From: Enterobacter ludwigii
Lineage (GTDB): Bacteria > Pseudomonadota > Gammaproteobacteria > Enterobacterales > Enterobacteriaceae
Assembly: GCF_001750725.1 (NCBI RefSeq)
Contig: NZ_CP017279.1
Location: 1,054,001-1,118,000 of the forward strand
Direction: 5' to 3'
DNA length: 64,000 nt
Shown: in pieces, positions 1-64,000 of the stretch
Layout: every line of letters starts with the position of its first letter
Position numbering within the stretch: the stretch's first letter is position 1
Translations under genes and position numbers: made by a program
The notes under the pieces: generated by a model
What the model was told of the DNA's origin: nothing
Seen by the model: the letters and a program-made list of their open reading frames with translations, nothing else
The model's database searches: none

Positions 1-342
1 CCGAGTCCGGCAGCTGATTACGTTGAGCAGCGTATTGATCTCAATGAGCTTTTAGTTGCGCATCCCAGCTCGACGTATTTCGTAAAGGCCGCAGGCGACT
101 CGATGATCGAGGCTGGGATTAGCGACGGTGATCTGCTGGTGGTGGATAGCTCCCGAACTGCTGAACACGGAGATATCGTAATTGCCGCGGTTGAAGGAGA
201 ATTCACAGTCAAACGTCTGCAGCTCCGCCCGACCGTTCAGCTTAATCCGATGAACAGCGCTTATTCGCCGATTATCGTCGGCAGTGAAGACACGCTGGAC
301 GTTTTCGGCGTCGTGACTTTCATCGTTAAATCGGCGAGCTGA
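1..342 (+). CDS. umuD: UmuD, SOS polymerase V accessory protein (5' end outside window)
   Basis: UmuD is the LexA-like serine-lysine autoprotease subunit of the error-prone polymerase UmuD'2C. The reading frame is open from base 1; the first codon aligns with residue 27 of E. coli UmuD, just after the Cys24-Gly25 self-cleavage site, so roughly the first 26 codons lie outside the window. The catalytic serine is in the GDSM motif (codon at 100-102, equivalent to Ser60) and the lysine in FTVKRL (211-213, equivalent to Lys97). Both are present, so the protease core is intact. It ends 2 bp before umuC, as in the usual umuDC operon. The LexA-controlled promoter would be outside the window. Confidence 0.95.
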
Positions 343-344
343 AC

Positions 345-1613
345 ATGTTCGCGCTCTGTGATGTGAATTCGTTCTACGCATCATGCGAGACGGTGTTTCG
401 GCCTGATTTGAGGGGGCGCCCGGTTGTCGTTCTCTCTAATAATGATGGCTGCGTAATTGCGCGCAGCGCCGAGGCCAAAGCCGCCGGAATTACCATGGGT
501 GAGCCTTTCTTCAAGCAAAAGGAGCTTTTCCGGCGCGCTGGCGTTGTTTGCTTCAGCAGCAACTATGAGCTGTATGCTGATATGTCGAACCGGGTAATGA
601 CGACACTTGAGGAAATGAGCCCTCGCGTCGAAATTTACAGCATCGACGAAGCATTTTGCGACCTGACAGGTGTTCGCAATTGCCGGGATCTGACGGATTT
701 CGGTAAAGAGATCCGCGCTACGGTTCTGAAGCGTACGCATCTGACTGTCGGGGTTGGCATCGCGCAGACAAAAACACTCGCAAAGCTGGCCAACCACGCC
801 GCAAAGAAATGGCAGCGGCAGACGGGTGGGGTAGTTGACCTCTCAAATGTTGATCGCCAGCGCAGGCTGCTTTCTGTGGTACCTGTAGAGGACGTCTGGG
901 GTGTTGGTCGCCGAATCAGTAAAAAGCTAAACGCGATGGGTATTAAAACGGCCTTAGACCTTTCAGAGCAGAGTACATGGATAATCCGGAAGCACTTTAA
1001 CGTGGTACTCGAGCGCACTGTACGGGAGCTGCGCGGCGAACCCTGTCTTGATCTGGAAGAGTTTGCCCCTACAAAGCAGGAAATCGTCTGCAGCAGGTCA
1101 TTCGGCGAACGCGTTACAGAGTATGAACAGATGCGGCAGGCTATTTGTAGCTATGCGGCGCGTGGCGCCGAAAAGCTACGTGGTGAGCACCAGTATTGCC
1201 GTTTTATCTCGGCGTTCGTTAAAACATCTCCGTTTGCCTTGAACGAACCATATTACGGCAATAGTGCCTCTATGAAGCTTCTCACCCCCACCCAGGATTC
1301 ACGCGACATCATTAACGCCGCGGTAAAGTGCCTGGACAAAATCTGGAAGGATGGCCACCGGTACCAGAAGGCAGGGATCATGCTTGGGGATTTTTTCAGC
1401 CAGGGCGTGGCCCAGCTCAACCTGTTCGATGAGAACGCGCCGCGTGCTGGTAGCGAGAGGTTGATGGAAGTTCTGGATTATCTGAACGGGAAAGATGGAA
1501 AGGGAACGCTTTATTTTGCCGGGCAGGGCATACAGCAGCAGTGGCAAATGAAGCGAGAAATGTTGTCGCCTCGATATACGACGAGATATTCAGACCTGCT
1601 TAGGGTCCGATAA
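345..1613 (+). CDS. umuC: UmuC, catalytic subunit of DNA polymerase V
   Basis: This Y-family translesion polymerase has 422 residues, the same length as E. coli UmuC. Motifs seen are the N-terminal metal-binding Asp6 ([14 protein letters not shown]), the catalytic YSIDEAF with Asp101 and Glu102, the helix-hairpin-helix region ([14 protein letters not shown], about 185-200), and a beta-clamp binding motif QLNLF near residue 357. It starts 2 bp after umuD and is certainly co-transcribed with it. Its neighbours (flxA-like gene, truncated yedK, icd 3' fragment) suggest that it sits at the right end of a mobile element rather than at the K-12 umuDC locus; this is inference. Confidence 0.97.
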
Positions 1614-1765
1614 ATTTTCCTGATGTCTTGGGCCGCGTCAGGAGGAAAATTATTGCCGAACGTCTAGCCCTTCTGCCTCCTGTCAACAAGCTTAGCTTTC
1701 TGAGATACGCCAGGCGCAAGGAAATCAATATTAACATCAAACGATTAATGCAACAAAAATACGAT

Positions 1766-1792
1766 TAAAGATATTTTATTGCGTGCCGATAG
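1766..1792 (+). promoter_or_regulatory. Sigma-28 (FliA) promoter of the flxA-like gene
   Basis: The sequence TAAAGATA (1766-1773), an 11-bp spacer, then GCCGATAG (1785-1792) matches the flagellar sigma-28 consensus TAAAGTTT-N11-GCCGATAA with the exact spacing. It lies 24 bp before the flxA start codon. flxA is a known FliA-dependent class 3 gene in E. coli. Confidence 0.9.
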
Positions 1793-1815
1793 TGCTTTTT
1801 TAAAAGGAGAAATCT

Positions 1816-2148
1816 ATGTCTGTCACAATTCAGGGGAATGCCTCAACTGCCATTTTAAACAACTCCGCCCCGGAAGGAACATCAAAAATAGCCAAAATCA
1901 TGAGACAAATTCAAGTGCTGACTGAAAAGCTTGGGAAAATCTCATCGGAAGAGGGGATGACGCCAGAGCAGAAAAAAGAAATGGCTGCACTAGTACAGAA
2001 GCAAATTGAAAGCCTCAGAGTTCAACTTGAACAGTTGTTACGGCAGCAGGCAGAGAAACAGAATAAGGATGCGAAAGTTCAGCCTGATAACAAAGTAGAG
2101 AGAAAGGACGATACAAATACTGCCGGCACCATTGATATTTACGTCTGA
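1816..2148 (+). CDS. flxA: FlxA-like protein
   Basis: This 110-residue protein is of the same length as FlxA from the Qin prophage of E. coli K-12 and has the same blocks: MSVTIQGN at the start, a glutamine- and lysine-rich coiled-coil centre (about residues 25-90) and the C-terminal TAGTIDIYV. Its molecular function is unknown; in E. coli it is expressed with the late flagellar genes. An AAAGGAG ribosome binding site sits at 1803-1809 and a clear sigma-28 promoter upstream. It follows umuDC and its last 10 bp overlap the truncated yedK on the other strand, which points to a prophage-derived end. No signal peptide or membrane segment is visible. Confidence 0.85.
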   Translation: MSVTIQGNASTAILNNSAPEGTSKIAKIMRQIQVLTEKLGKISSEEGMTPEQKKEMAALVQKQIESLRVQLEQLLRQQAEKQNKDAKVQPDNKVERKDDTNTAGTIDIYV

Positions 2149-2405
2149 GTGGTTGCCGTCTCGACACACGCATTAATCAGTGGCGTATTATCCCACCATT
2201 CGGGCGCGTAAGACCACAGGACTGGATCAAGATGCAGCTGCTCGTTGCGTTTGCTCAGGAGCAGCACCTTGGTACCGGGCGAGACGATGTTCCTGCCTAT
2301 AGGTTCCGGGTCGTATGGAATGTCGCGATCGACTTCATCGGCCAGATAGGCCAGATAGGCCAGATATTCTTCACGCGTTTGAGCTTGTGCAAAACGTCCG
2401 CACAT
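2139..2405 (-). pseudogene. yedK: Truncated yedK (SRAP/HMCES family), N-terminal fragment
   Basis: The 88-codon frame begins MCGRFAQAQTREEYLA and runs through the YDPEPIGRN, PGTKVLLLS and PLINA blocks of YedK, a roughly 220-residue enzyme that forms a DNA-protein crosslink at abasic sites through Cys2. The fragment keeps Cys2 and the Asn of PLINA (residue 78 here) but stops at VETATTQT. It therefore lacks the remaining active-site residues (Glu105 and His160 in E. coli) and more than half of the domain. It overlaps the 3' end of flxA by 10 bp, so the truncation point is probably a recombination junction. It carries a three-residue insertion caused by the 9-bp tandem repeat within it. Confidence 0.85.
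2342..2368. repeat. 9-bp tandem repeat inside yedK fragment
   Basis: CCAGATAGG occurs twice (2342-2359) followed by a third partial copy CCAGATATT. In the minus-strand protein this gives LAYLAYLA where E. coli YedK has a single LALLA unit, an in-frame slippage expansion. Confidence 0.8.
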
Positions 2406-2504
2406 AGAAACCTCCAGCCAAGTCTCAAACTCAAAGTATAGAGCAGGGAGAGAAGGAGGAGCGTAGCGAACCCATTAAGAGATTAATCAATAAAACCAAA
2501 AAGT

Positions 2505-2518
2505 GGTTATCAAAACCC
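2505..2518. repeat. 14-bp direct repeat, left copy
   Basis: GGTTATCAAAACCC here is repeated exactly at 2866-2879. The two copies flank the icd 3' fragment and its terminator. The role is unknown; it could be an integrase arm-type site or a trace of duplicated att-flanking DNA. Confidence 0.6.
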
Positions 2519-2630
2519 AAAAATCATCATAACTAATCAATAGGTTAGCTTGTGGTCAAAAAAGTGTGATGAACGCGCCAATTATGAGTTTTTGATTGAA
2601 AAATCAATGCATCATGATTGATTTAATGAA

Positions 2631-2798
2631 ATACTGCTCCGTCATATGGAATGGTTCGAAGCCGCAGACCTGATCGTTAAAGGTATGGAAGGCGCGATTA
2701 ACGCGAAAACCGTAACGTACGATTTCGAACGTCTGATGGAAGGCGCTAAGCTGCTGAAATGTTCAGAGTTTGGCGACGCGATTATCGCGAACATGTAA
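2631..2798 (+). pseudogene. icd: 3' end of icd (isocitrate dehydrogenase), attachment-site copy 1
   Basis: Read in frame to the TAA at 2796-2798, this encodes the last 55 or so residues of isocitrate dehydrogenase, including [18 protein letters not shown] and the terminal [12 protein letters not shown]. There is no upstream part of the gene: the bases before about 2630 are AT-rich and unrelated. icd is the integration target of e14 and phage 21, which recombine about 165 bp before its stop and leave the displaced 3' end at the far side of the insert. This fragment has the expected length and carries icd's terminator, so it marks the right end of an integrated element that includes umuDC. Confidence 0.9.
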
Positions 2799-2820
2799 TC
2801 CACTTGCTGGGTTAAACAAG

Positions 2821-2849
2821 AACGGGAGCCGATGGGTTCCCGTTTTTTA
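2821..2849 (+). terminator. icd-type Rho-independent terminator, copy 1
   Basis: The stem AACGGGAGCC / GGGTTCCCGTT around a short GAT loop is followed by a run of six T. It lies 22 bp after the icd fragment stop, and the flank TGCTGGGTTAAAC is shared with the second icd remnant. Confidence 0.85.
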
Positions 2850-3386
2850 TTATTCGATTTCGTACGGTTATCAAAACCCCTCCCTTAAATAGCATTTACC
2901 GTCCACGCTTTACCGGGCCATCATGAGCTTTCGCCGTTTGATTCGGCGATGTATGCCCCAAAATTTCTTGAATATCTTAATTCCACGTCTCTCCAAATTC
3001 ATTGTTATGGTGTCCGGCCTCACCCGGTGCCGCGCTCATGAATACCTGATCTAACTTATCGGGTGCGACGATTACGGTGAAACCCTCATTAATTCTGTTG
3101 TCAGCATAACTTTCTGGTGTGCGGAATATCACTCGTATTACGGGAGATAGCACAACGTGAATTAGCATCATTTTAAGCAGGCGGCTGATATAAATATCCC
3201 TGTCGCAGCAAGTTATTTAATCAAACGGTATTGCTGCGCTGGCACTTTCCGCGGTAGTGGGAAAAATGAGACAAACTGTACGAAAAAATAAAGCCGGGTA
3301 ATTTCGGTTTTATTGTGTACATAGCAAACACGCATGGTCATTCATTGCCATGTATTTTCCAATCGAGACGTAAGGATATTCTATAA
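2850..3386. other. AT-rich stretch without a supportable gene
   Basis: It begins with the second copy of the 14-bp repeat GGTTATCAAAACCC (2866-2879). A minus-strand frame of 64 codons (2977-3171) reads like part of a protein (RTPESYADNRINEGFTVIV) but has no good ribosome binding site and matches nothing I recognise, so I leave it as a possible remnant. The last 200 bp are AT-rich and should hold the promoter for the following glycoside hydrolase gene. No integrase gene is seen. Confidence 0.5.
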
Positions 3387-4433
3387 ATGAGTACTTTTGC
3401 TGTAGTACCCGCAAATCAGTCTGCAGATAATAATGCGAAAATGATTTATCAGTGGTTGAGTGGTCTGTCCGAACGACAGGGTAAAAAGCTCATTTCAGGT
3501 ATTTTTGGTGGCTATAGCAATATCGGCGGCGTCGATGCTTTTTCCCTGCAACAAGGAAAAGACCTGCAGGCCCTGACCGGGAAATTCCCGGCTATTTATA
3601 GCGCTGACTATGCCCGTGGCTGGGATGCCTGTACCCCTGGAGAGGAAGCCAGTTTGATCGATTTTGGTTGTAATGCCGATCTGATCGACCACTGGAAAAA
3701 AGGCGGACTGGTCGCGATCAGCCACCATTTACCAAACCCTTGTTTTGCGGGGAATAATCCTGGTGATGGAAAGGGGGCTCTCAAGCATCCTGTGAGTAAT
3801 GATGAATTTTCTGCAATCTTACAGTCTGGAACACCGTCGCGTGGGCGCTGGCTGGCAATGCTTGATAAAGTCGCTCAGGGCCTACAGCAACTGAATGAGA
3901 AAGGTGTCACCGTCTTTTATCGACCCTTGCATGAGATGAATGGCGAGTGGTTCTGGTGGGGGGCAACCGGTGAGAATACAAACGATACTGTACGTATGGA
4001 TCTGTATCGACGCCTGTATCAGGATATCTTTAACTATTTCGTTAAAACGAAAGGGTTAAACAATTTACTCTGGGTCTTCTCTCCTGATGCAAACCGGGAT
4101 TATAAGACATCTTATTACCCTGGCGCAGAGTATGTTGATATTACTGGCCTGGACTTGTATACAGACAATCCTGCCACTGTAAACGGTTACGATGAAATGG
4201 TGGCATTGAATAAGCCGTTTGCCTTTGCAGAAGTGGGGCCATCAACAATTAACGGCCAGTTTGATTATGCAAATTTAGTGAGTATTATTCTTCAGAAATA
4301 CCCTAAAGCAACCATGTTTATCCCCTGGAATAATGACTGGAGCCCGCTGAAAAACCTGAATGCCTCTGGTGCATACAATAATGACCGGGTAATAAATCTC
4401 GGAGATGTATGGAACGGCAGCGTTCTGAGTTAA
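3387..4433 (+). CDS. Glycoside hydrolase family 26 (beta-mannanase-like), no signal peptide
   Basis: The 348-residue protein shows the GH26 hallmarks: the acid/base motif FYRPLHEMNGEWFWWG (Glu183), a tryptophan-rich substrate cleft, and the nucleophile motif FAFAEVGPS (Glu282), about 100 residues apart as in mannanases of this (beta/alpha)8 clan. Family members cleave beta-1,4-mannan or related beta-glucans and are usually exported. Here the ATG directly follows an in-frame TAA (3384-3386), so no signal peptide can be hidden upstream, and the N-terminus is hydrophilic; a cytoplasmic or non-classically exported enzyme is implied. A TAAGGA ribosome site lies at 3371-3376. The gene is alone between two icd 3' remnants and looks horizontally acquired. 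The exact substrate cannot be told. Confidence 0.85.
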   Translation: MSTFAVVPANQSADNNAKMIYQWLSGLSERQGKKLISGIFGGYSNIGGVDAFSLQQGKDLQALTGKFPAIYSADYARGWDACTPGEEASLIDFGCNADLIDHWKKGGLVAISHHLPNPCFAGNNPGDGKGALKHPVSNDEFSAILQSGTPSRGRWLAMLDKVAQGLQQLNEKGVTVFYRPLHEMNGEWFWWGATGENTNDTVRMDLYRRLYQDIFNYFVKTKGLNNLLWVFSPDANRDYKTSYYPGAEYVDITGLDLYTDNPATVNGYDEMVALNKPFAFAEVGPSTINGQFDYANLVSIILQKYPKATMFIPWNNDWSPLKNLNASGAYNNDRVINLGDVWNGSVLS

Positions 4434-4467
4434 CGTTCGTTCCGGTGTCACGTTGATGCACCATATT

Positions 4468-4557
4468 AAATGGTTGAAGTCGCTGGCCCGATCGTTAACG
4501 CTATAGAAGATGCTAAAATGTTCAGAGTCTGGCGACGCGATCATCGCGAATATGTCA
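4468..4557 (+). pseudogene. icd: Decayed second 3' end of icd, attachment-site copy 2
   Basis: The DNA from TGGTTGAAGTCGCTGG to the codon equivalent to the icd stop aligns with copy 1 but has a small deletion at its start, lacks about 60 bp in the middle and carries many substitutions. The last in-frame residues still read [13 protein letters not shown]. The icd stop TAA has become TCA (4555-4557). It lies on the chromosome side and is far more decayed than copy 1, as expected for the oldest displaced icd end, no longer under selection after repeated integrations. Confidence 0.85.
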
Positions 4558-4579
4558 TCCAGATTCTGGGTTAAACGTG

Positions 4580-4608
4580 AACGGGGGCCAGAAGGTCCCC
4601 GTTTTTTT
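4580..4608 (+). terminator. icd-type Rho-independent terminator, copy 2
   Basis: The stem ACGGGGGCC / GGTCCCCGT with an AGAA loop is followed by seven T. The preceding TCTGGGTTAAACGTGA matches the flank of the terminator at 2821, so the duplicated unit contains icd end plus terminator. Confidence 0.85.
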
Positions 4609-4632
4609 CCTCTGCCTGCGGGAGACTGCAAG

Positions 4633-4983
4633 ATGTTTGCTACGATCCTTGTCGCTATTGTTGCATTAATTCATCTCTACATACTTGTGCTGGAAATGTT
4701 CCTGTGGAACACAAAAACAGGCCACAAGGCATTTAATCTCAGCCCTGATTTTGCACGCGATACCCGCGTGCTGGCCGCAAATCAGGGGTTGTATAACGGT
4801 TTTCTGGCAGCGGGACTGCTCTGGGGACTGTGGCTTGGTGAAAGCGGTGTTCCTGTGGTCTTCTTCTTTTTGACCTGCGTGTTGATTGCGGGCATTTACG
4901 GTGCCATGACCGCCAGCCGAAAAATACTCTATGTTCAGGCTTTACCGGCGCTGGCTGCATTGATTGCACTGTGGTTGCGTTGA
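4633..4983 (+). CDS. DUF1304 family inner-membrane protein
   Basis: This 116-residue protein has four predicted hydrophobic segments (about 2-22, 52-70, 76-95 and 98-115) and the family pattern HLYILVLEMFLW, NQGLYNGFLAAGL and ASRKILYVQALPA. Its function is unknown. The ATG at 4633 is preferred because it follows the icd terminator and begins the conserved hydrophobic start MFATILVAIVALIHLY. An in-frame upstream ATG at 4510 would fuse the icd remnant tail to it, because the icd stop is mutated. Ribosome binding is weak (GGGAGACTGCAAG). The gene is probably the original right-hand neighbour of icd in this lineage. Confidence 0.85.
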   Translation: MFATILVAIVALIHLYILVLEMFLWNTKTGHKAFNLSPDFARDTRVLAANQGLYNGFLAAGLLWGLWLGESGVPVVFFFLTCVLIAGIYGAMTASRKILYVQALPALAALIALWLR

Positions 4984-5059
4984 TTAACAAGGCTTTGGTC
5001 TAAGAGTGCCGTCCGATATACTCAGGCATTACCCTTAAAGGTCAGAGAAGAGACTGTTT

Positions 5060-5305
5060 ATGCACAATGAAATTCCACTTAAGTATTATGACATCGTCGA
5101 TGAATACGCGTCGGAAGCCGCGGAGCCGGTAAGTGAGGCAGAGCGCGATCCTCTTGCCTGTTATTTCCAGTTGCTGCTCACCCGTTTATCGAACAATGAA
5201 GAGATCAGCGAGGAAGCCCAGCAAGAGATGGCCAGTGAAGCCGGCATCCGTAGCGCGCGCATTGATGATATTGCGAACTTCCTCAATCAGTGGGGAAATG
5301 AATAG
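5060..5305 (+). CDS. ymjA: YmjA, DUF2543 family
   Basis: This 81-residue acidic protein matches E. coli YmjA in length and pattern: a start of the type [15 protein letters not shown], a middle of the type [16 protein letters not shown] and the end FLNQWGNE. It is predicted all-helical and cytoplasmic. Function is unknown. It has its own AGAGAAGAG-type ribosome site and is followed after a few bases by a small gene in the opposite direction. Confidence 0.85.
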
Positions 5306-5311
5306 TCCGCC

Positions 5312-5473
5312 TCAAAAACCGTTGTGCTGATGCTTTGCTAAACAGCTCAGCATCACGCTATCGGACCACATGCATTTTTTATCCGGGATGTGCGTTGAGG
5401 GTTTACCGATGAGCAGGGCGAAAATAACGATCAGGAAAAAGAGTACCAGCGGAAACAACAGAGAATTTTTCAC
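5312..5473 (-). CDS. Putative 53-residue small membrane protein
   Basis: Read from a GTG at 5473, the frame starts (M/V)KNSLLFPLVLFFLIVIFALL and then continues with a short polar tail containing two cysteines (KKCMWSD, MLSCLAKH). One strong hydrophobic segment of about 20 residues suggests a single-span inner-membrane protein or an uncleaved signal anchor. The ribosome binding site is weak (TTGGTTAAAAC before GTG), which keeps confidence moderate. It is convergent with ymjA and ends 6 bp from it. I do not recognise the family. Confidence 0.45.
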   Translation of the reverse strand: MKNSLLFPLVLFFLIVIFALLIGKPSTHIPDKKCMWSDSVMLSCLAKHQHNGF

Positions 5474-5548
5474 GTTTTAACCAAATGAGAGTGTGCTTCA
5501 GGGTAATCTACGGTCTGAATGTGACGACTATATGTTTTTAGGAAAGAA

Positions 5549-6244
5549 ATGGAAACGTCTGATCTGGAAAAACATTACCACGACACTAACGCGAAGACGC
5601 TGGCGCTCTGGGAAAAGCGGGACGGTATCGGAGCGGTAAGGGAGCCGTTTTATGCTACGCAAAAGCTCGCACTGGCGACAGGTTTCCAGCCGGAAATGAC
5701 CGCGTCTGTCGACATGTTGTTTCGGGAACTGCGGGCGTTGACCCGCCACGACTCGTTAGTAGACCTCCAGCCGCCATCCGGCTTCCATTTCACCTTCGTA
5801 CCCATAACGCTCCCTCTCTACGACGAGAATGCACCGTTACCGGCGAAGACGCATCAGCTTATCGACGCATGGACCCCTTTTGCCGGTCTGGGTATCACGG
5901 TTCGGGAACTCAGGCTGGTGGCATTGCCCAACCAGCTCTTGCTTGCAGGCATACCCGATACACTTGTCTTGAGGCAGCGGCAGGCATTTTGTGAACGTCT
6001 GTTAGCCACGGACTGGCAAGAGGCGTTGCGCTTACGCCATGGCAATACCCCTTTGCCAGCGCCGTTCTGGCACACTACGCTGTTACGCTACCAGGCAGAC
6101 TGTCTGCCTGAATCGCTGAGGGCGTTTTTCCGTGAGCGCCGCATGCAGCGTTACGGTGAGGTTTGCGGAGAGCTAAAACTCAACGTCGTGAATTATAACT
6201 GGACGTTATGCAGAGCCGTCACGTCGTCAATGTTGACATGCTAA
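5549..6244 (+). CDS. Putative 2H phosphoesterase superfamily protein
   Basis: This is a 231-residue soluble protein with no recognised name. It contains two H-x-T motifs, HFT (His80-Thr82, within GFHFTFVP) and HTT (His175-Thr177, within FWHTTLLRY), about 95 residues apart and each in a hydrophobic beta-strand context. This is the signature of 2H phosphoesterases, which cleave cyclic phosphodiesters or 2'-5' bonds. The region between them (VRELRLVALPNQLLLAG) resembles the strand that follows motif 1 in that fold. The start ATG has an AGGAAAG site. Its stop overlaps the stop of the convergent EAL gene by a few bases. Assignment is by motif only; the substrate is unknown. Confidence 0.55.
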   Translation: METSDLEKHYHDTNAKTLALWEKRDGIGAVREPFYATQKLALATGFQPEMTASVDMLFRELRALTRHDSLVDLQPPSGFHFTFVPITLPLYDENAPLPAKTHQLIDAWTPFAGLGITVRELRLVALPNQLLLAGIPDTLVLRQRQAFCERLLATDWQEALRLRHGNTPLPAPFWHTTLLRYQADCLPESLRAFFRERRMQRYGEVCGELKLNVVNYNWTLCRAVTSSMLTC

Positions 6245-7752
6245 CGCGCTGGTTTTTGCTTATCGTTGTTAAGTTGCTGCGTCAGTTCATCAATGGTCAG
6301 TGATTTAGAGAAATACCATCCCTGAATCAGGGCATCAGGATACCGGTCTGCGATAAAGCGATATTGCGTTTCGCTTTCCACACCTTCAAAGACGAGCGTT
6401 TTATTCAGTTTGGCGAGGGCGTCACTAAAGATGACGAATATATTCTGTTTATAATGCTCATTAATACCATCTACCAGCGATTTATCTATTTTGATCTCAT
6501 CGTATTCCAGAAGCGATATGCGGGCGAGGTTAGAGTTTTGCACTCCAAAATCGTCAATTGATATTCTCACACCCAGTGGTTTTAACGCCTGACAAAACCC
6601 TTCGAGAACATCCGCAGTGGAGACCGCCTTTTCAGAGAGTTCAACTTTTATCAAGGAGAGTGGAATGCTATTCACTAAACACTCACGACACAGAATCTTA
6701 ATGAATTGCCCGTCTTCAATCTCGGTTCGACCAATGTTTAATGAAATCACCAGCTGATGTTTAATCGCCAGCGAGGCGATTTCTGCCAGGGATTTTTCGA
6801 TGATATTGATATAATACTTTTGATACAGGCCAATTTTCTTAATTAAGGGAATAAAGAGCTCAGGCGAGACCTCTCCATGATTGTTATCGCGCCATCTCGA
6901 CAGAACTTCAACGCCCACCATTTTTTTATCCTGGATTCGAATAATGGGCTGGTAGTTAACGCTGATGGTATTGGCTTTTACCGCGTTAACCAGCGTGCGC
7001 TCCAGTGAGAACCGATCTTCATAGATGCGGAAGAAAAACAGCGTGATCGCTATCCAGATGAAAGCCAGAATTGCCGTGAGAAGGGTAAACACCACCAGAG
7101 ACAACGAAGCCAGCCCTGCGTTGTGATGCTTCACGATCACACACAAATCCCATACGGCGCTGCACTGCGTCAGGGTTAAGGTAAACAGATTCGAATGCAG
7201 CCAGCTCTGTTCTTTTATCACCGGGGAGGCTGAGAAAAATGTTCTGCCGAAATCTTTGGTCGTCGTACTCAGTGAATAGTTCGCCGTAATCGGCGTGAAC
7301 TTATCGTAAGCATAGCGGGAGGTGAATATAATCACGTTATTATAAATTGCCGCATTGCCTGTAAAAAAATCTTTTCTGGAAAACTGTGCCAGAAGAAAAC
7401 CCCGTGGCGTTTTATGCAGCTCTGCAGGAAGGGCAACGGGAGTGGCGAGTTTACCCCAAAAAGCAGTACAGGCTATTTTCCCCTTTTCAATAAAACCGAT
7501 ATCCCCGAAATAGAGGCTATCTAACTTTATCTGCCTGTAACTATCGAGACTGGTTTTATCACAACCCTGTGTAGTAATGCTTTTGAGGGCCTGCGCCACA
7601 CTTTGAGAGAGGCCTTCTGAATATTGCAAAAGGGAATGGGAAACCTCGAGCTGTTTGCTCTTTTGCTGGGCCACGATAACCGCATTAACCGCGTAGAGAG
7701 AGAGGGCGACCAGCAACGTTGAAATGATAGCAACGGCAATGATCTTTTTCAT
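6241..7752 (-). CDS. CSS-motif EAL-domain protein (cyclic-di-GMP phosphodiesterase-like)
   Basis: From the ATG at 7752 it has 503 residues: a transmembrane segment (KKIIAVAIISTLLVALSLYA), a periplasmic CSS domain with cysteines in TTQGCDKT and IACTAFWG, a second membrane segment (LVVFTLLTAILAFIWIAITL) and a C-terminal EAL domain. EAL motifs are EVLSRW, LNIGRTEI, KVELSEKA, SIDDFGVQN, EIKIDKSLV and VFEGVESE. Metal and catalytic positions are kept, but loop 6 reads DDFGVQNSNL where active enzymes usually have DDFGTGYSSL, so dimer-dependent activation may be altered. In E. coli, CSS-EAL proteins (PdeB, C, D, G, N) are redox-tuned through DsbA/DsbB. A longer start at 7815 is possible but lacks a better ribosome site. 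Confidence 0.85.
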   Translation of the reverse strand: MKKIIAVAIISTLLVALSLYAVNAVIVAQQKSKQLEVSHSLLQYSEGLSQSVAQALKSITTQGCDKTSLDSYRQIKLDSLYFGDIGFIEKGKIACTAFWGKLATPVALPAELHKTPRGFLLAQFSRKDFFTGNAAIYNNVIIFTSRYAYDKFTPITANYSLSTTTKDFGRTFFSASPVIKEQSWLHSNLFTLTLTQCSAVWDLCVIVKHHNAGLASLSLVVFTLLTAILAFIWIAITLFFFRIYEDRFSLERTLVNAVKANTISVNYQPIIRIQDKKMVGVEVLSRWRDNNHGEVSPELFIPLIKKIGLYQKYYINIIEKSLAEIASLAIKHQLVISLNIGRTEIEDGQFIKILCRECLVNSIPLSLIKVELSEKAVSTADVLEGFCQALKPLGVRISIDDFGVQNSNLARISLLEYDEIKIDKSLVDGINEHYKQNIFVIFSDALAKLNKTLVFEGVESETQYRFIADRYPDALIQGWYFSKSLTIDELTQQLNNDKQKPAR

Positions 7753-7989
7753 TTTCCAGTGGTCCCGTCCGCTCCCTGATTTCACAAATCTTAACACAGC
7801 CAGGGCAAGGCACAAGCCTGATAATAACGGAGGTTTATCTTATTCAGTCAGAGTAACTCATGCGGAAGTACCAGTTTTTTAAGATAAATCTTAACTAAAC
7901 TTTTCACATTGCTTTAAGCAGCGCAGAGTTTGCCAGGCGATCGCCTTATACAGGTCATAAATGAGCATTTTTCTCTTAAGGAAAAAATC

Positions 7990-9510
7990 GTGCGCAACGT
8001 TATGCTCCCCATTCTGTGTGCCTTATTTGTGTTTCTGAGTGGCATGCTGATCATTAACTGGCAGTTGTGGCATATGGCCCGGTCAAATTATGCCGAAACC
8101 GCCGCCGCAAGCACGCGTAAAATTGAGGCCATTCTTGCTGAGGCTGTCAGTGCTGCAGATACCGCAAAACGGGTCGCCGCTGCAGGGTGTACCGACACCG
8201 GACAGCGTGAACTGGGTTCGGAAGCTGCGCTGAAACCGCATCTTCGCGCCATTATGATTGAGCAGCAGGGCAGGATCGTCTGTACCTCCCTTCCCGGAAA
8301 CGGCGTATTGATTGTTCGCCCGCAGACGCTGCCCAACAAAGGATTGATGTTGCTCCCCGGTAATCGCCTGGTGAACGGCATTCCGGTGTTACTTTTCCAG
8401 ATGCCCGTCGCGAAAGGGCGCGTTATCGTAAGCGTTAGCGATGCGCATTTGCGGGATGTTATTGCGAGTGCAGCAAACAGCACGGGACTGAGGCTGGTTG
8501 TTGGCGAAAAAGCGATAGCCGGCGCGGGCGATGTGAGCGGCTGGCCCCCCGTGAAGTGGGTGGGCTCCTTAACTGCATCGGCACATTTTCCGTTTAGCAT
8601 GGCCTGGCAGCCTCCCGCCTTTTTCAGCCTGACGCGTTTACTGCACCAGGGATGGAGCCTGATACTGCTTATCCTTGCGTTATCTGCGGCTGTTGGCATT
8701 CTTATCCGTCGCTACAGGGGGAAAAGCAACTCGTTTGAAGACGATCTACGTAAAGCCATCATCCACGGCGAGATCGTTCCGTACTATCAGCCGATCGTGA
8801 ATGGCGATACCGGCGGTTTGTATGGCGTGGAAGTGCTGGCAAGGTGGAAGCACCCAAAATCAGGCTTTATCCCACCGGATGTTTTTATTCCGATTGCCGA
8901 GCGCAGCGGCCTGATAATTCCGCTGACCAAAGGGTTAATGGCGAAAGTGGTGACCGAGCTTAAGCCGCTTTTGCCTAAGTTGCCGGACGGATTTCACATC
9001 GGGGTGAACATCAGCGCCAGACACATCAATGCGCCTTCTTTTATCGCTGACTGCCGGGTCTTTGGAAAAGGCTTTTATGGTAAAGAGGTCAAACTGGTTC
9101 TCGAAGTGACCGAGCGTGAACCGCTGATCGATAATCCTCATCTGGTGGAAAATCTCAATGCGTTACATAACGCCGGTTTCGTCATTGCGCTTGATGACTT
9201 TGGGACCGGGTATTCCGGCCTCTCCTGTCTGCACGCGCTGGCGATTGATTATATTAAAATCGATAAAAGTTTCGTGAACCGGGTATCAGAGGCGAAAGAC
9301 TCTACGATCCTGCTGGACTGTGTGATTGACCTGGCGAAAAAACTCTCACTGCATATCGTGGCTGAAGGGGTAGAAACGAAGGAGCAACTGGACTATCTCA
9401 ACCGTAATCAGATTACCCTGTTGCAGGGATACTATTTTGGTAAACCGGTCTCGTATAAAGAATTTATTAAAGTCATCTTATCTAAACCGCTGGAGAAGGT
9501 CAGTCTGTAA
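7990..9510 (+). CDS. CSS-motif EAL cyclic-di-GMP phosphodiesterase
   Basis: I take GTG 7990 as start because AAGGA lies at 7978-7982; a TTG at 7930 would add 20 residues. The protein has about 506 residues: a membrane segment (LPILCALFVFLSGMLIINW), a periplasmic CSS domain (cysteines in AAAGCTDTG and RIVCTSLPG), a second membrane segment (SLILLILALSAAVGILI) and a full EAL domain. All catalytic motifs are canonical: EVLARW, VNISARH, LEVTERE, ALDDFGTGYS, IKIDKSF, VAEGVET and LQGYYFGKP. It should hydrolyse cyclic-di-GMP to pGpG. It is divergent from the preceding EAL gene, about 240 bp away. It may correspond to PdeD or PdeN of E. coli, but I cannot tell which. Confidence 0.9.
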   Translation: MRNVMLPILCALFVFLSGMLIINWQLWHMARSNYAETAAASTRKIEAILAEAVSAADTAKRVAAAGCTDTGQRELGSEAALKPHLRAIMIEQQGRIVCTSLPGNGVLIVRPQTLPNKGLMLLPGNRLVNGIPVLLFQMPVAKGRVIVSVSDAHLRDVIASAANSTGLRLVVGEKAIAGAGDVSGWPPVKWVGSLTASAHFPFSMAWQPPAFFSLTRLLHQGWSLILLILALSAAVGILIRRYRGKSNSFEDDLRKAIIHGEIVPYYQPIVNGDTGGLYGVEVLARWKHPKSGFIPPDVFIPIAERSGLIIPLTKGLMAKVVTELKPLLPKLPDGFHIGVNISARHINAPSFIADCRVFGKGFYGKEVKLVLEVTEREPLIDNPHLVENLNALHNAGFVIALDDFGTGYSGLSCLHALAIDYIKIDKSFVNRVSEAKDSTILLDCVIDLAKKLSLHIVAEGVETKEQLDYLNRNQITLLQGYYFGKPVSYKEFIKVILSKPLEKVSL

Positions 9511-9697
9511 GAGATTTTTTTCTGTGAAAGGGGCCCAGTAATAATATCTGATGCCCGTTTGCGAAAAGCGAAATATCATCAGATTTCTGTTGTATGCTTA
9601 AGTGCAATTCATTTTCCTCTTATCCTGAGCTTTGTTACAGTGACTCTAGTTGTCAGCCAGGGATGTCAGGCGTGATAAGGTGGAAGAGCTCGTGCAT

Positions 9698-11164
9698 GTG
9701 AAAAATACTTTTTACACAACAACTATTACCGTCATCATTGTCTCATTGATCATTTCGCTGTCGCTTGCCGTCCAAATTACCACGTCCAGGCAGCAGTCAA
9801 TCCAGCAAATAAACACCAGCGTTGCCAACCTGAGCCATACCTTAGACGTGTACAGCGAAGGGATCATGCGCCAAAGTGAAATGTTGATTACTTCGGTTTC
9901 CGACATAATCAAAATTTATGGCATGACCCCACAACAGGCCAAAAATATCCAGCGGATGATAAGCAATCAGGATAATCTTCTTATCCAGATAAATAATGTG
10001 GTTGTTTACGATGCGCAAGGGAATATTTTTACGGCACTGCATGAAAGTTTTTCCGGACCCCGGAAAGGGGTGGACAGGTCGTTTTTTATCTACCACAAAG
10101 AAAATAAGAGCCAGCAGATTTTTATTGGCCAGCCGGTGGTCAGCAGAACGAATGGTAAATGGGTCATAACCATTAGTCGTCGGCTGGAAACCCCTACCGG
10201 CGCGTTTAACGGTGTCGTTGTGGTTACGCTGGGTATCGAAAATTTTCTGGCGTTATACGGGCAGATCAATATTGGACACTCAGGCGTGATCGGCTTAACA
10301 ACCCAGTCAGGCGTGTTGCTGGTACGTCATCCGTTTAAAAATAATTACATTGGCGCGATTGTTTCGGATTCGCCTCTCTTCAGGACATACCTCAAGGTAC
10401 AAAACGCGGGTATCGCCAGCTCTGTCTCACGGTTTGATAAAATCGAACGCATTTATGCTTTCGAGAAGAACAAGCGCTACGGGCTCGTCACCACCGTGGC
10501 GGTCAGTACGCAAGAAGCACTCGCCCCCTGGCGCAAGCAGGCTCTCCAGCTTTCTGTACTCATTTTGGTTTTTACCGCGATACTCATTGCGGCGTCCTGT
10601 TTCCTTTATTCCGATTTATCCAGAAAAACACGGGATAACAGAGCGCTGAAGATTATTGCGTCTGAAGATGCGCTAACCGGACTTTTCAACCGACGCATTT
10701 TTGATGAAAAAATTCTGTCAGAAATTGCGGCCTGTGCGGCCAGCGACGCCCCGATTTCGGTGTTGATTGTCGATGTGGACTACTTCAAAAAATACAACGA
10801 TAACTATGGTCATCCCGAAGGGGACCGCTGTTTAACCCTGCTGGGAAATAGCCTCAGGGAGAGCCTCAACCGGGACAACCAGGTTGTGGCGCGCTATGGT
10901 GGGGAAGAGTTTGCACTGATCCTGCCAGACACGGATATCCAGGAAGCGCTCCGCCTCGGTCAGACGATCATTCGCAATGTCTTTTCGCTGCATATTGAAC
11001 ATGCTTTCAGTCCCTTCGGGCGGGTCACGGTTAGCGTCGGGATCTCCACTGCGCGTGCCGTGGATATCGCGGGCAGCCAGCAGAACATCATTATAGCCGC
11101 CGACCAGGCGCTCTATCAGGCAAAACGTGCAGGGCGAAACCGGCACGCTTTTGTTGCGGTGTAG
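9698..11164 (+). CDS. Membrane GGDEF diguanylate cyclase with periplasmic dCache-type sensor
   Basis: The protein has about 488 residues from GTG 9698 (TTG 9650 and GTG 9680 are alternatives; GGAAG at 9682-9686 favours 9698). It has an N-terminal membrane segment (TVIIVSLIISLSLAV), a periplasmic region of about 250 residues resembling a double Cache sensor (VVVYDAQGNIFTALHESF, GQPVVSRTNGKWVITISR), a second membrane segment (LSVLILVFTAILIAASCFLY) and a GGDEF domain with DALTGLFNRR, DVDYFKKYND and the active-site RYGGEEF. The inhibitory I-site position reads RDNQ instead of RxxD, so classical product feedback is probably lost. It is unlike E. coli DgcJ in sequence. It follows the EAL gene by about 190 bp and may form an opposing pair with it. 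Confidence 0.9.
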   Translation: MKNTFYTTTITVIIVSLIISLSLAVQITTSRQQSIQQINTSVANLSHTLDVYSEGIMRQSEMLITSVSDIIKIYGMTPQQAKNIQRMISNQDNLLIQINNVVVYDAQGNIFTALHESFSGPRKGVDRSFFIYHKENKSQQIFIGQPVVSRTNGKWVITISRRLETPTGAFNGVVVVTLGIENFLALYGQINIGHSGVIGLTTQSGVLLVRHPFKNNYIGAIVSDSPLFRTYLKVQNAGIASSVSRFDKIERIYAFEKNKRYGLVTTVAVSTQEALAPWRKQALQLSVLILVFTAILIAASCFLYSDLSRKTRDNRALKIIASEDALTGLFNRRIFDEKILSEIAACAASDAPISVLIVDVDYFKKYNDNYGHPEGDRCLTLLGNSLRESLNRDNQVVARYGGEEFALILPDTDIQEALRLGQTIIRNVFSLHIEHAFSPFGRVTVSVGISTARAVDIAGSQQNIIIAADQALYQAKRAGRNRHAFVAV

Positions 11165-11261
11165 GCAAAAAAAAGCCCACTCTAGAGTGGGCAAGAAATA
11201 CTGGAAGCAATGTGAGCAATGTCGTACTGAATACCTGAGTGTTTAGCTCAACTATTCAGTG
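11165..11261 (-). ncRNA. RyhB-type iron-responsive small RNA (RyhB-2/IsrE/RfrB position)
   Basis: On the minus strand the RNA contains CATTGCTCACATTGCTTCCA, the conserved pairing core of RyhB, with the adjoining ACGA before it and GTATT after it. It ends with a perfect GCCCAC-TCTAGA-GTGGGC hairpin (11175-11192) followed by eight U. Near its 5' end, ACTGAATA can pair with TATTCAGT as a first stem-loop. A sigma-70 promoter and a Fur-like palindrome precede it. RyhB represses mRNAs for iron-using proteins with Hfq when iron is scarce. The location next to yeaQ is that of the second RyhB copy of Salmonella, so this is probably the RyhB-2 orthologue. The 5' end is estimated from the promoter. Confidence 0.9.
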
Positions 11262-11296
11262 TTGAGAAAGATAATCTTTCTCAACAAAAGATGCAA
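11261..11296 (-). promoter_or_regulatory. Promoter and Fur-like operator of the RyhB-type sRNA
   Basis: On the minus strand TTGCAT (11296-11291), a 17-bp spacer and TATCTT (11273-11268) form a sigma-70 promoter. Overlapping the -10 is a perfect 25-bp palindrome at 11261-11285 with arms GTTGAGAAAGAT around a central A. The GATAATC core and its position suit a Fur operator, as at ryhB, though the outer bases differ from the Fur consensus. Confidence 0.7.
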
Positions 11297-11345
11297 CCCC
11301 ACATTTCTTGTGGTGCTGTTGATGAATAAACGCGCACTCTCTCAC

Positions 11346-11361
11346 TGTGATGCTTATCACA
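11346..11361. promoter_or_regulatory. Perfect CRP-consensus site between the RyhB-type sRNA and yeaQ
   Basis: TGTGATGCTTATCACA matches TGTGA-N6-TCACA at every defined position. Its centre is about 92 bp upstream of the predicted sRNA start and about 44 bp upstream of the predicted yeaQ start (extended -10 TGTGCTATCCT, 11381-11391). Confidence 0.7.
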
Positions 11362-11439
11362 AATTTCCTTTCTGAAATCCTGTGCTATCCTTTCTTGTGT
11401 CGTTGATTTAATGACAAAAACCATACGGAGAGGAAACTT

Positions 11440-11688
11440 ATGGGAATTTTATCCTGGATTATCTTTGGGCTTATTGCAGGTATTCTGGCGAAGTGGATTA
11501 TGCCGGGCAAAGATGGCGGTGGGTTTATCGTCACCGTAATACTGGGGATTATCGGTGCAGTGGTGGGCGGTTGGATCAGTACGCTGTTCGGCTTTGGTAA
11601 GGTCGATGGCTTTAACTTCGGCAGCTTCGCTGTCGCGGTGATCGGTGCGTTGGTTGTTCTGTTTATCTACAGAAAAATCAAAAGCTAA
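11440..11688 (+). CDS. yeaQ: YeaQ, GlsB/YeaQ/YmgE small membrane protein
   Basis: This 82-residue, glycine-rich protein has three hydrophobic segments (LSWIIFGLIAGILAKWIM, GFIVTVILGIIGAVVGGWI, SFAVAVIGALVVLFIY), the usual layout and length of the family sometimes labelled transglycosylase-associated. It is inner-membrane; its role is unknown, and relatives are general stress genes. AGAGGAAA precedes the ATG. A -10 of the CTATCCT type, liked by sigma-S, lies about 50 bp upstream with a CRP site before it. A terminator follows. Confidence 0.92.
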   Translation: MGILSWIIFGLIAGILAKWIMPGKDGGGFIVTVILGIIGAVVGGWISTLFGFGKVDGFNFGSFAVAVIGALVVLFIYRKIKS

Positions 11689-11703
11689 GCCTGATAAATG
11701 TTG

Positions 11704-11731
11704 AAAAAGGCTGCCATATGGCGGCCTTTTT
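11704..11731 (+). terminator. Terminator of yeaQ
   Basis: AAAGGCTGCC-ATAT-GGCGGCCTTTTT forms a strong hairpin ending in five T, 16 bp after the yeaQ stop. Confidence 0.8.
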
Positions 11732-11742
11732 ACGTGGTGGGT

Positions 11743-11817
11743 TTACCACCAGCCTAGCTGCGAGCCTGCAACAGCCACGATTGCCACGATCAGCATAATG
11801 AGGGTTGTTTTTCTCAT
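11743..11817 (-). CDS. yoaJ: YoaJ, 24-residue membrane peptide
   Basis: The minus-strand frame begins MRKTTLIMLIVAIVAV, ends GWW and has 24 residues. It matches E. coli YoaJ, a confirmed small inner-membrane protein, in length, in the MxKTT start and in the GWW end. Its start codon directly abuts the stop codon of yoaK, implying translational coupling. Function is unknown. Confidence 0.85.
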   Translation of the reverse strand: MRKTTLIMLIVAIVAVAGSQLGWW

Positions 11818-11916
11818 TTATGCCCCCGGAGCAGCGTAACCACCGACAAAAAACCAGGCCAAAAACACTACCGCCGTTATAAAAATAACGACCGGGAAGA
11901 GGATCCCTATTCTCAT
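11818..11916 (-). CDS. yoaK: YoaK, 32-residue membrane peptide
   Basis: The minus-strand frame begins MRIGILFPVVIFITAV and ends GGYAAPGA; it has 32 residues and is nearly identical to E. coli YoaK, a small single-span inner-membrane protein seen by epitope tagging. It lies directly upstream of yoaJ with no gap, and 45 bp downstream of dgcP on the same strand, so dgcP-yoaK-yoaJ may be one transcript. Confidence 0.9.
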   Translation of the reverse strand: MRIGILFPVVIFITAVVFLAWFFVGGYAAPGA

Positions 11917-11961
11917 ACCATCACCTGTTTCGGTTTTTATAACGCCGTAGAGTGTACGGGG

Positions 11962-12990
11962 TTAATCCATCGCGAGAAAGCGCGTTTTGCTTTTTCCTTT
12001 CTTATGCTGATACATCGCGACATCAGCCGCGCGTAACGCACTGTCCGGATCGGTCACGGTGGGGTCAACTTCAATCACACCGAAGCTGGCGCCAGGATAA
12101 ATAATGTTCACGCTCCCCAGCCAGTATTCTCCTGCAATACGGGCGTCGAGGCGCGTTTTAAGCAGGTTAATCTGTGTGCTCTCACCCGTACTATTGGTCT
12201 GGCTAAGCGAGGCCACCAGAAACTCATCACCGCCCAGCCGGCCGATTATCTCGTCCGCCTGTTTTTCTTCAGTCAGACGTTTACCCACTTCAATCAGGAA
12301 CCGATCGCCTGATTCATGCCCGTAACGGTCGTTAATCAGCTTGAAATCATCAAGGTCGATAAACGCGATGATGGCGTTGCGTTTAAGGTGCTTTGCCAGT
12401 GAAAACAGGGTCGTCAGCTCTTCGAAGATGGCGCGACGGTTTGGTAATCCGGTAAGGGCATCGGTATAAGAGTGCGCAATGAGTGCCGCATTGGCTTCCC
12501 GAAGCTGGATCACCAGCGACTCTTTCTGAATATACTGGGCAATCAACCCGGCGAATAATTTCAAAACTTGTTCACCGCGATCGCTGGGATGTTTCTTTTC
12601 CGTGCTGGTGGCGCAGAGCGTGCCATAGAGTGAACCATCCGCAAGATGAATAGGGATACTCATGTAGGTTGTAATGCCAAGGGCTTTCGCGGCATCGCAA
12701 TCCGGCCAGCGCTCTGCCACCTCGTTACTGAACAACGTACCACTCTCGATGGCGCGCTTACACAAGGTGTCGCCCCATGGAACGCTCAGCCCCTCAGGGA
12801 TCTGCATCTGCTTGCTGTTGCGGGCGTAGAGGATATGCTGCAGCCGCGCATTGATATCGACCTTCGTCAGGTAGGTGGACTCCATTTCAGTCACAATCTC
12901 CAGCATCTCCAGCAGCTGGCGAACGAGACTTTCAAGGGACTGCTCAGTGGCGAGCGTTTCTGAAACACGGGCAAGGATAATATCCGACAT
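11962..12990 (-). CDS. dgcP: DgcP (YeaP), GAF-GGDEF diguanylate cyclase
   Basis: The 342-residue cytoplasmic protein has an N-terminal GAF domain (about 20-160, with YMSIPIHLADGSLYGTLCA) and a GGDEF domain (DALTGLPNRRAIFEEL, DLDDFKLINDRYGHESGD, active site RLGGDEF). The length agrees with E. coli DgcP. No RxxD inhibitory site is seen before GGDEF (the residues there read QADE). It makes cyclic-di-GMP from two GTP. It faces yeaQ and appears to lead the yoaK-yoaJ pair. A hairpin with a U-run sits in its upstream region at 13113-13142. Confidence 0.95.
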   Translation of the reverse strand: MSDIILARVSETLATEQSLESLVRQLLEMLEIVTEMESTYLTKVDINARLQHILYARNSKQMQIPEGLSVPWGDTLCKRAIESGTLFSNEVAERWPDCDAAKALGITTYMSIPIHLADGSLYGTLCATSTEKKHPSDRGEQVLKLFAGLIAQYIQKESLVIQLREANAALIAHSYTDALTGLPNRRAIFEELTTLFSLAKHLKRNAIIAFIDLDDFKLINDRYGHESGDRFLIEVGKRLTEEKQADEIIGRLGGDEFLVASLSQTNSTGESTQINLLKTRLDARIAGEYWLGSVNIIYPGASFGVIEVDPTVTDPDSALRAADVAMYQHKKGKSKTRFLAMD

Positions 12991-13112
12991 GACGTAGGCT
13001 CACTCCCATGCAGAAGACGTCTGCATCTGCATGTTATGCTGAATTTTTCGACTTCGGGCATAGTAAAACATGAATATAAAAATTTTAATATTCATCACAG
13101 GGGAGCGGGGGA

Positions 13113-13142
13113 GAAAAAAAGCCCCGATGTTGAGACCGGGGC
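13113..13142 (-). terminator. Rho-independent terminator upstream of dgcP
   Basis: On the minus strand GCCCCGG-TCTCAACAT-CGGGGC is followed by seven U. No protein gene on this strand ends here: yoaF lies on the other strand. It either ends an unannotated small RNA transcribed leftward from about 13150-13290, or acts as an attenuator in a long dgcP leader. The 13020-13110 stretch also holds the near-palindrome TGAATATAAAAA / TTTTAATATTCA. Confidence 0.7.
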
Positions 13143-13294
13143 AAAGACATCTTGATTACGGAATGATGTTCTCTGGTCATTGAGAACACGTGCCACTGTA
13201 GTGTGGAAAAGTGCAGTTAAGATGGAGAAATCGTGGAGAAAGCGGCGATGACCCGTTACCCTTAAAGTCTGATGAAGTTAAAAGGATCAATGAG

Positions 13295-13549
13295 ATGAGA
13301 TTACTGCTTCTGGCACTCGCGTTACCGCTGGCCGCCTGTACCTCCAAAACATCCCCGCCTGATGCCCCGAAACCGCCCCATGTTATCGGGATGGCTAATC
13401 CCGCCTCCGTCTACTGCCTGAATAAAGGCGGGGAACAGGTCCCGGTTCAAAGCCCGCAAGGGGTTCGCACGGAGTGCAAGTTGCCTGGCGGCGAAGTAAT
13501 CGATGAATGGGCGCTTTATCGTCGCGATCATCCGCAACCTGCCAGGTGA
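13295..13549 (+). CDS. yoaF: YoaF, DUF333 lipoprotein
   Basis: From ATG 13295 (AAAAGGA ribosome site at 13280-13286) it has 84 residues, the E. coli YoaF length. The N-terminus MRLLLLALALPLAACTS is a type II signal peptide with lipobox LAAC. The DUF333 core is ANPASVYCLNKGGEQVPV, then GGEVIDEWALYRRDHP. It is predicted to be an outer-membrane-anchored periplasmic lipoprotein. Function is unknown; related DUF333 proteins include heat-shock protein HslJ-associated and osmotic stress factors. Confidence 0.9.
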   Translation: MRLLLLALALPLAACTSKTSPPDAPKPPHVIGMANPASVYCLNKGGEQVPVQSPQGVRTECKLPGGEVIDEWALYRRDHPQPAR

Positions 13550-13629
13550 CAGCGGGATAGTGGCTGCGGTACACTTCTCTTTAGGATTATTCTTAGCCTT
13601 TCGATGGCTACCGTTATCGTGAGAGAAGT

Positions 13630-13935
13630 ATGTTTCAGCTTAAACCGGGCAGCATGGCGATGATCATCGGTGCCCGCACGGCGTCCGGCCGTCGTAATAT
13701 TGGTAAATCTGTTGAACTGTTTGGCCTGTGTCAGCCCGGCCAGCGTTTCGTTAATCCGGTCAATGGCGTCATGACGCAGTTACCCGCCACCTCGGATCGC
13801 GCGCTTTGGCTGGTGACCGGTGATGTCTTCGCGTTTGACAATCAGCACGGCTTTGCGTTTATTCGTGCCGAACATCTGATGCCGCTTACCCCGGATACGG
13901 CGCCGCAAATCCTTGATGAACTGATGATTGACTGA
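13630..13935 (+). CDS. Conserved hypothetical protein (101 residues)
   Basis: This is a 101-residue soluble protein with no signal peptide, beginning MFQLKPGSMAMIIGART and ending APQILDELMID. Repeated short beta-rich, proline- and glycine-containing stretches (KPGSMAMIIG, QPGQRFVNPVNG, LVTGDVFAF) suggest a compact SH3-like or beta-barrel fold; this is inference. A GAGAGAAG ribosome site precedes the ATG. It is not in the E. coli K-12 yeaO-yoaF interval as I know it. Its stop abuts the yeaO stop on the other strand with no gap. Confidence 0.75.
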   Translation: MFQLKPGSMAMIIGARTASGRRNIGKSVELFGLCQPGQRFVNPVNGVMTQLPATSDRALWLVTGDVFAFDNQHGFAFIRAEHLMPLTPDTAPQILDELMID

Positions 13936-14280
13936 CTAGACATTACGCAGCCAGTCGGCTAACACCAGGGCGTGATTGTGTTCCTTATCTTTCGCGCCAT
14001 AGAGAAGGGTTAAGGTCTGCTTGCTGGCCAGCGCAGCAAGACGCAACCCCTCGTCCTTGTGCTGCGCCAGCTCTTCCCGGTACGCCTTGCTGAAGGCGTT
14101 GAAATCAAGGGTTTCGCTATGAAACGCCTTGCGTAAATTGTTAGACGGGGTGAGCGTTTTACACCATTCATCATACGCGAGATCGGTTTTCTTCACGCCA
14201 CGCGGCCAGAGTCTGTCTACCAGCACCCGATAACCATCGTCCGGGCTTGCCTGTTCGTATACGCGTTTACACTGGATCAT
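13936..14280 (-). CDS. yeaO: YeaO, DUF488 family protein
   Basis: The 114-residue cytoplasmic protein shows the DUF488 pattern RVYEQASPDDGYRVLVDRLW, PRGVKKTD and TLLYGAKDKEHNHALVLADW. The length agrees with E. coli YeaO (115). A GAGGAG ribosome site precedes the ATG. The biochemical role is unknown. Convergent with the hypothetical gene at 13630. Confidence 0.93.
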   Translation of the reverse strand: MIQCKRVYEQASPDDGYRVLVDRLWPRGVKKTDLAYDEWCKTLTPSNNLRKAFHSETLDFNAFSKAYREELAQHKDEGLRLAALASKQTLTLLYGAKDKEHNHALVLADWLRNV

Positions 14281-14431
14281 CTTTTCTCCTCACCTGCGGC
14301 CAAACGTTCTGCGTATTACTCTAGCACTTTGTCTTTACCCACCCAATTTAAGGTATTGTGATAATTGCAGAAGATCGGTAGTCTGAGGTTCCTTATGTTA
14401 TCTGCTAATACTCAGGCATAAGGAACCTTTC

Positions 14432-15139
14432 ATGGAACACCTCCCGGCTAAAACCACACTGCGCATTGCGCTGGTTGGCGATTACAATCCCGATGTTATT
14501 GCGCACCAGGCGATCCCGCTGGCAATTGACGACGCCGCTGCCGTTCTTGACCTCACCGCTGATTATGACTGGCTCGCGACCACGGAACTGACCAGCCCGG
14601 AAGATCTGGTAGGTTATGACGCTATCTGGCTGGTTCCCGCAAGCCCGTACAAAAACACAGCGGCGGCCTTTATCGCTGCACGCTACGCACGCGAAAACAG
14701 CATTCCCTTCCTCGGCACCTGCGGCGGGTTCCAGCATGCGCTGATTGAGTACGCCCGTAATGTGCTGGGCTGGCACGATGCGGCGCACGCCGAAACGGAT
14801 ACCGAAGGCACAATGGTGATTGCGCCATTAACCTGCTCGCTGGTGGAAAAAACCGATGCAATTGAGCTGCGCAACAATACGCTCATCGCCAAAGCCTATG
14901 GCAAACCGGAAATCGTGGAGGGATATCACTGCAATTACGGTGTGTCGTCGGAATTTGCACGGGAGCTGGAGAGCGGTGACATGCGCGTCACCGGCTGGGA
15001 CGAGCAGGGTGAAATTCGCGCCGCGGAGCTACTGACCCATCCGTTCTTCGTGATCACCTTATTCCAGCATGAACGTGCCGCGCTGGAAGGTCGACCGGTG
15101 GTGCTGGTACAGGCAATGCTGCGCGCGGCGCGCGGATAA
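14432..15139 (+). CDS. Stand-alone class I glutamine amidotransferase, CTP synthase C-terminal-like
   Basis: The 235-residue protein resembles the glutaminase domain of CTP synthase without the synthetase half. It has a start of the type LRIALVGDYNPD, YDAIWLVPASPYKN, then the nucleophile elbow FLGTCGGFQHALIEYARN with Cys97, and EGYHCNYGV. The position of the catalytic His-x-Glu reads FQHERAAL, so the triad is not canonical. Databases use the name CTP synthase C-terminal region-related (seleno)protein for this family; here the elbow residue is cysteine. It might hydrolyse an amide other than glutamine. It has its own upstream region and the ribosome site AAGGAAC. Confidence 0.8.
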   Translation: MEHLPAKTTLRIALVGDYNPDVIAHQAIPLAIDDAAAVLDLTADYDWLATTELTSPEDLVGYDAIWLVPASPYKNTAAAFIAARYARENSIPFLGTCGGFQHALIEYARNVLGWHDAAHAETDTEGTMVIAPLTCSLVEKTDAIELRNNTLIAKAYGKPEIVEGYHCNYGVSSEFARELESGDMRVTGWDEQGEIRAAELLTHPFFVITLFQHERAALEGRPVVLVQAMLRAARG

Positions 15140-15163
15140 AAAAGGCAGACCTGGTGGTCTGCC
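15138..15163 (-). terminator. Terminator of nimT
   Basis: GGCAGACC-TGGT-GGTCTGCC with a run of A on its left gives a hairpin plus U-run for minus-strand transcripts, directly after the nimT stop. It may also end the convergent amidotransferase message. Confidence 0.7.
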
Positions 15164-15169
15164 ATTCTA

Positions 15170-16357
15170 CTAACGGGGCGTGACCTCCCGGTCACGCCCG
15201 GCAAGCATACCGCAAACGGCCATGATCACGGCGGCCAGTGCACAGGCCAGAAGCGGATAACGCCAGTCACCGGCAGCATCGTGAATTTTGCCCATCAACG
15301 GCGGGCCACAGGCGGCCAGCAGATAGCCAACCGACTGTGCCATGCCGGACAAGGCCGCGGCCTGATGCGCAGAGCTGGCGCGCAGCCCGATGAAAGTCAG
15401 GCCAAGGATCATCGTTGCCCCGGTACCAAAACCAAACACCAGTGTCCACATGACCGCCATTCCCGGCGCAAACCACAATCCTGCTGCGCTTATCGCGCAC
15501 AACAGCGCCACGACGCCGGCGATTGCTCGCTGATCCTTCAGACGATGGAGGATTAGCGGGACAGCGAGACCCGGCACGGCGGTGGCCAGCTGTAAGAGTC
15601 CGTGCACAGAACCCGCCTGGGCTTCGCTATACCCGTGGCTGAGCAGGATCGCCGGTAGCCAGCCGATGATGACATAGTAAATCAGCGAGTTAATCCCCAG
15701 AAAAAGGGTGACCTGCCAGGCGAGGGCAGAGCGCCAGATGGCGCGGTTATGTAACGCGCCTGCACCGGTCACCGTCGCAACGTGTTTCTGACGCCACTGT
15801 GGCAGCCAGAGCAGTAGTGCAGCCAGCGGAAAGGCCATCAGCATTAGCAGGGCGCCATGCCAGCCGGCTTCCCCTTGCGCCAGCGGAACAATCAGTGCGG
15901 AACCTAACGCCGCGGAGATCCCCATCGTCAGGGAATACGCGCCGGTGAGTCTGGCAACCTGTCCCGGGAAGTCACGTTTAATTAACCCAGGCAAAAGCAC
16001 ATTGCCCAGTGCGATACCGCAGCCAATCACCGCCGTACCGATGAAAAGCAGGGGGGCGGAAGGCAGGGAGCGCACAGCAATGCCGACGCAAATCAGCAGC
16101 AGGGCGATAAACAGGCTGCGCTCCATGCCGATACGCCGGGCAACACCTGCGGCGAGCGGGGAGATAAGGGCGAAAGCCAGCAGAGGCAGGGTGGTCAGCA
16201 GACCGGTTTGCGCTGTACTCAAGCCATAATCGAGACGAATGGTATCGAGCAGCGGTGCTGCTCCGGTAAAGGTGACGCGAAGCGTAGTGGCAATCATCAG
16301 GATACCTGCGATCAGCAGTGCGCCTTTTTTTCCTGAAACCCGAATTGCAGTAGTCAT
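15170..16357 (-). CDS. nimT: NimT (YeaN), CynX/NimT family MFS exporter
   Basis: The 395-residue protein has 12 hydrophobic segments of the major facilitator type and the family pattern TTLRVTFTGAAPLL near the start and LPGLIKRDFPGQVARLTGAY in the middle. In E. coli NimT exports 2-nitroimidazole and is repressed by NimR. It is divergent from nimR across about 100 bp, the same arrangement as in E. coli, so regulation by NimR is expected. Confidence 0.93.
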   Translation of the reverse strand: MTTAIRVSGKKGALLIAGILMIATTLRVTFTGAAPLLDTIRLDYGLSTAQTGLLTTLPLLAFALISPLAAGVARRIGMERSLFIALLLICVGIAVRSLPSAPLLFIGTAVIGCGIALGNVLLPGLIKRDFPGQVARLTGAYSLTMGISAALGSALIVPLAQGEAGWHGALLMLMAFPLAALLLWLPQWRQKHVATVTGAGALHNRAIWRSALAWQVTLFLGINSLIYYVIIGWLPAILLSHGYSEAQAGSVHGLLQLATAVPGLAVPLILHRLKDQRAIAGVVALLCAISAAGLWFAPGMAVMWTLVFGFGTGATMILGLTFIGLRASSAHQAAALSGMAQSVGYLLAACGPPLMGKIHDAAGDWRYPLLACALAAVIMAVCGMLAGRDREVTPR

Positions 16358-16456
16358 TGTGTTCTCATACGTTCAAGCGAGCGCACACAATACCGATTTT
16401 CTCCACGGTTGAAATCAGGCTAAAATGACAGTTTATCGCTAATATCGGACAACCTG

Positions 16457-17248
16457 ATGATTGGTCTCGGACTGGACGGCTACGATCCCGATAGCCGGCA
16501 TGATGCGGCTGTCGCGTTTCGCATCCGCGTGGTGGCGCAGGAACAATACATTCCGCGACACCAACACCGTAAGGGACAGCTGATTCTGGCGCTGGGGGGA
16601 GCCATCACCTGCGAAGTGGAAAACGCCATGCTGATGGTACCGCCCCAGTATGCCGTGTGGATCCCTGGCCAGATGCCGCACAGCAATAAGGCCACGCCGG
16701 GTGCCCAGCTTTGCTTTTTGTTTATTGAACCCGGAGCGGTAAGTTTGCCCGATCGCTGCTGCACCCTGAAGATCTCCCCTCTGGTGCGGGAACTGATCTT
16801 ATCGCTGGCGGAAAAATCACGTGAAGCGCTTTCGCTTGCTGCCACATCGCGTCTGGTGGATGTTCTTTTTGACGAGCTACCGCTGCAGCGTCAGGAACAT
16901 TTGCAACTGCCCGTTTCGCCTCATCCAAAAATCCGGCTGATGAGCGAGAAGATGGCGGAAGAGCCTGCCGCCTGGCAGACGCTGGCGCAATGGGCGAGCC
17001 ACTTCGCCATGAGTGAACGCAATCTGGCGCGCCTGGTGGTAAAAGAGACGGGCCTGAGCTTTCGCCGCTGGCGGCATCAGCTGCAGCTTATTGTGGCGTT
17101 ACAGCTGTTGATTGGGGGGAAGTCGGTACAGCAGGTGGCACAGTCGCTGGGGTACGACTCCACCACCGCGTTTATCACGATGTTTAAGAAGGGGTTGGGG
17201 CAGACGCCAGCGCGGTATATAGCCAGCCTGACTATGACTTCCCGATAA
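16457..17248 (+). CDS. nimR: NimR (YeaM), AraC-family repressor of nimT
   Basis: The 263-residue regulator has an N-terminal cupin-like ligand domain ([20 protein letters not shown]) and a C-terminal AraC double helix-turn-helix ([20 protein letters not shown] and [20 protein letters not shown]). It is divergent from nimT, the exporter it represses in E. coli. Its last 17 bp overlap the 3' end of yeaL on the other strand. Confidence 0.93.
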
Positions 17249-17678
17249 ACAGTGAGACCAGCCCGGCCGCAATCAGCGGGCCCACCGGAACGCCACGAAA
17301 GAGCGCCACACCGAGCACGGTTCCCACCAGCAGACCGGCCACCAGCGAGGGCTGGCTGCTCATCAGCGTAACGCCACGCCCGCCCAGCCACGAGACAAAA
17401 ACGCCTACCGCTATCGCTATCAGCGATTTCCAGTTCACAAATGAGTGCAGCAGCGTCGAGGCAGGCAGCGTACCGCTGGCGATAGGTGCCATCACCCCAA
17501 TGGTCAGAATGATGATCCCGATGGTGAGACCTTGTTTTTCTATCCACGGGAAAAAGGTGTTTAACGGGGTCACGCGCACAATGATCAGCACCAGAATTGA
17601 GATAGCGACGGTGGTGTTATGGCTGACAAAGCCCAGCGCAGCGAGGGCCAGAAGAATGAGCAGAGTCGGGTCAAACAT
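17232..17678 (-). CDS. yeaL: YeaL, DUF441 membrane protein
   Basis: The 148-residue inner-membrane protein has at least four hydrophobic segments and the family block [20 protein letters not shown], as in E. coli YeaL (148 residues). Function is unknown. It converges with nimR, overlapping its end by 17 bp. Confidence 0.93.
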
Positions 17679-17822
17679 AAGGAATCCTTGCCAAAAGAGT
17701 AAGCCTGCTTACTTTACGCGGAAACACGGCTGAAGACAGTTTTAAAAAGATTTTACTGCTGTCATAACCCTGTCATTTACGGGGGATAAAACAGGGGCAG
17801 GCATCGAAAAAGGGTCGCAAAA

Positions 17823-17927
17823 ATGTACGATCACATGTTTGTCGAAACGCTGATCATCTCTTCATCGTTTTTCGCTGTTGCCATTATCCTGGTCGCGTCA
17901 GTTATTTTTCTGGAAAAAAAAGGCTGA
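17823..17927 (+). CDS. yoaI: YoaI, 34-residue small membrane protein
   Basis: The frame starts [20 protein letters not shown], continues through a hydrophobic stretch and ends FLEKKG. It matches E. coli YoaI (34 residues) in length and in the MFVETLII block. In E. coli it lies between yeaL and yeaK as here, and its expression depends on PhoB. It is a single-span inner-membrane protein of unknown function. Confidence 0.9.
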
Positions 17928-17947
17928 CGGGATGCCAGCCTACACGA

Positions 17948-18448
17948 TTACGCTTTATGGAACGTCACCAGCTCAGGACGGGCGATACGCAAATAATCTT
18001 GCGTATCCATAATCACGGATTTTTCCAGCAGACCGGCGTTAAACGCGATTTCATCGAAACGCTCGAACAGGAGCGGGTCGGCCACCAGTGCCAGATCGGG
18101 ATGGAAGCTAAAAGGCGGAATGGCGCCAAAAACGCAGGCGGTCAGGGTATCGACTTCGGCAGGGCTTGCGAGAGACGCTTTTATCCCCCCAAAATGGCTG
18201 GCAAGCTGGCTTAAATCGGCCTGCAGATCGGCGGCGAGGATCGCCAGAACGTGTTTTTTTACGCCGTTTCCCTTCACCTTACAGACCAGTGCTTTTGCCC
18301 CTTGCCCCAGATCGGTTCCGCGGATCTCACTCACCGCTTCACATTTCCCCACGGCGTCATGCTCCATGACGCGAAATCGTGCGCCCTGCTGGGTTAACAA
18401 CGTAATGAGTTGCTGGTGGGTTGTTGTTCCCTTAACGTCATCAGACAT
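17948..18448 (-). CDS. yeaK: YeaK, mischarged aminoacyl-tRNA deacylase
   Basis: The 166-residue protein belongs to the YbaK/ProX editing family. E. coli YeaK hydrolyses Ser-tRNA(Thr) and related mischarged tRNAs in trans. Characteristic blocks are MEHDAVGKCEAVSEIRGTDL, GAKALVCKVK, ASLASPAEV and GAIPPFSFHPDLALVADPLL. It keeps the lysine in ALVCK expected at the active site. It converges with yoaI and has its own promoter region in the 114 bp before yeaH's end. Confidence 0.93.
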   Translation of the reverse strand: MSDDVKGTTTHQQLITLLTQQGARFRVMEHDAVGKCEAVSEIRGTDLGQGAKALVCKVKGNGVKKHVLAILAADLQADLSQLASHFGGIKASLASPAEVDTLTACVFGAIPPFSFHPDLALVADPLLFERFDEIAFNAGLLEKSVIMDTQDYLRIARPELVTFHKA

Positions 18449-18562
18449 AGCGATTTACCTGTTAAATACCAATACGCAGCGTTTAACCTTAGCACAGAAT
18501 ATTTCGCCGTTGGGATAGGCAGGACGCAAAGAAAACAGCCAGCGGATTCGCTGGCTGTTGGG

Positions 18563-19945
<1,383 letters not shown>

Positions 19946-21880
19946 TTAAGACGATTTACGTACGCGCAGATACCATTCGCAGAGCAGGCGAACCTGTTTG
20001 CGGGTGTAGCCTTTCTCCATCATACGGTCGACAAAATCGTCGTGCTTTTTCTGCTCATCGGTTGACGTTTTAGTGTTAAACGAAATCACCGGCAACAGCT
20101 CTTCGGTATTGGAGAACATTTTCTTCTCGATTACCGTGCGCAGTTTCTCGTAGCTGGTCCAGTTCGGATTACGTCCGTTGTTATGCGCTCTGGCGCGCAG
20201 GACGAAGTTCACAATCTCGTTACGGAAGTCTTTCGGGTTACTGATCCCGGCCGGCTTCTCGATTTTTTCCAGCTCTGCGTTAAGGGATTCCCGGTCGAAC
20301 AACTGGCCGGTATCCGGGTCGCGGTACTCCTGGTCCTGGATCCAGAAGTCAGCATAGGTGACATAACGGTCAAAAATGTTCTGCCCGTACTCTGAATAAG
20401 ACTCCAGGTAGGCGGTCTGGATCTCTTTGCCGATGAACTCCGCATATTTCGGGATCAGGTAGCCTTTCAGGAACTCAAGGTAGCGTTCAGCCTGTTCCTG
20501 CGGGAACTGCTCGCGTTCAATTTGCTGCTCCAGCACGTAGAACAGATGAACCGGGTTGGCTGCCACTTCCGCATGGTCGAAGTTAAACACGCGGGAGAGG
20601 ATCTTAAAGGCGAAACGCGTGGACAGACCGTTCATCCCTTCGTCCACACCGGCGTAGTCGCGGTACTCCTGATAAGACTTCGCTTTCGGGTCGGTATCTT
20701 TCAGGCTTTCCCCGTCGTACACGCGCATTTTCGAGTAGATGCTGGAGTTTTCCGGCTCTTTCAGGCGCGAGAGAATGGAAAAGCGCGACAGCGTTTCCAG
20801 GGTGCCCGGTGCGCAAGGTGCGTGTACCAGCTCACTGTGGTTAAGCAGTTTCTCGTAAATTTTGATCTCTTCGGAGATCCGCAGGCAATAAGGCACTTTG
20901 ACGATGTAGACACGGTCAAGGAACGCCTCATTGTTTTTGTTATTACGGAAGGAGACCCACTCAGATTCGTTTGAGTGCGCGAGGATAATGCCGTTAAACG
21001 GCAGGGCGGAAATACCTTCCGTACCATTGTAGTTGCCTTCCTGGGTGGCCGTCAGCAGCGGATGCAGCACTTTAATCGGTGCTTTAAACATCTCGACGAA
21101 CTCCATAATCCCCTGGTTGGCGCGGCACAGCGCACCCGAGTAACCGTAGGCATCCGGGTCGTTTTGCGCGTAGTTTTCCAGCTTACGAATATCGACTTTA
21201 CCCACCAGGGCGGAGATATCCTGGTTGTTCTCATCCCCCGGTTCAGTTTTGGCGATAGCAATCTGTTCCAGAATGGATGGCCACACCTTGACGACGCGGA
21301 ATTTGGTGATATCCCCACCAAACTCGTGCAGGCGTTTTGCCGCCCAAGGCGACATGATGGTGCCAAGATAGCGCCGCGGAATACCAAACTCTTTATCCAG
21401 AATTTGCGCATCTTCCTGCGGGTTAAACAGGCACAGCGGATGGTCATTCACCGGGCTGCGTTCACCGTTAGCGCTCAGCACATAGATAGGGACGCGCTGC
21501 ATCAGTGATTTCAGACGTTCAGCCAGTGATGATTTACCCCCACCCACAGGGCCGAGTAAATAAAGGATCTGTTTCTTCTCTTCCAGACCCTGGGCGGCAT
21601 GCTTCAGGTAGGAGACAATCTGTTCGATGGCATCTTCCATACCATAGAACTCTTCAAACGCCGGGTATCGGGCGACCACCCGATTCGAAAAGAGACGGGA
21701 AAGCCGAGGTTCCAGGGCAGTATCAACCATGTTTGGCTCACCAATAGCCATTAATAGCCGTTCTGCCGCATTGGCATAGGCACTGCGATCTTGCCGACAA
21801 ATGGTAAGAAACTCCTGCAGTGTGAACTCTTCGTCCTTGGCAGCTTCATAACGCTGGCGATAGTGATCGAATATATTCAT
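19946..21880 (-). CDS. yeaG: YeaG, PrkA-type serine protein kinase
   Basis: The 644-residue protein has the same length as E. coli YeaG. It has an AAA-type N-terminal ATPase module with Walker A GPVGGGKSSLAERLK and a C-terminal PrkA kinase-like domain. It acts in the cytoplasm in sustained nitrogen starvation and stationary phase. It is upstream of yeaH, separated by 99 bp containing REP-like repeats. A sigma-54 promoter about 100 bp upstream fits its known NtrC dependence. Confidence 0.96.
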   Translation of the reverse strand: MNIFDHYRQRYEAAKDEEFTLQEFLTICRQDRSAYANAAERLLMAIGEPNMVDTALEPRLSRLFSNRVVARYPAFEEFYGMEDAIEQIVSYLKHAAQGLEEKKQILYLLGPVGGGKSSLAERLKSLMQRVPIYVLSANGERSPVNDHPLCLFNPQEDAQILDKEFGIPRRYLGTIMSPWAAKRLHEFGGDITKFRVVKVWPSILEQIAIAKTEPGDENNQDISALVGKVDIRKLENYAQNDPDAYGYSGALCRANQGIMEFVEMFKAPIKVLHPLLTATQEGNYNGTEGISALPFNGIILAHSNESEWVSFRNNKNNEAFLDRVYIVKVPYCLRISEEIKIYEKLLNHSELVHAPCAPGTLETLSRFSILSRLKEPENSSIYSKMRVYDGESLKDTDPKAKSYQEYRDYAGVDEGMNGLSTRFAFKILSRVFNFDHAEVAANPVHLFYVLEQQIEREQFPQEQAERYLEFLKGYLIPKYAEFIGKEIQTAYLESYSEYGQNIFDRYVTYADFWIQDQEYRDPDTGQLFDRESLNAELEKIEKPAGISNPKDFRNEIVNFVLRARAHNNGRNPNWTSYEKLRTVIEKKMFSNTEELLPVISFNTKTSTDEQKKHDDFVDRMMEKGYTRKQVRLLCEWYLRVRKSS

Positions 21881-21979
21881 GGCATGCCGTCCTTTCGTTT
21901 TTTAGCACAGGATAAGAGCCGTTCGTATGAGTAGTGGAGGCTCCCGGAAGAGAATCTCTCGCACCTCACTGCCAGAGCA

Positions 21980-21994
21980 GCAACCTGTGTGCCA
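21980..21994 (-). promoter_or_regulatory. Sigma-54 promoter of yeaGH
   Basis: On the minus strand TGGCAC-ACAGG-TTGC matches the -24/-12 consensus TGGCAC-N5-TTGC exactly, 100 bp before yeaG. In E. coli yeaGH is NtrC- and sigma-54-dependent. The rest of the 430-bp yeaG-mipA interval (to 22312) holds no gene; it is AT-rich from 22040 and should also contain the mipA promoter. Confidence 0.85.
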
Positions 21995-22312
21995 GGTCAG
22001 ACGCTAAGAACCGCAGGGTGTTCAGAAAAAACTCTTCTTAATTTAAAGCGTAGATGGCATTTGCAAAACTTGCATGCCGATAAAATCTAATTTCAATGAC
22101 ATATCAATAACTCATCCAAAAATTTCCCCTGCTGTTTTAGGGTAAAAGCACGTTTTTCATTCAGTAGTCATATAAATGAAAGCAGGCTGTCACCTGAAAA
22201 GTTGAAAATAACGGGTTAATCAGACTGATTAGCAGGCAAAAAATTTTGGGATGTACGACAATGGCGGTTAAACTTCTCTCGCTGATTATTTGACTACAGG
22301 AAAGAATGGATT

Positions 22313-23062
22313 GTGACCAAACTCAAACTTCTGGCATTGGGCGTACTTGCCGCAACCGCTGTTAGCACCGCACAGGCGGCGGAAAGTCAGTGGACTGTTG
22401 GCGCGGGCGTTGGCGTGATTAACAGCCCATACAAACAGTATGATCGTGATGTTTATCCAGTTCCGGTTGTCACCTATGAAGGCGATAACTTCTGGTTCCG
22501 CGGTCTGGGCGGTGGCTACTATCTCTGGAATGATACGGCCGACAAGCTCTCCATCATGGCTTATTACGATCCGACGCACTTCAAGCCGGGTGACAGCGAC
22601 AGCCATGCGCTTCGCCAGCTCGACAAGCGTAAGAGCACCATGATGGCGGGACTCTCTTATGTGCATAACACCGAATATGGCTTCCTGCGTACCGCACTTG
22701 CGGGGGATACGCTGGATAACAGCAACGGTTTTATCTGGGATCTGGCCTGGCTCTATCGCTACACCAACGGTGCGTTAACGCTAACTCCGGGTATCGGTGT
22801 GCAATATAACAGTGAGAACTACAACGACTACTACTATGGTGTTTCTAAGAACGAATCCCGTCGTAGCGGTCTGAAGAGCTACAGTGCGGACGACGGCTGG
22901 GATCCGTACCTTGAGCTGACGGCGAGCTATAACTTCCTCGGTGACTGGAACGTCTACGGTACCGGGCGCTATGAGCGTCTGAGCGATGAAGTGAAAGACA
23001 GCCCGATGGTTGATAAGTCCTGGGCGGGCATATTCTCAGTCGGTGTGTCCTACAAGTTCTGA
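22313..23062 (+). CDS. mipA: MipA, MltA-interacting outer-membrane scaffold protein
   Basis: The 249-residue protein starts at GTG 22313; the nearby ATG at 22306 is out of frame. A signal peptide (TKLKLLALGVLAATAVSTAQA) is followed by a beta-barrel-type sequence with alternating aromatic residues and a C-terminal phenylalanine (SVGVSYKF). It matches E. coli MipA closely (YPVPVVTYEGDNFWFRGLGG). MipA bridges the lytic transglycosylase MltA and penicillin-binding protein PBP1b in the envelope. It is divergent from yeaG and followed by a GC-rich hairpin. Confidence 0.95.
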   Translation: MTKLKLLALGVLAATAVSTAQAAESQWTVGAGVGVINSPYKQYDRDVYPVPVVTYEGDNFWFRGLGGGYYLWNDTADKLSIMAYYDPTHFKPGDSDSHALRQLDKRKSTMMAGLSYVHNTEYGFLRTALAGDTLDNSNGFIWDLAWLYRYTNGALTLTPGIGVQYNSENYNDYYYGVSKNESRRSGLKSYSADDGWDPYLELTASYNFLGDWNVYGTGRYERLSDEVKDSPMVDKSWAGIFSVGVSYKF

Positions 23063-23093
23063 TTGTGCATTAAAACAGTGCAATCATTGCATC

Positions 23094-23118
23094 AAAACGG
23101 GGCGCTTGCGCCCCGTTT
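23094..23118 (+). terminator. Hairpin terminator after mipA
   Basis: AAAACGGGGCG-CTTG-CGCCCCGTTT is a stable stem of ten pairs ending in a short T run, 31 bp after the mipA stop. Confidence 0.65.
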
Positions 23119-23153
23119 GCATTGGTGTGGTGCAACGAAAAAGAGGGGATGAT

Positions 23154-24008
23154 ATGAGCGTAAAAACCGTGACCTTTTCCGCAGGGCGTCCACTTCCGGC
23201 TATCGGACAGGGTACCTGGTATATGGGAGAAAAAGCCAGCCAGCGTAAATCCGAAGTGAATGCACTGCGGGCGGGCATTGATATGGGGTTAACGTTAATT
23301 GATACCGCTGAAATGTATGCCGAAGGCGGAGCGGAAGAGGTGGTCGGGGAGGCCATTAAGGGCCAGCGCGACGACGTTTTTCTGGTATCAAAAGTCTACC
23401 CGTGGAACGCTGGCGGTCTGAAAGGCCAGGCGGCGTGTGATGCCAGTCTGCGACGTCTCGGGACAGACCATATCGATCTCTACCTTCTGCACTGGCGCGG
23501 TAACTATGGCCTGGATGAAACCATTACGCTGATGGACACACTCCAGCAGCAGGGAAAAATTGGCCGCTGGGGCGTCTCAAACCTGGATTATGAAGATATG
23601 CAGGCGCTGTGGCGCGAAGAGGGCGGTTCCGCCTGTGCCACTAATCAGGTGCTTTATCATCTGGCGTCACGGGGAATTGAATTTGATCTGCTTCCCTGGT
23701 GTCAGCAACAAGCGATGCCGGTGATGGCTTACTGCCCGCTGGCTCAGGCCGGTCGCCTGCGTTCGGGGCTGATGAACCATCCGGTCGTGAATGCCATCGC
23801 GCATAACCACCGCGCCACTGCCGCCCAAATTCTGCTGGCGTGGGTTATCCGCCATCAGGGTGTTATTGCCATACCGAAAGCGGCCTCGATTGAGCATGTT
23901 AACGCCAACGCTGGAGCGCTGGAGATAACCCTCACCGCGGAAGAACGTCACAAACTGGATAATGCTTTCCCGCCACCCACCCATAAACTCCCGCTGGATG
24001 TCGTTTAA
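23154..24008 (+). CDS. yeaE: YeaE, aldo-keto reductase (methylglyoxal reductase)
   Basis: From ATG 23154 (GAGGGGAT site) the protein has 284 residues, the E. coli length. The aldo-keto reductase tetrad is visible: Asp and Tyr in LIDTAEMYAEG, Lys in LVSKVYPWN, His in LYLLHWRG. NADPH-binding residues are in AIPKAASIEHVNANA. It reduces methylglyoxal and other aldehydes in the cytoplasm. It has its own ribosome site and is separated from mipA by a hairpin. Confidence 0.94.
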   Translation: MSVKTVTFSAGRPLPAIGQGTWYMGEKASQRKSEVNALRAGIDMGLTLIDTAEMYAEGGAEEVVGEAIKGQRDDVFLVSKVYPWNAGGLKGQAACDASLRRLGTDHIDLYLLHWRGNYGLDETITLMDTLQQQGKIGRWGVSNLDYEDMQALWREEGGSACATNQVLYHLASRGIEFDLLPWCQQQAMPVMAYCPLAQAGRLRSGLMNHPVVNAIAHNHRATAAQILLAWVIRHQGVIAIPKAASIEHVNANAGALEITLTAEERHKLDNAFPPPTHKLPLDVV

Positions 24009-24017
24009 TCCTAACGC

Positions 24018-24045
24018 ATGCCCCTCTCCTTTACAGGAAGAGGGG
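24018..24045. terminator. Bidirectional hairpin between yeaE and yeaD
   Basis: GCCCCTCTCC-TTTA-CAGGAAGAGGGGC is an imperfect but GC-rich stem between the convergent genes. The T-run is weak. Confidence 0.5.
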
Positions 24046-24055
24046 CGGTAGCGTA

Positions 24056-24940
24056 TTAGCGCTTCACAATACTGATTGTCTGCCCTAAGCGAGACGGTTT
24101 TTCTTCGCTGGTTTTTTGTGGCGCAGTGACGCACGCCGTTTCCACACAGACGAACGTTTTGTAACCGTCATCAGGCACGTCGGCCATACTGACAGAAAGT
24201 GCCGGGCCTGGGTTCCAGCCCACCACGTTGCTGTGATGGTGGTGTACCACTTCGATACCACGGTTCAGGGCGCTGTCGTGGATCACGTTGCACGCTTCCG
24301 GATGCAGGTAAACGCGGTCAGTACGGTCCGGGAACGTCTGAATGCCGTCGCTCAGTTTTCCTTCTTTCGCGTTATCCACTTTGTCGATAAAGGTATCGCC
24401 AAGGCCGCTCACCTTCACGGCGCTGATGTCACCAACGTTGAAATAGGTGTGCAGGGCGGAGGTGGTTTCAAATTCGCCGTGTGCTTCCAGTTCGATTTCG
24501 CAGGTTTTGCCCAGCTTGAAGCGTGCGTACAGGGTGAAATCGTGCGGCCACAGGGCACGGGTTTCCTCATTCGCCTGCAGCTCAAAGGTCAGTACCGCAC
24601 CGTTATCGTCTTCATTGTGCGCTTTCAGCGTCCACTGCTGGTTACGGGCAAAACCGTGAGAAGGCAGGCCTTTCTCAGCGGAAGGACCAAACCATGGCCA
24701 GCAAATAGGCACGCCGCCGCGAATCGCATCCCCTTTTTTAAAGGAGGTCGCGTCGCTCAGCCACAGTGCTTCCGTTTCGCCTTCAGGTTTCCAGGAGAGC
24801 AGGTGTGCGCCGTTCAGCGCCACGGAGGCTTTTACGCGCGGGTGGTCAACGACGATGATATCCGCACCATCAATCTGGCGGCGGGAGAGCACAGGGGTAA
24901 GTTGTTCGACTACCGGAAGTGCAAAAATTTTATTAATCAT
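24056..24940 (-). CDS. yeaD: YeaD, glucose-6-phosphate 1-epimerase family
   Basis: The 294-residue cytoplasmic aldose-1-epimerase-like protein shows LRIGGVPICWPWFGPSA-type substrate residues (DAIRGGVPICWPWFG) and a catalytic His in TSALHTYFNVGD. E. coli YeaD interconverts the anomers of hexose-6-phosphates. It lies 74 bp downstream of gapA on the same strand, beyond a terminator, as in E. coli. Confidence 0.94.
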   Translation of the reverse strand: MINKIFALPVVEQLTPVLSRRQIDGADIIVVDHPRVKASVALNGAHLLSWKPEGETEALWLSDATSFKKGDAIRGGVPICWPWFGPSAEKGLPSHGFARNQQWTLKAHNEDDNGAVLTFELQANEETRALWPHDFTLYARFKLGKTCEIELEAHGEFETTSALHTYFNVGDISAVKVSGLGDTFIDKVDNAKEGKLSDGIQTFPDRTDRVYLHPEACNVIHDSALNRGIEVVHHHHSNVVGWNPGPALSVSMADVPDDGYKTFVCVETACVTAPQKTSEEKPSRLGQTISIVKR

Positions 24941-24966
24941 TAAGCAATCCTCTGTCTAAAAACAAT

Positions 24967-24993
24967 AAAAAAGGCGACCGAAGTCGCCTTTTT
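24967..24993 (-). terminator. Terminator of gapA
   Basis: AAAAAGGCGAC-CGAA-GTCGCCTTTTT is a tight tetraloop hairpin with A- and T-runs on both sides, between gapA and yeaD. The high strength suits the highly expressed gapA. Confidence 0.85.
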
Positions 24994-25014
24994 GGATCAA
25001 GCACTCATCTCAAC

Positions 25015-26022
<1,008 letters not shown>

Positions 26023-26053
26023 CTATTTGTTAGTGAATAAAAGGTTGCCTGTA

Positions 26054-26081
26054 AAATTACAAAAACCTTACGCAGCGTCAA
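26054..26081 (-). promoter_or_regulatory. gapA P1 promoter
   Basis: On the minus strand TTGACG (26081-26076), a 16-bp spacer and TAATTT (26059-26054) form a sigma-70 promoter 44 bp before the gapA start codon, closely resembling E. coli gapA P1. A further TTGACA lies 15 bp upstream. Confidence 0.65.
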
Positions 26082-26217
26082 GCGGAATCGTGTCAATCAT
26101 TGCGACAAATCAATCCTGTGACTAACGTTTGTGCGACTGACTCGCCTCACTTTCCCTTTGAGCTAGCAACCACATGGGGGCTGCGCGCGGCATTTTAAAG
26201 TCCTCGCAGGATAAAAA

Positions 26218-26233
26218 TGTGAACATGATCACA
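26218..26233. promoter_or_regulatory. CRP site in the gapA-msrB interval
   Basis: TGTGAACATGATCACA fits TGTGA-N6-TCACA at every defined position. It lies in the 341-bp interval between the divergent gapA and msrB; gapA is known to be CRP-influenced in E. coli. No gene is seen in this interval. Confidence 0.7.
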
Positions 26234-26351
26234 ATTGCCTGACCGCCTTTTCGCGACACATAAGTTTAGAACAAAAGTGCACGCAAGGGTGTTAATGTTT
26301 TGTTAGAATCCGGGTTAAAAGGTGTCTGTTTCTACAGCGAGATGTAAGCAT

Positions 26352-26765
26352 ATGTCGAACCAACGTAACCCTGACGATTTGAAAAAAAACCTCACCGAAA
26401 TGCAGTTTTACGTGACGCAAAATCACGGAACCGAACCGCCTTTTACCGGCCGTTTACTGCACAACAAGCGCGATGGTGTCTACCACTGTCTGGTATGTGA
26501 CGCCCCGTTGTTCAATTCCCAAACGAAGTTCGATTCTGGCTGTGGCTGGCCAAGCTTTTATGAGCCGGTCAGCGACGATGCGATCCGCTACCTGAGCGAC
26601 ACGTCGCACGGCATGGTGCGTACTGAAATTCGTTGCGGAACCTGTGACGCCCACCTTGGACACGTCTTCCCGGATGGTCCTCAGCCGACGGGTGAGCGTT
26701 TCTGTGTGAATTCAGCGTCGATGAGCTTCACCGATGATGAAAACGGTGACCAGATCAAAGGTTGA
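26352..26765 (+). CDS. msrB: MsrB, peptide methionine-R-sulfoxide reductase
   Basis: The ATG at 26352 gives 137 residues as in E. coli MsrB. Two zinc CxxC pairs are seen (CLVCDAP and CGTCDAH), as are the [11 protein letters not shown] substrate pocket and the catalytic cysteine in [10 protein letters not shown]. It reduces the R form of methionine sulfoxide in proteins. Divergent from gapA and followed after 41 bp by yeaC, with which it is probably co-transcribed. Confidence 0.96.
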
Positions 26766-26806
26766 AAAAACGATTCAGCAAATTATTCCTTTGAAAGGGA
26801 GAGATC

Positions 26807-27085
26807 GTGAATATTGATGACATGATTAGCGGTATGACGCCGGAGGTGTATCAGCGCCTGGTGACTGCTGTTGAACTGGGCAAATGGCCGGACGGTGTCG
26901 CGCTCACGCCGGAGCAAAAAGAGAACAGTCTGCAACTGGTGATGCTCTGGCAGGCGCGTAACAATACCGACGCGCAACACATGACTATCGACACTCAAGG
27001 CCAGATGGTGATGAAGAGCAAGCGCGAGCTGAAAGAGGACTTTGGTATCACGCCAAAGCCGATCGCGACGATAAAGATGCAGTAA
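26807..27085 (+). CDS. yeaC: YeaC, DUF1315 family protein
   Basis: This 92-residue cytoplasmic protein starts at GTG (GGGAGAG ribosome site) and carries the family pattern SGMTPEVYQRLVTAVELGKW and QLVMLWQARNN. Function is unknown. It follows msrB by 41 bp, as in E. coli, so an msrB-yeaC operon is likely. A hairpin CGCCCTCTCT-CTGG-AGAGAGGGCG follows (27109-27132) between it and the convergent chitinase. Confidence 0.92.
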   Translation: MNIDDMISGMTPEVYQRLVTAVELGKWPDGVALTPEQKENSLQLVMLWQARNNTDAQHMTIDTQGQMVMKSKRELKEDFGITPKPIATIKMQ

Positions 27086-27140
27086 CGGTGGGGCGGCAGG
27101 CCTGCCAGCGCCCTCTCTCTGGAGAGAGGGCGTGCTTATC

Positions 27141-28400
27141 TTACTCTTTGGGTTTAATTCCCAGCGACTCCGCCAGCTGTTTCGCTAACTGGTTATTGTC
27201 ATCCGCGCCGTACTCCCAGAACATCGCCCCGGCGAGACCTTTCTCCTTGATGTAATCCGCTTTGATGGCGACGGAACGCGGGTTCTCATAGGAAAGGGCA
27301 AACAGCGCCTTGCCGTCCGCCGCATTCACTGAAAGCCACGGCACTTGCGCCCGTTCGTCCCAGTGTTCGGTAAAACGCTTCTGCGGATCGTTTAAGAGCT
27401 TTTTCACAATATCGTTGTACTTCACATACGTATCTTTGGTCAGGTCGTAGCCCAGTGACGCGAATAAGCCGGTTTCCTTAGGTCCAAAGTAGGGCTGGGT
27501 CACCGGATGGTTTTGCGCATCGGGTTTTGTCCAGTCAATACCGGGCTCCACGGCGCGTTTCGGCACGCGGCCGTAAAAACCAATCCCGAGGTTCATCTGT
27601 TGCGGCTTCAGCCCGGCCGCCAGATAGTTGTTCACCACAAAATCCACGCTGTATTTGTCTGCGGCGGCCACCGTTGGCCAGTCGCTGGAGTCATACAGAT
27701 TGGCGTTGAAATACTGTGTGCCATACGCCATGTCGTAGGTCATCAGGTTGATGTAGTCGAGCAGCGGGGCAATGGCCTTCACATCCACCCAGCTTTTTGG
27801 ACTTTCTGCATTTGCCCCTACCGCGATGGTGACCAGCTTTTTATGGCCGAAGGCGGCGCGCAATTCTTTCAGCAGTGCGGTGAAGTTATCGCGATCGGCT
27901 GGCGTGCTGGCCACCAGTCCCCATGCACCATTTACCGGGTATTCCCAGTCAAGATCGATGCCGTCGAGTGCATATTTTTCGACAATCTCCTGAGCCGAGC
28001 GGATAAACACCGCACGGCTCTCTTGGGTCGCGGCTGCGCCGGAGAAGCCACGCGCACCCCATCCGCCCACGGACAGCAGCACTTTCAGGTTTGGATTTTG
28101 CTTACGCAGCGTCGGGATTAGCGCCAGATCGGCGGCGACTTTTGGCGACAGCCAGATCTGATGAAGTTTCGCCGGATCTTTCAGCGCAGCATGGGTTTCG
28201 TCTTTCTCATCGTTATAGACCAGACCAAATGAGTAGTTCAGGTGGGTAATCTGACGAACGTCGAGCGTATTGATATCACCACCGGGACCGGCGGTGACAT
28301 CGCCACCGCCATTAAAATATCCCACAGACATCAGGGGCGTGGCGGAAGCAACTGACGCGCAAAGCAGGGGTAATGCTGCCAGCAAAGGCAAACGTTTCAT
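27141..28400 (-). CDS. Family 18 chitinase, exported
   Basis: From ATG 28400 the protein has 419 residues: a signal peptide (MKRLPLLAALPLLCASVASA) and a single GH18 catalytic domain. The hallmark DGIDLDWEYP holds the catalytic DxxDxDxE, and SVGGWGARGFS, INLMTYDMAYG and GAMFWEYGADD are the other conserved strands. No chitin-binding module is present. It should hydrolyse chitin or chitooligosaccharides in the periplasm or outside. In E. coli K-12 this interval holds ydjE-ydjI instead, so the gene is accessory. Its ribosome site AGAGGA lies in a 12-nt match to the ChiX sRNA seed complement, and a CGCCACG/CGTGGCG hairpin precedes it (28433-28454). Confidence 0.92.
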   Translation of the reverse strand: MKRLPLLAALPLLCASVASATPLMSVGYFNGGGDVTAGPGGDINTLDVRQITHLNYSFGLVYNDEKDETHAALKDPAKLHQIWLSPKVAADLALIPTLRKQNPNLKVLLSVGGWGARGFSGAAATQESRAVFIRSAQEIVEKYALDGIDLDWEYPVNGAWGLVASTPADRDNFTALLKELRAAFGHKKLVTIAVGANAESPKSWVDVKAIAPLLDYINLMTYDMAYGTQYFNANLYDSSDWPTVAAADKYSVDFVVNNYLAAGLKPQQMNLGIGFYGRVPKRAVEPGIDWTKPDAQNHPVTQPYFGPKETGLFASLGYDLTKDTYVKYNDIVKKLLNDPQKRFTEHWDERAQVPWLSVNAADGKALFALSYENPRSVAIKADYIKEKGLAGAMFWEYGADDNNQLAKQLAESLGIKPKE

Positions 28401-28404
28401 ACAA

Positions 28405-28417
28405 GTTCCTCTTTGAC
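28405..28417 (-). promoter_or_regulatory. Predicted ChiX sRNA pairing site over the chitinase ribosome binding site
   Basis: The mRNA reads GTCAAAGAGGAAC, ending 5 nt before the ATG. GTCAAAGAGGAA is fully complementary to the ChiX seed as I remember it (TTCCTCTTTGAC). It includes the Shine-Dalgarno AGAGGA, the same arrangement as at chiP, the known ChiX target. The chb operon in this window carries the overlapping CCCGTCAAAGAG site. Confidence 0.7.
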
Positions 28418-28536
28418 TTAACAAAAATAACCACGCCACGGAAAAGACGTGGCGAAAAAACAGCCTGAAGAGAATAGCATTGCCGCTTCGCTGGTGATGC
28501 GAGGGAGTTCACTTTATGGGGAATGAGACGGGGCGT

Positions 28537-28563
28537 GCCGGGCAGCACTGTGGCTTGCCCGGC
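28537..28563. repeat. REP-like palindrome
   Basis: GCCGGGCA and TGCCCGGC are inverted around an 11-bp centre, just after the pncA stop. It resembles the REP-like units at 19903 and 61699 and may act as an mRNA 3' stabiliser or terminator for pncA. Confidence 0.55.
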
Positions 28564-28570
28564 GAGAAGG

Positions 28571-29212
28571 TCAGGCGTGCGTTTCCAGCCAGTCTTCCAG
28601 GGTATACAGGGTGGCGCCTTCCGCGGCCATATCCATAAACGCCTGTGCGCTGTCATGCGCCTGAATGTTCACCCCACGACAGCCGTCGGTGATGACGCTG
28701 ACGGTATAGCCTAGCTGGAGGGCGTCCAGCACGGTGAACTTCACGCAGTAATCCGTCGCCAGACCCAGCACAATCAGTTCGGTGATTTCGTGATGGCGTA
28801 ACCACCCGTCCAGCGCCGTTTTCTGGCGATGTCCGTTATCAAAGAAGGCGCTGTAGCTGTCAATAGACGGGTTTTCCCCTTTATGAAACACCGCGTCGAT
28901 GGCCTTCTGATTCAGCAGCGGATGCAGCTGCGCACCTTCCGTCTGTTGCACGCAGTGATCCGGCCAGAAGGTTTGTGCCAGGCCGTCAAGTTCACCCTGC
29001 GTGAAGGGCTCAACGCCGTGCTGGCTGGCAAAACTGCCGTGGTCAGCCGGGTGCCAGTCCTGGCTTGCGACAACCGCCTCACCCCGCGTTTTGCACCACT
29101 CAATCAGCGTATTCGCCACGTCTACGGTGCTGTCACCTTCAGCGACGGCCAGTGCGCCGCCCGCACAGAAATCATTTTGCAAATCGACCAGTAACAGGGC
29201 GCGTTGCGTCAT
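28571..29212 (-). CDS. pncA: PncA, nicotinamidase
   Basis: The 213-residue isochorismatase-fold hydrolase carries the catalytic triad Asp10 (LVDLQNDF), Lys111 (VFHKGENPS) and Cys156 (LATDYCVKF), and metal ligands in DWHPADH (Asp52, His54). It converts nicotinamide to nicotinate for NAD salvage. It follows ansA by 9 bp on the same strand, an operon as in E. coli. nadE, the last step of NAD synthesis, is also in the window. Confidence 0.96.
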   Translation of the reverse strand: MTQRALLLVDLQNDFCAGGALAVAEGDSTVDVANTLIEWCKTRGEAVVASQDWHPADHGSFASQHGVEPFTQGELDGLAQTFWPDHCVQQTEGAQLHPLLNQKAIDAVFHKGENPSIDSYSAFFDNGHRQKTALDGWLRHHEITELIVLGLATDYCVKFTVLDALQLGYTVSVITDGCRGVNIQAHDSAQAFMDMAAEGATLYTLEDWLETHA

Positions 29213-29221
29213 GGTGTCTCC

Positions 29222-30238
29222 TTATTCGTCCGGCGTCAGTTCGCCGCGCAGGTTTTGCATCATCGCGCTGCGGATGGACTGAATGTCCAGATCCTGACTC
29301 AGTAAATAGTGAAGTTTAGTCAGCGTGGCTTCAACGGTCATATCGAATCCGCTGATAACGCCTGCATGCGCGAGGGCGTTACCGGTGGCGTAACCGCCCA
29401 TGTTGACTTTACCGGACATGCATTGCGTCAGGTTAACCACCACGATCCCGCGCTCGCTCGCTTCCTGCAGCTCTTTCAGGAACTCGCCGTTCTGCGGGGC
29501 ATTGCCCACGCCGTAAGAGCGCAGGATCAGCGCTTTCACCGGCTGGCGCAGGAAGTTACGCACCACATCTGCAGAGATACCCGGGTAAATCGTTACCACG
29601 CCAATCGGTTGCGGCGTGATCGGATGAACAATCAGTTCGCCCGCCGTGCTCGGCGCAGGCGGGGTGCCCAGACGACGAATATGGATGCCCGCCTCCAGCA
29701 GCGGCTGCAGGTTCGGTGAGGCGAAAGCGTCAAAGCCATCGGCGTGCGCCTTCGTGGTCCGGTTGCCGCGATACAGTCGGTTGTTGAAGAACAGCGACAC
29801 TTCGTTAATCGGGTAATTCGCTGCCACATACAGGGAGTTGAGCAGGTTGATCTGCCCGTCAGAACGCAGCTCCGCCAGCGGAATTTGCGAGCCGGTGACG
29901 ATGACGGGTTTGCCCAGATTCTCCAGCATGAAGGAGAGTGCCGAGGCGGTAAACGCCATCGTGTCGGTACCATGCAGGATCACAAAGCCGTCGTACTGGT
30001 CGTAATGGGCTTTAATGTCGTCCGCGATATGCTGCCAGTCTTCCGGCGTCATATCGGAGGAGTCCATCAGCGGCTCGTATTCGTGGATGGTGAAGTCAGG
30101 CATTTCAGGACGGTGGAATTCAGGCATCAGCGCGAGCTGGCGCTGAAGGTGGCCGGAGACCGGGATATAGCCGTTTTCAGAGCGCTGCATACCGATGGTA
30201 CCGCCAGTGTAGGCTACATAAATCGATTTCTTCTGCAT
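29222..30238 (-). CDS. ansA: AnsA, cytoplasmic L-asparaginase I
   Basis: The ATG at 30238 gives 338 residues, the E. coli length. The two catalytic threonine motifs are YTGGTIGMQ (Thr14) and ILHGTDTMAFTA. No signal peptide is present, which distinguishes it from periplasmic AnsB. It hydrolyses L-asparagine to aspartate and ammonia and is allosterically activated by asparagine. It is first of the ansA-pncA pair. Confidence 0.96.
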   Translation of the reverse strand: MQKKSIYVAYTGGTIGMQRSENGYIPVSGHLQRQLALMPEFHRPEMPDFTIHEYEPLMDSSDMTPEDWQHIADDIKAHYDQYDGFVILHGTDTMAFTASALSFMLENLGKPVIVTGSQIPLAELRSDGQINLLNSLYVAANYPINEVSLFFNNRLYRGNRTTKAHADGFDAFASPNLQPLLEAGIHIRRLGTPPAPSTAGELIVHPITPQPIGVVTIYPGISADVVRNFLRQPVKALILRSYGVGNAPQNGEFLKELQEASERGIVVVNLTQCMSGKVNMGGYATGNALAHAGVISGFDMTVEATLTKLHYLLSQDLDIQSIRSAMMQNLRGELTPDE

Positions 30239-30263
30239 GGTAGTGAGTTCTTGTTCTTCAAAA

Positions 30264-30295
30264 GAAAAAAATCCCCTCTTCACGGGAAGAGGGGA
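30264..30295 (-). terminator. Terminator of sppA
   Basis: On the minus strand TCCCCTCTT / AAGAGGGGA with a 6-bp loop is followed by at least seven U, between the sppA stop and the ansA start. Confidence 0.8.
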
Positions 30296-30301
30296 CGGTG
30301 T

Positions 30302-32158
30302 TTAACGGACGTTTGCACAGGTCAGACAAAACGCGTAACGGCTTTGTGGATCGTTAAAGGCCGCCAGTTTGTCGCTTTCCGCTTTCATCGCTTTAGCCGC
30401 CGTTGCGACTGGCGCAGGCAAATACGCCTGCAGCGCCTCAGGCAGCATGGCGCGTACGGAGCCGGACATGCTGTTCATCACCAGGTCAAAGAACGACGGC
30501 TCGTCCTGATAATACTCAACATGCCACTGCTTGAGCTTCGCCAGTTCGGCGGCTTTCTTCACCGCGTCATCAAAGTCGCCCAGGCTGTCTACCAGACCAT
30601 TATTCTTCGCATCCTGGCCAGTCCAGACGTGGCCCTGCGCAATGTCGTCGATCTGTTGCGGTGTCTTTTTACGGGACTCTGCCACCAGCGTAATAAAGCG
30701 CTTGTAGCCGTTCTCGATACTGAGCTGCATCATCTCAGAGACTTCAGGCGGCAGCGATTTGGTGACCGACACATCCGCCAGCGGTGAAGTGGCAACGCCA
30801 TCGGTATGGACGCCCAGATAATCCAGGCTGTTTTCCACGGTGTTAATCACCCCAAAGATGCCAATCGAGCCGGTCAGCGTGCTCGGGTTGGCGACGATGT
30901 AGTTAGCCGGGGTTGAAATCCAGTAACCGCCCGAGGCCGCCATTCCACCCATCGACACCACTACCGGCTTGCCGGCTGCACGTGCCGCGGCAAGTTCAGC
31001 GCGGATCACTTCAGAAGCGCTGACGCTGCCGCCAGGGCTGTTTACGCGCAGTACGATCGCCTTCACTTTCGGATCAAGGCGAGCATCACGGATTTGCGAT
31101 GCGGTGGTATCGCCGCCCACGTTACCCGGCGTTTCCTCGCCGTCCATGATGGCACCATTAGCAAAGACCACCGCGACGCTGTCACCGCTGTCATCCGGCT
31201 TTTTGGTCGCATAATCGTACATGCTGATAGCGCTGAAGTTTTTATCCTCTTTGCTCCAGCCAAACTGTTTGCTCAGTGATTTTTCGATATCCGCGCTGGT
31301 GCCCAGCGCATCGACCAGTTTGTTATCCAGCGCATATTTTGCGGTATCACCATCAACCTTGCGCAGGCCTTCCAGCACGCCCTGCGCGCCAGGGAACACC
31401 TGTTCAGCGGTTATCTGGCGGTTAGCGGCCACGGTGCTCAGATAGTTTTGCCACAGCTCACCAATCCAGCGGCTGTCCGCTTCACGGGCCGCAGGGGACA
31501 TATCATCACGAATAAACGGCTCCACGGCGGATTTATAGGTTCCGACGCGGAAGACGTGGGTGGTGACTTTCAGTTTGTCGAGCAGCGATTTGTAATACAG
31601 ACCGTTAGTGGCAAAGCCATGCAGATCGACCGTACCCTGCGGGGAGAGCCAGATTTTATTGGCGAAGCTGGCCAGATAATACTGCCCCTGGCTGTAGCTG
31701 TCCCCGACCGCAATCACCGGCTTGCCGCTGTCGCGGAATTCGCGCAGCGCTTTACCAATGTATTGCATTGAAGGCTGGTCGCCGCCGGCAAAATCTTTCA
31801 GATCCAGCACGATGCCGGTAATGTTGCGGTCATCTTTTGCCTGACGAATGGTGTCGACGATATCGAACAGGGAGTTTTCCTGAAGACGGTCTGATGTCGC
31901 GCCAAACAGCTGACGGCCAATAACGCCCAGACGATTGCTGGTGGACGGCTTATCGACGATGACGCCCGTGATATCAAGTAACAGCGCCCCGCGAGTCGAA
32001 TGCTGCGCCTGATTTGCGTTGCTGATATGCATCCAGACGCCTGCGCAAACCAGAACCAGGAGGATGAAGAAGATATTCATCACCAGGTTGCGGACGAAGT
32101 TGAGCAGTCGCCACGTCCATTTAAAGAAACCGGCAATGATTCGCCAAAGGGTTCGCAT
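30302..32158 (-). CDS. sppA: SppA, signal peptide peptidase (protease IV)
   Basis: The 618-residue protein has the E. coli length. An N-terminal membrane anchor ([18 protein letters not shown]) is followed by tandem S49 peptidase repeats in the periplasm. The catalytic Lys209 ([11 protein letters not shown]) and the serine in [12 protein letters not shown] (Ser409 in E. coli) are present, with the [10 protein letters not shown] block. It degrades cleaved signal peptides in the inner membrane. It is transcribed alone, divergent from ydjA, with a terminator behind it. Confidence 0.97.
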
Positions 32159-32325
32159 GTATTCTCCCTAACCAGAAAATGACTGTTTCCGTCGCCACGG
32201 GACGGCAATGTGCGGTTATCGTAATGACCCAACCGTCACTTGTCAGCAGGAATCGCCTGCTACGCTGTAACAAAATCTGCCGCCGTGTTAATTTTGTGAG
32301 TAAATTTCAAGAAAGGAGTTAACCA

Positions 32326-32877
32326 ATGGACGCACTTGAACTGCTTGTTAACCGCCGTAGCGCTTCACGTCTCACCGAGCCGGCGCCGGCAGGGGAGCAA
32401 CTGGAGAATATTCTGCGTGCCGGCCTGCGTGCACCGGATCATGGTACGCTGCAGCCATGGCACTTCTTTGTGATTGAAGGTGAAGGCCGCGATCGTTTCA
32501 GTCAGATACTGGAGCAGGGGGCGGTTGCCGCAGGTCAGGATGAGAAGGGTATTGAGAAAGCCCGCAGTGCGCCATTCCGTGCGCCGATGATCATCGCTGT
32601 CGTGGCGAAATGTCAGGCCGACCACAAAGTGCCGGTCTGGGAGCAGGAAATGTCTGCCGGCTGTGCCGTCATGGCAATGCAAATGGCCGCCGTGGCGCAA
32701 GGGTTTAACGGTATCTGGCGCACAGGGCCGCTGACCAACAGCCAGCCGGTTCGCGACGGATTCGCCTGTGGCGAACATGATAAAATTGTCGGCTTCCTCT
32801 ATCTCGGCACGCCTCAGCTTAAAGCCTCCGCCACCATTAATGTGCCGGACACCACGCCTTTCGTCAGCCGTTTCTGA
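32326..32877 (+). CDS. ydjA: YdjA, small nitroreductase family protein
   Basis: The 183-residue flavoprotein has the minimal nitroreductase fold: [38 protein letters not shown] (FMN contacts) and [20 protein letters not shown]. The length equals that of E. coli YdjA, the smallest member of the family. A GAAAGGAG site precedes the ATG. The physiological substrate is unknown. It is upstream of selD but separated by 116 bp with a long hairpin. Confidence 0.94.
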
Positions 32878-32891
32878 TAACGCGCGCTAAA

Positions 32892-32930
32892 CTGTCTGGA
32901 TTCTGAGCATCTGCCGCAGAATTCAGACAG
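32892..32930 (+). promoter_or_regulatory. Long hairpin in the ydjA-selD interval
   Basis: CTGTCTGGATTCTG and CAGAATTCAGACAG pair over 14 positions with one mismatch around an 11-nt loop. There is no T-run after it, so it is not a simple terminator; it could act in RNA processing or as a Rho-independent terminator remnant. Confidence 0.45.
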
Positions 32931-32993
32931 TCATACTTACCTCTTTATGGAATGAGCGCTACCATAGCGCGATTGAGATGACAGGAGACGTCC

Positions 32994-34037
32994 ATGAGCG
33001 AGCAAACTATTCGTTTAACGCAATACAGCCACGGAGCCGGTTGCGGTTGTAAAATTTCCCCGAAAGTGCTGGAGACCATTCTCCACAGTGAACAGGCGAA
33101 GTTTGTCGACCCGAACCTGCTTGTCGGTAACGAAACGCGTGACGATGCGGCAGTTTATGACCTGGGTAACGGCACCAGCATTATCAGTACCACCGACTTC
33201 TTTATGCCGATTGTCGACAACCCGTTCGATTTCGGGCGTATTGCGGCCACCAACGCCATCAGCGATATTTTCGCCATGGGGGGCAAACCGATTATGGCGA
33301 TTGCCATTCTGGGCTGGCCGATTAACACCCTTGCTCCTGAAATTGCCCGTGAGGTGATCGAAGGGGGACGTTTTGCCTGCCAGCAGGCGGGGATCGCGCT
33401 GGCCGGGGGACATTCTATCGATGCGCCGGAGCCGATCTTCGGTCTCGCGGTCACGGGCGTGGTGCCCACCGAGCGCGTGAAACGCAACAGCACCGCGCAG
33501 GCGGGCTGCAAGCTGTTCCTCACCAAACCGCTGGGCATTGGTGTCCTCACTACTGCGGAGAAAAAATCGCTGCTGAAGCCGGAACACCAGGGGCTGGCAA
33601 CCGAGGTCATGTGCCAGATGAACCTCGCGGGTGCGGCCTTTGCGAATATCGACGGCGTGAAAGCCATGACCGACGTGACCGGTTTTGGCCTTCTCGGACA
33701 CCTCTCCGAAGTGTGTCAGGGCGCGGGCGTACAGGCGCAGGTCTGGTATCAGGACGTGCCGAAGCTGCCGGGTGTGGAGGAGTACATTGCAGCGGGCGCC
33801 GTTCCGGGCGGTACCCAGCGTAACTTTGCCAGCTATGGTCATCTGATGGGTGAAATGCCTGAAGCGTGGCGCAATCTGCTGTGCGATCCGCAAACGTCCG
33901 GTGGTTTGCTGCTGGCGGTCACGCCAGACGCTGAAGCCGACGTCCAGGCGACGGCCGCAGAGTTTGGTATTACCCTGACGGCGATCGGTGAACTGGTGAC
34001 CGCGCGCGGTGGCCGACCGATGATTGAGATCCGTTAA
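32994..34037 (+). CDS. selD: SelD, selenophosphate synthetase
   Basis: The 347-residue ATP-dependent enzyme has the E. coli length. The flexible N-terminal active-site segment GAGCGCK holds Cys17 and Lys20; it uses cysteine, not selenocysteine, at the key position. [15 protein letters not shown] and [19 protein letters not shown] form the nucleotide and metal site. It makes selenophosphate for selenocysteine and selenouridine. An AGGAGA ribosome site precedes the ATG. topB starts 4 bp after its stop, so selD-topB is an operon. Confidence 0.97.
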
Positions 34038-34041
34038 TTCA

Positions 34042-35949
34042 ATGCGGTTGTTTATTGCCGAAAAGCCGAGCCTGGCCCGTGCCATTGCCGATGTGCTGCC
34101 GAAGCCGCATCGCAAGGGCGACGGCTTTATCGAATGCGGTAACGGGCAGGTGGTCACCTGGTGTATCGGTCACCTGCTTGAGCAGGCGCAGCCGGATGTT
34201 TACGACAGCCGCTATGCCCGCTGGAACCTCAATGACCTACCCATCGTCCCTGATAAATGGCGCCTGCAGCCACGGCCTTCCGTCACCAAACAGCTCAACG
34301 TGATTAAACGTTTTTTGCATGACGCGACGGAAGTCATCCACGCGGGTGACCCGGACAGGGAAGGGCAACTGCTGGTGGATGAGGTGCTGGACTATCTGGA
34401 GCTGGCGCCGGAAAAACGCCAGCAGGTCCAGCGCTGCCTGATTAACGACCTCAATCCGCAGGCCGTGGAGCGGGCCATTTCACGTCTGCGCGCGAACAGC
34501 GAGTTTATTCCGCTGTGCGTTTCCGCGCTGGCCCGCGCTCGAGCGGACTGGCTTTACGGGATCAACATGACCCGCGCCTACACCATTCTGGGGCGTAATG
34601 CCGGTTATCAGGGCGTCCTCTCCGTCGGGCGTGTGCAAACGCCGGTGCTGGGGCTGGTGGTGCGTCGTGACGAAGAGATTGAGAATTTCGTCGCCAAAGA
34701 TTTCTTTGAGGTTAAAGCGCATATCGTCACGCCAAAAGACGAGCGCTTTACCGCCGTCTGGCAGCCAAGCGATGCCTGCGAATCGTATCAGGATGAAGAG
34801 GGGCGGTTGCTGCACCGTCCGCTGGCGGAGCACGTGGTCAACCGGATTACCGGTCAGCCTGCTATTGTCACCAGCTATAACGATAAACGGGAATCAGAAC
34901 CCGCGCCGCTGCCGTTCTCGCTTTCCGCGCTGCAGATTGAAGCGGCGAAACGCTTCGGTCTGAGCGCGCAGAACGTCCTTGATATCTGCCAGAAGCTCTA
35001 CGAAACCCACAAACTCATTACCTATCCGCGTTCTGACAGCCGGTATCTGCCGGAAGAGCACTTTGCCGGCCGTCACTCGGTGATGAACGCCATTGCCGTT
35101 CACGCGCCGGATCTGCTGCCGCAACCGGTTGTGAATCCGGACATTCATAACCGCTGCTGGGATGATAAAAAGGTGGATGCCCACCATGCGATTATCCCGA
35201 CGGCGCGCGCCAGCAACGTTAACCTCACGGAAAACGAAGCGAAGGTGTATAACCTGGTGGCTCGTCAGTATCTGATGCAGTTCTGCCCGGACGCCATGTT
35301 CCGCAAATGCGTGATTGAGCTGGAAATTGCCAAAGGGAAATTTATCGCCAAGGCGCGTTTCCTGGCGGAGGCTGGCTGGCGCACGCTGCTTGGCAACAAA
35401 GAGCGTGACGAAGAGAATGACGGCACGCCGCTGCCGGTGGTCGCCAAAGATGACGAGCTGCTGTGTGAGAAAGGCGAAGTGGTTGAACGCCAGACCCAAC
35501 CGCCGCGCCACTTCACCGATGCGACACTGCTCTCGGCAATGACCGGGATCGCCCGTTTTGTTCAGGATAAGGATCTGAAGAAGATCTTGCGTGCTACCGA
35601 CGGACTGGGCACAGAAGCGACCCGTGCGGGGATTATCGAGCTGCTGTTTAAGCGCGGTTTTCTGGAGAAAAAAGGGCGCTATATCCACTCGACTGAACCG
35701 GGGCGCGCATTGATCCACTCGCTGCCTGAGCTGGCCGCAAGGCCGGACATGACGGCACACTGGGAATCCGTGCTGACGCAAATCAGTGAAAAGCAGTGTC
35801 GCTATCAGGACTTTATGCAGCCGCTGGTGGAGACCTTGTACGAGCTGATTAACCAGGCGCGTAATACGCCGGTGAAGCAGTTCCGGGGGATGGTTGCACC
35901 GGGTGGTGCGCCGAAGAAACCGTTCAAAAAGAAAAAAAGCGCAGCCTGA
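34042..35949 (+). CDS. topB: TopB, DNA topoisomerase III
   Basis: The ATG at 34042 ([16 protein letters not shown], the Toprim start) gives 635 residues, against about 653 in E. coli. The Toprim metal motif is [12 protein letters not shown] and the catalytic tyrosine is Tyr328 in [12 protein letters not shown]. The shortening is all in the basic C-terminal tail, which here ends [12 protein letters not shown]. It is a type IA enzyme that decatenates DNA with RecQ. Translated right after selD. Confidence 0.96.
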
Positions 35950-35961
35950 TGTGCTTTCGGT

Positions 35962-35992
35962 TGTCGCCCTCTCCCGACGGGAAAGGGCGACA
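35962..35992. terminator. Hairpin between topB and gdhA
   Basis: TGTCGCCCT / AGGGCGACA around CTCCCGACGGGAA lies between the convergent genes. The stem is strong, the T-run weak. Confidence 0.55.
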
Positions 35993-35998
35993 GCGTGC

Positions 35999-37342
35999 TT
36001 AGATAACCCCTTGCCCCATCATCGCATCCGCGACCTTCACGAACCCGGCGATATTTGCGCCGCGCACGTAGTTGGTTTGCGATGCCTCACCGCCGTACTC
36101 GACGCAGGCGTGGTGAATATCCAGCATAATGTGGTGCAGACGCGCATCCACTTTCTCTGCCTTCCAGCCGAGGCGCGCGGCGTTTTGCGCCATCTCCAGG
36201 CCAGAGGTCGCCACGCCACCGGCGTTCGCGGCTTTGCCCGGCGCAAACAGCACGCCAGCCTCAAGGAACAGATCGGTCGCTTCGATGGTGGTTGGCATAT
36301 TCGCCCCTTCGGCCACGGCCTTCACGCCGTTGGTAATCAGGGTGCGTGCGGCCTCGGTATCCAGTTCGTTCTGGGTCGCACATGGCAGGGCGATATCGAC
36401 CGGCACGCCCCACGGTTGTTTGCCTTCGAGCCAGGTCAGACCAAATTCACGGGCATAATCCGCCAGACGGCCGTCGCGGCTGGCTTTAATGTCGCACAGG
36501 CGTGCCAGCTTCTCGGCCGTAAAACCGGCTTCATCCACCACGGTACCGCGTGAATCTGACGCGGTAACCACGCGGGCACCAAACTGCATTGCTTTCTCAA
36601 TGGCGTACTGGGCCACGTTACCGGAGCCGGACACCGCCACGCGCATACCTTCAAACCCTAAGCCGTGGCGCTTCAGCATCGCCTCGGTAAAATAGACCAG
36701 CCCGTAGCCGGTGGCTTCCGGACGGATCAGGCTGCCGCCAAAGGAGAGCCCTTTGCCCGTAAAGACACAGGCGCTGTTATTCGAAAGCTTTTTCATCATG
36801 CCGGCCATAAAGCCCACTTCACGCGCACCGACGCCGATATCGCCCGCCGGAACGTCAGTATCGGGACCAAGATGACGATAGAGTTCGGTCATCAGCGCCT
36901 GACAGAAACGCATCACTTCACCTTCGCTTTTGCCTTTCGGATCGAAATCACTGCCGCCTTTCCCGCCCCCCATGGGCAGGGTCGTAAGGGCGTTTTTAAA
37001 CGTCTGCTCAAAGCCGAGGAATTTTAAAATCGACAGATTCACGGAAGGGTGGAAACGCATCCCACCCTTAAACGGGCCGATGGCGGAATTAAACTGCACG
37101 CGCCACGCGCGGTTAACCTGGACCTGATTACGGTCATCTACCCAGGTCACGCGAAACTGGATCACGCGCTCCGGCTCCACGAGGCGCTCAAGCAGTGACA
37201 TCTGGCGATAGCGCGGGTTTTCTTCAAGGAACGGCCACAACGTGGTCATGACTTCACGTACGGCCTGCGCAAACTCACTTTGATGCGGGTCGCGCTGTTG
37301 AACATAAGAGAGGAAAGTTTCCAGAGAGCGTGTCTGATCCAT
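35999..37342 (-). CDS. gdhA: GdhA, NADP-dependent glutamate dehydrogenase
   Basis: The 447-residue enzyme has the E. coli length. The catalytic block is LTTLPMGGGKGGSDFDPKGK with the active lysines, followed by the dinucleotide-binding VAVSGSGNVAQYAIEKA. It aminates 2-oxoglutarate to glutamate with NADPH, the low-energy route of ammonia assimilation. It is transcribed alone, from the 228-bp interval shared with ynjH. K-12's ynjI, between topB and gdhA, is absent. Confidence 0.98.
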   Translation of the reverse strand: MDQTRSLETFLSYVQQRDPHQSEFAQAVREVMTTLWPFLEENPRYRQMSLLERLVEPERVIQFRVTWVDDRNQVQVNRAWRVQFNSAIGPFKGGMRFHPSVNLSILKFLGFEQTFKNALTTLPMGGGKGGSDFDPKGKSEGEVMRFCQALMTELYRHLGPDTDVPAGDIGVGAREVGFMAGMMKKLSNNSACVFTGKGLSFGGSLIRPEATGYGLVYFTEAMLKRHGLGFEGMRVAVSGSGNVAQYAIEKAMQFGARVVTASDSRGTVVDEAGFTAEKLARLCDIKASRDGRLADYAREFGLTWLEGKQPWGVPVDIALPCATQNELDTEAARTLITNGVKAVAEGANMPTTIEATDLFLEAGVLFAPGKAANAGGVATSGLEMAQNAARLGWKAEKVDARLHHIMLDIHHACVEYGGEASQTNYVRGANIAGFVKVADAMMGQGVI

Positions 37343-37570
37343 AGATATAAGAACCCCTTATATTATTTTATGTATATTGCTTATACGAATTGTGTTGTTT
37401 TTTTGACTATACCATCCGTACCGCTTTGTGAAGCAAGCAGAAATGCATGCCGAAAAGGAAATTAATCAGCGGGGCTTCGTCATAACCAAAAGCGATGACG
37501 AGATAAATTAAAGGTTCTGCGCCGGTTTACCGTTATAGTCTTTATCAGGGCACAACAGGAAGATAAGTCT

Positions 37571-37843
37571 ATGAACCGTTACGTGATAACCGCGTTATGT
37601 TTGATGTTTACCGCAGGCGCGCAGGCAGACCGCATTCGCCCGGATGTGGACGTGAATGTGCCGCCGGAGGTGTTCAGCTCCAGCGGCCAGCGAGCGCAGC
37701 CGTGTAACCAGTGCTGCATCTATCAGGATCAGAACTATTCGGAAGGGGCAGTGGTAAAAGCGGACGGCATTCTGTTGCAGTGCCAGCGTGATGAACGCAC
37801 CATTAGCACGAATCCGCTGGTCTGGCGTCGCGTAAAACAATAA
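37571..37843 (+). CDS. ynjH: YnjH, DUF1496 exported protein
   Basis: The 90-residue protein has a signal peptide (MNRYVITALCLMFTAGAQA) and a mature part with four cysteines, CNQCCIYQDQNYSEGAVVK and LLQCQRDE, typical of DUF1496. It is periplasmic; function is unknown. Its 3' end overlaps the 3' end of nudG on the other strand by 41 bp. Confidence 0.92.
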   Translation: MNRYVITALCLMFTAGAQADRIRPDVDVNVPPEVFSSSGQRAQPCNQCCIYQDQNYSEGAVVKADGILLQCQRDERTISTNPLVWRRVKQ

Positions 37844-38219
37844 ACGCCTCCAGCAGCGGGATGTCCGCAGGCGCTAAGTTGAAACCAAATGCGTCTTCGG
37901 GCGTACACCACACCAGCGCACTGTGGTAATGCGCCGTCAGCGCGCCGCTGAACGCCGGAACGTGCCAGGCGTGAAGGTTGATTAACCGCTGTGACACCTC
38001 ACGCTGATGGCTTGCCACATACTCACCTGGCTGCGCGTGGATGCCGAGCTCTTCGTGCAGCTCGCGGACAAGCGCCTCGGGCTGCGTCTCACCGGCTTCT
38101 ACTTTTCCGCCTGCGAATTCCCACATGCCCGGCTGGTCGGCATGAGCCGGGCGCTGGGCCAGTAAAATTTTGTTGTCTTTTTCGATGATTGCCGCAACGA
38201 CATCGACTGTTTTTAGCAT
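37803..38219 (-). CDS. nudG: NudG, Nudix pyrimidine nucleotide pyrophosphatase
   Basis: The ATG at 38219 gives 138 residues. The Nudix box is complete: GGKVEAGETQPEALVRELHE continuing into ELGI, with the metal-binding REL-x-EEL glutamates. E. coli NudG prefers 5-methyl-dCTP, CTP and oxidised nucleotides. The tail ARPADSC is a little longer than in E. coli because the convergent ynjH end is read through: the two genes overlap by 41 bp. Confidence 0.93.
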   Translation of the reverse strand: MLKTVDVVAAIIEKDNKILLAQRPAHADQPGMWEFAGGKVEAGETQPEALVRELHEELGIHAQPGEYVASHQREVSQRLINLHAWHVPAFSGALTAHYHSALVWCTPEDAFGFNLAPADIPLLEAFIVLRDARPADSC

Positions 38220-38294
38220 GGTCGTCAATACTTGTTAGCGAAAAACACCATATTATCGTGCCCTTTCTAAGAGTCCAGCCATCAGGAGAATCAG

Positions 38295-38864
38295 GTGAAA
38301 GAGACGTCCACCTGGGTAGATCCCATCGCCACCCTTCCGGTCAGCATAAAACCGATTGCCGCCATGCAGAAAAAACACTTTGGTGCCGTGCTTAACCCCA
38401 CGCGCTGGTGGGGAAGGATGCCACGTCTTTTCTGGCTGGTGGCATTGTTCGTCGGTTTTCTCGAACGTCGTCACGCGCGCCTGTCGCCGGTGCTCCGTTC
38501 GCTGTTAATGACCCGGGTATCGCAGCTTTGTCACTGCGCTTTTTGTATCGATGCCAACAGTTTGCGCCTGGCGGAGCGCTCGGGCGCATTGGATAAGGTT
38601 CATGCCGTCAACGCGTGGCGTGATTCCGCTCTTTTTAGCGAAGAGGAGCGTGCAGCGCTGGCCTATGCCGAGGCTGTCACCGCGACGCCGCCCCGTGTGA
38701 ATGACGAAGTAAAAAGTGAGATCAAACGCCATTTCAGCGAGGACGCGATCGCCGAAATGACGGCGCTGATTGCGTTTCAGAATCTCTCTGCACGCTTTAA
38801 TGCCGCGCTGGACATCCCGGCGCAGGGGTTATGTGCCACGTTTAAAGAGGATCCCCATGCTTGA
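38295..38864 (+). CDS. ynjA: YnjA, AhpD-like carboxymuconolactone decarboxylase family
   Basis: The 189-residue protein starts at GTG 38295 (CAGGAGAATCAG before it). The AhpD-type redox motif reads LCHCAFCIDANSLRLAE with a CxxC pair (CAFC) and downstream histidine-free helix, then LIAFQNLSARFNAALDIPAQ. A central hydrophobic stretch (LFWLVALFVGFLE) is family-typical. It may be a thiol-dependent peroxidase-related protein. In K-12 ynjA lies beside ydjZ and ynjB; here it is joined to ynjF with an 8-bp overlap. Confidence 0.9.
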   Translation: MKETSTWVDPIATLPVSIKPIAAMQKKHFGAVLNPTRWWGRMPRLFWLVALFVGFLERRHARLSPVLRSLLMTRVSQLCHCAFCIDANSLRLAERSGALDKVHAVNAWRDSALFSEEERAALAYAEAVTATPPRVNDEVKSEIKRHFSEDAIAEMTALIAFQNLSARFNAALDIPAQGLCATFKEDPHA

Positions 38865-39474
38865 TCGTCATCTGCACCCGCGGATTAAACCCACGCTCAA
38901 CCGACTGGTGTCAGTACTGGATAAGCCGGGGATCACGCCTGACGGATTAACCCTGACCGGGTTTGCCATAGGCGTTCTGGCCTTACCGTTTCTGGCCCTC
39001 GGCTGGTATCCGGCGGCGCTCGTCGCCATCGTGCTGAATCGCCTGCTGGATGGTCTGGACGGTGCGCTGGCGCGCCGGCGCGGGCTGACGGATGCGGGAG
39101 GATTTCTTGATATCGCCCTCGATTTTCTGTTTTACGCGCTGGTTCCCTTCGGATTCGCGCTGGCGGCCCCCGCAGAGAATGCGCTTGCCGCTGGCTGGCT
39201 GTTGTTTGCCTTTATCGGTACCGGGAGCAGTTTTCTGGCATTTGCCGCGCTGGCAGCGAAACACAACATCGACAACCCCGGCTACGCGCATAAGTCGTTT
39301 TACTATATTGGTGGGTTAACGGAGGGGACGGAGACGATCGCGCTGTTTGTGCTGTGCTGCCTCTTTCCGGCGCACTTCAGCGTGCTGGCGTGGATATTTG
39401 GCGCGTTGTGCTGGCTGACCACCACAACGCGCATCTGGAGCGGGTATGTGACGCTGAAGTCACTTACCCGTTAG
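38857..39474 (+). CDS. ynjF: YnjF, CDP-alcohol phosphatidyltransferase family
   Basis: The ATG at 38857 (AGAGGAT site) gives 205 residues. The family signature DG-x2-DG-x2-AR-x8-G-x3-D-x3-D is present in DGLDGALARRRGLTDAGGFL followed by DIALD. Several membrane helices surround it. Such enzymes transfer a phosphatidyl group from CDP-diacylglycerol to an alcohol; the substrate of YnjF is not known. It overlaps ynjA by 8 bp (translational coupling) and the convergent ynjE by 4 bp. Confidence 0.93.
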   Translation: MLDRHLHPRIKPTLNRLVSVLDKPGITPDGLTLTGFAIGVLALPFLALGWYPAALVAIVLNRLLDGLDGALARRRGLTDAGGFLDIALDFLFYALVPFGFALAAPAENALAAGWLLFAFIGTGSSFLAFAALAAKHNIDNPGYAHKSFYYIGGLTEGTETIALFVLCCLFPAHFSVLAWIFGALCWLTTTTRIWSGYVTLKSLTR

Positions 39475-40778
39475 CGTGAACTTTCTGGCCCACGTTTTCC
39501 GCTGGAGACGGGGTTCTGTGGATGACTGCTCCACTCGTACCAGCCGCCGTCATAGACGGCGACATTTTTCCAGCCCATCGCCCGTGCGTACATAAACGTC
39601 TCGGACGCACGCCAGCCGGTGCCGCAGTAAAACGCGACGTGCTGTTCCGGCAGGATGTTCCAGGTTTTCCACATGGCGGCGATGTCGTCAGCGCTGCGCA
39701 TGGTGCCATCCGGATTATGGAAATCTTCCATATGGGTGGCGTCGCTACCGGCATGACCCCAGCGGGCACCGGCAATTTCACCTTTTGGCTTGATGTAGCT
39801 GTAGCCGCTGGTTTCGCCGATGAACTCCGGCCAGGAACGAATGCTGACCAGCGACGCGTCCTGGCGATGCAGCATCCCGCGTGCTTGCGCCATATCCACC
39901 ATCAACTGCGGCTGGCCGGGGATCGGTGCACCAAAATCGGGGGCGGGCTTCACGTCTTTGGGCATTCCCCGTTCAACCGGAAGACCCGCGTCAGACCAGG
40001 CTTTCCAGCCGCCATCAAGAATGCGGACGTCCTTCACGCCCGCATACAGCATGATCTGCGCCACGCGGGCGGCGGCATATACGTCACGGCCATACAGAAT
40101 GACGGTCGTATCGTGACGGATCCCGTGCTTCGCCAGCATCGCTTTTAGCGTGTCGTCAGAAACTTTATTCCACAGCGGTTCGCTTTCCACTTCGTTGGTA
40201 TCAATGTAGCCGGCACCGGGAATATGGTTCAGCAGATAAAACTTCGGCGCGCCCCATGCGGCTTCAATGACTTTCCAGTCGCCCGTTGGCGCAGCAGTGA
40301 CGGGTTTACCCTGCTGAAGCCGGTGGATCCACTCCGGGTAGACGAGTTGTTCAAAGTGCGGCAAACGCTGCAGACGCTCAGGTACCTGCAGGGCATCGTT
40401 GAGCACGGAAATCTGGTGGTAGCCGGCTTTTTCCAGCCGCGTTTTGACCGCCTGATTATCGGCGTCGCGACCGTAGAGCGCGATCGTCATGGCCGGCGTA
40501 AGCTGGTGCTGTCTGGCCCAGACGGCAATCTGGTCATCGCTCATCGCGCCAAGCCAGGAGGCGGAAAGGTTAAGTGCGGCGGGCTCATGCCCGGAGGGCG
40601 CGCTCAGCGTTTGCGGCCAGCCGTTGTAAAACGCGCTGGCGCGGGTGTCGATCACCGCGCCGTGTTGTGCCTGAAGTTGAGACAGCGTCATGGCGTGCGG
40701 CATATCAGCAGCCAGAGAGGAAAATGAAGCGAGGCCGCACAGCATGGCCAGCGCGGTCAGTTGAGAAACACGTTTCAT
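39471..40778 (-). CDS. ynjE: YnjE, exported triple-rhodanese sulfurtransferase
   Basis: The ATG at 40778 gives 435 residues, as in E. coli. A signal peptide (MKRVSQLTALAMLCGLASF, then SSLAA) precedes three rhodanese domains; only the last is catalytic, with the cysteine in AFYCGTGWRASE. It is a periplasm-targeted thiosulfate sulfurtransferase in annotation, although its location is debated. It is the downstream gene of the xthA-ynjD strand, 73 bp after ynjD, so co-transcription is possible. Confidence 0.93.
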   Translation of the reverse strand: MKRVSQLTALAMLCGLASFSSLAADMPHAMTLSQLQAQHGAVIDTRASAFYNGWPQTLSAPSGHEPAALNLSASWLGAMSDDQIAVWARQHQLTPAMTIALYGRDADNQAVKTRLEKAGYHQISVLNDALQVPERLQRLPHFEQLVYPEWIHRLQQGKPVTAAPTGDWKVIEAAWGAPKFYLLNHIPGAGYIDTNEVESEPLWNKVSDDTLKAMLAKHGIRHDTTVILYGRDVYAAARVAQIMLYAGVKDVRILDGGWKAWSDAGLPVERGMPKDVKPAPDFGAPIPGQPQLMVDMAQARGMLHRQDASLVSIRSWPEFIGETSGYSYIKPKGEIAGARWGHAGSDATHMEDFHNPDGTMRSADDIAAMWKTWNILPEQHVAFYCGTGWRASETFMYARAMGWKNVAVYDGGWYEWSSHPQNPVSSGKRGPESSR

Positions 40779-40851
40779 CGAATAACCTGACGTCAGTAAA
40801 AGAGGGGGGCATTGTCGTCTCTCCTGAAAGGTAAAACATTGCGTTAGCACA

Positions 40852-41472
40852 TTATTGCCAGCGAGAAATCTCAATCACTTCGCCGCCCGGGGGCACGTCT
40901 TCGTCGTCATGCGTGACCAGAACCACCGGAATATTGCGTGCGCGGGTAGTGTCAAATACCCATGCCCGAAACGAAGCGCGTAACGCATTATCGAGACGGC
41001 TGAACGGTTCATCCAGCAGTAACGCCTGCGGCTCTGCAAGCAGGGCACGCAGCAGACTGACCCGGGCACGTTCTCCGCCGGAAAGGGTCGCCGGATCGCT
41101 GGCGTAATGCCCGGCAAGCCCGGCAGAACCGAGCGCCTGCTCGACCGCTTCCCGTCGTGCTCGTCCGACAATCCGTTCAGGTAATGCCAGCAGCAAATTT
41201 TGTCCGACGCTGAAATGGTCAAACAGCAGGGCATCCTGAAAGAGGATCCCCAACCCGCGGGCCTCCACGGGCAGTCCGTCGCAGCGACGTTCATCAAGCC
41301 ACAGTTCGCCCTGAGCCTGAAAGTCGTCTGGCAGTGCGCCCACTATCCAGGCAAAAAGGGTTGATTTTCCGCTGCCGGAAGGCCCCATCAGCGTGACTAT
41401 TTCGCCGCGTGGCACACAAAAATTGACCTCGCGGAAAAGCGGTTCAATGGTGAGATTGCTGACCTGCAGCAT
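40852..41472 (-). CDS. ynjD: YnjD, ABC transporter ATPase
   Basis: The 206-residue ATPase carries Walker A GPSGSGKST, signature LSGGERARVS, Walker B LLLDEP and the His switch LVTHDDEDV. It powers the YnjBC importer. Its ATG overlaps the ynjC stop by one base (TAATG), so translation is coupled. It is somewhat shorter than the E. coli protein (217). Confidence 0.94.
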   Translation of the reverse strand: MLQVSNLTIEPLFREVNFCVPRGEIVTLMGPSGSGKSTLFAWIVGALPDDFQAQGELWLDERRCDGLPVEARGLGILFQDALLFDHFSVGQNLLLALPERIVGRARREAVEQALGSAGLAGHYASDPATLSGGERARVSLLRALLAEPQALLLDEPFSRLDNALRASFRAWVFDTTRARNIPVVLVTHDDEDVPPGGEVIEISRWQ

Positions 41473-43001
41473 TAACGTAATCCTCGTCGGTAACGGCTTG
41501 CGAGCCGGGATAGCAGGGCGGCAAGGCCAAACACGCTCCCCGTGACCAACAGCAACCCCAGCGCCCGGTTAGCCAGAAGCGGAATGCTGCCTCCACTGCT
41601 GAGCGCCACGGTTTCAGTGGTCAGCGTCGCAAAACGGCCCGCGCCCAGCCAGAGGGTTGGCATGTATTGCGCCATGCTGACGGAAAACCCGGTCGCGAAA
41701 GCCAGCAGCGCCGGGCGTACCAGCAAGGGGCATTTCAGCCAGCAGAAGATTTTTCCCCGCCGCCAGCCGAGCGTTCTGGCGGTAAGGATCAGACGGGGAT
41801 CGATCCTCTGCCAGGCTGGCTGGAGGACCAGCAACATCCACGGTAAAACCCACAGCAGATGGCTCCACAGCACGGCGGCATAGTGCCCGTCGATACCCAG
41901 TCGCAACGCGATAACATATTGTCCAGTAACGAGGGGCAGCGCCGGCAGCGCCAGCGGCAACCACACCCACTGTGTGCCTCGCTGCGGTCCCCACTCAAGC
42001 CAGAGAACAATTACCCCCAGCGAAATCAGGCTGGCGAGCAGGCCAAAGGAGAGGCTGGCGCCAACCGCACCGATGTCGTCCCGCTGCGCCAGCATGAGCA
42101 GCACGACCGCGCAAAGCACCCCGCAGGCGGGCAGAAATCCGCTGAGCAGACGCGCTGGTGGCGCGATAAGCGACATTCGACGGCGTCCGCTCAGGTCCGG
42201 TAACGTGCGACGCCAGAGTCTCCATGCGCCGTAACCCAGTGCAGAAAGTGCGGCCAGCAGCAGAAGGAGAAGCAGGCACAGCAGCGTTCCCTTTGTCTGC
42301 TGCTGCGCATCGCCCTGACTGAGCCATTGCCACGCCAGTACGGCAAGCGTCGGGGGATTGCCGGGCCCGAGCACCATCGCCACGTCCACAACCGACAGGG
42401 ACCAGGCCAGCACCGCCAGCATCACCGCGCCAAGAGCCGGCGCGATCGTTGGAAGGATGAACCAGTTCAGCGCCTGAAAACGCCCGTAGCCGAAGGTATG
42501 CAGCACGACCTTTTGCTGCGCAAGGCGTTTTTCCGGCAGGACGGCGTAAAGGGCCCACAGCACAAACGCGCTCTCTTTTACCGCAAGCGTCAGCCCCAGC
42601 CCTGCACCGTATCGGTCAAGCGGTGGCGTACAGACGCTACACACCTGATACAACAGGCCCCCTTCGGCAAACAATAGTAAAGCGCTGGTGGCAAAGGCCA
42701 CATGAGGAACGGCGAGCAGCCACGGCAGCCGGCTGCTGAGCCGTCGCCAGCGCTCGCCCGGCCACAGGAGGGCCACGATCACCAGAGCGATAAACATCGA
42801 CCCCAGCGTCGCGATAAGCGTTGAGACCAGCGTGGCGATCGTTGCCTGTGGCAGCTGCGGGTCGTTAAGCAGCAACTGCCAGTTGTTCAGCGAGAATGCC
42901 GGGGCAAACAGTATGGCGGCGGTGGGTAGCAGCGGCAGATAGATGACCGCCATCGCCAGCCAGACGAGCCAGCTCAGCGGGTGCCGTAACGACGCAGCCA
43001 T
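41472..43001 (-). CDS. ynjC: YnjC, fused two-domain ABC permease
   Basis: The 509-residue protein has two permease halves in one chain, with about 12 membrane segments; each half carries an EAA-like cytoplasmic loop (around LAQQKVVLHTFGYGRFQAL and LILTARTLGWRRGKIFCWLK). It belongs to the YnjBCD transporter, distantly like thiamine and Fe3+ importers; the substrate is unknown. Its start overlaps the ynjB 3' end by 28 bp. Confidence 0.93.
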   Translation of the reverse strand: MAASLRHPLSWLVWLAMAVIYLPLLPTAAILFAPAFSLNNWQLLLNDPQLPQATIATLVSTLIATLGSMFIALVIVALLWPGERWRRLSSRLPWLLAVPHVAFATSALLLFAEGGLLYQVCSVCTPPLDRYGAGLGLTLAVKESAFVLWALYAVLPEKRLAQQKVVLHTFGYGRFQALNWFILPTIAPALGAVMLAVLAWSLSVVDVAMVLGPGNPPTLAVLAWQWLSQGDAQQQTKGTLLCLLLLLLLAALSALGYGAWRLWRRTLPDLSGRRRMSLIAPPARLLSGFLPACGVLCAVVLLMLAQRDDIGAVGASLSFGLLASLISLGVIVLWLEWGPQRGTQWVWLPLALPALPLVTGQYVIALRLGIDGHYAAVLWSHLLWVLPWMLLVLQPAWQRIDPRLILTARTLGWRRGKIFCWLKCPLLVRPALLAFATGFSVSMAQYMPTLWLGAGRFATLTTETVALSSGGSIPLLANRALGLLLVTGSVFGLAALLSRLASRYRRGLR

Positions 43002-44143
43002 TCCTGCTCCAGCGCGTTAACCCAGGCAGCGTGCGGCTCGGGAAGCATTTTTGGCAGCCCTGCCGGCGTATGGGCAGCGAGCTGCTTCGCTTCTTTTTCG
43101 GGCAGTGTTTTCGCATCCAGTACGCTCGGGTCTCCCCAGATGGCCGGGTCGGCCTTGCGGATTTGCGCCTGCGGTGAAAGGAGGAAATTGGCGACCACCT
43201 TCGCGCCTGCGCTTGCACTGGCATTCGACGGAATGGCCACAAAATGGACATTGCCTATCATTCCGTTGTCAAAACCAACGCTGTAGCTGTCGGCAGGCAG
43301 TTCACCGCTGGCCACTTTTTGCTGCGCATGTGCCGGGTTAAAGGTCAGGGAGAGATTGAGGCTACCGCTGGCAAGCAAGGTATCCATTCTGGCGGGCGAG
43401 GGAGGAAAGTCCTCTCCCTTTCGCCACAGCAGCGGGTGTAATTTGTCCAGGTAGTGCCACAGCGGAGCCGTCACCTGGGCAAAGGTGTTATCAGGGGCTT
43501 TTTGCAACGCCTCCGGGTGAGCGGTGAGGGTCAGGAGCAACTGTTCCAGAAATGCCGTACCGGTAAAATCGGGCGGGCGTGGGTAGCTGACTTTGCCCGG
43601 ATGCTGCTGCGCATACGCCAGTAACGCCTGAGGATCGTTTGGGGGCGCAGGCAGGCTTGCGTGGCGGGCAATAAAGGTGAGCTGCGCACCGCCCCACGGG
43701 GATTCCGCGCCATCGGTGGGGACAGCAAAATCCTCCATAACCGGTTTGCGGGTATCGACATAGCGCCAGTTGGGCAAGGTCTGCGCCCATCCGGTTTGCA
43801 GCAGGTTAGCGGCTTTCAGGGTCCGGAAGTTCTCACCGTTGACCCATAAGAGGTCGACTGAACCGTTCGTTTTCCGGCCTGCGGCGGCTTCTGTTTGAAT
43901 ACGTTTGACCGCATCGGCGGCATCCGCCAGTGGGACGATTTTAAGGGTTATGTCGTAATGCGTTTTCATCTCACCGCTTACCCACTCGAGGTAGCGGTTT
44001 ACCGCCCGATCGCCGCCCCAGGCGTTAAACCAGACGGTCTGGCCTTTGGCTTGTTGTTGGATAGCCTGCCAGTTGTCCGCTGCAAACAGCGGGGCTGCCA
44101 GCAGCAGACCGCTCAGAAACGTGCAAAAACGCACACGGCGCAT
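42974..44143 (-). CDS. ynjB: YnjB, periplasmic solute-binding protein
   Basis: The 389-residue protein has a signal peptide (MRRVRFCTFLSGLLLAAPLF, AAD) and a class II-like binding-protein fold (QTVWFNAWGGDRAVNRYLEW, PWGGAQLTFIARH). It delivers the unknown substrate to YnjCD. It overlaps ynjC by 28 bp and starts 6 bp after the ydjZ-like gene, so the genes form one operon. Confidence 0.93.
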   Translation of the reverse strand: MRRVRFCTFLSGLLLAAPLFAADNWQAIQQQAKGQTVWFNAWGGDRAVNRYLEWVSGEMKTHYDITLKIVPLADAADAVKRIQTEAAAGRKTNGSVDLLWVNGENFRTLKAANLLQTGWAQTLPNWRYVDTRKPVMEDFAVPTDGAESPWGGAQLTFIARHASLPAPPNDPQALLAYAQQHPGKVSYPRPPDFTGTAFLEQLLLTLTAHPEALQKAPDNTFAQVTAPLWHYLDKLHPLLWRKGEDFPPSPARMDTLLASGSLNLSLTFNPAHAQQKVASGELPADSYSVGFDNGMIGNVHFVAIPSNASASAGAKVVANFLLSPQAQIRKADPAIWGDPSVLDAKTLPEKEAKQLAAHTPAGLPKMLPEPHAAWVNALEQEWLRRYGTR

Positions 44144-44149
44144 AATGCC

Positions 44150-44833
44150 TCACTTTTTTGATGAAGGGGTAAAACGGGAAAACAGCCAGCGCGTCGCCAG
44201 CGGCAATAACCCCAGTAGTGTAAAGGCGAATATCAGTCCCGGCGATAAAATATCGCGAAGCGAATTCACTTTCCCCAGCGCGCGTCCGGCATTCAGAAAG
44301 ATAATGGTTGCAGGCAGCATGGCGACCTGGCTCACCCACCAGTAGCGACTGACCGCAATACGGGTCAGCCCCATGAGCAGATTCACCAGAAAAAACGGGA
44401 ACAAGGGCATCAGACGCAGGGCAAAAAGATACCCTGCACCGTCTCGCGCCATACCGGCATTCACCGTATTCATCTGCGATGTGAATCGCCGCTGTACCCA
44501 GTCGCGCAGCAGATAACGGCTGGCAAGCATCGCCAGCGTGGCGCCGAGGGTAGAAGCAAACGAGACCAGCAGGGTGCCTTCCCACAGCGTAAACAGCGCT
44601 CCCGCCAGCAGCGTCAGTATCGCCGCACCGGGTATCGACAGGGCGGAGACCAATACGTAGAGGGCGAAAAAGAAAAACGCGCTTTGCCACGGTGCCTGTT
44701 CCACGTGCGAGAGGAGCGACTGCTGGTGCGTTTTGATGGTTTCCAGGGAGAGCGTCCCCGGCGGAAGAAAGACGAAGGTCAGAACAAATGCGCCCAGAAG
44801 GGCGCACATCAGGAGTATTTTTTGCGTGTTCAC
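44150..44833 (-). CDS. TVP38/TMEM64 (DedA superfamily) membrane protein, YdjX/YdjZ-like
   Basis: The 227-residue inner-membrane protein has about six hydrophobic segments and the family core SIPGAAILTLLAGALFTLWE, ASTLGATLAMLASRYLLRDW and LRLMPLFPFFLVNLLMGLTR. DedA/VTT-domain proteins move or scramble lipids across membranes. By position next to ynjB it corresponds to ydjZ of K-12, but ydjX is similar, so I give no symbol. It sits between xthA (6 bp) and ynjB (6 bp) in a tight operon. Confidence 0.85.
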   Translation of the reverse strand: MNTQKILLMCALLGAFVLTFVFLPPGTLSLETIKTHQQSLLSHVEQAPWQSAFFFFALYVLVSALSIPGAAILTLLAGALFTLWEGTLLVSFASTLGATLAMLASRYLLRDWVQRRFTSQMNTVNAGMARDGAGYLFALRLMPLFPFFLVNLLMGLTRIAVSRYWWVSQVAMLPATIIFLNAGRALGKVNSLRDILSPGLIFAFTLLGLLPLATRWLFSRFTPSSKK

Positions 44834-44839
44834 ACGAGG

Positions 44840-45646
44840 TTACAGTTTGAATTTCGCCCAGACCGGCGCATGGTCAGACGGTTTTTCCATGCTGCGGATA
44901 TCGTAGTCGATGCCAGTTTCGATGCAGCGTTCCGCCAGCGGCGGGCTGGCCAGCAGCAGGTCTATACGCAGACCGCGGTTGTCATCAAAGCCTTTTGAGC
45001 GGTAGTCAAACCACGAGAAGCGATCCTGTGTTTCCGGGTTGGCGGTGCGGAAAGTATCAACCAGACCCCAGCCGAGCAGGCGTTCCATCCACTCGCGTTC
45101 TTCCGGCAGGAAAGAACATTTACCGGTACGCAACCAGCGTTTGCGGTTCTCTTCACCAATGCCGATATCGAGATCGGTCGGGCTGATATTCATGTCGCCC
45201 ATGATCAGCACCGGATTCTCTTTTTTCAGTTCGGTGGTCAGGTAATCCTGCAGATCCTGATAAAACTTTGCTTTGGCCGGGAATTTTGTCTCATGGTCGC
45301 GGCTCTCACCCTGCGGGAAATACCCGTTAATCACCGTGATATTGCCAAGTGGTGAAGGAATTTCCGCCATGATGATGCGACGCTGCGCTTCGCCATCATC
45401 GCCCGGGAAGCCACGACGTACGGAAACCGGCGTCTCTTTGGTCAGCAGCGCCACGCCATAGTGACCTTTCTGTCCGTGATAGAAGACGTTGTAACCGAGC
45501 TTCGCCACCTCTTCGAGGGGGAACATATCGTCGTGAACTTTTGTCTCCTGCAGGCCGATCACATCTGGCTGATGTTGCTCAACAATTGCTTCAAGCTGGT
45601 GAGGGCGGGCACGCAGGCCGTTGATATTAAAAGAGACAAATTTCAT
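44840..45646 (-). CDS. xthA: XthA, exonuclease III
   Basis: The ATG at 45646 gives 268 residues, the E. coli length. Active-site residues are Glu34 (GLQETK), the Asp and Asn of [10 protein letters not shown], and His259 (PSDHAPVW). It is the main AP endonuclease and 3'-5' exonuclease of base excision repair. It appears to be the first gene of the minus-strand run that continues with the ydjZ-like gene and ynjBCD. Confidence 0.97.
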
Positions 45647-45744
45647 AGTCGCTGCCAATGCAAGGTGAATAGTGCATGGATGGTAGCAGAATTTGCGTCA
45701 ACTGTTACGGGGTTCGACCAATAACTGCGACAGATCATGCCAAC

Positions 45745-45761
45745 GGTGCAATATTTGCACC
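45745..45761. promoter_or_regulatory. Candidate NtrC enhancer upstream of astC
   Basis: GGTGCAATATTTGCACC is a perfect 17-bp palindrome built from GGTGCA/TGCACC half-sites like those of NtrC. It is about 230 bp upstream of the sigma-54 promoter. The half-sites are in inverted order to the usual NtrC site, so this is only a candidate. The rest of 45647-45991 holds no gene. Confidence 0.4.
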
Positions 45762-45991
45762 ATTTTGACGCGCATTGCCCCCCAACAGGGCGTAAAGAAC
45801 CGATAAATTTCGCGAGCGATCACAATTCCAGAATTATATTTGGCTTCTGCATACTCTTTCTTATTTTCATGCGGCAAAGCGCCGCTTGTCGTAAAAATAT
45901 TCACTTTTTATGCAATAACAGTGAATAACTCCATATCGTAACTTATTGATATTCTGTACCCCTAACCCGTTTATGCATTTTTATCGCTGGC

Positions 45992-46006
45992 TGGCACGAA
46001 GGCTGC
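45992..46006 (+). promoter_or_regulatory. Sigma-54 promoter of the ast operon
   Basis: TGGCAC-GAAGG-CTGC matches the -24/-12 consensus except for C instead of T at one position of the -12. It lies 74 bp before the astC start, as in E. coli, where NtrC activates this promoter. Confidence 0.9.
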
Positions 46007-46049
46007 AATCTACATTCACAGTGCAAACACTCAATTATTTAACATCTAA

Positions 46050-51127
<5,078 letters not shown>

Positions 51128-51137
51128 AGGAGTGGCT

Positions 51138-52103
51138 ATGGAAAATTTACTGGCGTTGACACTGGCCGATGAAACGCCCGAACAGCGTGAGGGGGAGGGC
51201 CCCTCATTTCACTGGCGGTGGCTGGGTCGCGGCGTCCTTGAACTGACACCGGCCGCGAAGAGTGAGTTATCGCTGCTGCTTTCAACCGGCATCCATGGCA
51301 ATGAAACCGCGCCGGTTGAAATTGTCGACCTGCTGCTTCGCGCGTTGTATCGGGGAGATATCACCCTGCAGTGCCGTCTGCTAGTGGTGCTTGGCAACCC
51401 GCCAGCGCTGGCGCAAAACAAACGTTATCTTGAGAGCGACCTTAACCGCATGTTTGGCGGCCGCTGGTCACAGTTTGTGCCGGGCGATGAAACGTCGCGG
51501 GCGCAGTGGCTTGAGCACGTGGTTGCCACATTTTTCGCCGCGGCCGGTCCCGTGCGCTGGCATCTCGACCTGCATACGGCAATTCGCGCCTCTTATCATG
51601 TGCGCTTTGGTGTTCTGCCCCAGCGTAACCAGCCGTGGGATGAGGCGTTTCTGAGCTGGCTGGGCGACGCCGGGCTGGAGGCTCTGGTGTTTCATCAGTC
51701 GCCGGGGGGCACATTTACCCATTTCACCTGTGAGCATTTCGGCGCGCTGGCCTGCACGCTGGAACTGGGAAAAGCGCTACCGTTTGGCCAGAACGATCTC
51801 ACGCGCTTCGCGCCAACGCATCTTGCGCTTCGCGCGCTGCTTGGAGGATTGGCACCCGAGCCAACGCAACAGACTGTCGTGCGTTATCGGGTCGTACAGC
51901 AGATCACTCGCCGCAGCGAGGCCTTCCGGCTGCATATGGCCGCCCACACGCTGAACTTCACCCCTTTTCGCAAAGGCGTTCTGCTGGCGGAAGATGGCGA
52001 CGAGCGCTACGAGGTGCAGAAAACCACTGAATATGTTCTGTTCCCTAATCCATCAGTAGCGTTTGGCCTGCGTGCCGGGCTGATGCTGGAAAAAGTGTCC
52101 TGA
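51138..52103 (+). CDS. astE: AstE, succinylglutamate desuccinylase
   Basis: The ATG at 51138 is chosen over GTG 51132 because AAAGGA (51126-51131) is correctly spaced; this gives 321 residues. The zinc site of the M14-like family is visible in [11 protein letters not shown] (His and Glu) and HLDLHTAIR (His). It releases glutamate and succinate, the last step. It follows astB by 10 bp and ends the operon; the hairpin CCCCTCTCATTGCCTGAGAG at 52110-52132 follows. Confidence 0.96.
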
Positions 52104-52132
52104 ACATTTCCCCTCTCATTGCCTGAGAGGGG

Positions 52133-52441
52133 AACGTCAAATTATTTTTCTTAGCGATTAAAGCGCAATGACAACTATTGCAGAATATTCCTGGTGAATT
52201 GCTTTATTATTGGTCTTCACTTCGCTATACTTTTTTAAATTGCTTTTAAAATCATCATTTTGAATATTTTCGTTGCAACTCTCCATCCTTTATCCTTAAT
52301 TCCTCCACATTTGGCGATAATTTGTTTTTTACACTTTCATTGTTTTACTGTTGCTCTGATTAATTGACGATAAACCCCGTAAAGTTAATCTCGTCAACAC
52401 GGCATAGCGCCGAAGAATAACTGAAAGTAAGGAAATAAATT
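52133..52441. other. AT-rich leader region of spy
   Basis: No gene is seen in this stretch. It must hold the spy promoter. GATAAACCCCGTAAA (52369-52383) resembles a CpxR box (GTAAA-N5-GTAAA) with one poorer half; CpxR and BaeR activate spy in E. coli. This match is weak. Confidence 0.4.
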
Positions 52442-52939
52442 ATGCGTAAGTTTACTGCACTGTTTGTTGCTTCTACCCTGGCTCTGGGCGCTACCAGCAT
52501 GGCGTTCGCTGCAGATACCGCGACCACCACCACTGCCGCGCCTGTCGAAGGCAAAATGATGATGCATCATAAAGGCAAGCCGGGTATGCACCACGAGATG
52601 ATGATGTTTAAAGATCTGAACCTGACGGATGCACAGAAACAGCAGGTCCGCGACATCATGAAAAGCCAGCGCGACCAGATGAAACGTCCGTCACTGGACG
52701 AACGCCGCGCGATGCATGACATCATCGCCAGCGACAGCTTCGATAAAGCAAAAGCCGAAGCGCAGATCGACAAAATGGCTGAGCAGCATAAAGCCCGCAT
52801 GCTGGCGCATATGGAAACCCAGAACAAGATCTACAACATTCTGACGCCGGAACAGAAAAAACAATTTAATGCCAATTTTGAGAAGCGTCTGACAGAACGT
52901 CCAGCAATGGAAGGTAAAATGCCAGCACCAACCGAATAA
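52442..52939 (+). CDS. spy: Spy, periplasmic ATP-independent chaperone
   Basis: The 165-residue protein has a signal peptide (MRKFTALFVASTLALGATSM, AFAA) and two LTxxQ motifs (NLTDAQKQQVRDIM; the second site reads LTPEQKKQFNANFE) typical of the Spy/CpxP family. The mature protein is rich in methionine, lysine and histidine (MMMHHKGKPGMHHEMMM). It forms a cradle-like dimer that prevents aggregation under envelope stress. It has its own promoter and a strong terminator. Confidence 0.95.
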   Translation: MRKFTALFVASTLALGATSMAFAADTATTTTAAPVEGKMMMHHKGKPGMHHEMMMFKDLNLTDAQKQQVRDIMKSQRDQMKRPSLDERRAMHDIIASDSFDKAKAEAQIDKMAEQHKARMLAHMETQNKIYNILTPEQKKQFNANFEKRLTERPAMEGKMPAPTE

Positions 52940-52957
52940 TCGGTTCAACATCTTAAG

Positions 52958-53014
52958 ACCGCCGGGATCCTGTCCACAAAAGCGCTAACGCTGTGGACAG
53001 GACCGGCGGTTTTT
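52958..53014 (+). terminator. Terminator of spy
   Basis: A very long stem, ACCGCCGG...TCCTGTCCACA / TGTGGACAGGA...CCGGCGGT, ends in TTTTTC. It lies 18 bp after the spy stop. Confidence 0.85.
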
Positions 53015-53236
53015 CTTTCCTGCCCTCTTGTCTGCCGCCGCCAGAGCGGTATTCTCCTGTAGTCGCTTCAGAGAATGTTTGCAGAGTCATGGCGTTATAA
53101 TTTTTATTAACGTTCCGCTAAGGCCTGCCCGCTCTGCTGCCGATACTGTGCCTGTGAAAACCCAACGATAACAAACAAGACAGCAACGATAGCGATATCC
53201 TTGCCCTGGCACAGGTTGTGCCTTTCAGGAGTGGTG

Positions 53237-53794
53237 ATGGAGTTCTTTGATATCCGTAAGATGCCGGTCAGCCTCTGGCGCAATGGCGCAGGCGAGACGC
53301 GGGAAATTTGTTGTTTTCCGCCCGCAACGCGCGATTTTTACTGGCGTGCCAGTATCGCGACCATCGCCAGCAATGGCGAATTCTCCTCTTTTCCCGGTGT
53401 CGATCGGGTGATTACCTTGCTTGAAGGGGGTGAGGTAACGCTGGATGCCGGTCAGGCGTTCTGCCATACCCTGAAACATCATCAGCCATACCATTTTTCC
53501 GGCGATCAGCCGGTGAAAGCGCTGCTTTCCGAAGGACGGATGTCGATGGATTTCAACATCATGACCCGGCGTGACCGTTGTCAGGCGAAAGTGCGTGTCG
53601 CTGACCGCACCTTTACCACGTTCGGCTCCCGCGGGGGCGTCGCGTTCGTGTTAAGCGGGGCGTGGCAGCTTGGCGATAAGTTGCTGACGGCCGATCAGGG
53701 CGCCAGCTGGGAGGAGGGCGTCCATACTCTCCGCCTGCTGGAGGCTCAGGGCACCTTATTATTCAGCGAAATTAACTGGCTGCCGGGGCACTAA
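53237..53794 (+). CDS. ves: Ves, HutD-family cupin protein
   Basis: The ATG at 53237 (CAGGAG site) gives 185 residues. It matches E. coli Ves, a cold- and stress-induced protein of the HutD/DUF886 cupin family: [40 protein letters not shown] and [12 protein letters not shown]. The function is unknown. The 3' end overlaps cho on the other strand by 23 bp. Confidence 0.93.
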
Positions 53795-54650
53795 GCTCAA
53801 TGACCTCATACTTGCCGGTTAACACGGGCTTGCAGAGAATTTTGTAGCCATCGTGGTCGAAACCGGCGGGTGTGCGCAGCAAGGTTGCCGCATCGTTTAC
53901 ATCGTCAACAGCACCCAGCCAGAGCCAGTTGTTGATGATGTGATACTGGGTCATCGCGTCACCGACTTCTTTTAGCGCAACGGCACCCTCCCACGGCCAG
54001 CAGTTAACGCTAAGCGCCGCCAGCCCTGCGAGGAGCCGGGCGTGGTGTTCCTCAATGCTTTCTTTCCCGCAGCAGGCCCCTGCGCAGCGCTTTAACGCTG
54101 AGCGGAAACAGGCACGCCCGCGGGTGGTTGCTTCGAGGCCTAGCAGGCTGTAGCACAGCTGTAACTCATCGGCCAGCGTTTGCAGAGCCTGCAGAGCCGC
54201 CCGTTTGTTAGCGAACAGCCCGTAGAGATTGGGGGCGTGAGAAAAATCGACTTCGCGTGCGTAGACAACCTGCGGCTTACCGGCGTTTATCTGCAGGGAG
54301 CAGAGCTGCCGGTTGCGGCGCAGGCGCTTATTGAACAGCGGCTGTTGCTCTTTGATCAGCCGGGCTTCCAGTAAGAGCGCGCCCATTTCTCCGGCGGTAC
54401 GAAACCAGGTGATGCGTCGCGACTGGCGCAGCATTGCCGCCTCGTCTGGCGTGCGCAGATGAGACATGACCCGGCTGCGAATATTTACGCTTTTGCCAAT
54501 GTAGAGCGGAAGGGTGTCACTCTCACCGTGAAAGATATACACGCCCGGCTGTTTAGGCAGTTCCTCAAGCCAGGGGCGAAGATGTTCGGGATATTCGTAG
54601 ATAGCCGCCGCTTCAAACTCAAGACGCGGGGCGGATTGACGCCTGCTCAC
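53772..54650 (-). CDS. cho: Cho, UvrC-like excinuclease
   Basis: The 292-residue protein has a GIY-YIG nuclease domain at its N-terminus ([20 protein letters not shown] and [13 protein letters not shown]), as in the first half of UvrC. Cho makes the 3' incision in nucleotide excision repair at damage that UvrC handles poorly. A LexA box 15-30 bp upstream of its start shows SOS control, matching E. coli. It overlaps ves at the 3' ends. Confidence 0.95.
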
Positions 54651-54665
54651 ATACTACTCCATATA

Positions 54666-54681
54666 CTGTTCAGGCATACAG
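54666..54681 (-). promoter_or_regulatory. LexA box of cho
   Basis: CTGTTCAGGCATACAG fits CTGT-N8-ACAG, the LexA operator, 16 bp upstream of the cho ATG. A hairpin CACCCTCTCC / GAGAGAGGGTG lies further right (54740-54763), at the end of nadE. Confidence 0.9.
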
Positions 54682-54773
54682 TGTAGCAGAGCCGGTTTGG
54701 TTAAAAAAGAGCCGGGTGGCGCAACGGACGGTGCGGGCGAACACCCTCTCCCCAGAGAGAGGGTGCCAGAGTG

Positions 54774-55601
54774 TTACTTTTTCCAGAAATCATCGAACAC
54801 GGTGATCGGCGGGCGACGCTTGTGCTCGGTTTTCAGATACCAGCTTTCAATGATCTTCGCGGTACCTTCATCCAGTTTTTTGCCTTCCAGATAATCATCA
54901 ATATTGTCATAGGTGACACCCAGGGCCGCTTCATCCGGCAGGGAGGGGCGATCGTCTTCCAGATCTGCCGTTGGCGCTTTCTTGTAAAGGTGCTCCGGGC
55001 AACCCAGCGCGGCAAGCAGCTGCTTACCCTGACGTTTGTTCAGACGGAAGAGCGGGTTAATATCGGTACCGCCGTCGCCATACTTGGTGAAGAAACCCGT
55101 GATGGCTTCTGCCGCATGATCGGTACCGACCACAACGCCTTTGGTCATCCCGGCAATGCTGTATTGCGCTTTCATACGTTCACGGGCTTTTTCATTGCCG
55201 CGGACAAAATCGCTCAACTCAATGCCTGCTTCGCGAAGCGCCTGCTCGCTGGCCAGCACCGATCCTTTGATATTGACGGTGAGCACGCGATCGGGCTGGA
55301 TGAAGGCGATGGCATCCTGGCAATCCTGTTCATCGGCCTGCACGCCATAGGGAAGACGCACGGCAATAAACTGCAGCGCGTCATCACCCGTCTCTTCGCG
55401 GAGCTCTGAAATTGCCATCTGGCAGAGTTTACCGGCCAGGGTAGAGTCCTGACCGCCGCTGATGCCCAGCACCAGGGATTTCAGGAACGAGTGAGTTTTT
55501 AAATAAGACTTTAAAAAATCCACGCTGCGGCGGATCTCTTCTTGTGCGTCTACCGCGGGCTTTGCGCCCAGCGCCTGAATAATCTCTTGTTGCAGAGCCA
55601 T
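54774..55601 (-). CDS. nadE: NadE, ammonia-dependent NAD synthetase
   Basis: The ATG at 55601 (GGAGG site) gives 275 residues as in E. coli. The ATP pyrophosphatase loop is [15 protein letters not shown]. No glutaminase domain is present, so it uses free ammonia. It converts nicotinate adenine dinucleotide to NAD, the last step of NAD synthesis. Divergent from osmE over about 230 bp. Confidence 0.97.
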
Positions 55602-55833
55602 CACGCCCTCCATATGCAGAACATAAACAGATTGTGTTAACTGTTAAAACTAACCCTTTGAACGAGAAACGACAAGGATCACAGTTTCGAGTGCGCTAAA
55701 TTGCGGCGATTTAGCAGGTTATCGTTGTTTTATTAGAATTTTCCGAAATTCGTCTGGCGGAATTCACAAAGTTGAACAATAGTACTTTTTATTCCATGCT
55801 TAGATAACACGCTGATAAACAAGAGGACGGAAT

Positions 55834-56178
55834 ATGAACAAGAACGTAGCAGGAATTCTTAGCGCAGCGGCGGTACTGACTATGCTGGCAGGGTGTACGG
55901 CCTACGACCGCACCAAAGATCAGTTTACACAGCCCGTAGTGAAAGATGTCAAAAAAGGCATGACCCGTTCGCAGGTGGCTGCGATTGCCGGCAAGCCTTC
56001 TTCTGAAGTGACAATGATTCATGCACGCGGTACCTGCCAGACCTATATCCTGGGTCAACGTGATGGTAAGGCAGAGACCTACTTCGTTGCGTTGGATGAG
56101 ACCGGTCATGTGATCAACTCCGGTTACCAGACCTGTACTGAATACGATACCGATCCGCAGGCACCTAAGGCGCAGTAA
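55834..56178 (+). CDS. osmE: OsmE, osmotically induced lipoprotein
   Basis: The 114-residue lipoprotein has a type II signal peptide with lipobox LAGC ([15 protein letters not shown]) and a SmpA/OmlA-like domain ([26 protein letters not shown]). In E. coli it is induced by osmotic stress with sigma-S and is attached to the outer membrane. It has its own promoter and a terminator at 56204. Confidence 0.95.
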
Positions 56179-56203
56179 CCCTTCTTGCCTGAGTATGTTA
56201 ACA

Positions 56204-56228
56204 AACCGGCCGTTGGGCCGGTTTTTTT
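56204..56228 (+). terminator. Terminator of osmE
   Basis: AAACCGGCC-GTTG-GGCCGGTTTTTTT is a near-perfect hairpin with seven T. Confidence 0.9.
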
Positions 56229-56242
56229 ATACATACGTAAAT

Positions 56243-56266
56243 CTTATTTCTTCTCGCGAATTATTT
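56243..56266 (+). promoter_or_regulatory. Candidate NagC operator of chb
   Basis: CTTATTTCTTCTCGCGAATT with ATTT following has the TTATTT-N6-CG-like centre and AATTATTT right arm of NagC sites. It is about 200 bp upstream of chbB; in E. coli, NagC binds a similar position and represses chb. Confidence 0.5.
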
Positions 56267-56274
56267 GCCTGAAA

Positions 56275-56290
56275 TGTGAAGGTAGTCAAC
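56275..56290 (+). promoter_or_regulatory. Candidate CRP site of chb
   Basis: TGTGA-AGGTAG-TCAAC fits the left arm of CRP sites fully and the right arm (TCACA) in three of five positions. The chb operon needs CRP-cAMP in E. coli. Confidence 0.5.
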
Positions 56291-56459
56291 ACGCCAGGTC
56301 AATGAGAGACAATTTGCCCCTGTGCAGAATTATCTCCTGTCTGTACCATTGCGTATACTCACTCCAACGACAAACAACAGTAAGCAAACTACCTGTCTGC
56401 CAGGATAGCGAGTCGAGTGATAGCGCGATGGCAGGTAGTCATACGAGAGGGAAGTTACT

Positions 56460-56777
56460 ATGGAAAAGAAACATATCTATCTGTTCTGCTCAGCAGGCAT
56501 GTCAACCTCGCTTCTGGTGTCAAAGATGCGTGCTCAGGCTGAGAAGTATGAAGTCCCGGTGGTAATCGAAGCGTTTCCGGAGACGCTGGCGGGCGAAAAG
56601 GGCCAGACAGCCGACGTCGTTTTACTGGGGCCGCAAATTGCCTATATGTTACCCGAAATTCAACGTCTGTTACCCAATAAACCGGTCGAAGTGATCGATT
56701 CGGGATTGTACGGCAAGATTGATGGTTTAGGTGTATTGAAAGCTGCTGTTGCAGCCATTAAAAAAGCTGCTAATTAA
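56460..56777 (+). CDS. chbB: ChbB, chitobiose PTS component IIB
   Basis: The 105-residue cytoplasmic protein carries the phosphorylated Cys10 in [18 protein letters not shown]. It passes phosphate from ChbA to N,N'-diacetylchitobiose as it enters through ChbC. It is first gene of chbBCARFG, 79 bp before chbC; this spacer contains the ChiX pairing site. Confidence 0.97.
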
Positions 56778-56788
56778 TTTTTATTTTT

Positions 56789-56808
56789 CCCGTCAAAGAG
56801 TTATTTCA
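56789..56808 (+). promoter_or_regulatory. ChiX sRNA trap site in the chbB-chbC spacer
   Basis: CCCGTCAAAGAG, two unpaired bases, then ATTTCA are complementary to the ChiX seed region as I remember it. In E. coli and Salmonella this chb site binds ChiX as a decoy: when chitosugars induce chb, ChiX is destroyed and the chitoporin chiP is released from repression. Confidence 0.85.
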
Positions 56809-56856
56809 CACACAATACGCCGTAACCTGCGTTGCGGCATTTAAGGGTATTTTCCT

Positions 56857-58215
56857 ATGAGTAAAGTCATCGCTTCACTTGAAAAGGTACTCCTTCCTTT
56901 TGCTGTTAAAATAGGAAAGCAGCCTCACGTTAATGCCATCAAAAACGGTTTTATTAGATTAATGCCGTTGACGCTGGCTGGGGCAATGTTCGTTTTAATT
57001 AACAACGTTTTTCTGAGCTTTGGTGAAGGTTCCTTCTTTTATTCATTAGGAATTCGATTAGACGCTTCCACAATTGAAACCCTTAATGGTTTAAAAGCCA
57101 TCGGCGGCAACGTATATAACGGTACGTTAGGTATTATGTCGCTGATGGCACCTTTCTTTATTGGCATGGCACTGGCGGAAGAGCGGAAAGTGGATCCGCT
57201 GGCCGCAGGTTTATTATCCATTGCCGCCTTTATGACCGTGACGCCATACAGCGTCGGTGAGGCCTATGCCGTAGGGGCCAACTGGCTGGGGGGCGCTAAT
57301 ATCATCTCCGGTATCGTTATCGGTCTGGTGGTTGCGGAGATGTTCACCTTTATTATTCGTCGCAACTGGGTTATCCGTTTACCGGATAGCGTGCCGGCGT
57401 CCGTTTCTCGTTCATTTTCCGCGTTGATTCCAGGCTTCATTATTCTCTCCATCATGGGGATTATCGCCTGGGCGCTCTCTCATTGGGGCACTAACTTCCA
57501 CCAGATCATTATGGACTCTATCTCAACGCCGCTGGCGTCAATGGGTAGCGTGGTCGGTTGGGCGTATGTGATTTTCACCTCCCTGCTGTGGTTCTTTGGC
57601 GTGCATGGTTCACTGGCACTGGCGGCGCTGGACAGCGGTATCATGACCCCATGGGCACTGGAAAACGTTGCACTTTATCAGCAGTACGGCTCCGTTGACG
57701 CGGCGCTGGCAGCCGGTAAAACCTTCCATGTGTGGGCGAAGCCGATGCTCGACTCTTATATCTTCCTGGGGGGTACCGGGGCGACGCTGGGTCTGATCAT
57801 CGCGGTCTTTATTGTTTCTCGTCGCGCTGACCATCGTCAGGTTGCGAAGCTGGCACTGCCGTCAGGCATCTTCCAGATTAACGAGCCGATTCTGTTTGGT
57901 CTGCCAATCATCATGAACCCGGTAATGTTCATTCCGTTCATTCTGGTTCAGCCACTGTTGGCGGCCATTACCCTGACGGCCTATTACCTGGGCATTATCC
58001 CGCCCGTCACCAACATTGCGCCGTGGACTATGCCGGCGGGTCTGGGGGCGTTCTTCAACACCAACGGTAGCGTGGCTGCCTTCCTGCTGGCGATATTCAA
58101 CCTCGGGATTGCAACACTGCTCTATATGCCATTCGTGGCGATAGCAAACAAAGCTGCAACCGTTATCGATGAAGAAGAGAGCGAAGAGGATATCGCCCTC
58201 GCACTGAAATTCTAA
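56857..58215 (+). CDS. chbC: ChbC, chitobiose PTS permease IIC
   Basis: The 452-residue membrane protein of the lactose/cellobiose/chitobiose IIC family has about ten membrane segments. Conserved blocks include [23 protein letters not shown] [36 protein letters not shown] and [20 protein letters not shown]. It transports and permits phosphorylation of chitobiose. It is 79 bp after chbB and 47 bp before chbA. Confidence 0.97.
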
Positions 58216-58262
58216 AATTGCACGGCGCGGGGCAACCCGCGCCAGCCAAAAGGAGCTTAAAA

Positions 58263-58610
58263 ATGTTAGATTTGGACAGTATTGTCGCAGAAGAAACCGC
58301 AGAGAACGATCTGGAAGAGGTGGTGATGGGGCTTATCATCAATTCCGGGCAGGCGCGTAGCCTGGCGTATGCCGCGCTCAAACAGGCCAAGCAGGGTGAT
58401 TTCGCAGCCGCAAAGACCATGATGGAACAGTCCCGTACGGCGCTGAACGAAGCACACCTGGTGCAGACAAAGCTTATTGAAAGCGACCAGGGTGAAGGCA
58501 AGATGAAGGTCAGTCTGGTGCTGGTGCATGCGCAGGATCATCTGATGACGTCGATGCTGGCACGTGAACTGGTGGCCGAGTTAATTGAGCTTCACGAGAA
58601 GATGCAGTAA
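58263..58610 (+). CDS. chbA: ChbA, chitobiose PTS component IIA
   Basis: The ATG at 58263 (AAAAGGAG site) gives 115 residues. The phosphorylated histidine is His89 in [15 protein letters not shown]. It forms helical trimers typical of the IIA-lac family and donates phosphate to ChbB. Confidence 0.96.
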
Positions 58611-58639
58611 GGCAGAGTTTGCAGCAGGAGGTCAGCGCG

Positions 58640-59458
58640 ATGGAAATAAAAACCGCACTTGAACAGCAACTGTTTAATGGCAAAAATTTTCACGTGATTA
58701 TTTACAACAAGACGGAGAGCGCGAGCGGTCTGCATCAGCATGACTACTATGAGTTCACGATTGTTCTGACCGGTCGCTACTACCAGGAAATCAACGGCAA
58801 GCGCGTCCTGCTTGAGCGGGGAGATTTCGTCTTCCTGCCGATGGGGTCCCATCACCAGAGCTTTTATGAATTTGGTGCAACCCGCATTCTTAACGTAGGT
58901 GTCAGCAGACGCTTCTTTGAGAAACACTATCTGCCGCTGGTGCCGTTCTGCTTTGTGGCCTCGCAGGTCTATCGCATCAAAAACGAGTTCATGACCTGGA
59001 TTGAAACGGTTATCGCCTCGCTTAACTTTCGCGAGAATGAATTTGATGAGTTTATTGAAACGGTGACGTTTTATGTGATGAACCGTCTGCGCCATCATCG
59101 TGAAGAGCAGCAGGTAAGCGATGATATTCCGCAGTGGCTGCGCAGTACGGTTGAACTGATGCACGATAAAGGACAATTCAGCGAAAATGCGCTGGAAAAT
59201 ATGGTCGCTTTGTCCGGTAAATCACAGGAATATCTGACCCGAGCAACTCAGCGTTATTATCGTAAAACGCCAGTGCAAATTATTAATGAAATCCGCATTA
59301 ATTTTGCTAAAAAACAGCTGGAAATAACCAACTACTCGGTTACCGATATTGCTTATGAGTCAGGCTACAGTAGCCCCAGCTTGTTTATTAAGACCTTTAA
59401 GAAATTGACTTCGTTCACACCGAACAGTTACCGGAAGAACCTGACGGTAATTAATTAA
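58640..59458 (+). CDS. chbR: ChbR, AraC-family dual regulator of chb
   Basis: I choose ATG 58640 (AGGAGG at 58626-58631), giving 272 residues; the frame is open to a TTG at 58619. A cupin N-terminal domain ([20 protein letters not shown]) is followed by AraC helix-turn-helix motifs ([20 protein letters not shown]). ChbR represses chb without substrate and activates it with phosphorylated chitobiose; ChbG is needed for activation. It lies within the operon, 29 bp after chbA. Confidence 0.95.
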
Positions 59459-59568
59459 ATTTCGGCGGATTTACCCGCCACAAATATTGCCTTGATTGCT
59501 TGCCCACAGAGCGGGAAGAGTACGCTACACCTTGCAGGCGATTAACCTGATATGCTAAGGGAGATATT

Positions 59569-60924
59569 ATGCAGAAGAAATTAAAAGTCGTAACCATTGG
59601 CGGCGGCAGCAGTTATACCCCGGAATTACTCGAAGGTTTCCTGAAACGTTATCATGAATTACCGGTCAGCGAATTATGGCTGGTGGACGTTGAGGAAGGT
59701 CAGGAGAAACTGAATATCATTTTTGAGCTCTGCAAGCGGATGGTCGCGAAAGCCGGTGTGCCATTGACCGTGCATAAAACCCTCGACCGTCGCCTGGCGC
59801 TGCAGGATGCCGACTTCGTGACGACCCAGCTGCGCGTCGGCCAGCTCAAAGCGCGTGAAATGGATGAACGTATTCCACTGAGCCACGGCTATCTGGGGCA
59901 GGAGACCAACGGCGCGGGCGGCCTGTTCAAGGGGCTGCGTACCATTCCGGTCATTTTTGACATCATCAACGATGTGGAAGCGATCTGCCCCAACGCGTGG
60001 GTGATTAACTTCACCAACCCGGCCGGGATGGTGACCGAGGCGGTCTATCGCCACACCGGTTTCAAACGCTTTATCGGCGTCTGTAATATTCCGATTGGCA
60101 TGAAGATGTTCATCAGCGATGTGCTGGAGTTGACCGATAACGACGATCTTTCTATCGATCTCTTTGGCCTGAACCACATGGTGTTTATCAAAGATGTCAT
60201 TGTGAATGGTCAGTCTCGCTTTAGCGAATTGCTTAACGGCGTGGCCTCCGGGCGCCTGACCGCTGCGTCAGTGAAAAACATCTTTGACCTGCCGTTCAGC
60301 GAAGGGCTGATCCGCTCGCTTAATCTGCTGCCTTGCTCATACCTGCTTTACTACTTCAAACAGAAAGAGATGCTGGCCATCGAGATGGGTGAGTACTATA
60401 AGGGTGGCGCACGCGCTCAGGTGGTGCAGAAAGTTGAAAAGCAGCTGTTTGATTTGTATAAAGATCCGAACCTGAACGTGAAACCGAAAGAGCTTGAGCT
60501 GCGCGGCGGAGCGTATTATTCCGATGCGGCGTGTGAAGTGATCAACGCCATTTACAACGACAAGCAGGCCGAGCACTACGTCAATGTGCCGCATCACGGT
60601 CATATCGACAACATCCCGGCTGACTGGGCCGTTGAGATGACCTGCATTCTGGGACGTGATGGCGCCAGACCGCATCCACGGATTACCCATTTTGACGACA
60701 AAGTGATGGGGTTGATCCACACCATCAAAGGGTTTGAAGTGGCAGCCAGCAACGCGGCGCTGAGCGGTGAACTCAATGACGTTCTTCTGGCGCTCAATCT
60801 CAGCCCGCTGGTCCATTCCGATCGCGATGCCGAGCAACTGGCCAGCGAAATGATTCTGGCGCATGAAAAATGGTTGCCTAATTTTGCCGCCACGATTGAG
60901 AAGCTGAAATTCAAACAGCACTGA
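59569..60924 (+). CDS. chbF: ChbF, family 4 6-phospho-chitobiosidase
   Basis: The 451-residue GH4 enzyme starts with an NAD-binding motif ([18 protein letters not shown]) and has the metal- and substrate-binding CNIPIGMK and [10 protein letters not shown]4 enzymes need NAD and Mn2+ and work by redox elimination. It cleaves the phosphorylated disaccharide. The spacer from chbR is 110 bp, with no clear second promoter. Confidence 0.97.
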
Positions 60925-60935
60925 GAGGATGTGTG

Positions 60936-61694
60936 ATGGAAAACCTGCTGATCGTCAATGCTGATGATTTTGGTCTCTCAAAAGGTCAAAACTACGGCAT
61001 TATTGAAGCCTGCCGCCGGGGTGTGGTGACCTCAACTACGGCACTGGTTAATGGTGACGCGGTTGAACACGCGGCGCAGCTCAGCCGCGAGGTGCCAGCG
61101 CTGGGCGTCGGCATGCACTTTGTATTGACGCTCGGGATGCCGCTTTCACCGATGCCGGGACTTGCGCGGGACGGACAGCTGGGCAAATGGATTTGGGAAC
61201 AGGCAGAGCAGGGCACGCTGCCGCTCGAGGAGATTACCCGCGAGCTGGACTGTCAGTTCAACCGTTTCGTCGATCTCTTTGGCCGTGAACCCACGCATAT
61301 TGACAGCCATCATCACGTGCATATGATCCCGGCACTTTTCCCGTCAGTGGCGGAATTTGCACAGCGCAAAGGCGTGGCAATGCGCGTGGATCGTGAGGTG
61401 CAGGCGCTGCACGGGCTGTCATTGTCTTCTGTGCCCACAACGGACGGGTTCAGTAGCGCGTTCTACGGCGACGAGATTAGCGAAGCGCTGTTCCTGCAGG
61501 TGCTGGATGAGTCCGCCACGCGCGGGGAACGGTCGCTGGAAGTGATGGCACACCCGGCGTTTGTCGATAACATTGTGCGTAAAAGTGCCTACTGCTGGCC
61601 GCGACTGGCGGAACTGGATGTGCTGACGTCGGCATCGCTGAAATACGCCATTGCCGAGCGTGGGTACCGTCTGGGCACCTTTGAGGATGTATGA
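60936..61694 (+). CDS. chbG: ChbG, chitooligosaccharide monodeacetylase
   Basis: The ATG at 60936 gives 252 residues. The YdjC-family metal site is in [17 protein letters not shown] (Asp) and [13 protein letters not shown] (His pair). It removes one acetyl group from phosphorylated chitobiose, creating the inducer for ChbR and the preferred ChbF substrate. It is the last gene of the operon, 11 bp after chbF. Confidence 0.96.
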
Positions 61695-61698
61695 AAAT

Positions 61699-61726
61699 AG
61701 CCCGGAGGCGCGGTGCCTGCCGGGCT
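61699..61726. repeat. REP-like palindrome after chbG
   Basis: AGCCCGG and CCGGGCT are inverted around a GC-rich centre, 5 bp after the chbG stop. It resembles the palindromes at 19906-19932 and 28537-28563. Confidence 0.6.
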
Positions 61727-61747
61727 GAGTAAACGATGTCAATCAGC

Positions 61748-61779
61748 GCCGGGTCGGGCAAAGCCAGACCCGGCTTTTC
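61748..61779 (+). terminator. Terminator of the chb operon
   Basis: GCCGGGTC-N11-GACCCGGC followed by TTTTCT ends the plus-strand operon next to the convergent katE stop. Confidence 0.7.
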
Positions 61780-64000
61780 TTATGCCGGTATCCGATCAAT
61801 CTTACTGCTGCGTGACCACACACGGTGCGCTGCGAGCAGATCGAACAGCTTCGTCATAAACGCATCATCGACGTTATCGCCTTCGACAATACCATCTTCA
61901 CCTTGCTCAGCCACCTTCAGGTGCGCTTTAAACTGTCGCGCATCGCCGGACAGGGCGATCGGCTTCAGGTGTTTATAGGCTTCCAGCAGATAATAAATCG
62001 CATCGCCATTGTTCAGCAGACTGTCGATGTCGCCGCACGGCACAATCACCGCATCAACGGTGAGCGATGGTGCTCCGGCAAAGGTGGCCGCAACCGGCAG
62101 CACTGAACCGTCGTCGGCGGTCACTTCCCCCATGCGGGAATAGAGCAGTTTGGCGTGAACGCCTTTGGCTTTCAGCGCCTGCATAATCCCCAGCACGTCG
62201 CTGGCACGGGTGTTGTCATTCAGCAGAATGGCCACTACCCGGCCTTTTATCGAGCCACCCGGCACCGCATACAGACTCAGGGACGGATCTTTCTTCAGTC
62301 CGTTAACGTCTTTAGGTGGGGCCGCATTGCGTTGCTCGTCCGTCAGCGTAATGCCAAGGTTATCCGCCACGCTCTGGGCAAGCTGAATATCGATATGGGC
62401 GAGCTGATCGACCACGCGCTCGCGGATGTAAGTCCGCACCACTTTGCTCAGTTCAAAGCTAAAGCCGCCGATAATGTGCTGTTGCTCGATCGGCGTCTGG
62501 CTGTTCCAGAACAGGCGAGGTTGGGCATAATACTCGCCGAATGACGGGCTACGCTCGCGGATTTTATTGCCATCGATGCGCTCCTGGTACGACTCAAAAC
62601 CACCGCGTTTCGGTCCCGGCGGCGTTTCGCGCGGCCAGTTATCGTTGATGGAGTTCGGCTCATAGTTAGCCGGATTGGTATCGATATCCTGGCGATGCAT
62701 CCCGTCGCGCTGGAAATTGTGGTACGGGCAGGTTGGACGGTTAATCGGAATTTCGTGGAAGTTTGGCCCGCCAAGGCGACTGATCTGCGTATCGGTATAG
62801 GAGAACAATCGCCCCTGCAGGAGGGGATCGTTCGTGAAATCCAGCCCCGGAACGATATGCCCCGGGTGGAACGCGACCTGCTCATTTTCGGCAAAGAAAT
62901 TGTCCGGGTTACGGTTGAGCACCATTTTACCCACCAGCTGAACCGGCACCAGCTCCTCTGGGATCAGCTTTGTCGGGTCGAGAAGGTCGAAATCGAAGTT
63001 AAACTCATCCTCTTCCGGGATCAGCTGTAACCCCAGTTCATATTCCGGGAAGTCACCGGCTTCAATCGACTCCCACAGTTCGCGACGGTGGAAGTCCGGA
63101 TCGCGCCCGGTCAGCTTCTGGGCTTCATCCCACACCAGCGAGGCTTTGCCCGCCACAGGCTTCCAGTGGAAGCGTACGAATGTGGCTTTCCCGTCCGCGT
63201 TGATCATCCTGAAGGTATGAATACCAAACCCTTCCATCGTGCGGTAGCTGCGCGGAATGCCCCGGTCTGACATCGCCCACATCACGTTGTGTAACGTTTC
63301 TGGTTGCAGTGAGACATAATCCCAGAAGGTGTCATGCGCACTTTGTCCCTGCGGTATGGCCCAGTGGGGCTCCGGTTTTACCGCATGGACAAAGTCAGGA
63401 AATTTATGCGCATCCTGAATGAAGAACACCGGGGTGTTATTGCCGACGAGATCGAAAATACCCTCTTCGGTATAAAATTTGGTGGCGAAGCCGCGGATAT
63501 CACGCACGGTATCTGCCGAACCCGCGCCGCCCTGTACGGTTGAAAAGCGGACAAAGACCGGTGTGATTTTGTCCGGATCGGAAAGGAAATCCGCTTTGGT
63601 TATCTCTTTGAGGCTTTTGTAGGGCTGGAAGTAGCCGTGTGCCGCGGAGCCACGCGCGTGAACGATGCGCTCAGGTATACGTTCATGGTCAAAATGGGTG
63701 ATTTTTTCCCGCAGAATAAAGTCTTCCAGCAGGGTCGGTCCGCGCGTTCCCGCACGCAGCGAGTTCTGATCGTCAGCAATGCGCACGCCCTGGTTGGTGG
63801 TAAGTGCAAAACCTTCGCCGCCTTTACGGTGGGACTCAAGGGATTTCAGCTTCTCGTTTCCGGTATCCGGGGATTTCATACTTCCCGGCGCGGTAGGCTG
63901 TTCGCCAGGTGCGGAAGGGCCGGGGGACGGGCGGTGAGAGCCATCCGCTGGGGCCAGAGAGTCCATGCCTGGTTGAGATTCTTCAGTGCCATGAATGGGT
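61780..64000 (-). CDS. katE: KatE, monofunctional catalase HPII (5' end outside window)
   Basis: The frame is open to the end of the window. The codons at 63967-64000 ([11 protein letters not shown] before MDSLAP) align with the E. coli N-terminal extension, so an internal ATG at 63966 is not the real start and about 15 residues lie outside. It is a large catalase: the catalytic His in [14 protein letters not shown], the haem-binding Tyr in [16 protein letters not shown] and the C-terminal flavodoxin-like domain (about the last 150 residues, [18 protein letters not shown]) are present. It degrades H2O2 in stationary phase under sigma-S. It converges with chbG, as in E. coli. Confidence 0.97.

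Follow-up and report, generated by a model that had tools for sequence, protein, structure and literature searches.

The small RNA ChiX (also RybC, MicM or SroB) is a classic example of an sRNA under the control of a target that traps it, and its role in chitin use, as far as the accounts consulted describe it, concerns uptake only. ChiX represses the chitoporin gene chiP in Escherichia coli and Salmonella. At chiP it hinders ribosomes from binding and raises Rho-dependent termination (PMC8383071), and the spacer between chbB and chbC is known as the ChiX trap in both organisms (PMC4098024; also PMC8383071). ChiZ, a 5' fragment of chiP, acts as a sponge of ChiX in E. coli (PMC7815308). Repression of a chitinase mRNA by an sRNA, as proposed below for ChiX and chiD, is known from Listeria, where the Hfq-dependent LhrA represses chiA (PMC3078929, PMC4098024); unlike in our proposal, it involves another sRNA in another organism, and the portions of these papers drawn upon describe no circuit of chitoporin and trap. 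In the literature searched, which was mostly without subscription papers, no chitinase is listed among the targets of this sRNA; the protein ChiX of Serratia, a peptidoglycan hydrolase, shares its name with the sRNA (PMC5778951). In growing Klebsiella pneumoniae, ChiX, GcvB and Spot42 make up more than two thirds of the reads in a profile of Hfq-bound sRNAs, and a word search of the main text of that study did not find the word "chitin" (PMC10907235).

The window analysed here, a stretch of 64,000 nucleotides of Enterobacter ludwigii DNA, carries on its minus strand the gene chiD (27141–28400), which encodes a GH18 chitinase of 419 aa (PF00704). The product matches the NCBIfam equivalog ChiD_Serratia (NF052619) over residues 2–416 with 888.6 bits, relative to a curated cut-off of 750 bits, and its solved relatives include 3qok and 4lgx. 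Judged by eye, the N-terminus MKRLPLLAALPLLCASVASA resembles a Sec signal, which makes export of ChiD plausible, with a periplasmic location at least as plausible as secretion. The ATG at 28400, rather than the GTG at 28439 chosen by the program that listed open reading frames, is backed as the start both by the starts of orthologues and by this signal-peptide-like N-terminus. Neighbouring genes are, we presume, pncA (28571–29212) on one side and msrB and gapA on the other. The distribution of chiD in the genus is patchy (24 of 33 members at the threshold used), and a blastn search with a reach of roughly 65–70% identity matched none of 20,395 records in an E. coli collection, which is perhaps why a ChiX target in this gene has been missed.

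Read on the minus strand, positions 28417–28405 are GTCAAAGAGGAAC; TTGT comes next, then the ATG at 28400, with 5 nt between GAA and the ATG. This segment includes the predicted ChiX pairing site GTCAAAGAGGAA (28406–28417, minus strand), and within the site lies the Shine-Dalgarno sequence AGAGGA of the chitinase, as at chiP. A first-pass annotation of the window had pointed to this site, to its overlap with the Shine-Dalgarno and to a perfect 12-nt match with the seed of ChiX, and had named a divergent seed in this strain among the findings that would speak against it. Site, overlap and seed match were borne out with the strain's own ChiX gene (G000:C1:239571-239650; Rfam RF00368, 82.1 bits), the sole match in the genome. 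The encoded RNA contains ...AAATTCCTCTTTGACGGG..., which holds the exact reverse complement of the chiD site (around the seed it reads ...GATGAAATTCCTCTTTGACGGGCC...), and site and seed match at 12 of 12 nucleotides. The sequence over the chiD Shine-Dalgarno is a real, exact complement of the strain's own ChiX seed.

This 12-mer is rare. In the 4.95-Mb genome it has four exact matches, compared with a chance expectation of about 0.6 for a given 12-mer (both strands, even base composition assumed), and the reversed pattern has none. The four matches lie antisense to ChiX itself and upstream of chiP, chiD and a gene of glycoside hydrolase family GH1, the last three ending 5–6 nt upstream of the respective ATGs. 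No excess was seen at one mismatch (23 further matches against 29 for the reversed control) or with the nine-letter pattern GTCAAAGAGNNN{0,20}ATG (12 matches, two rows of which are one place, against 14 reversed), so that the genomic signal is limited to the exact complement; sites with one mismatch were dropped as candidate ChiX targets.

The first-pass annotation had also made its case depend on conservation beyond that of an ordinary Shine-Dalgarno, and the block found in relatives answers to this description. The 10-mer GTCAAAGAGG, sought from −60 to +12 relative to the start in the best 80 of 471 chiD relatives (the named sample), is present in 65 of these 80 loci with variable flanks, and in 47 of the 65 the full 12-mer is found. 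Loci with the 10-mer include those of Enterobacter, Klebsiella, Citrobacter, Kluyvera, Cedecea and Buttiauxella; the 15 without it comprise all 13 from Serratia, that of Leclercia sp. 29361 (L099) and that of Trabulsiella odontotermitis strain 01 (L124), unlike a second strain of the latter species (L122), which has it. A draw of 246 genomes of the family gave GTCAAAGAGG in 25 of 28 readable chiD leaders (own included) and the full 12-mer in 19 of these 25; a 29th locus (L057) is a degenerate fragment and does not count among the 28, and the three leaders lacking the 10-mer (L053–L055) match Serratia leaders. The named sample and the family draw have members in common, 15 of the 80 leaders in the former recurring identically in the latter. 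Within Enterobacter the 10-mer was found in 22 of 24 chiD loci, and in a second genus in 13 of 14 newly fetched ones, where the single miss (L313) is a partial match. At chiD, the K. pneumoniae record CP125156 (5.37 Mb, though entered as a plasmid) reads GTCAAAGAGGAACCACTATG, and the chitinase gene there has yajD, yeaC and msrB beside it.

Outside Serratia, then, GTCAAAGAGG is kept in 65 of 67 loci. When these 67 leaders are anchored on the Shine-Dalgarno, exactly ten of 30 columns are conserved at 90% or more, and these ten are GTCAAAGAGG. Six of the ten letters, AAGAGG, also serve as Shine-Dalgarno; GTC lies outside it, yet is conserved at 90% or more just as AAGAGG is. For comparison, the best common upstream 10-mer of neighbouring genes reaches 27 of 52 loci for pncA, 26 of 52 for ansA and 22 of 60 for msrB; gapA could not serve as a control because its whole leader is conserved. 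The chiD genes of Serratia use other Shine-Dalgarno sequences, CCAAAGGAG, CCCAAGGAG or similar. The two exceptions outside Serratia keep a split complement, CCGTCAA-..-GAGGAATT, for which pairing with ChiX is computed in two halves. Four chiD leaders without a contiguous 10-mer (L099, L124, L295 and L296) read either CCGTCAAA(attgaa)GAGGAATT or CCGTCAA(tatga)GAGGAATT.

ChiX itself was found in all 28 relatives tested: 27 of them carry a complete or partial chiD, and G179 a chiD remnant. The 12-nt seed of the sRNA is intact in all 29 genomes, own included; its core ATTCCTCTTTGAC shows no variation among them and is followed by GGG in 25 and by TGG in 4; with an invariant core there is no co-variation of seed and site to score. 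Three Serratia-like genomes have both ChiX and the site at chiP (L173, L230, L231), and since ChiX is there, it is not for want of the sRNA that the chiD site is absent in Serratia.

Pairing energies were computed by a home-made method that adds the opening costs of both partners to the ViennaRNA duplex energy and uses only the linker of the strain's own ChiX. A version in which the duplex could form over the whole of ChiX gave meaningless totals, with chiD not in first place, and the linker-limited calculation was used instead. Net energies are −11.4 kcal/mol for the strain's own chiD, −17.1 for chiP, −15.9 for the GH1 site and −16.7 for the chb spacer, the value for chiD being weaker than the other three because opening its leader costs 6.5 kcal/mol. 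Among 59 start regions of the window (ATG frames of at least 150 codons, chiD included, many of them surely not genes), chiD ranks first, and 1 of 500 shuffles scores as well as it does. With the strain's own ChiX, all 67 non-Serratia leaders fall at −9.37 kcal/mol or below, and all 13 Serratia leaders at −7.39 or above.

The trap is present in the same window. As the first-pass annotation had noted, part of the chiD site recurs in the chbB-chbC spacer, as GTCAAAGAG at 56792–56800; the trap, GTCAAAGAGTTA, spans 56792–56803 on the plus strand, and the ChiX seed pairs there over the longer stretch CGTCAAAGAGTTATTTCA. Upstream of it lies a gene for the chitobiose-specific EIIB of a PTS (56460–56777, plus strand), which from sequence and translation we take to be chbB by similarity, and downstream a gene for an EIIC (56857–58215, plus strand), presumably chbC. 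Trap and chiD site thus share the seed complement GTCAAAGAG and differ in setting, the trap being intergenic, away from a start codon and paired also through AUUUCA, whereas the chiD site sits on a ribosome-binding site. Four genomes (L178, L180, L214 and L221) have the exact complement upstream of chbA, and in these the trap may have shifted its position in the chb operon.

In many relatives the ribosome-binding site of the chitinase gene carries this pairing sequence, and for that reason ChiX very probably silences the chitinase too. We consider it highly likely that the chiD mRNA is a direct target, repressed in translation as at chiP and freed by the chb trap. The basis of this reading is the exact complement, its rarity in the genome, the discrete conserved block, the favourable energy and the finding of ChiX, with an unvarying seed core, in the same genomes; pairing in the cell, repression as its direction, relief by the trap and export of ChiD are what we infer. 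In the absence of chitosugars, abundant ChiX would use its single-stranded seed (5'-UUCCUCUUUGAC-3') to pair with GUCAAAGAGGAA on the Shine-Dalgarno of chiD, and would block ribosomes and silence the gene, as it does at chiP. Chitosugars would induce chb, the chbB-chbC spacer would trap ChiX, and chitoporin, chitobiose PTS and chitinase would be released together, as the known action of the trap leads one to expect. ChiX-chiP and the predicted ChiX-chiD have in common the sRNA, the seed, a complement on the Shine-Dalgarno and the sugar pathway, and the 12-mer at the strain's own chiP is identical to that at chiD. They differ in that chiD encodes not an outer-membrane porin but a chitinase whose N-terminus is of the export type, and in that the predicted pairing is shorter and weaker. 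From its sequence, chiD is thus a strong predicted new target of a known sRNA. In many genera, the conserved site would bring chitin breakdown under the same RNA switch as uptake, and it gives a simple prediction for the Hfq RIL-seq data that exist for K. pneumoniae (PMC10907235, Dataset S3).

The match could instead reflect no more than a strong ribosome-binding site, its likeness to ChiX being incidental or a product of selection on the Shine-Dalgarno. AAAGAGG is indeed a good Shine-Dalgarno, matches with one mismatch are at chance level in the genome, and the chiD of Serratia manages with a different sequence altogether. Selection for ribosome binding leaves open, however, why GTC should be conserved at 90% or more outside the Shine-Dalgarno with the columns on either side below that level, and why a 12-mer otherwise so rare should be present at chiP as well. 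The two exceptions point the same way, since the leaders of L099 and L124 retain the complement in split form, with net energies of −11.4 and −10.1 kcal/mol. We regard this explanation as unlikely.

Two further accounts grant the pairing sequence a function and assign it differently. The chiD leader might serve mainly to titrate ChiX, a decoy in the manner of chb or ChiZ, with chiD itself little regulated. The precedent of ChiZ makes this thinkable, as does a terminator-like hairpin with a U-rich tract in the chiD leader (see below), from which a short leader RNA could conceivably arise; that hairpin lies upstream of the site, however, so an RNA ended there would be without it. Moreover, the chiD site covers the Shine-Dalgarno, as in chiP, whereas the known trap sits in a spacer and its computed pairing is the stronger one (−16.7 against −11.4 kcal/mol), and a decoy role is accordingly rated as very unlikely. 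A conserved block by itself names no reader, and in place of ChiX a protein might recognize it, or another sRNA that shares the seed. Against such a reader, to which we give hardly any credence, stands the fact that the block is the complement of ChiX and is present at its proven target chiP, the exact 12-mer occurring elsewhere in the genome only antisense to ChiX and at the GH1 gene.

Some clues on how a chiD mRNA under ChiX control might be transcribed come from the region upstream of the site. The predicted 5' leader contains a hairpin followed by a U-rich tract (28434–28454, minus strand), with 7 pairs, 2 of which show at least one two-sided change; together they score as terminator-like. 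The hairpin is kept in many genera (22 sequences, picked from site-bearing loci), and none was seen by eye in the leaders of Cedecea and Buttiauxella. A candidate extended −10 element, TGCTATTCT (28471–28479, minus strand), is suggested by a conserved TG-TA pattern in the alignment and would place the start site near 28464; a sigma-70 scan upstream of chiD found no promoter. Farther upstream, the pattern GTGA-N6-TCGCA marks a candidate CRP site, AGTGAACTCCCTCGCA (28498–28513, minus strand), centred about 41.5 before the predicted start and agreeing in 8 of 10 letters with what we take to be the CRP consensus. A score of 8/10 is reached in 55 of 68 chiD upstream regions and in 8 of 68 shuffled ones, the best match being a different sequence in some regions (e.g. 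L126, L138, L140). These features are consistent with a promoter of the CRP type ahead of the leader hairpin, in which case chiD expression would require both cAMP-CRP and release from ChiX. Two Buttiauxella loci and one from Cedecea (L138, L140 and L126) have upstream of chiD, as their best match in the CRP scan, a palindrome-like sequence of the type TTTGAGAGCGCTCTCA, which we take to resemble an operator of the LacI family.

Across the family, the pattern GTCAAAGAGGAA-N3-12-ATG matched in 69 of 246 genomes (101 rows, 99 distinct sites), with 11 matches for the reversed control. The 78 sites belonging neither to chiD nor to the strain's own genome were fetched and classified, and own and chiD sites were then added. 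By this count 37 sites belong to chiP, 19 to chiD, 4 to chbA, 3 to GH1 genes and 5 to ChiX itself (by eye, from flanking letters), so that among the identified targets only chiP outnumbers chiD. The other 31 precede unrelated or unidentified frames: KdgM porin (3), PspA (2), a Gly-rich colicin-like protein (3) and phage-like, short or other frames. Pfam was run on 8 of these 31, two of which gave no family. Since the reversed control totals 11, some of the 31 must be chance matches, and they were set aside as evidence for ChiX.

The third exact site of the strain's genome upstream of a gene (L005:1501-1512; G000:C1:3281023-3281034) lies on the ribosome-binding site of the GH1 gene (PF00232), between it and the adjoining upstream gene for a PTS EIIC (PF02378). 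The locus (L245) consists of an EIIB-EIIC-GH1-EIIA-porin cluster and, divergent from it, a LacI-type gene; EIIB, EIIA, porin and LacI were assigned by eye. In a survey of the genus, 34 of 60 genomes had a match, and all 30 loci fetched (own included) keep GTCAAAGAGG, 25 of them with the 12-mer; this conservation is weaker evidence than that at chiD because the GH1 genes are 89–97% identical to the strain's own. The GH1 site is possibly a further ChiX target, or a second trap, and the findings suggest a reach of ChiX beyond chitosugars. It is tempting to speculate, though we would rather bet against it than for it, that ChiX is a hub for beta-linked sugars in Enterobacter, one seed acting on the chitoporin, on the exported chitinase and, via the spacer between EIIC and GH1, on a beta-glucoside-type PTS operon with its porin; if that spacer were a second trap, beta-glucosides could free the chitin system.

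Other occurrences of the complement on ribosome-binding sites are noted here in their own right. It precedes a KdgM-family oligogalacturonate porin in three genomes (L217, by PF06178; L218 and L220, by eye), possibly a second type of porin under ChiX; a Gly-rich protein, nuclease-colicin-like by eye, in three genomes of different genera (L179, L184, L203); and PspA in L176 (by Pfam) and L227 (by eye). Within the window itself, the only Rfam match at gathering level is the gene of another sRNA, RyhB, at 11168–11231.
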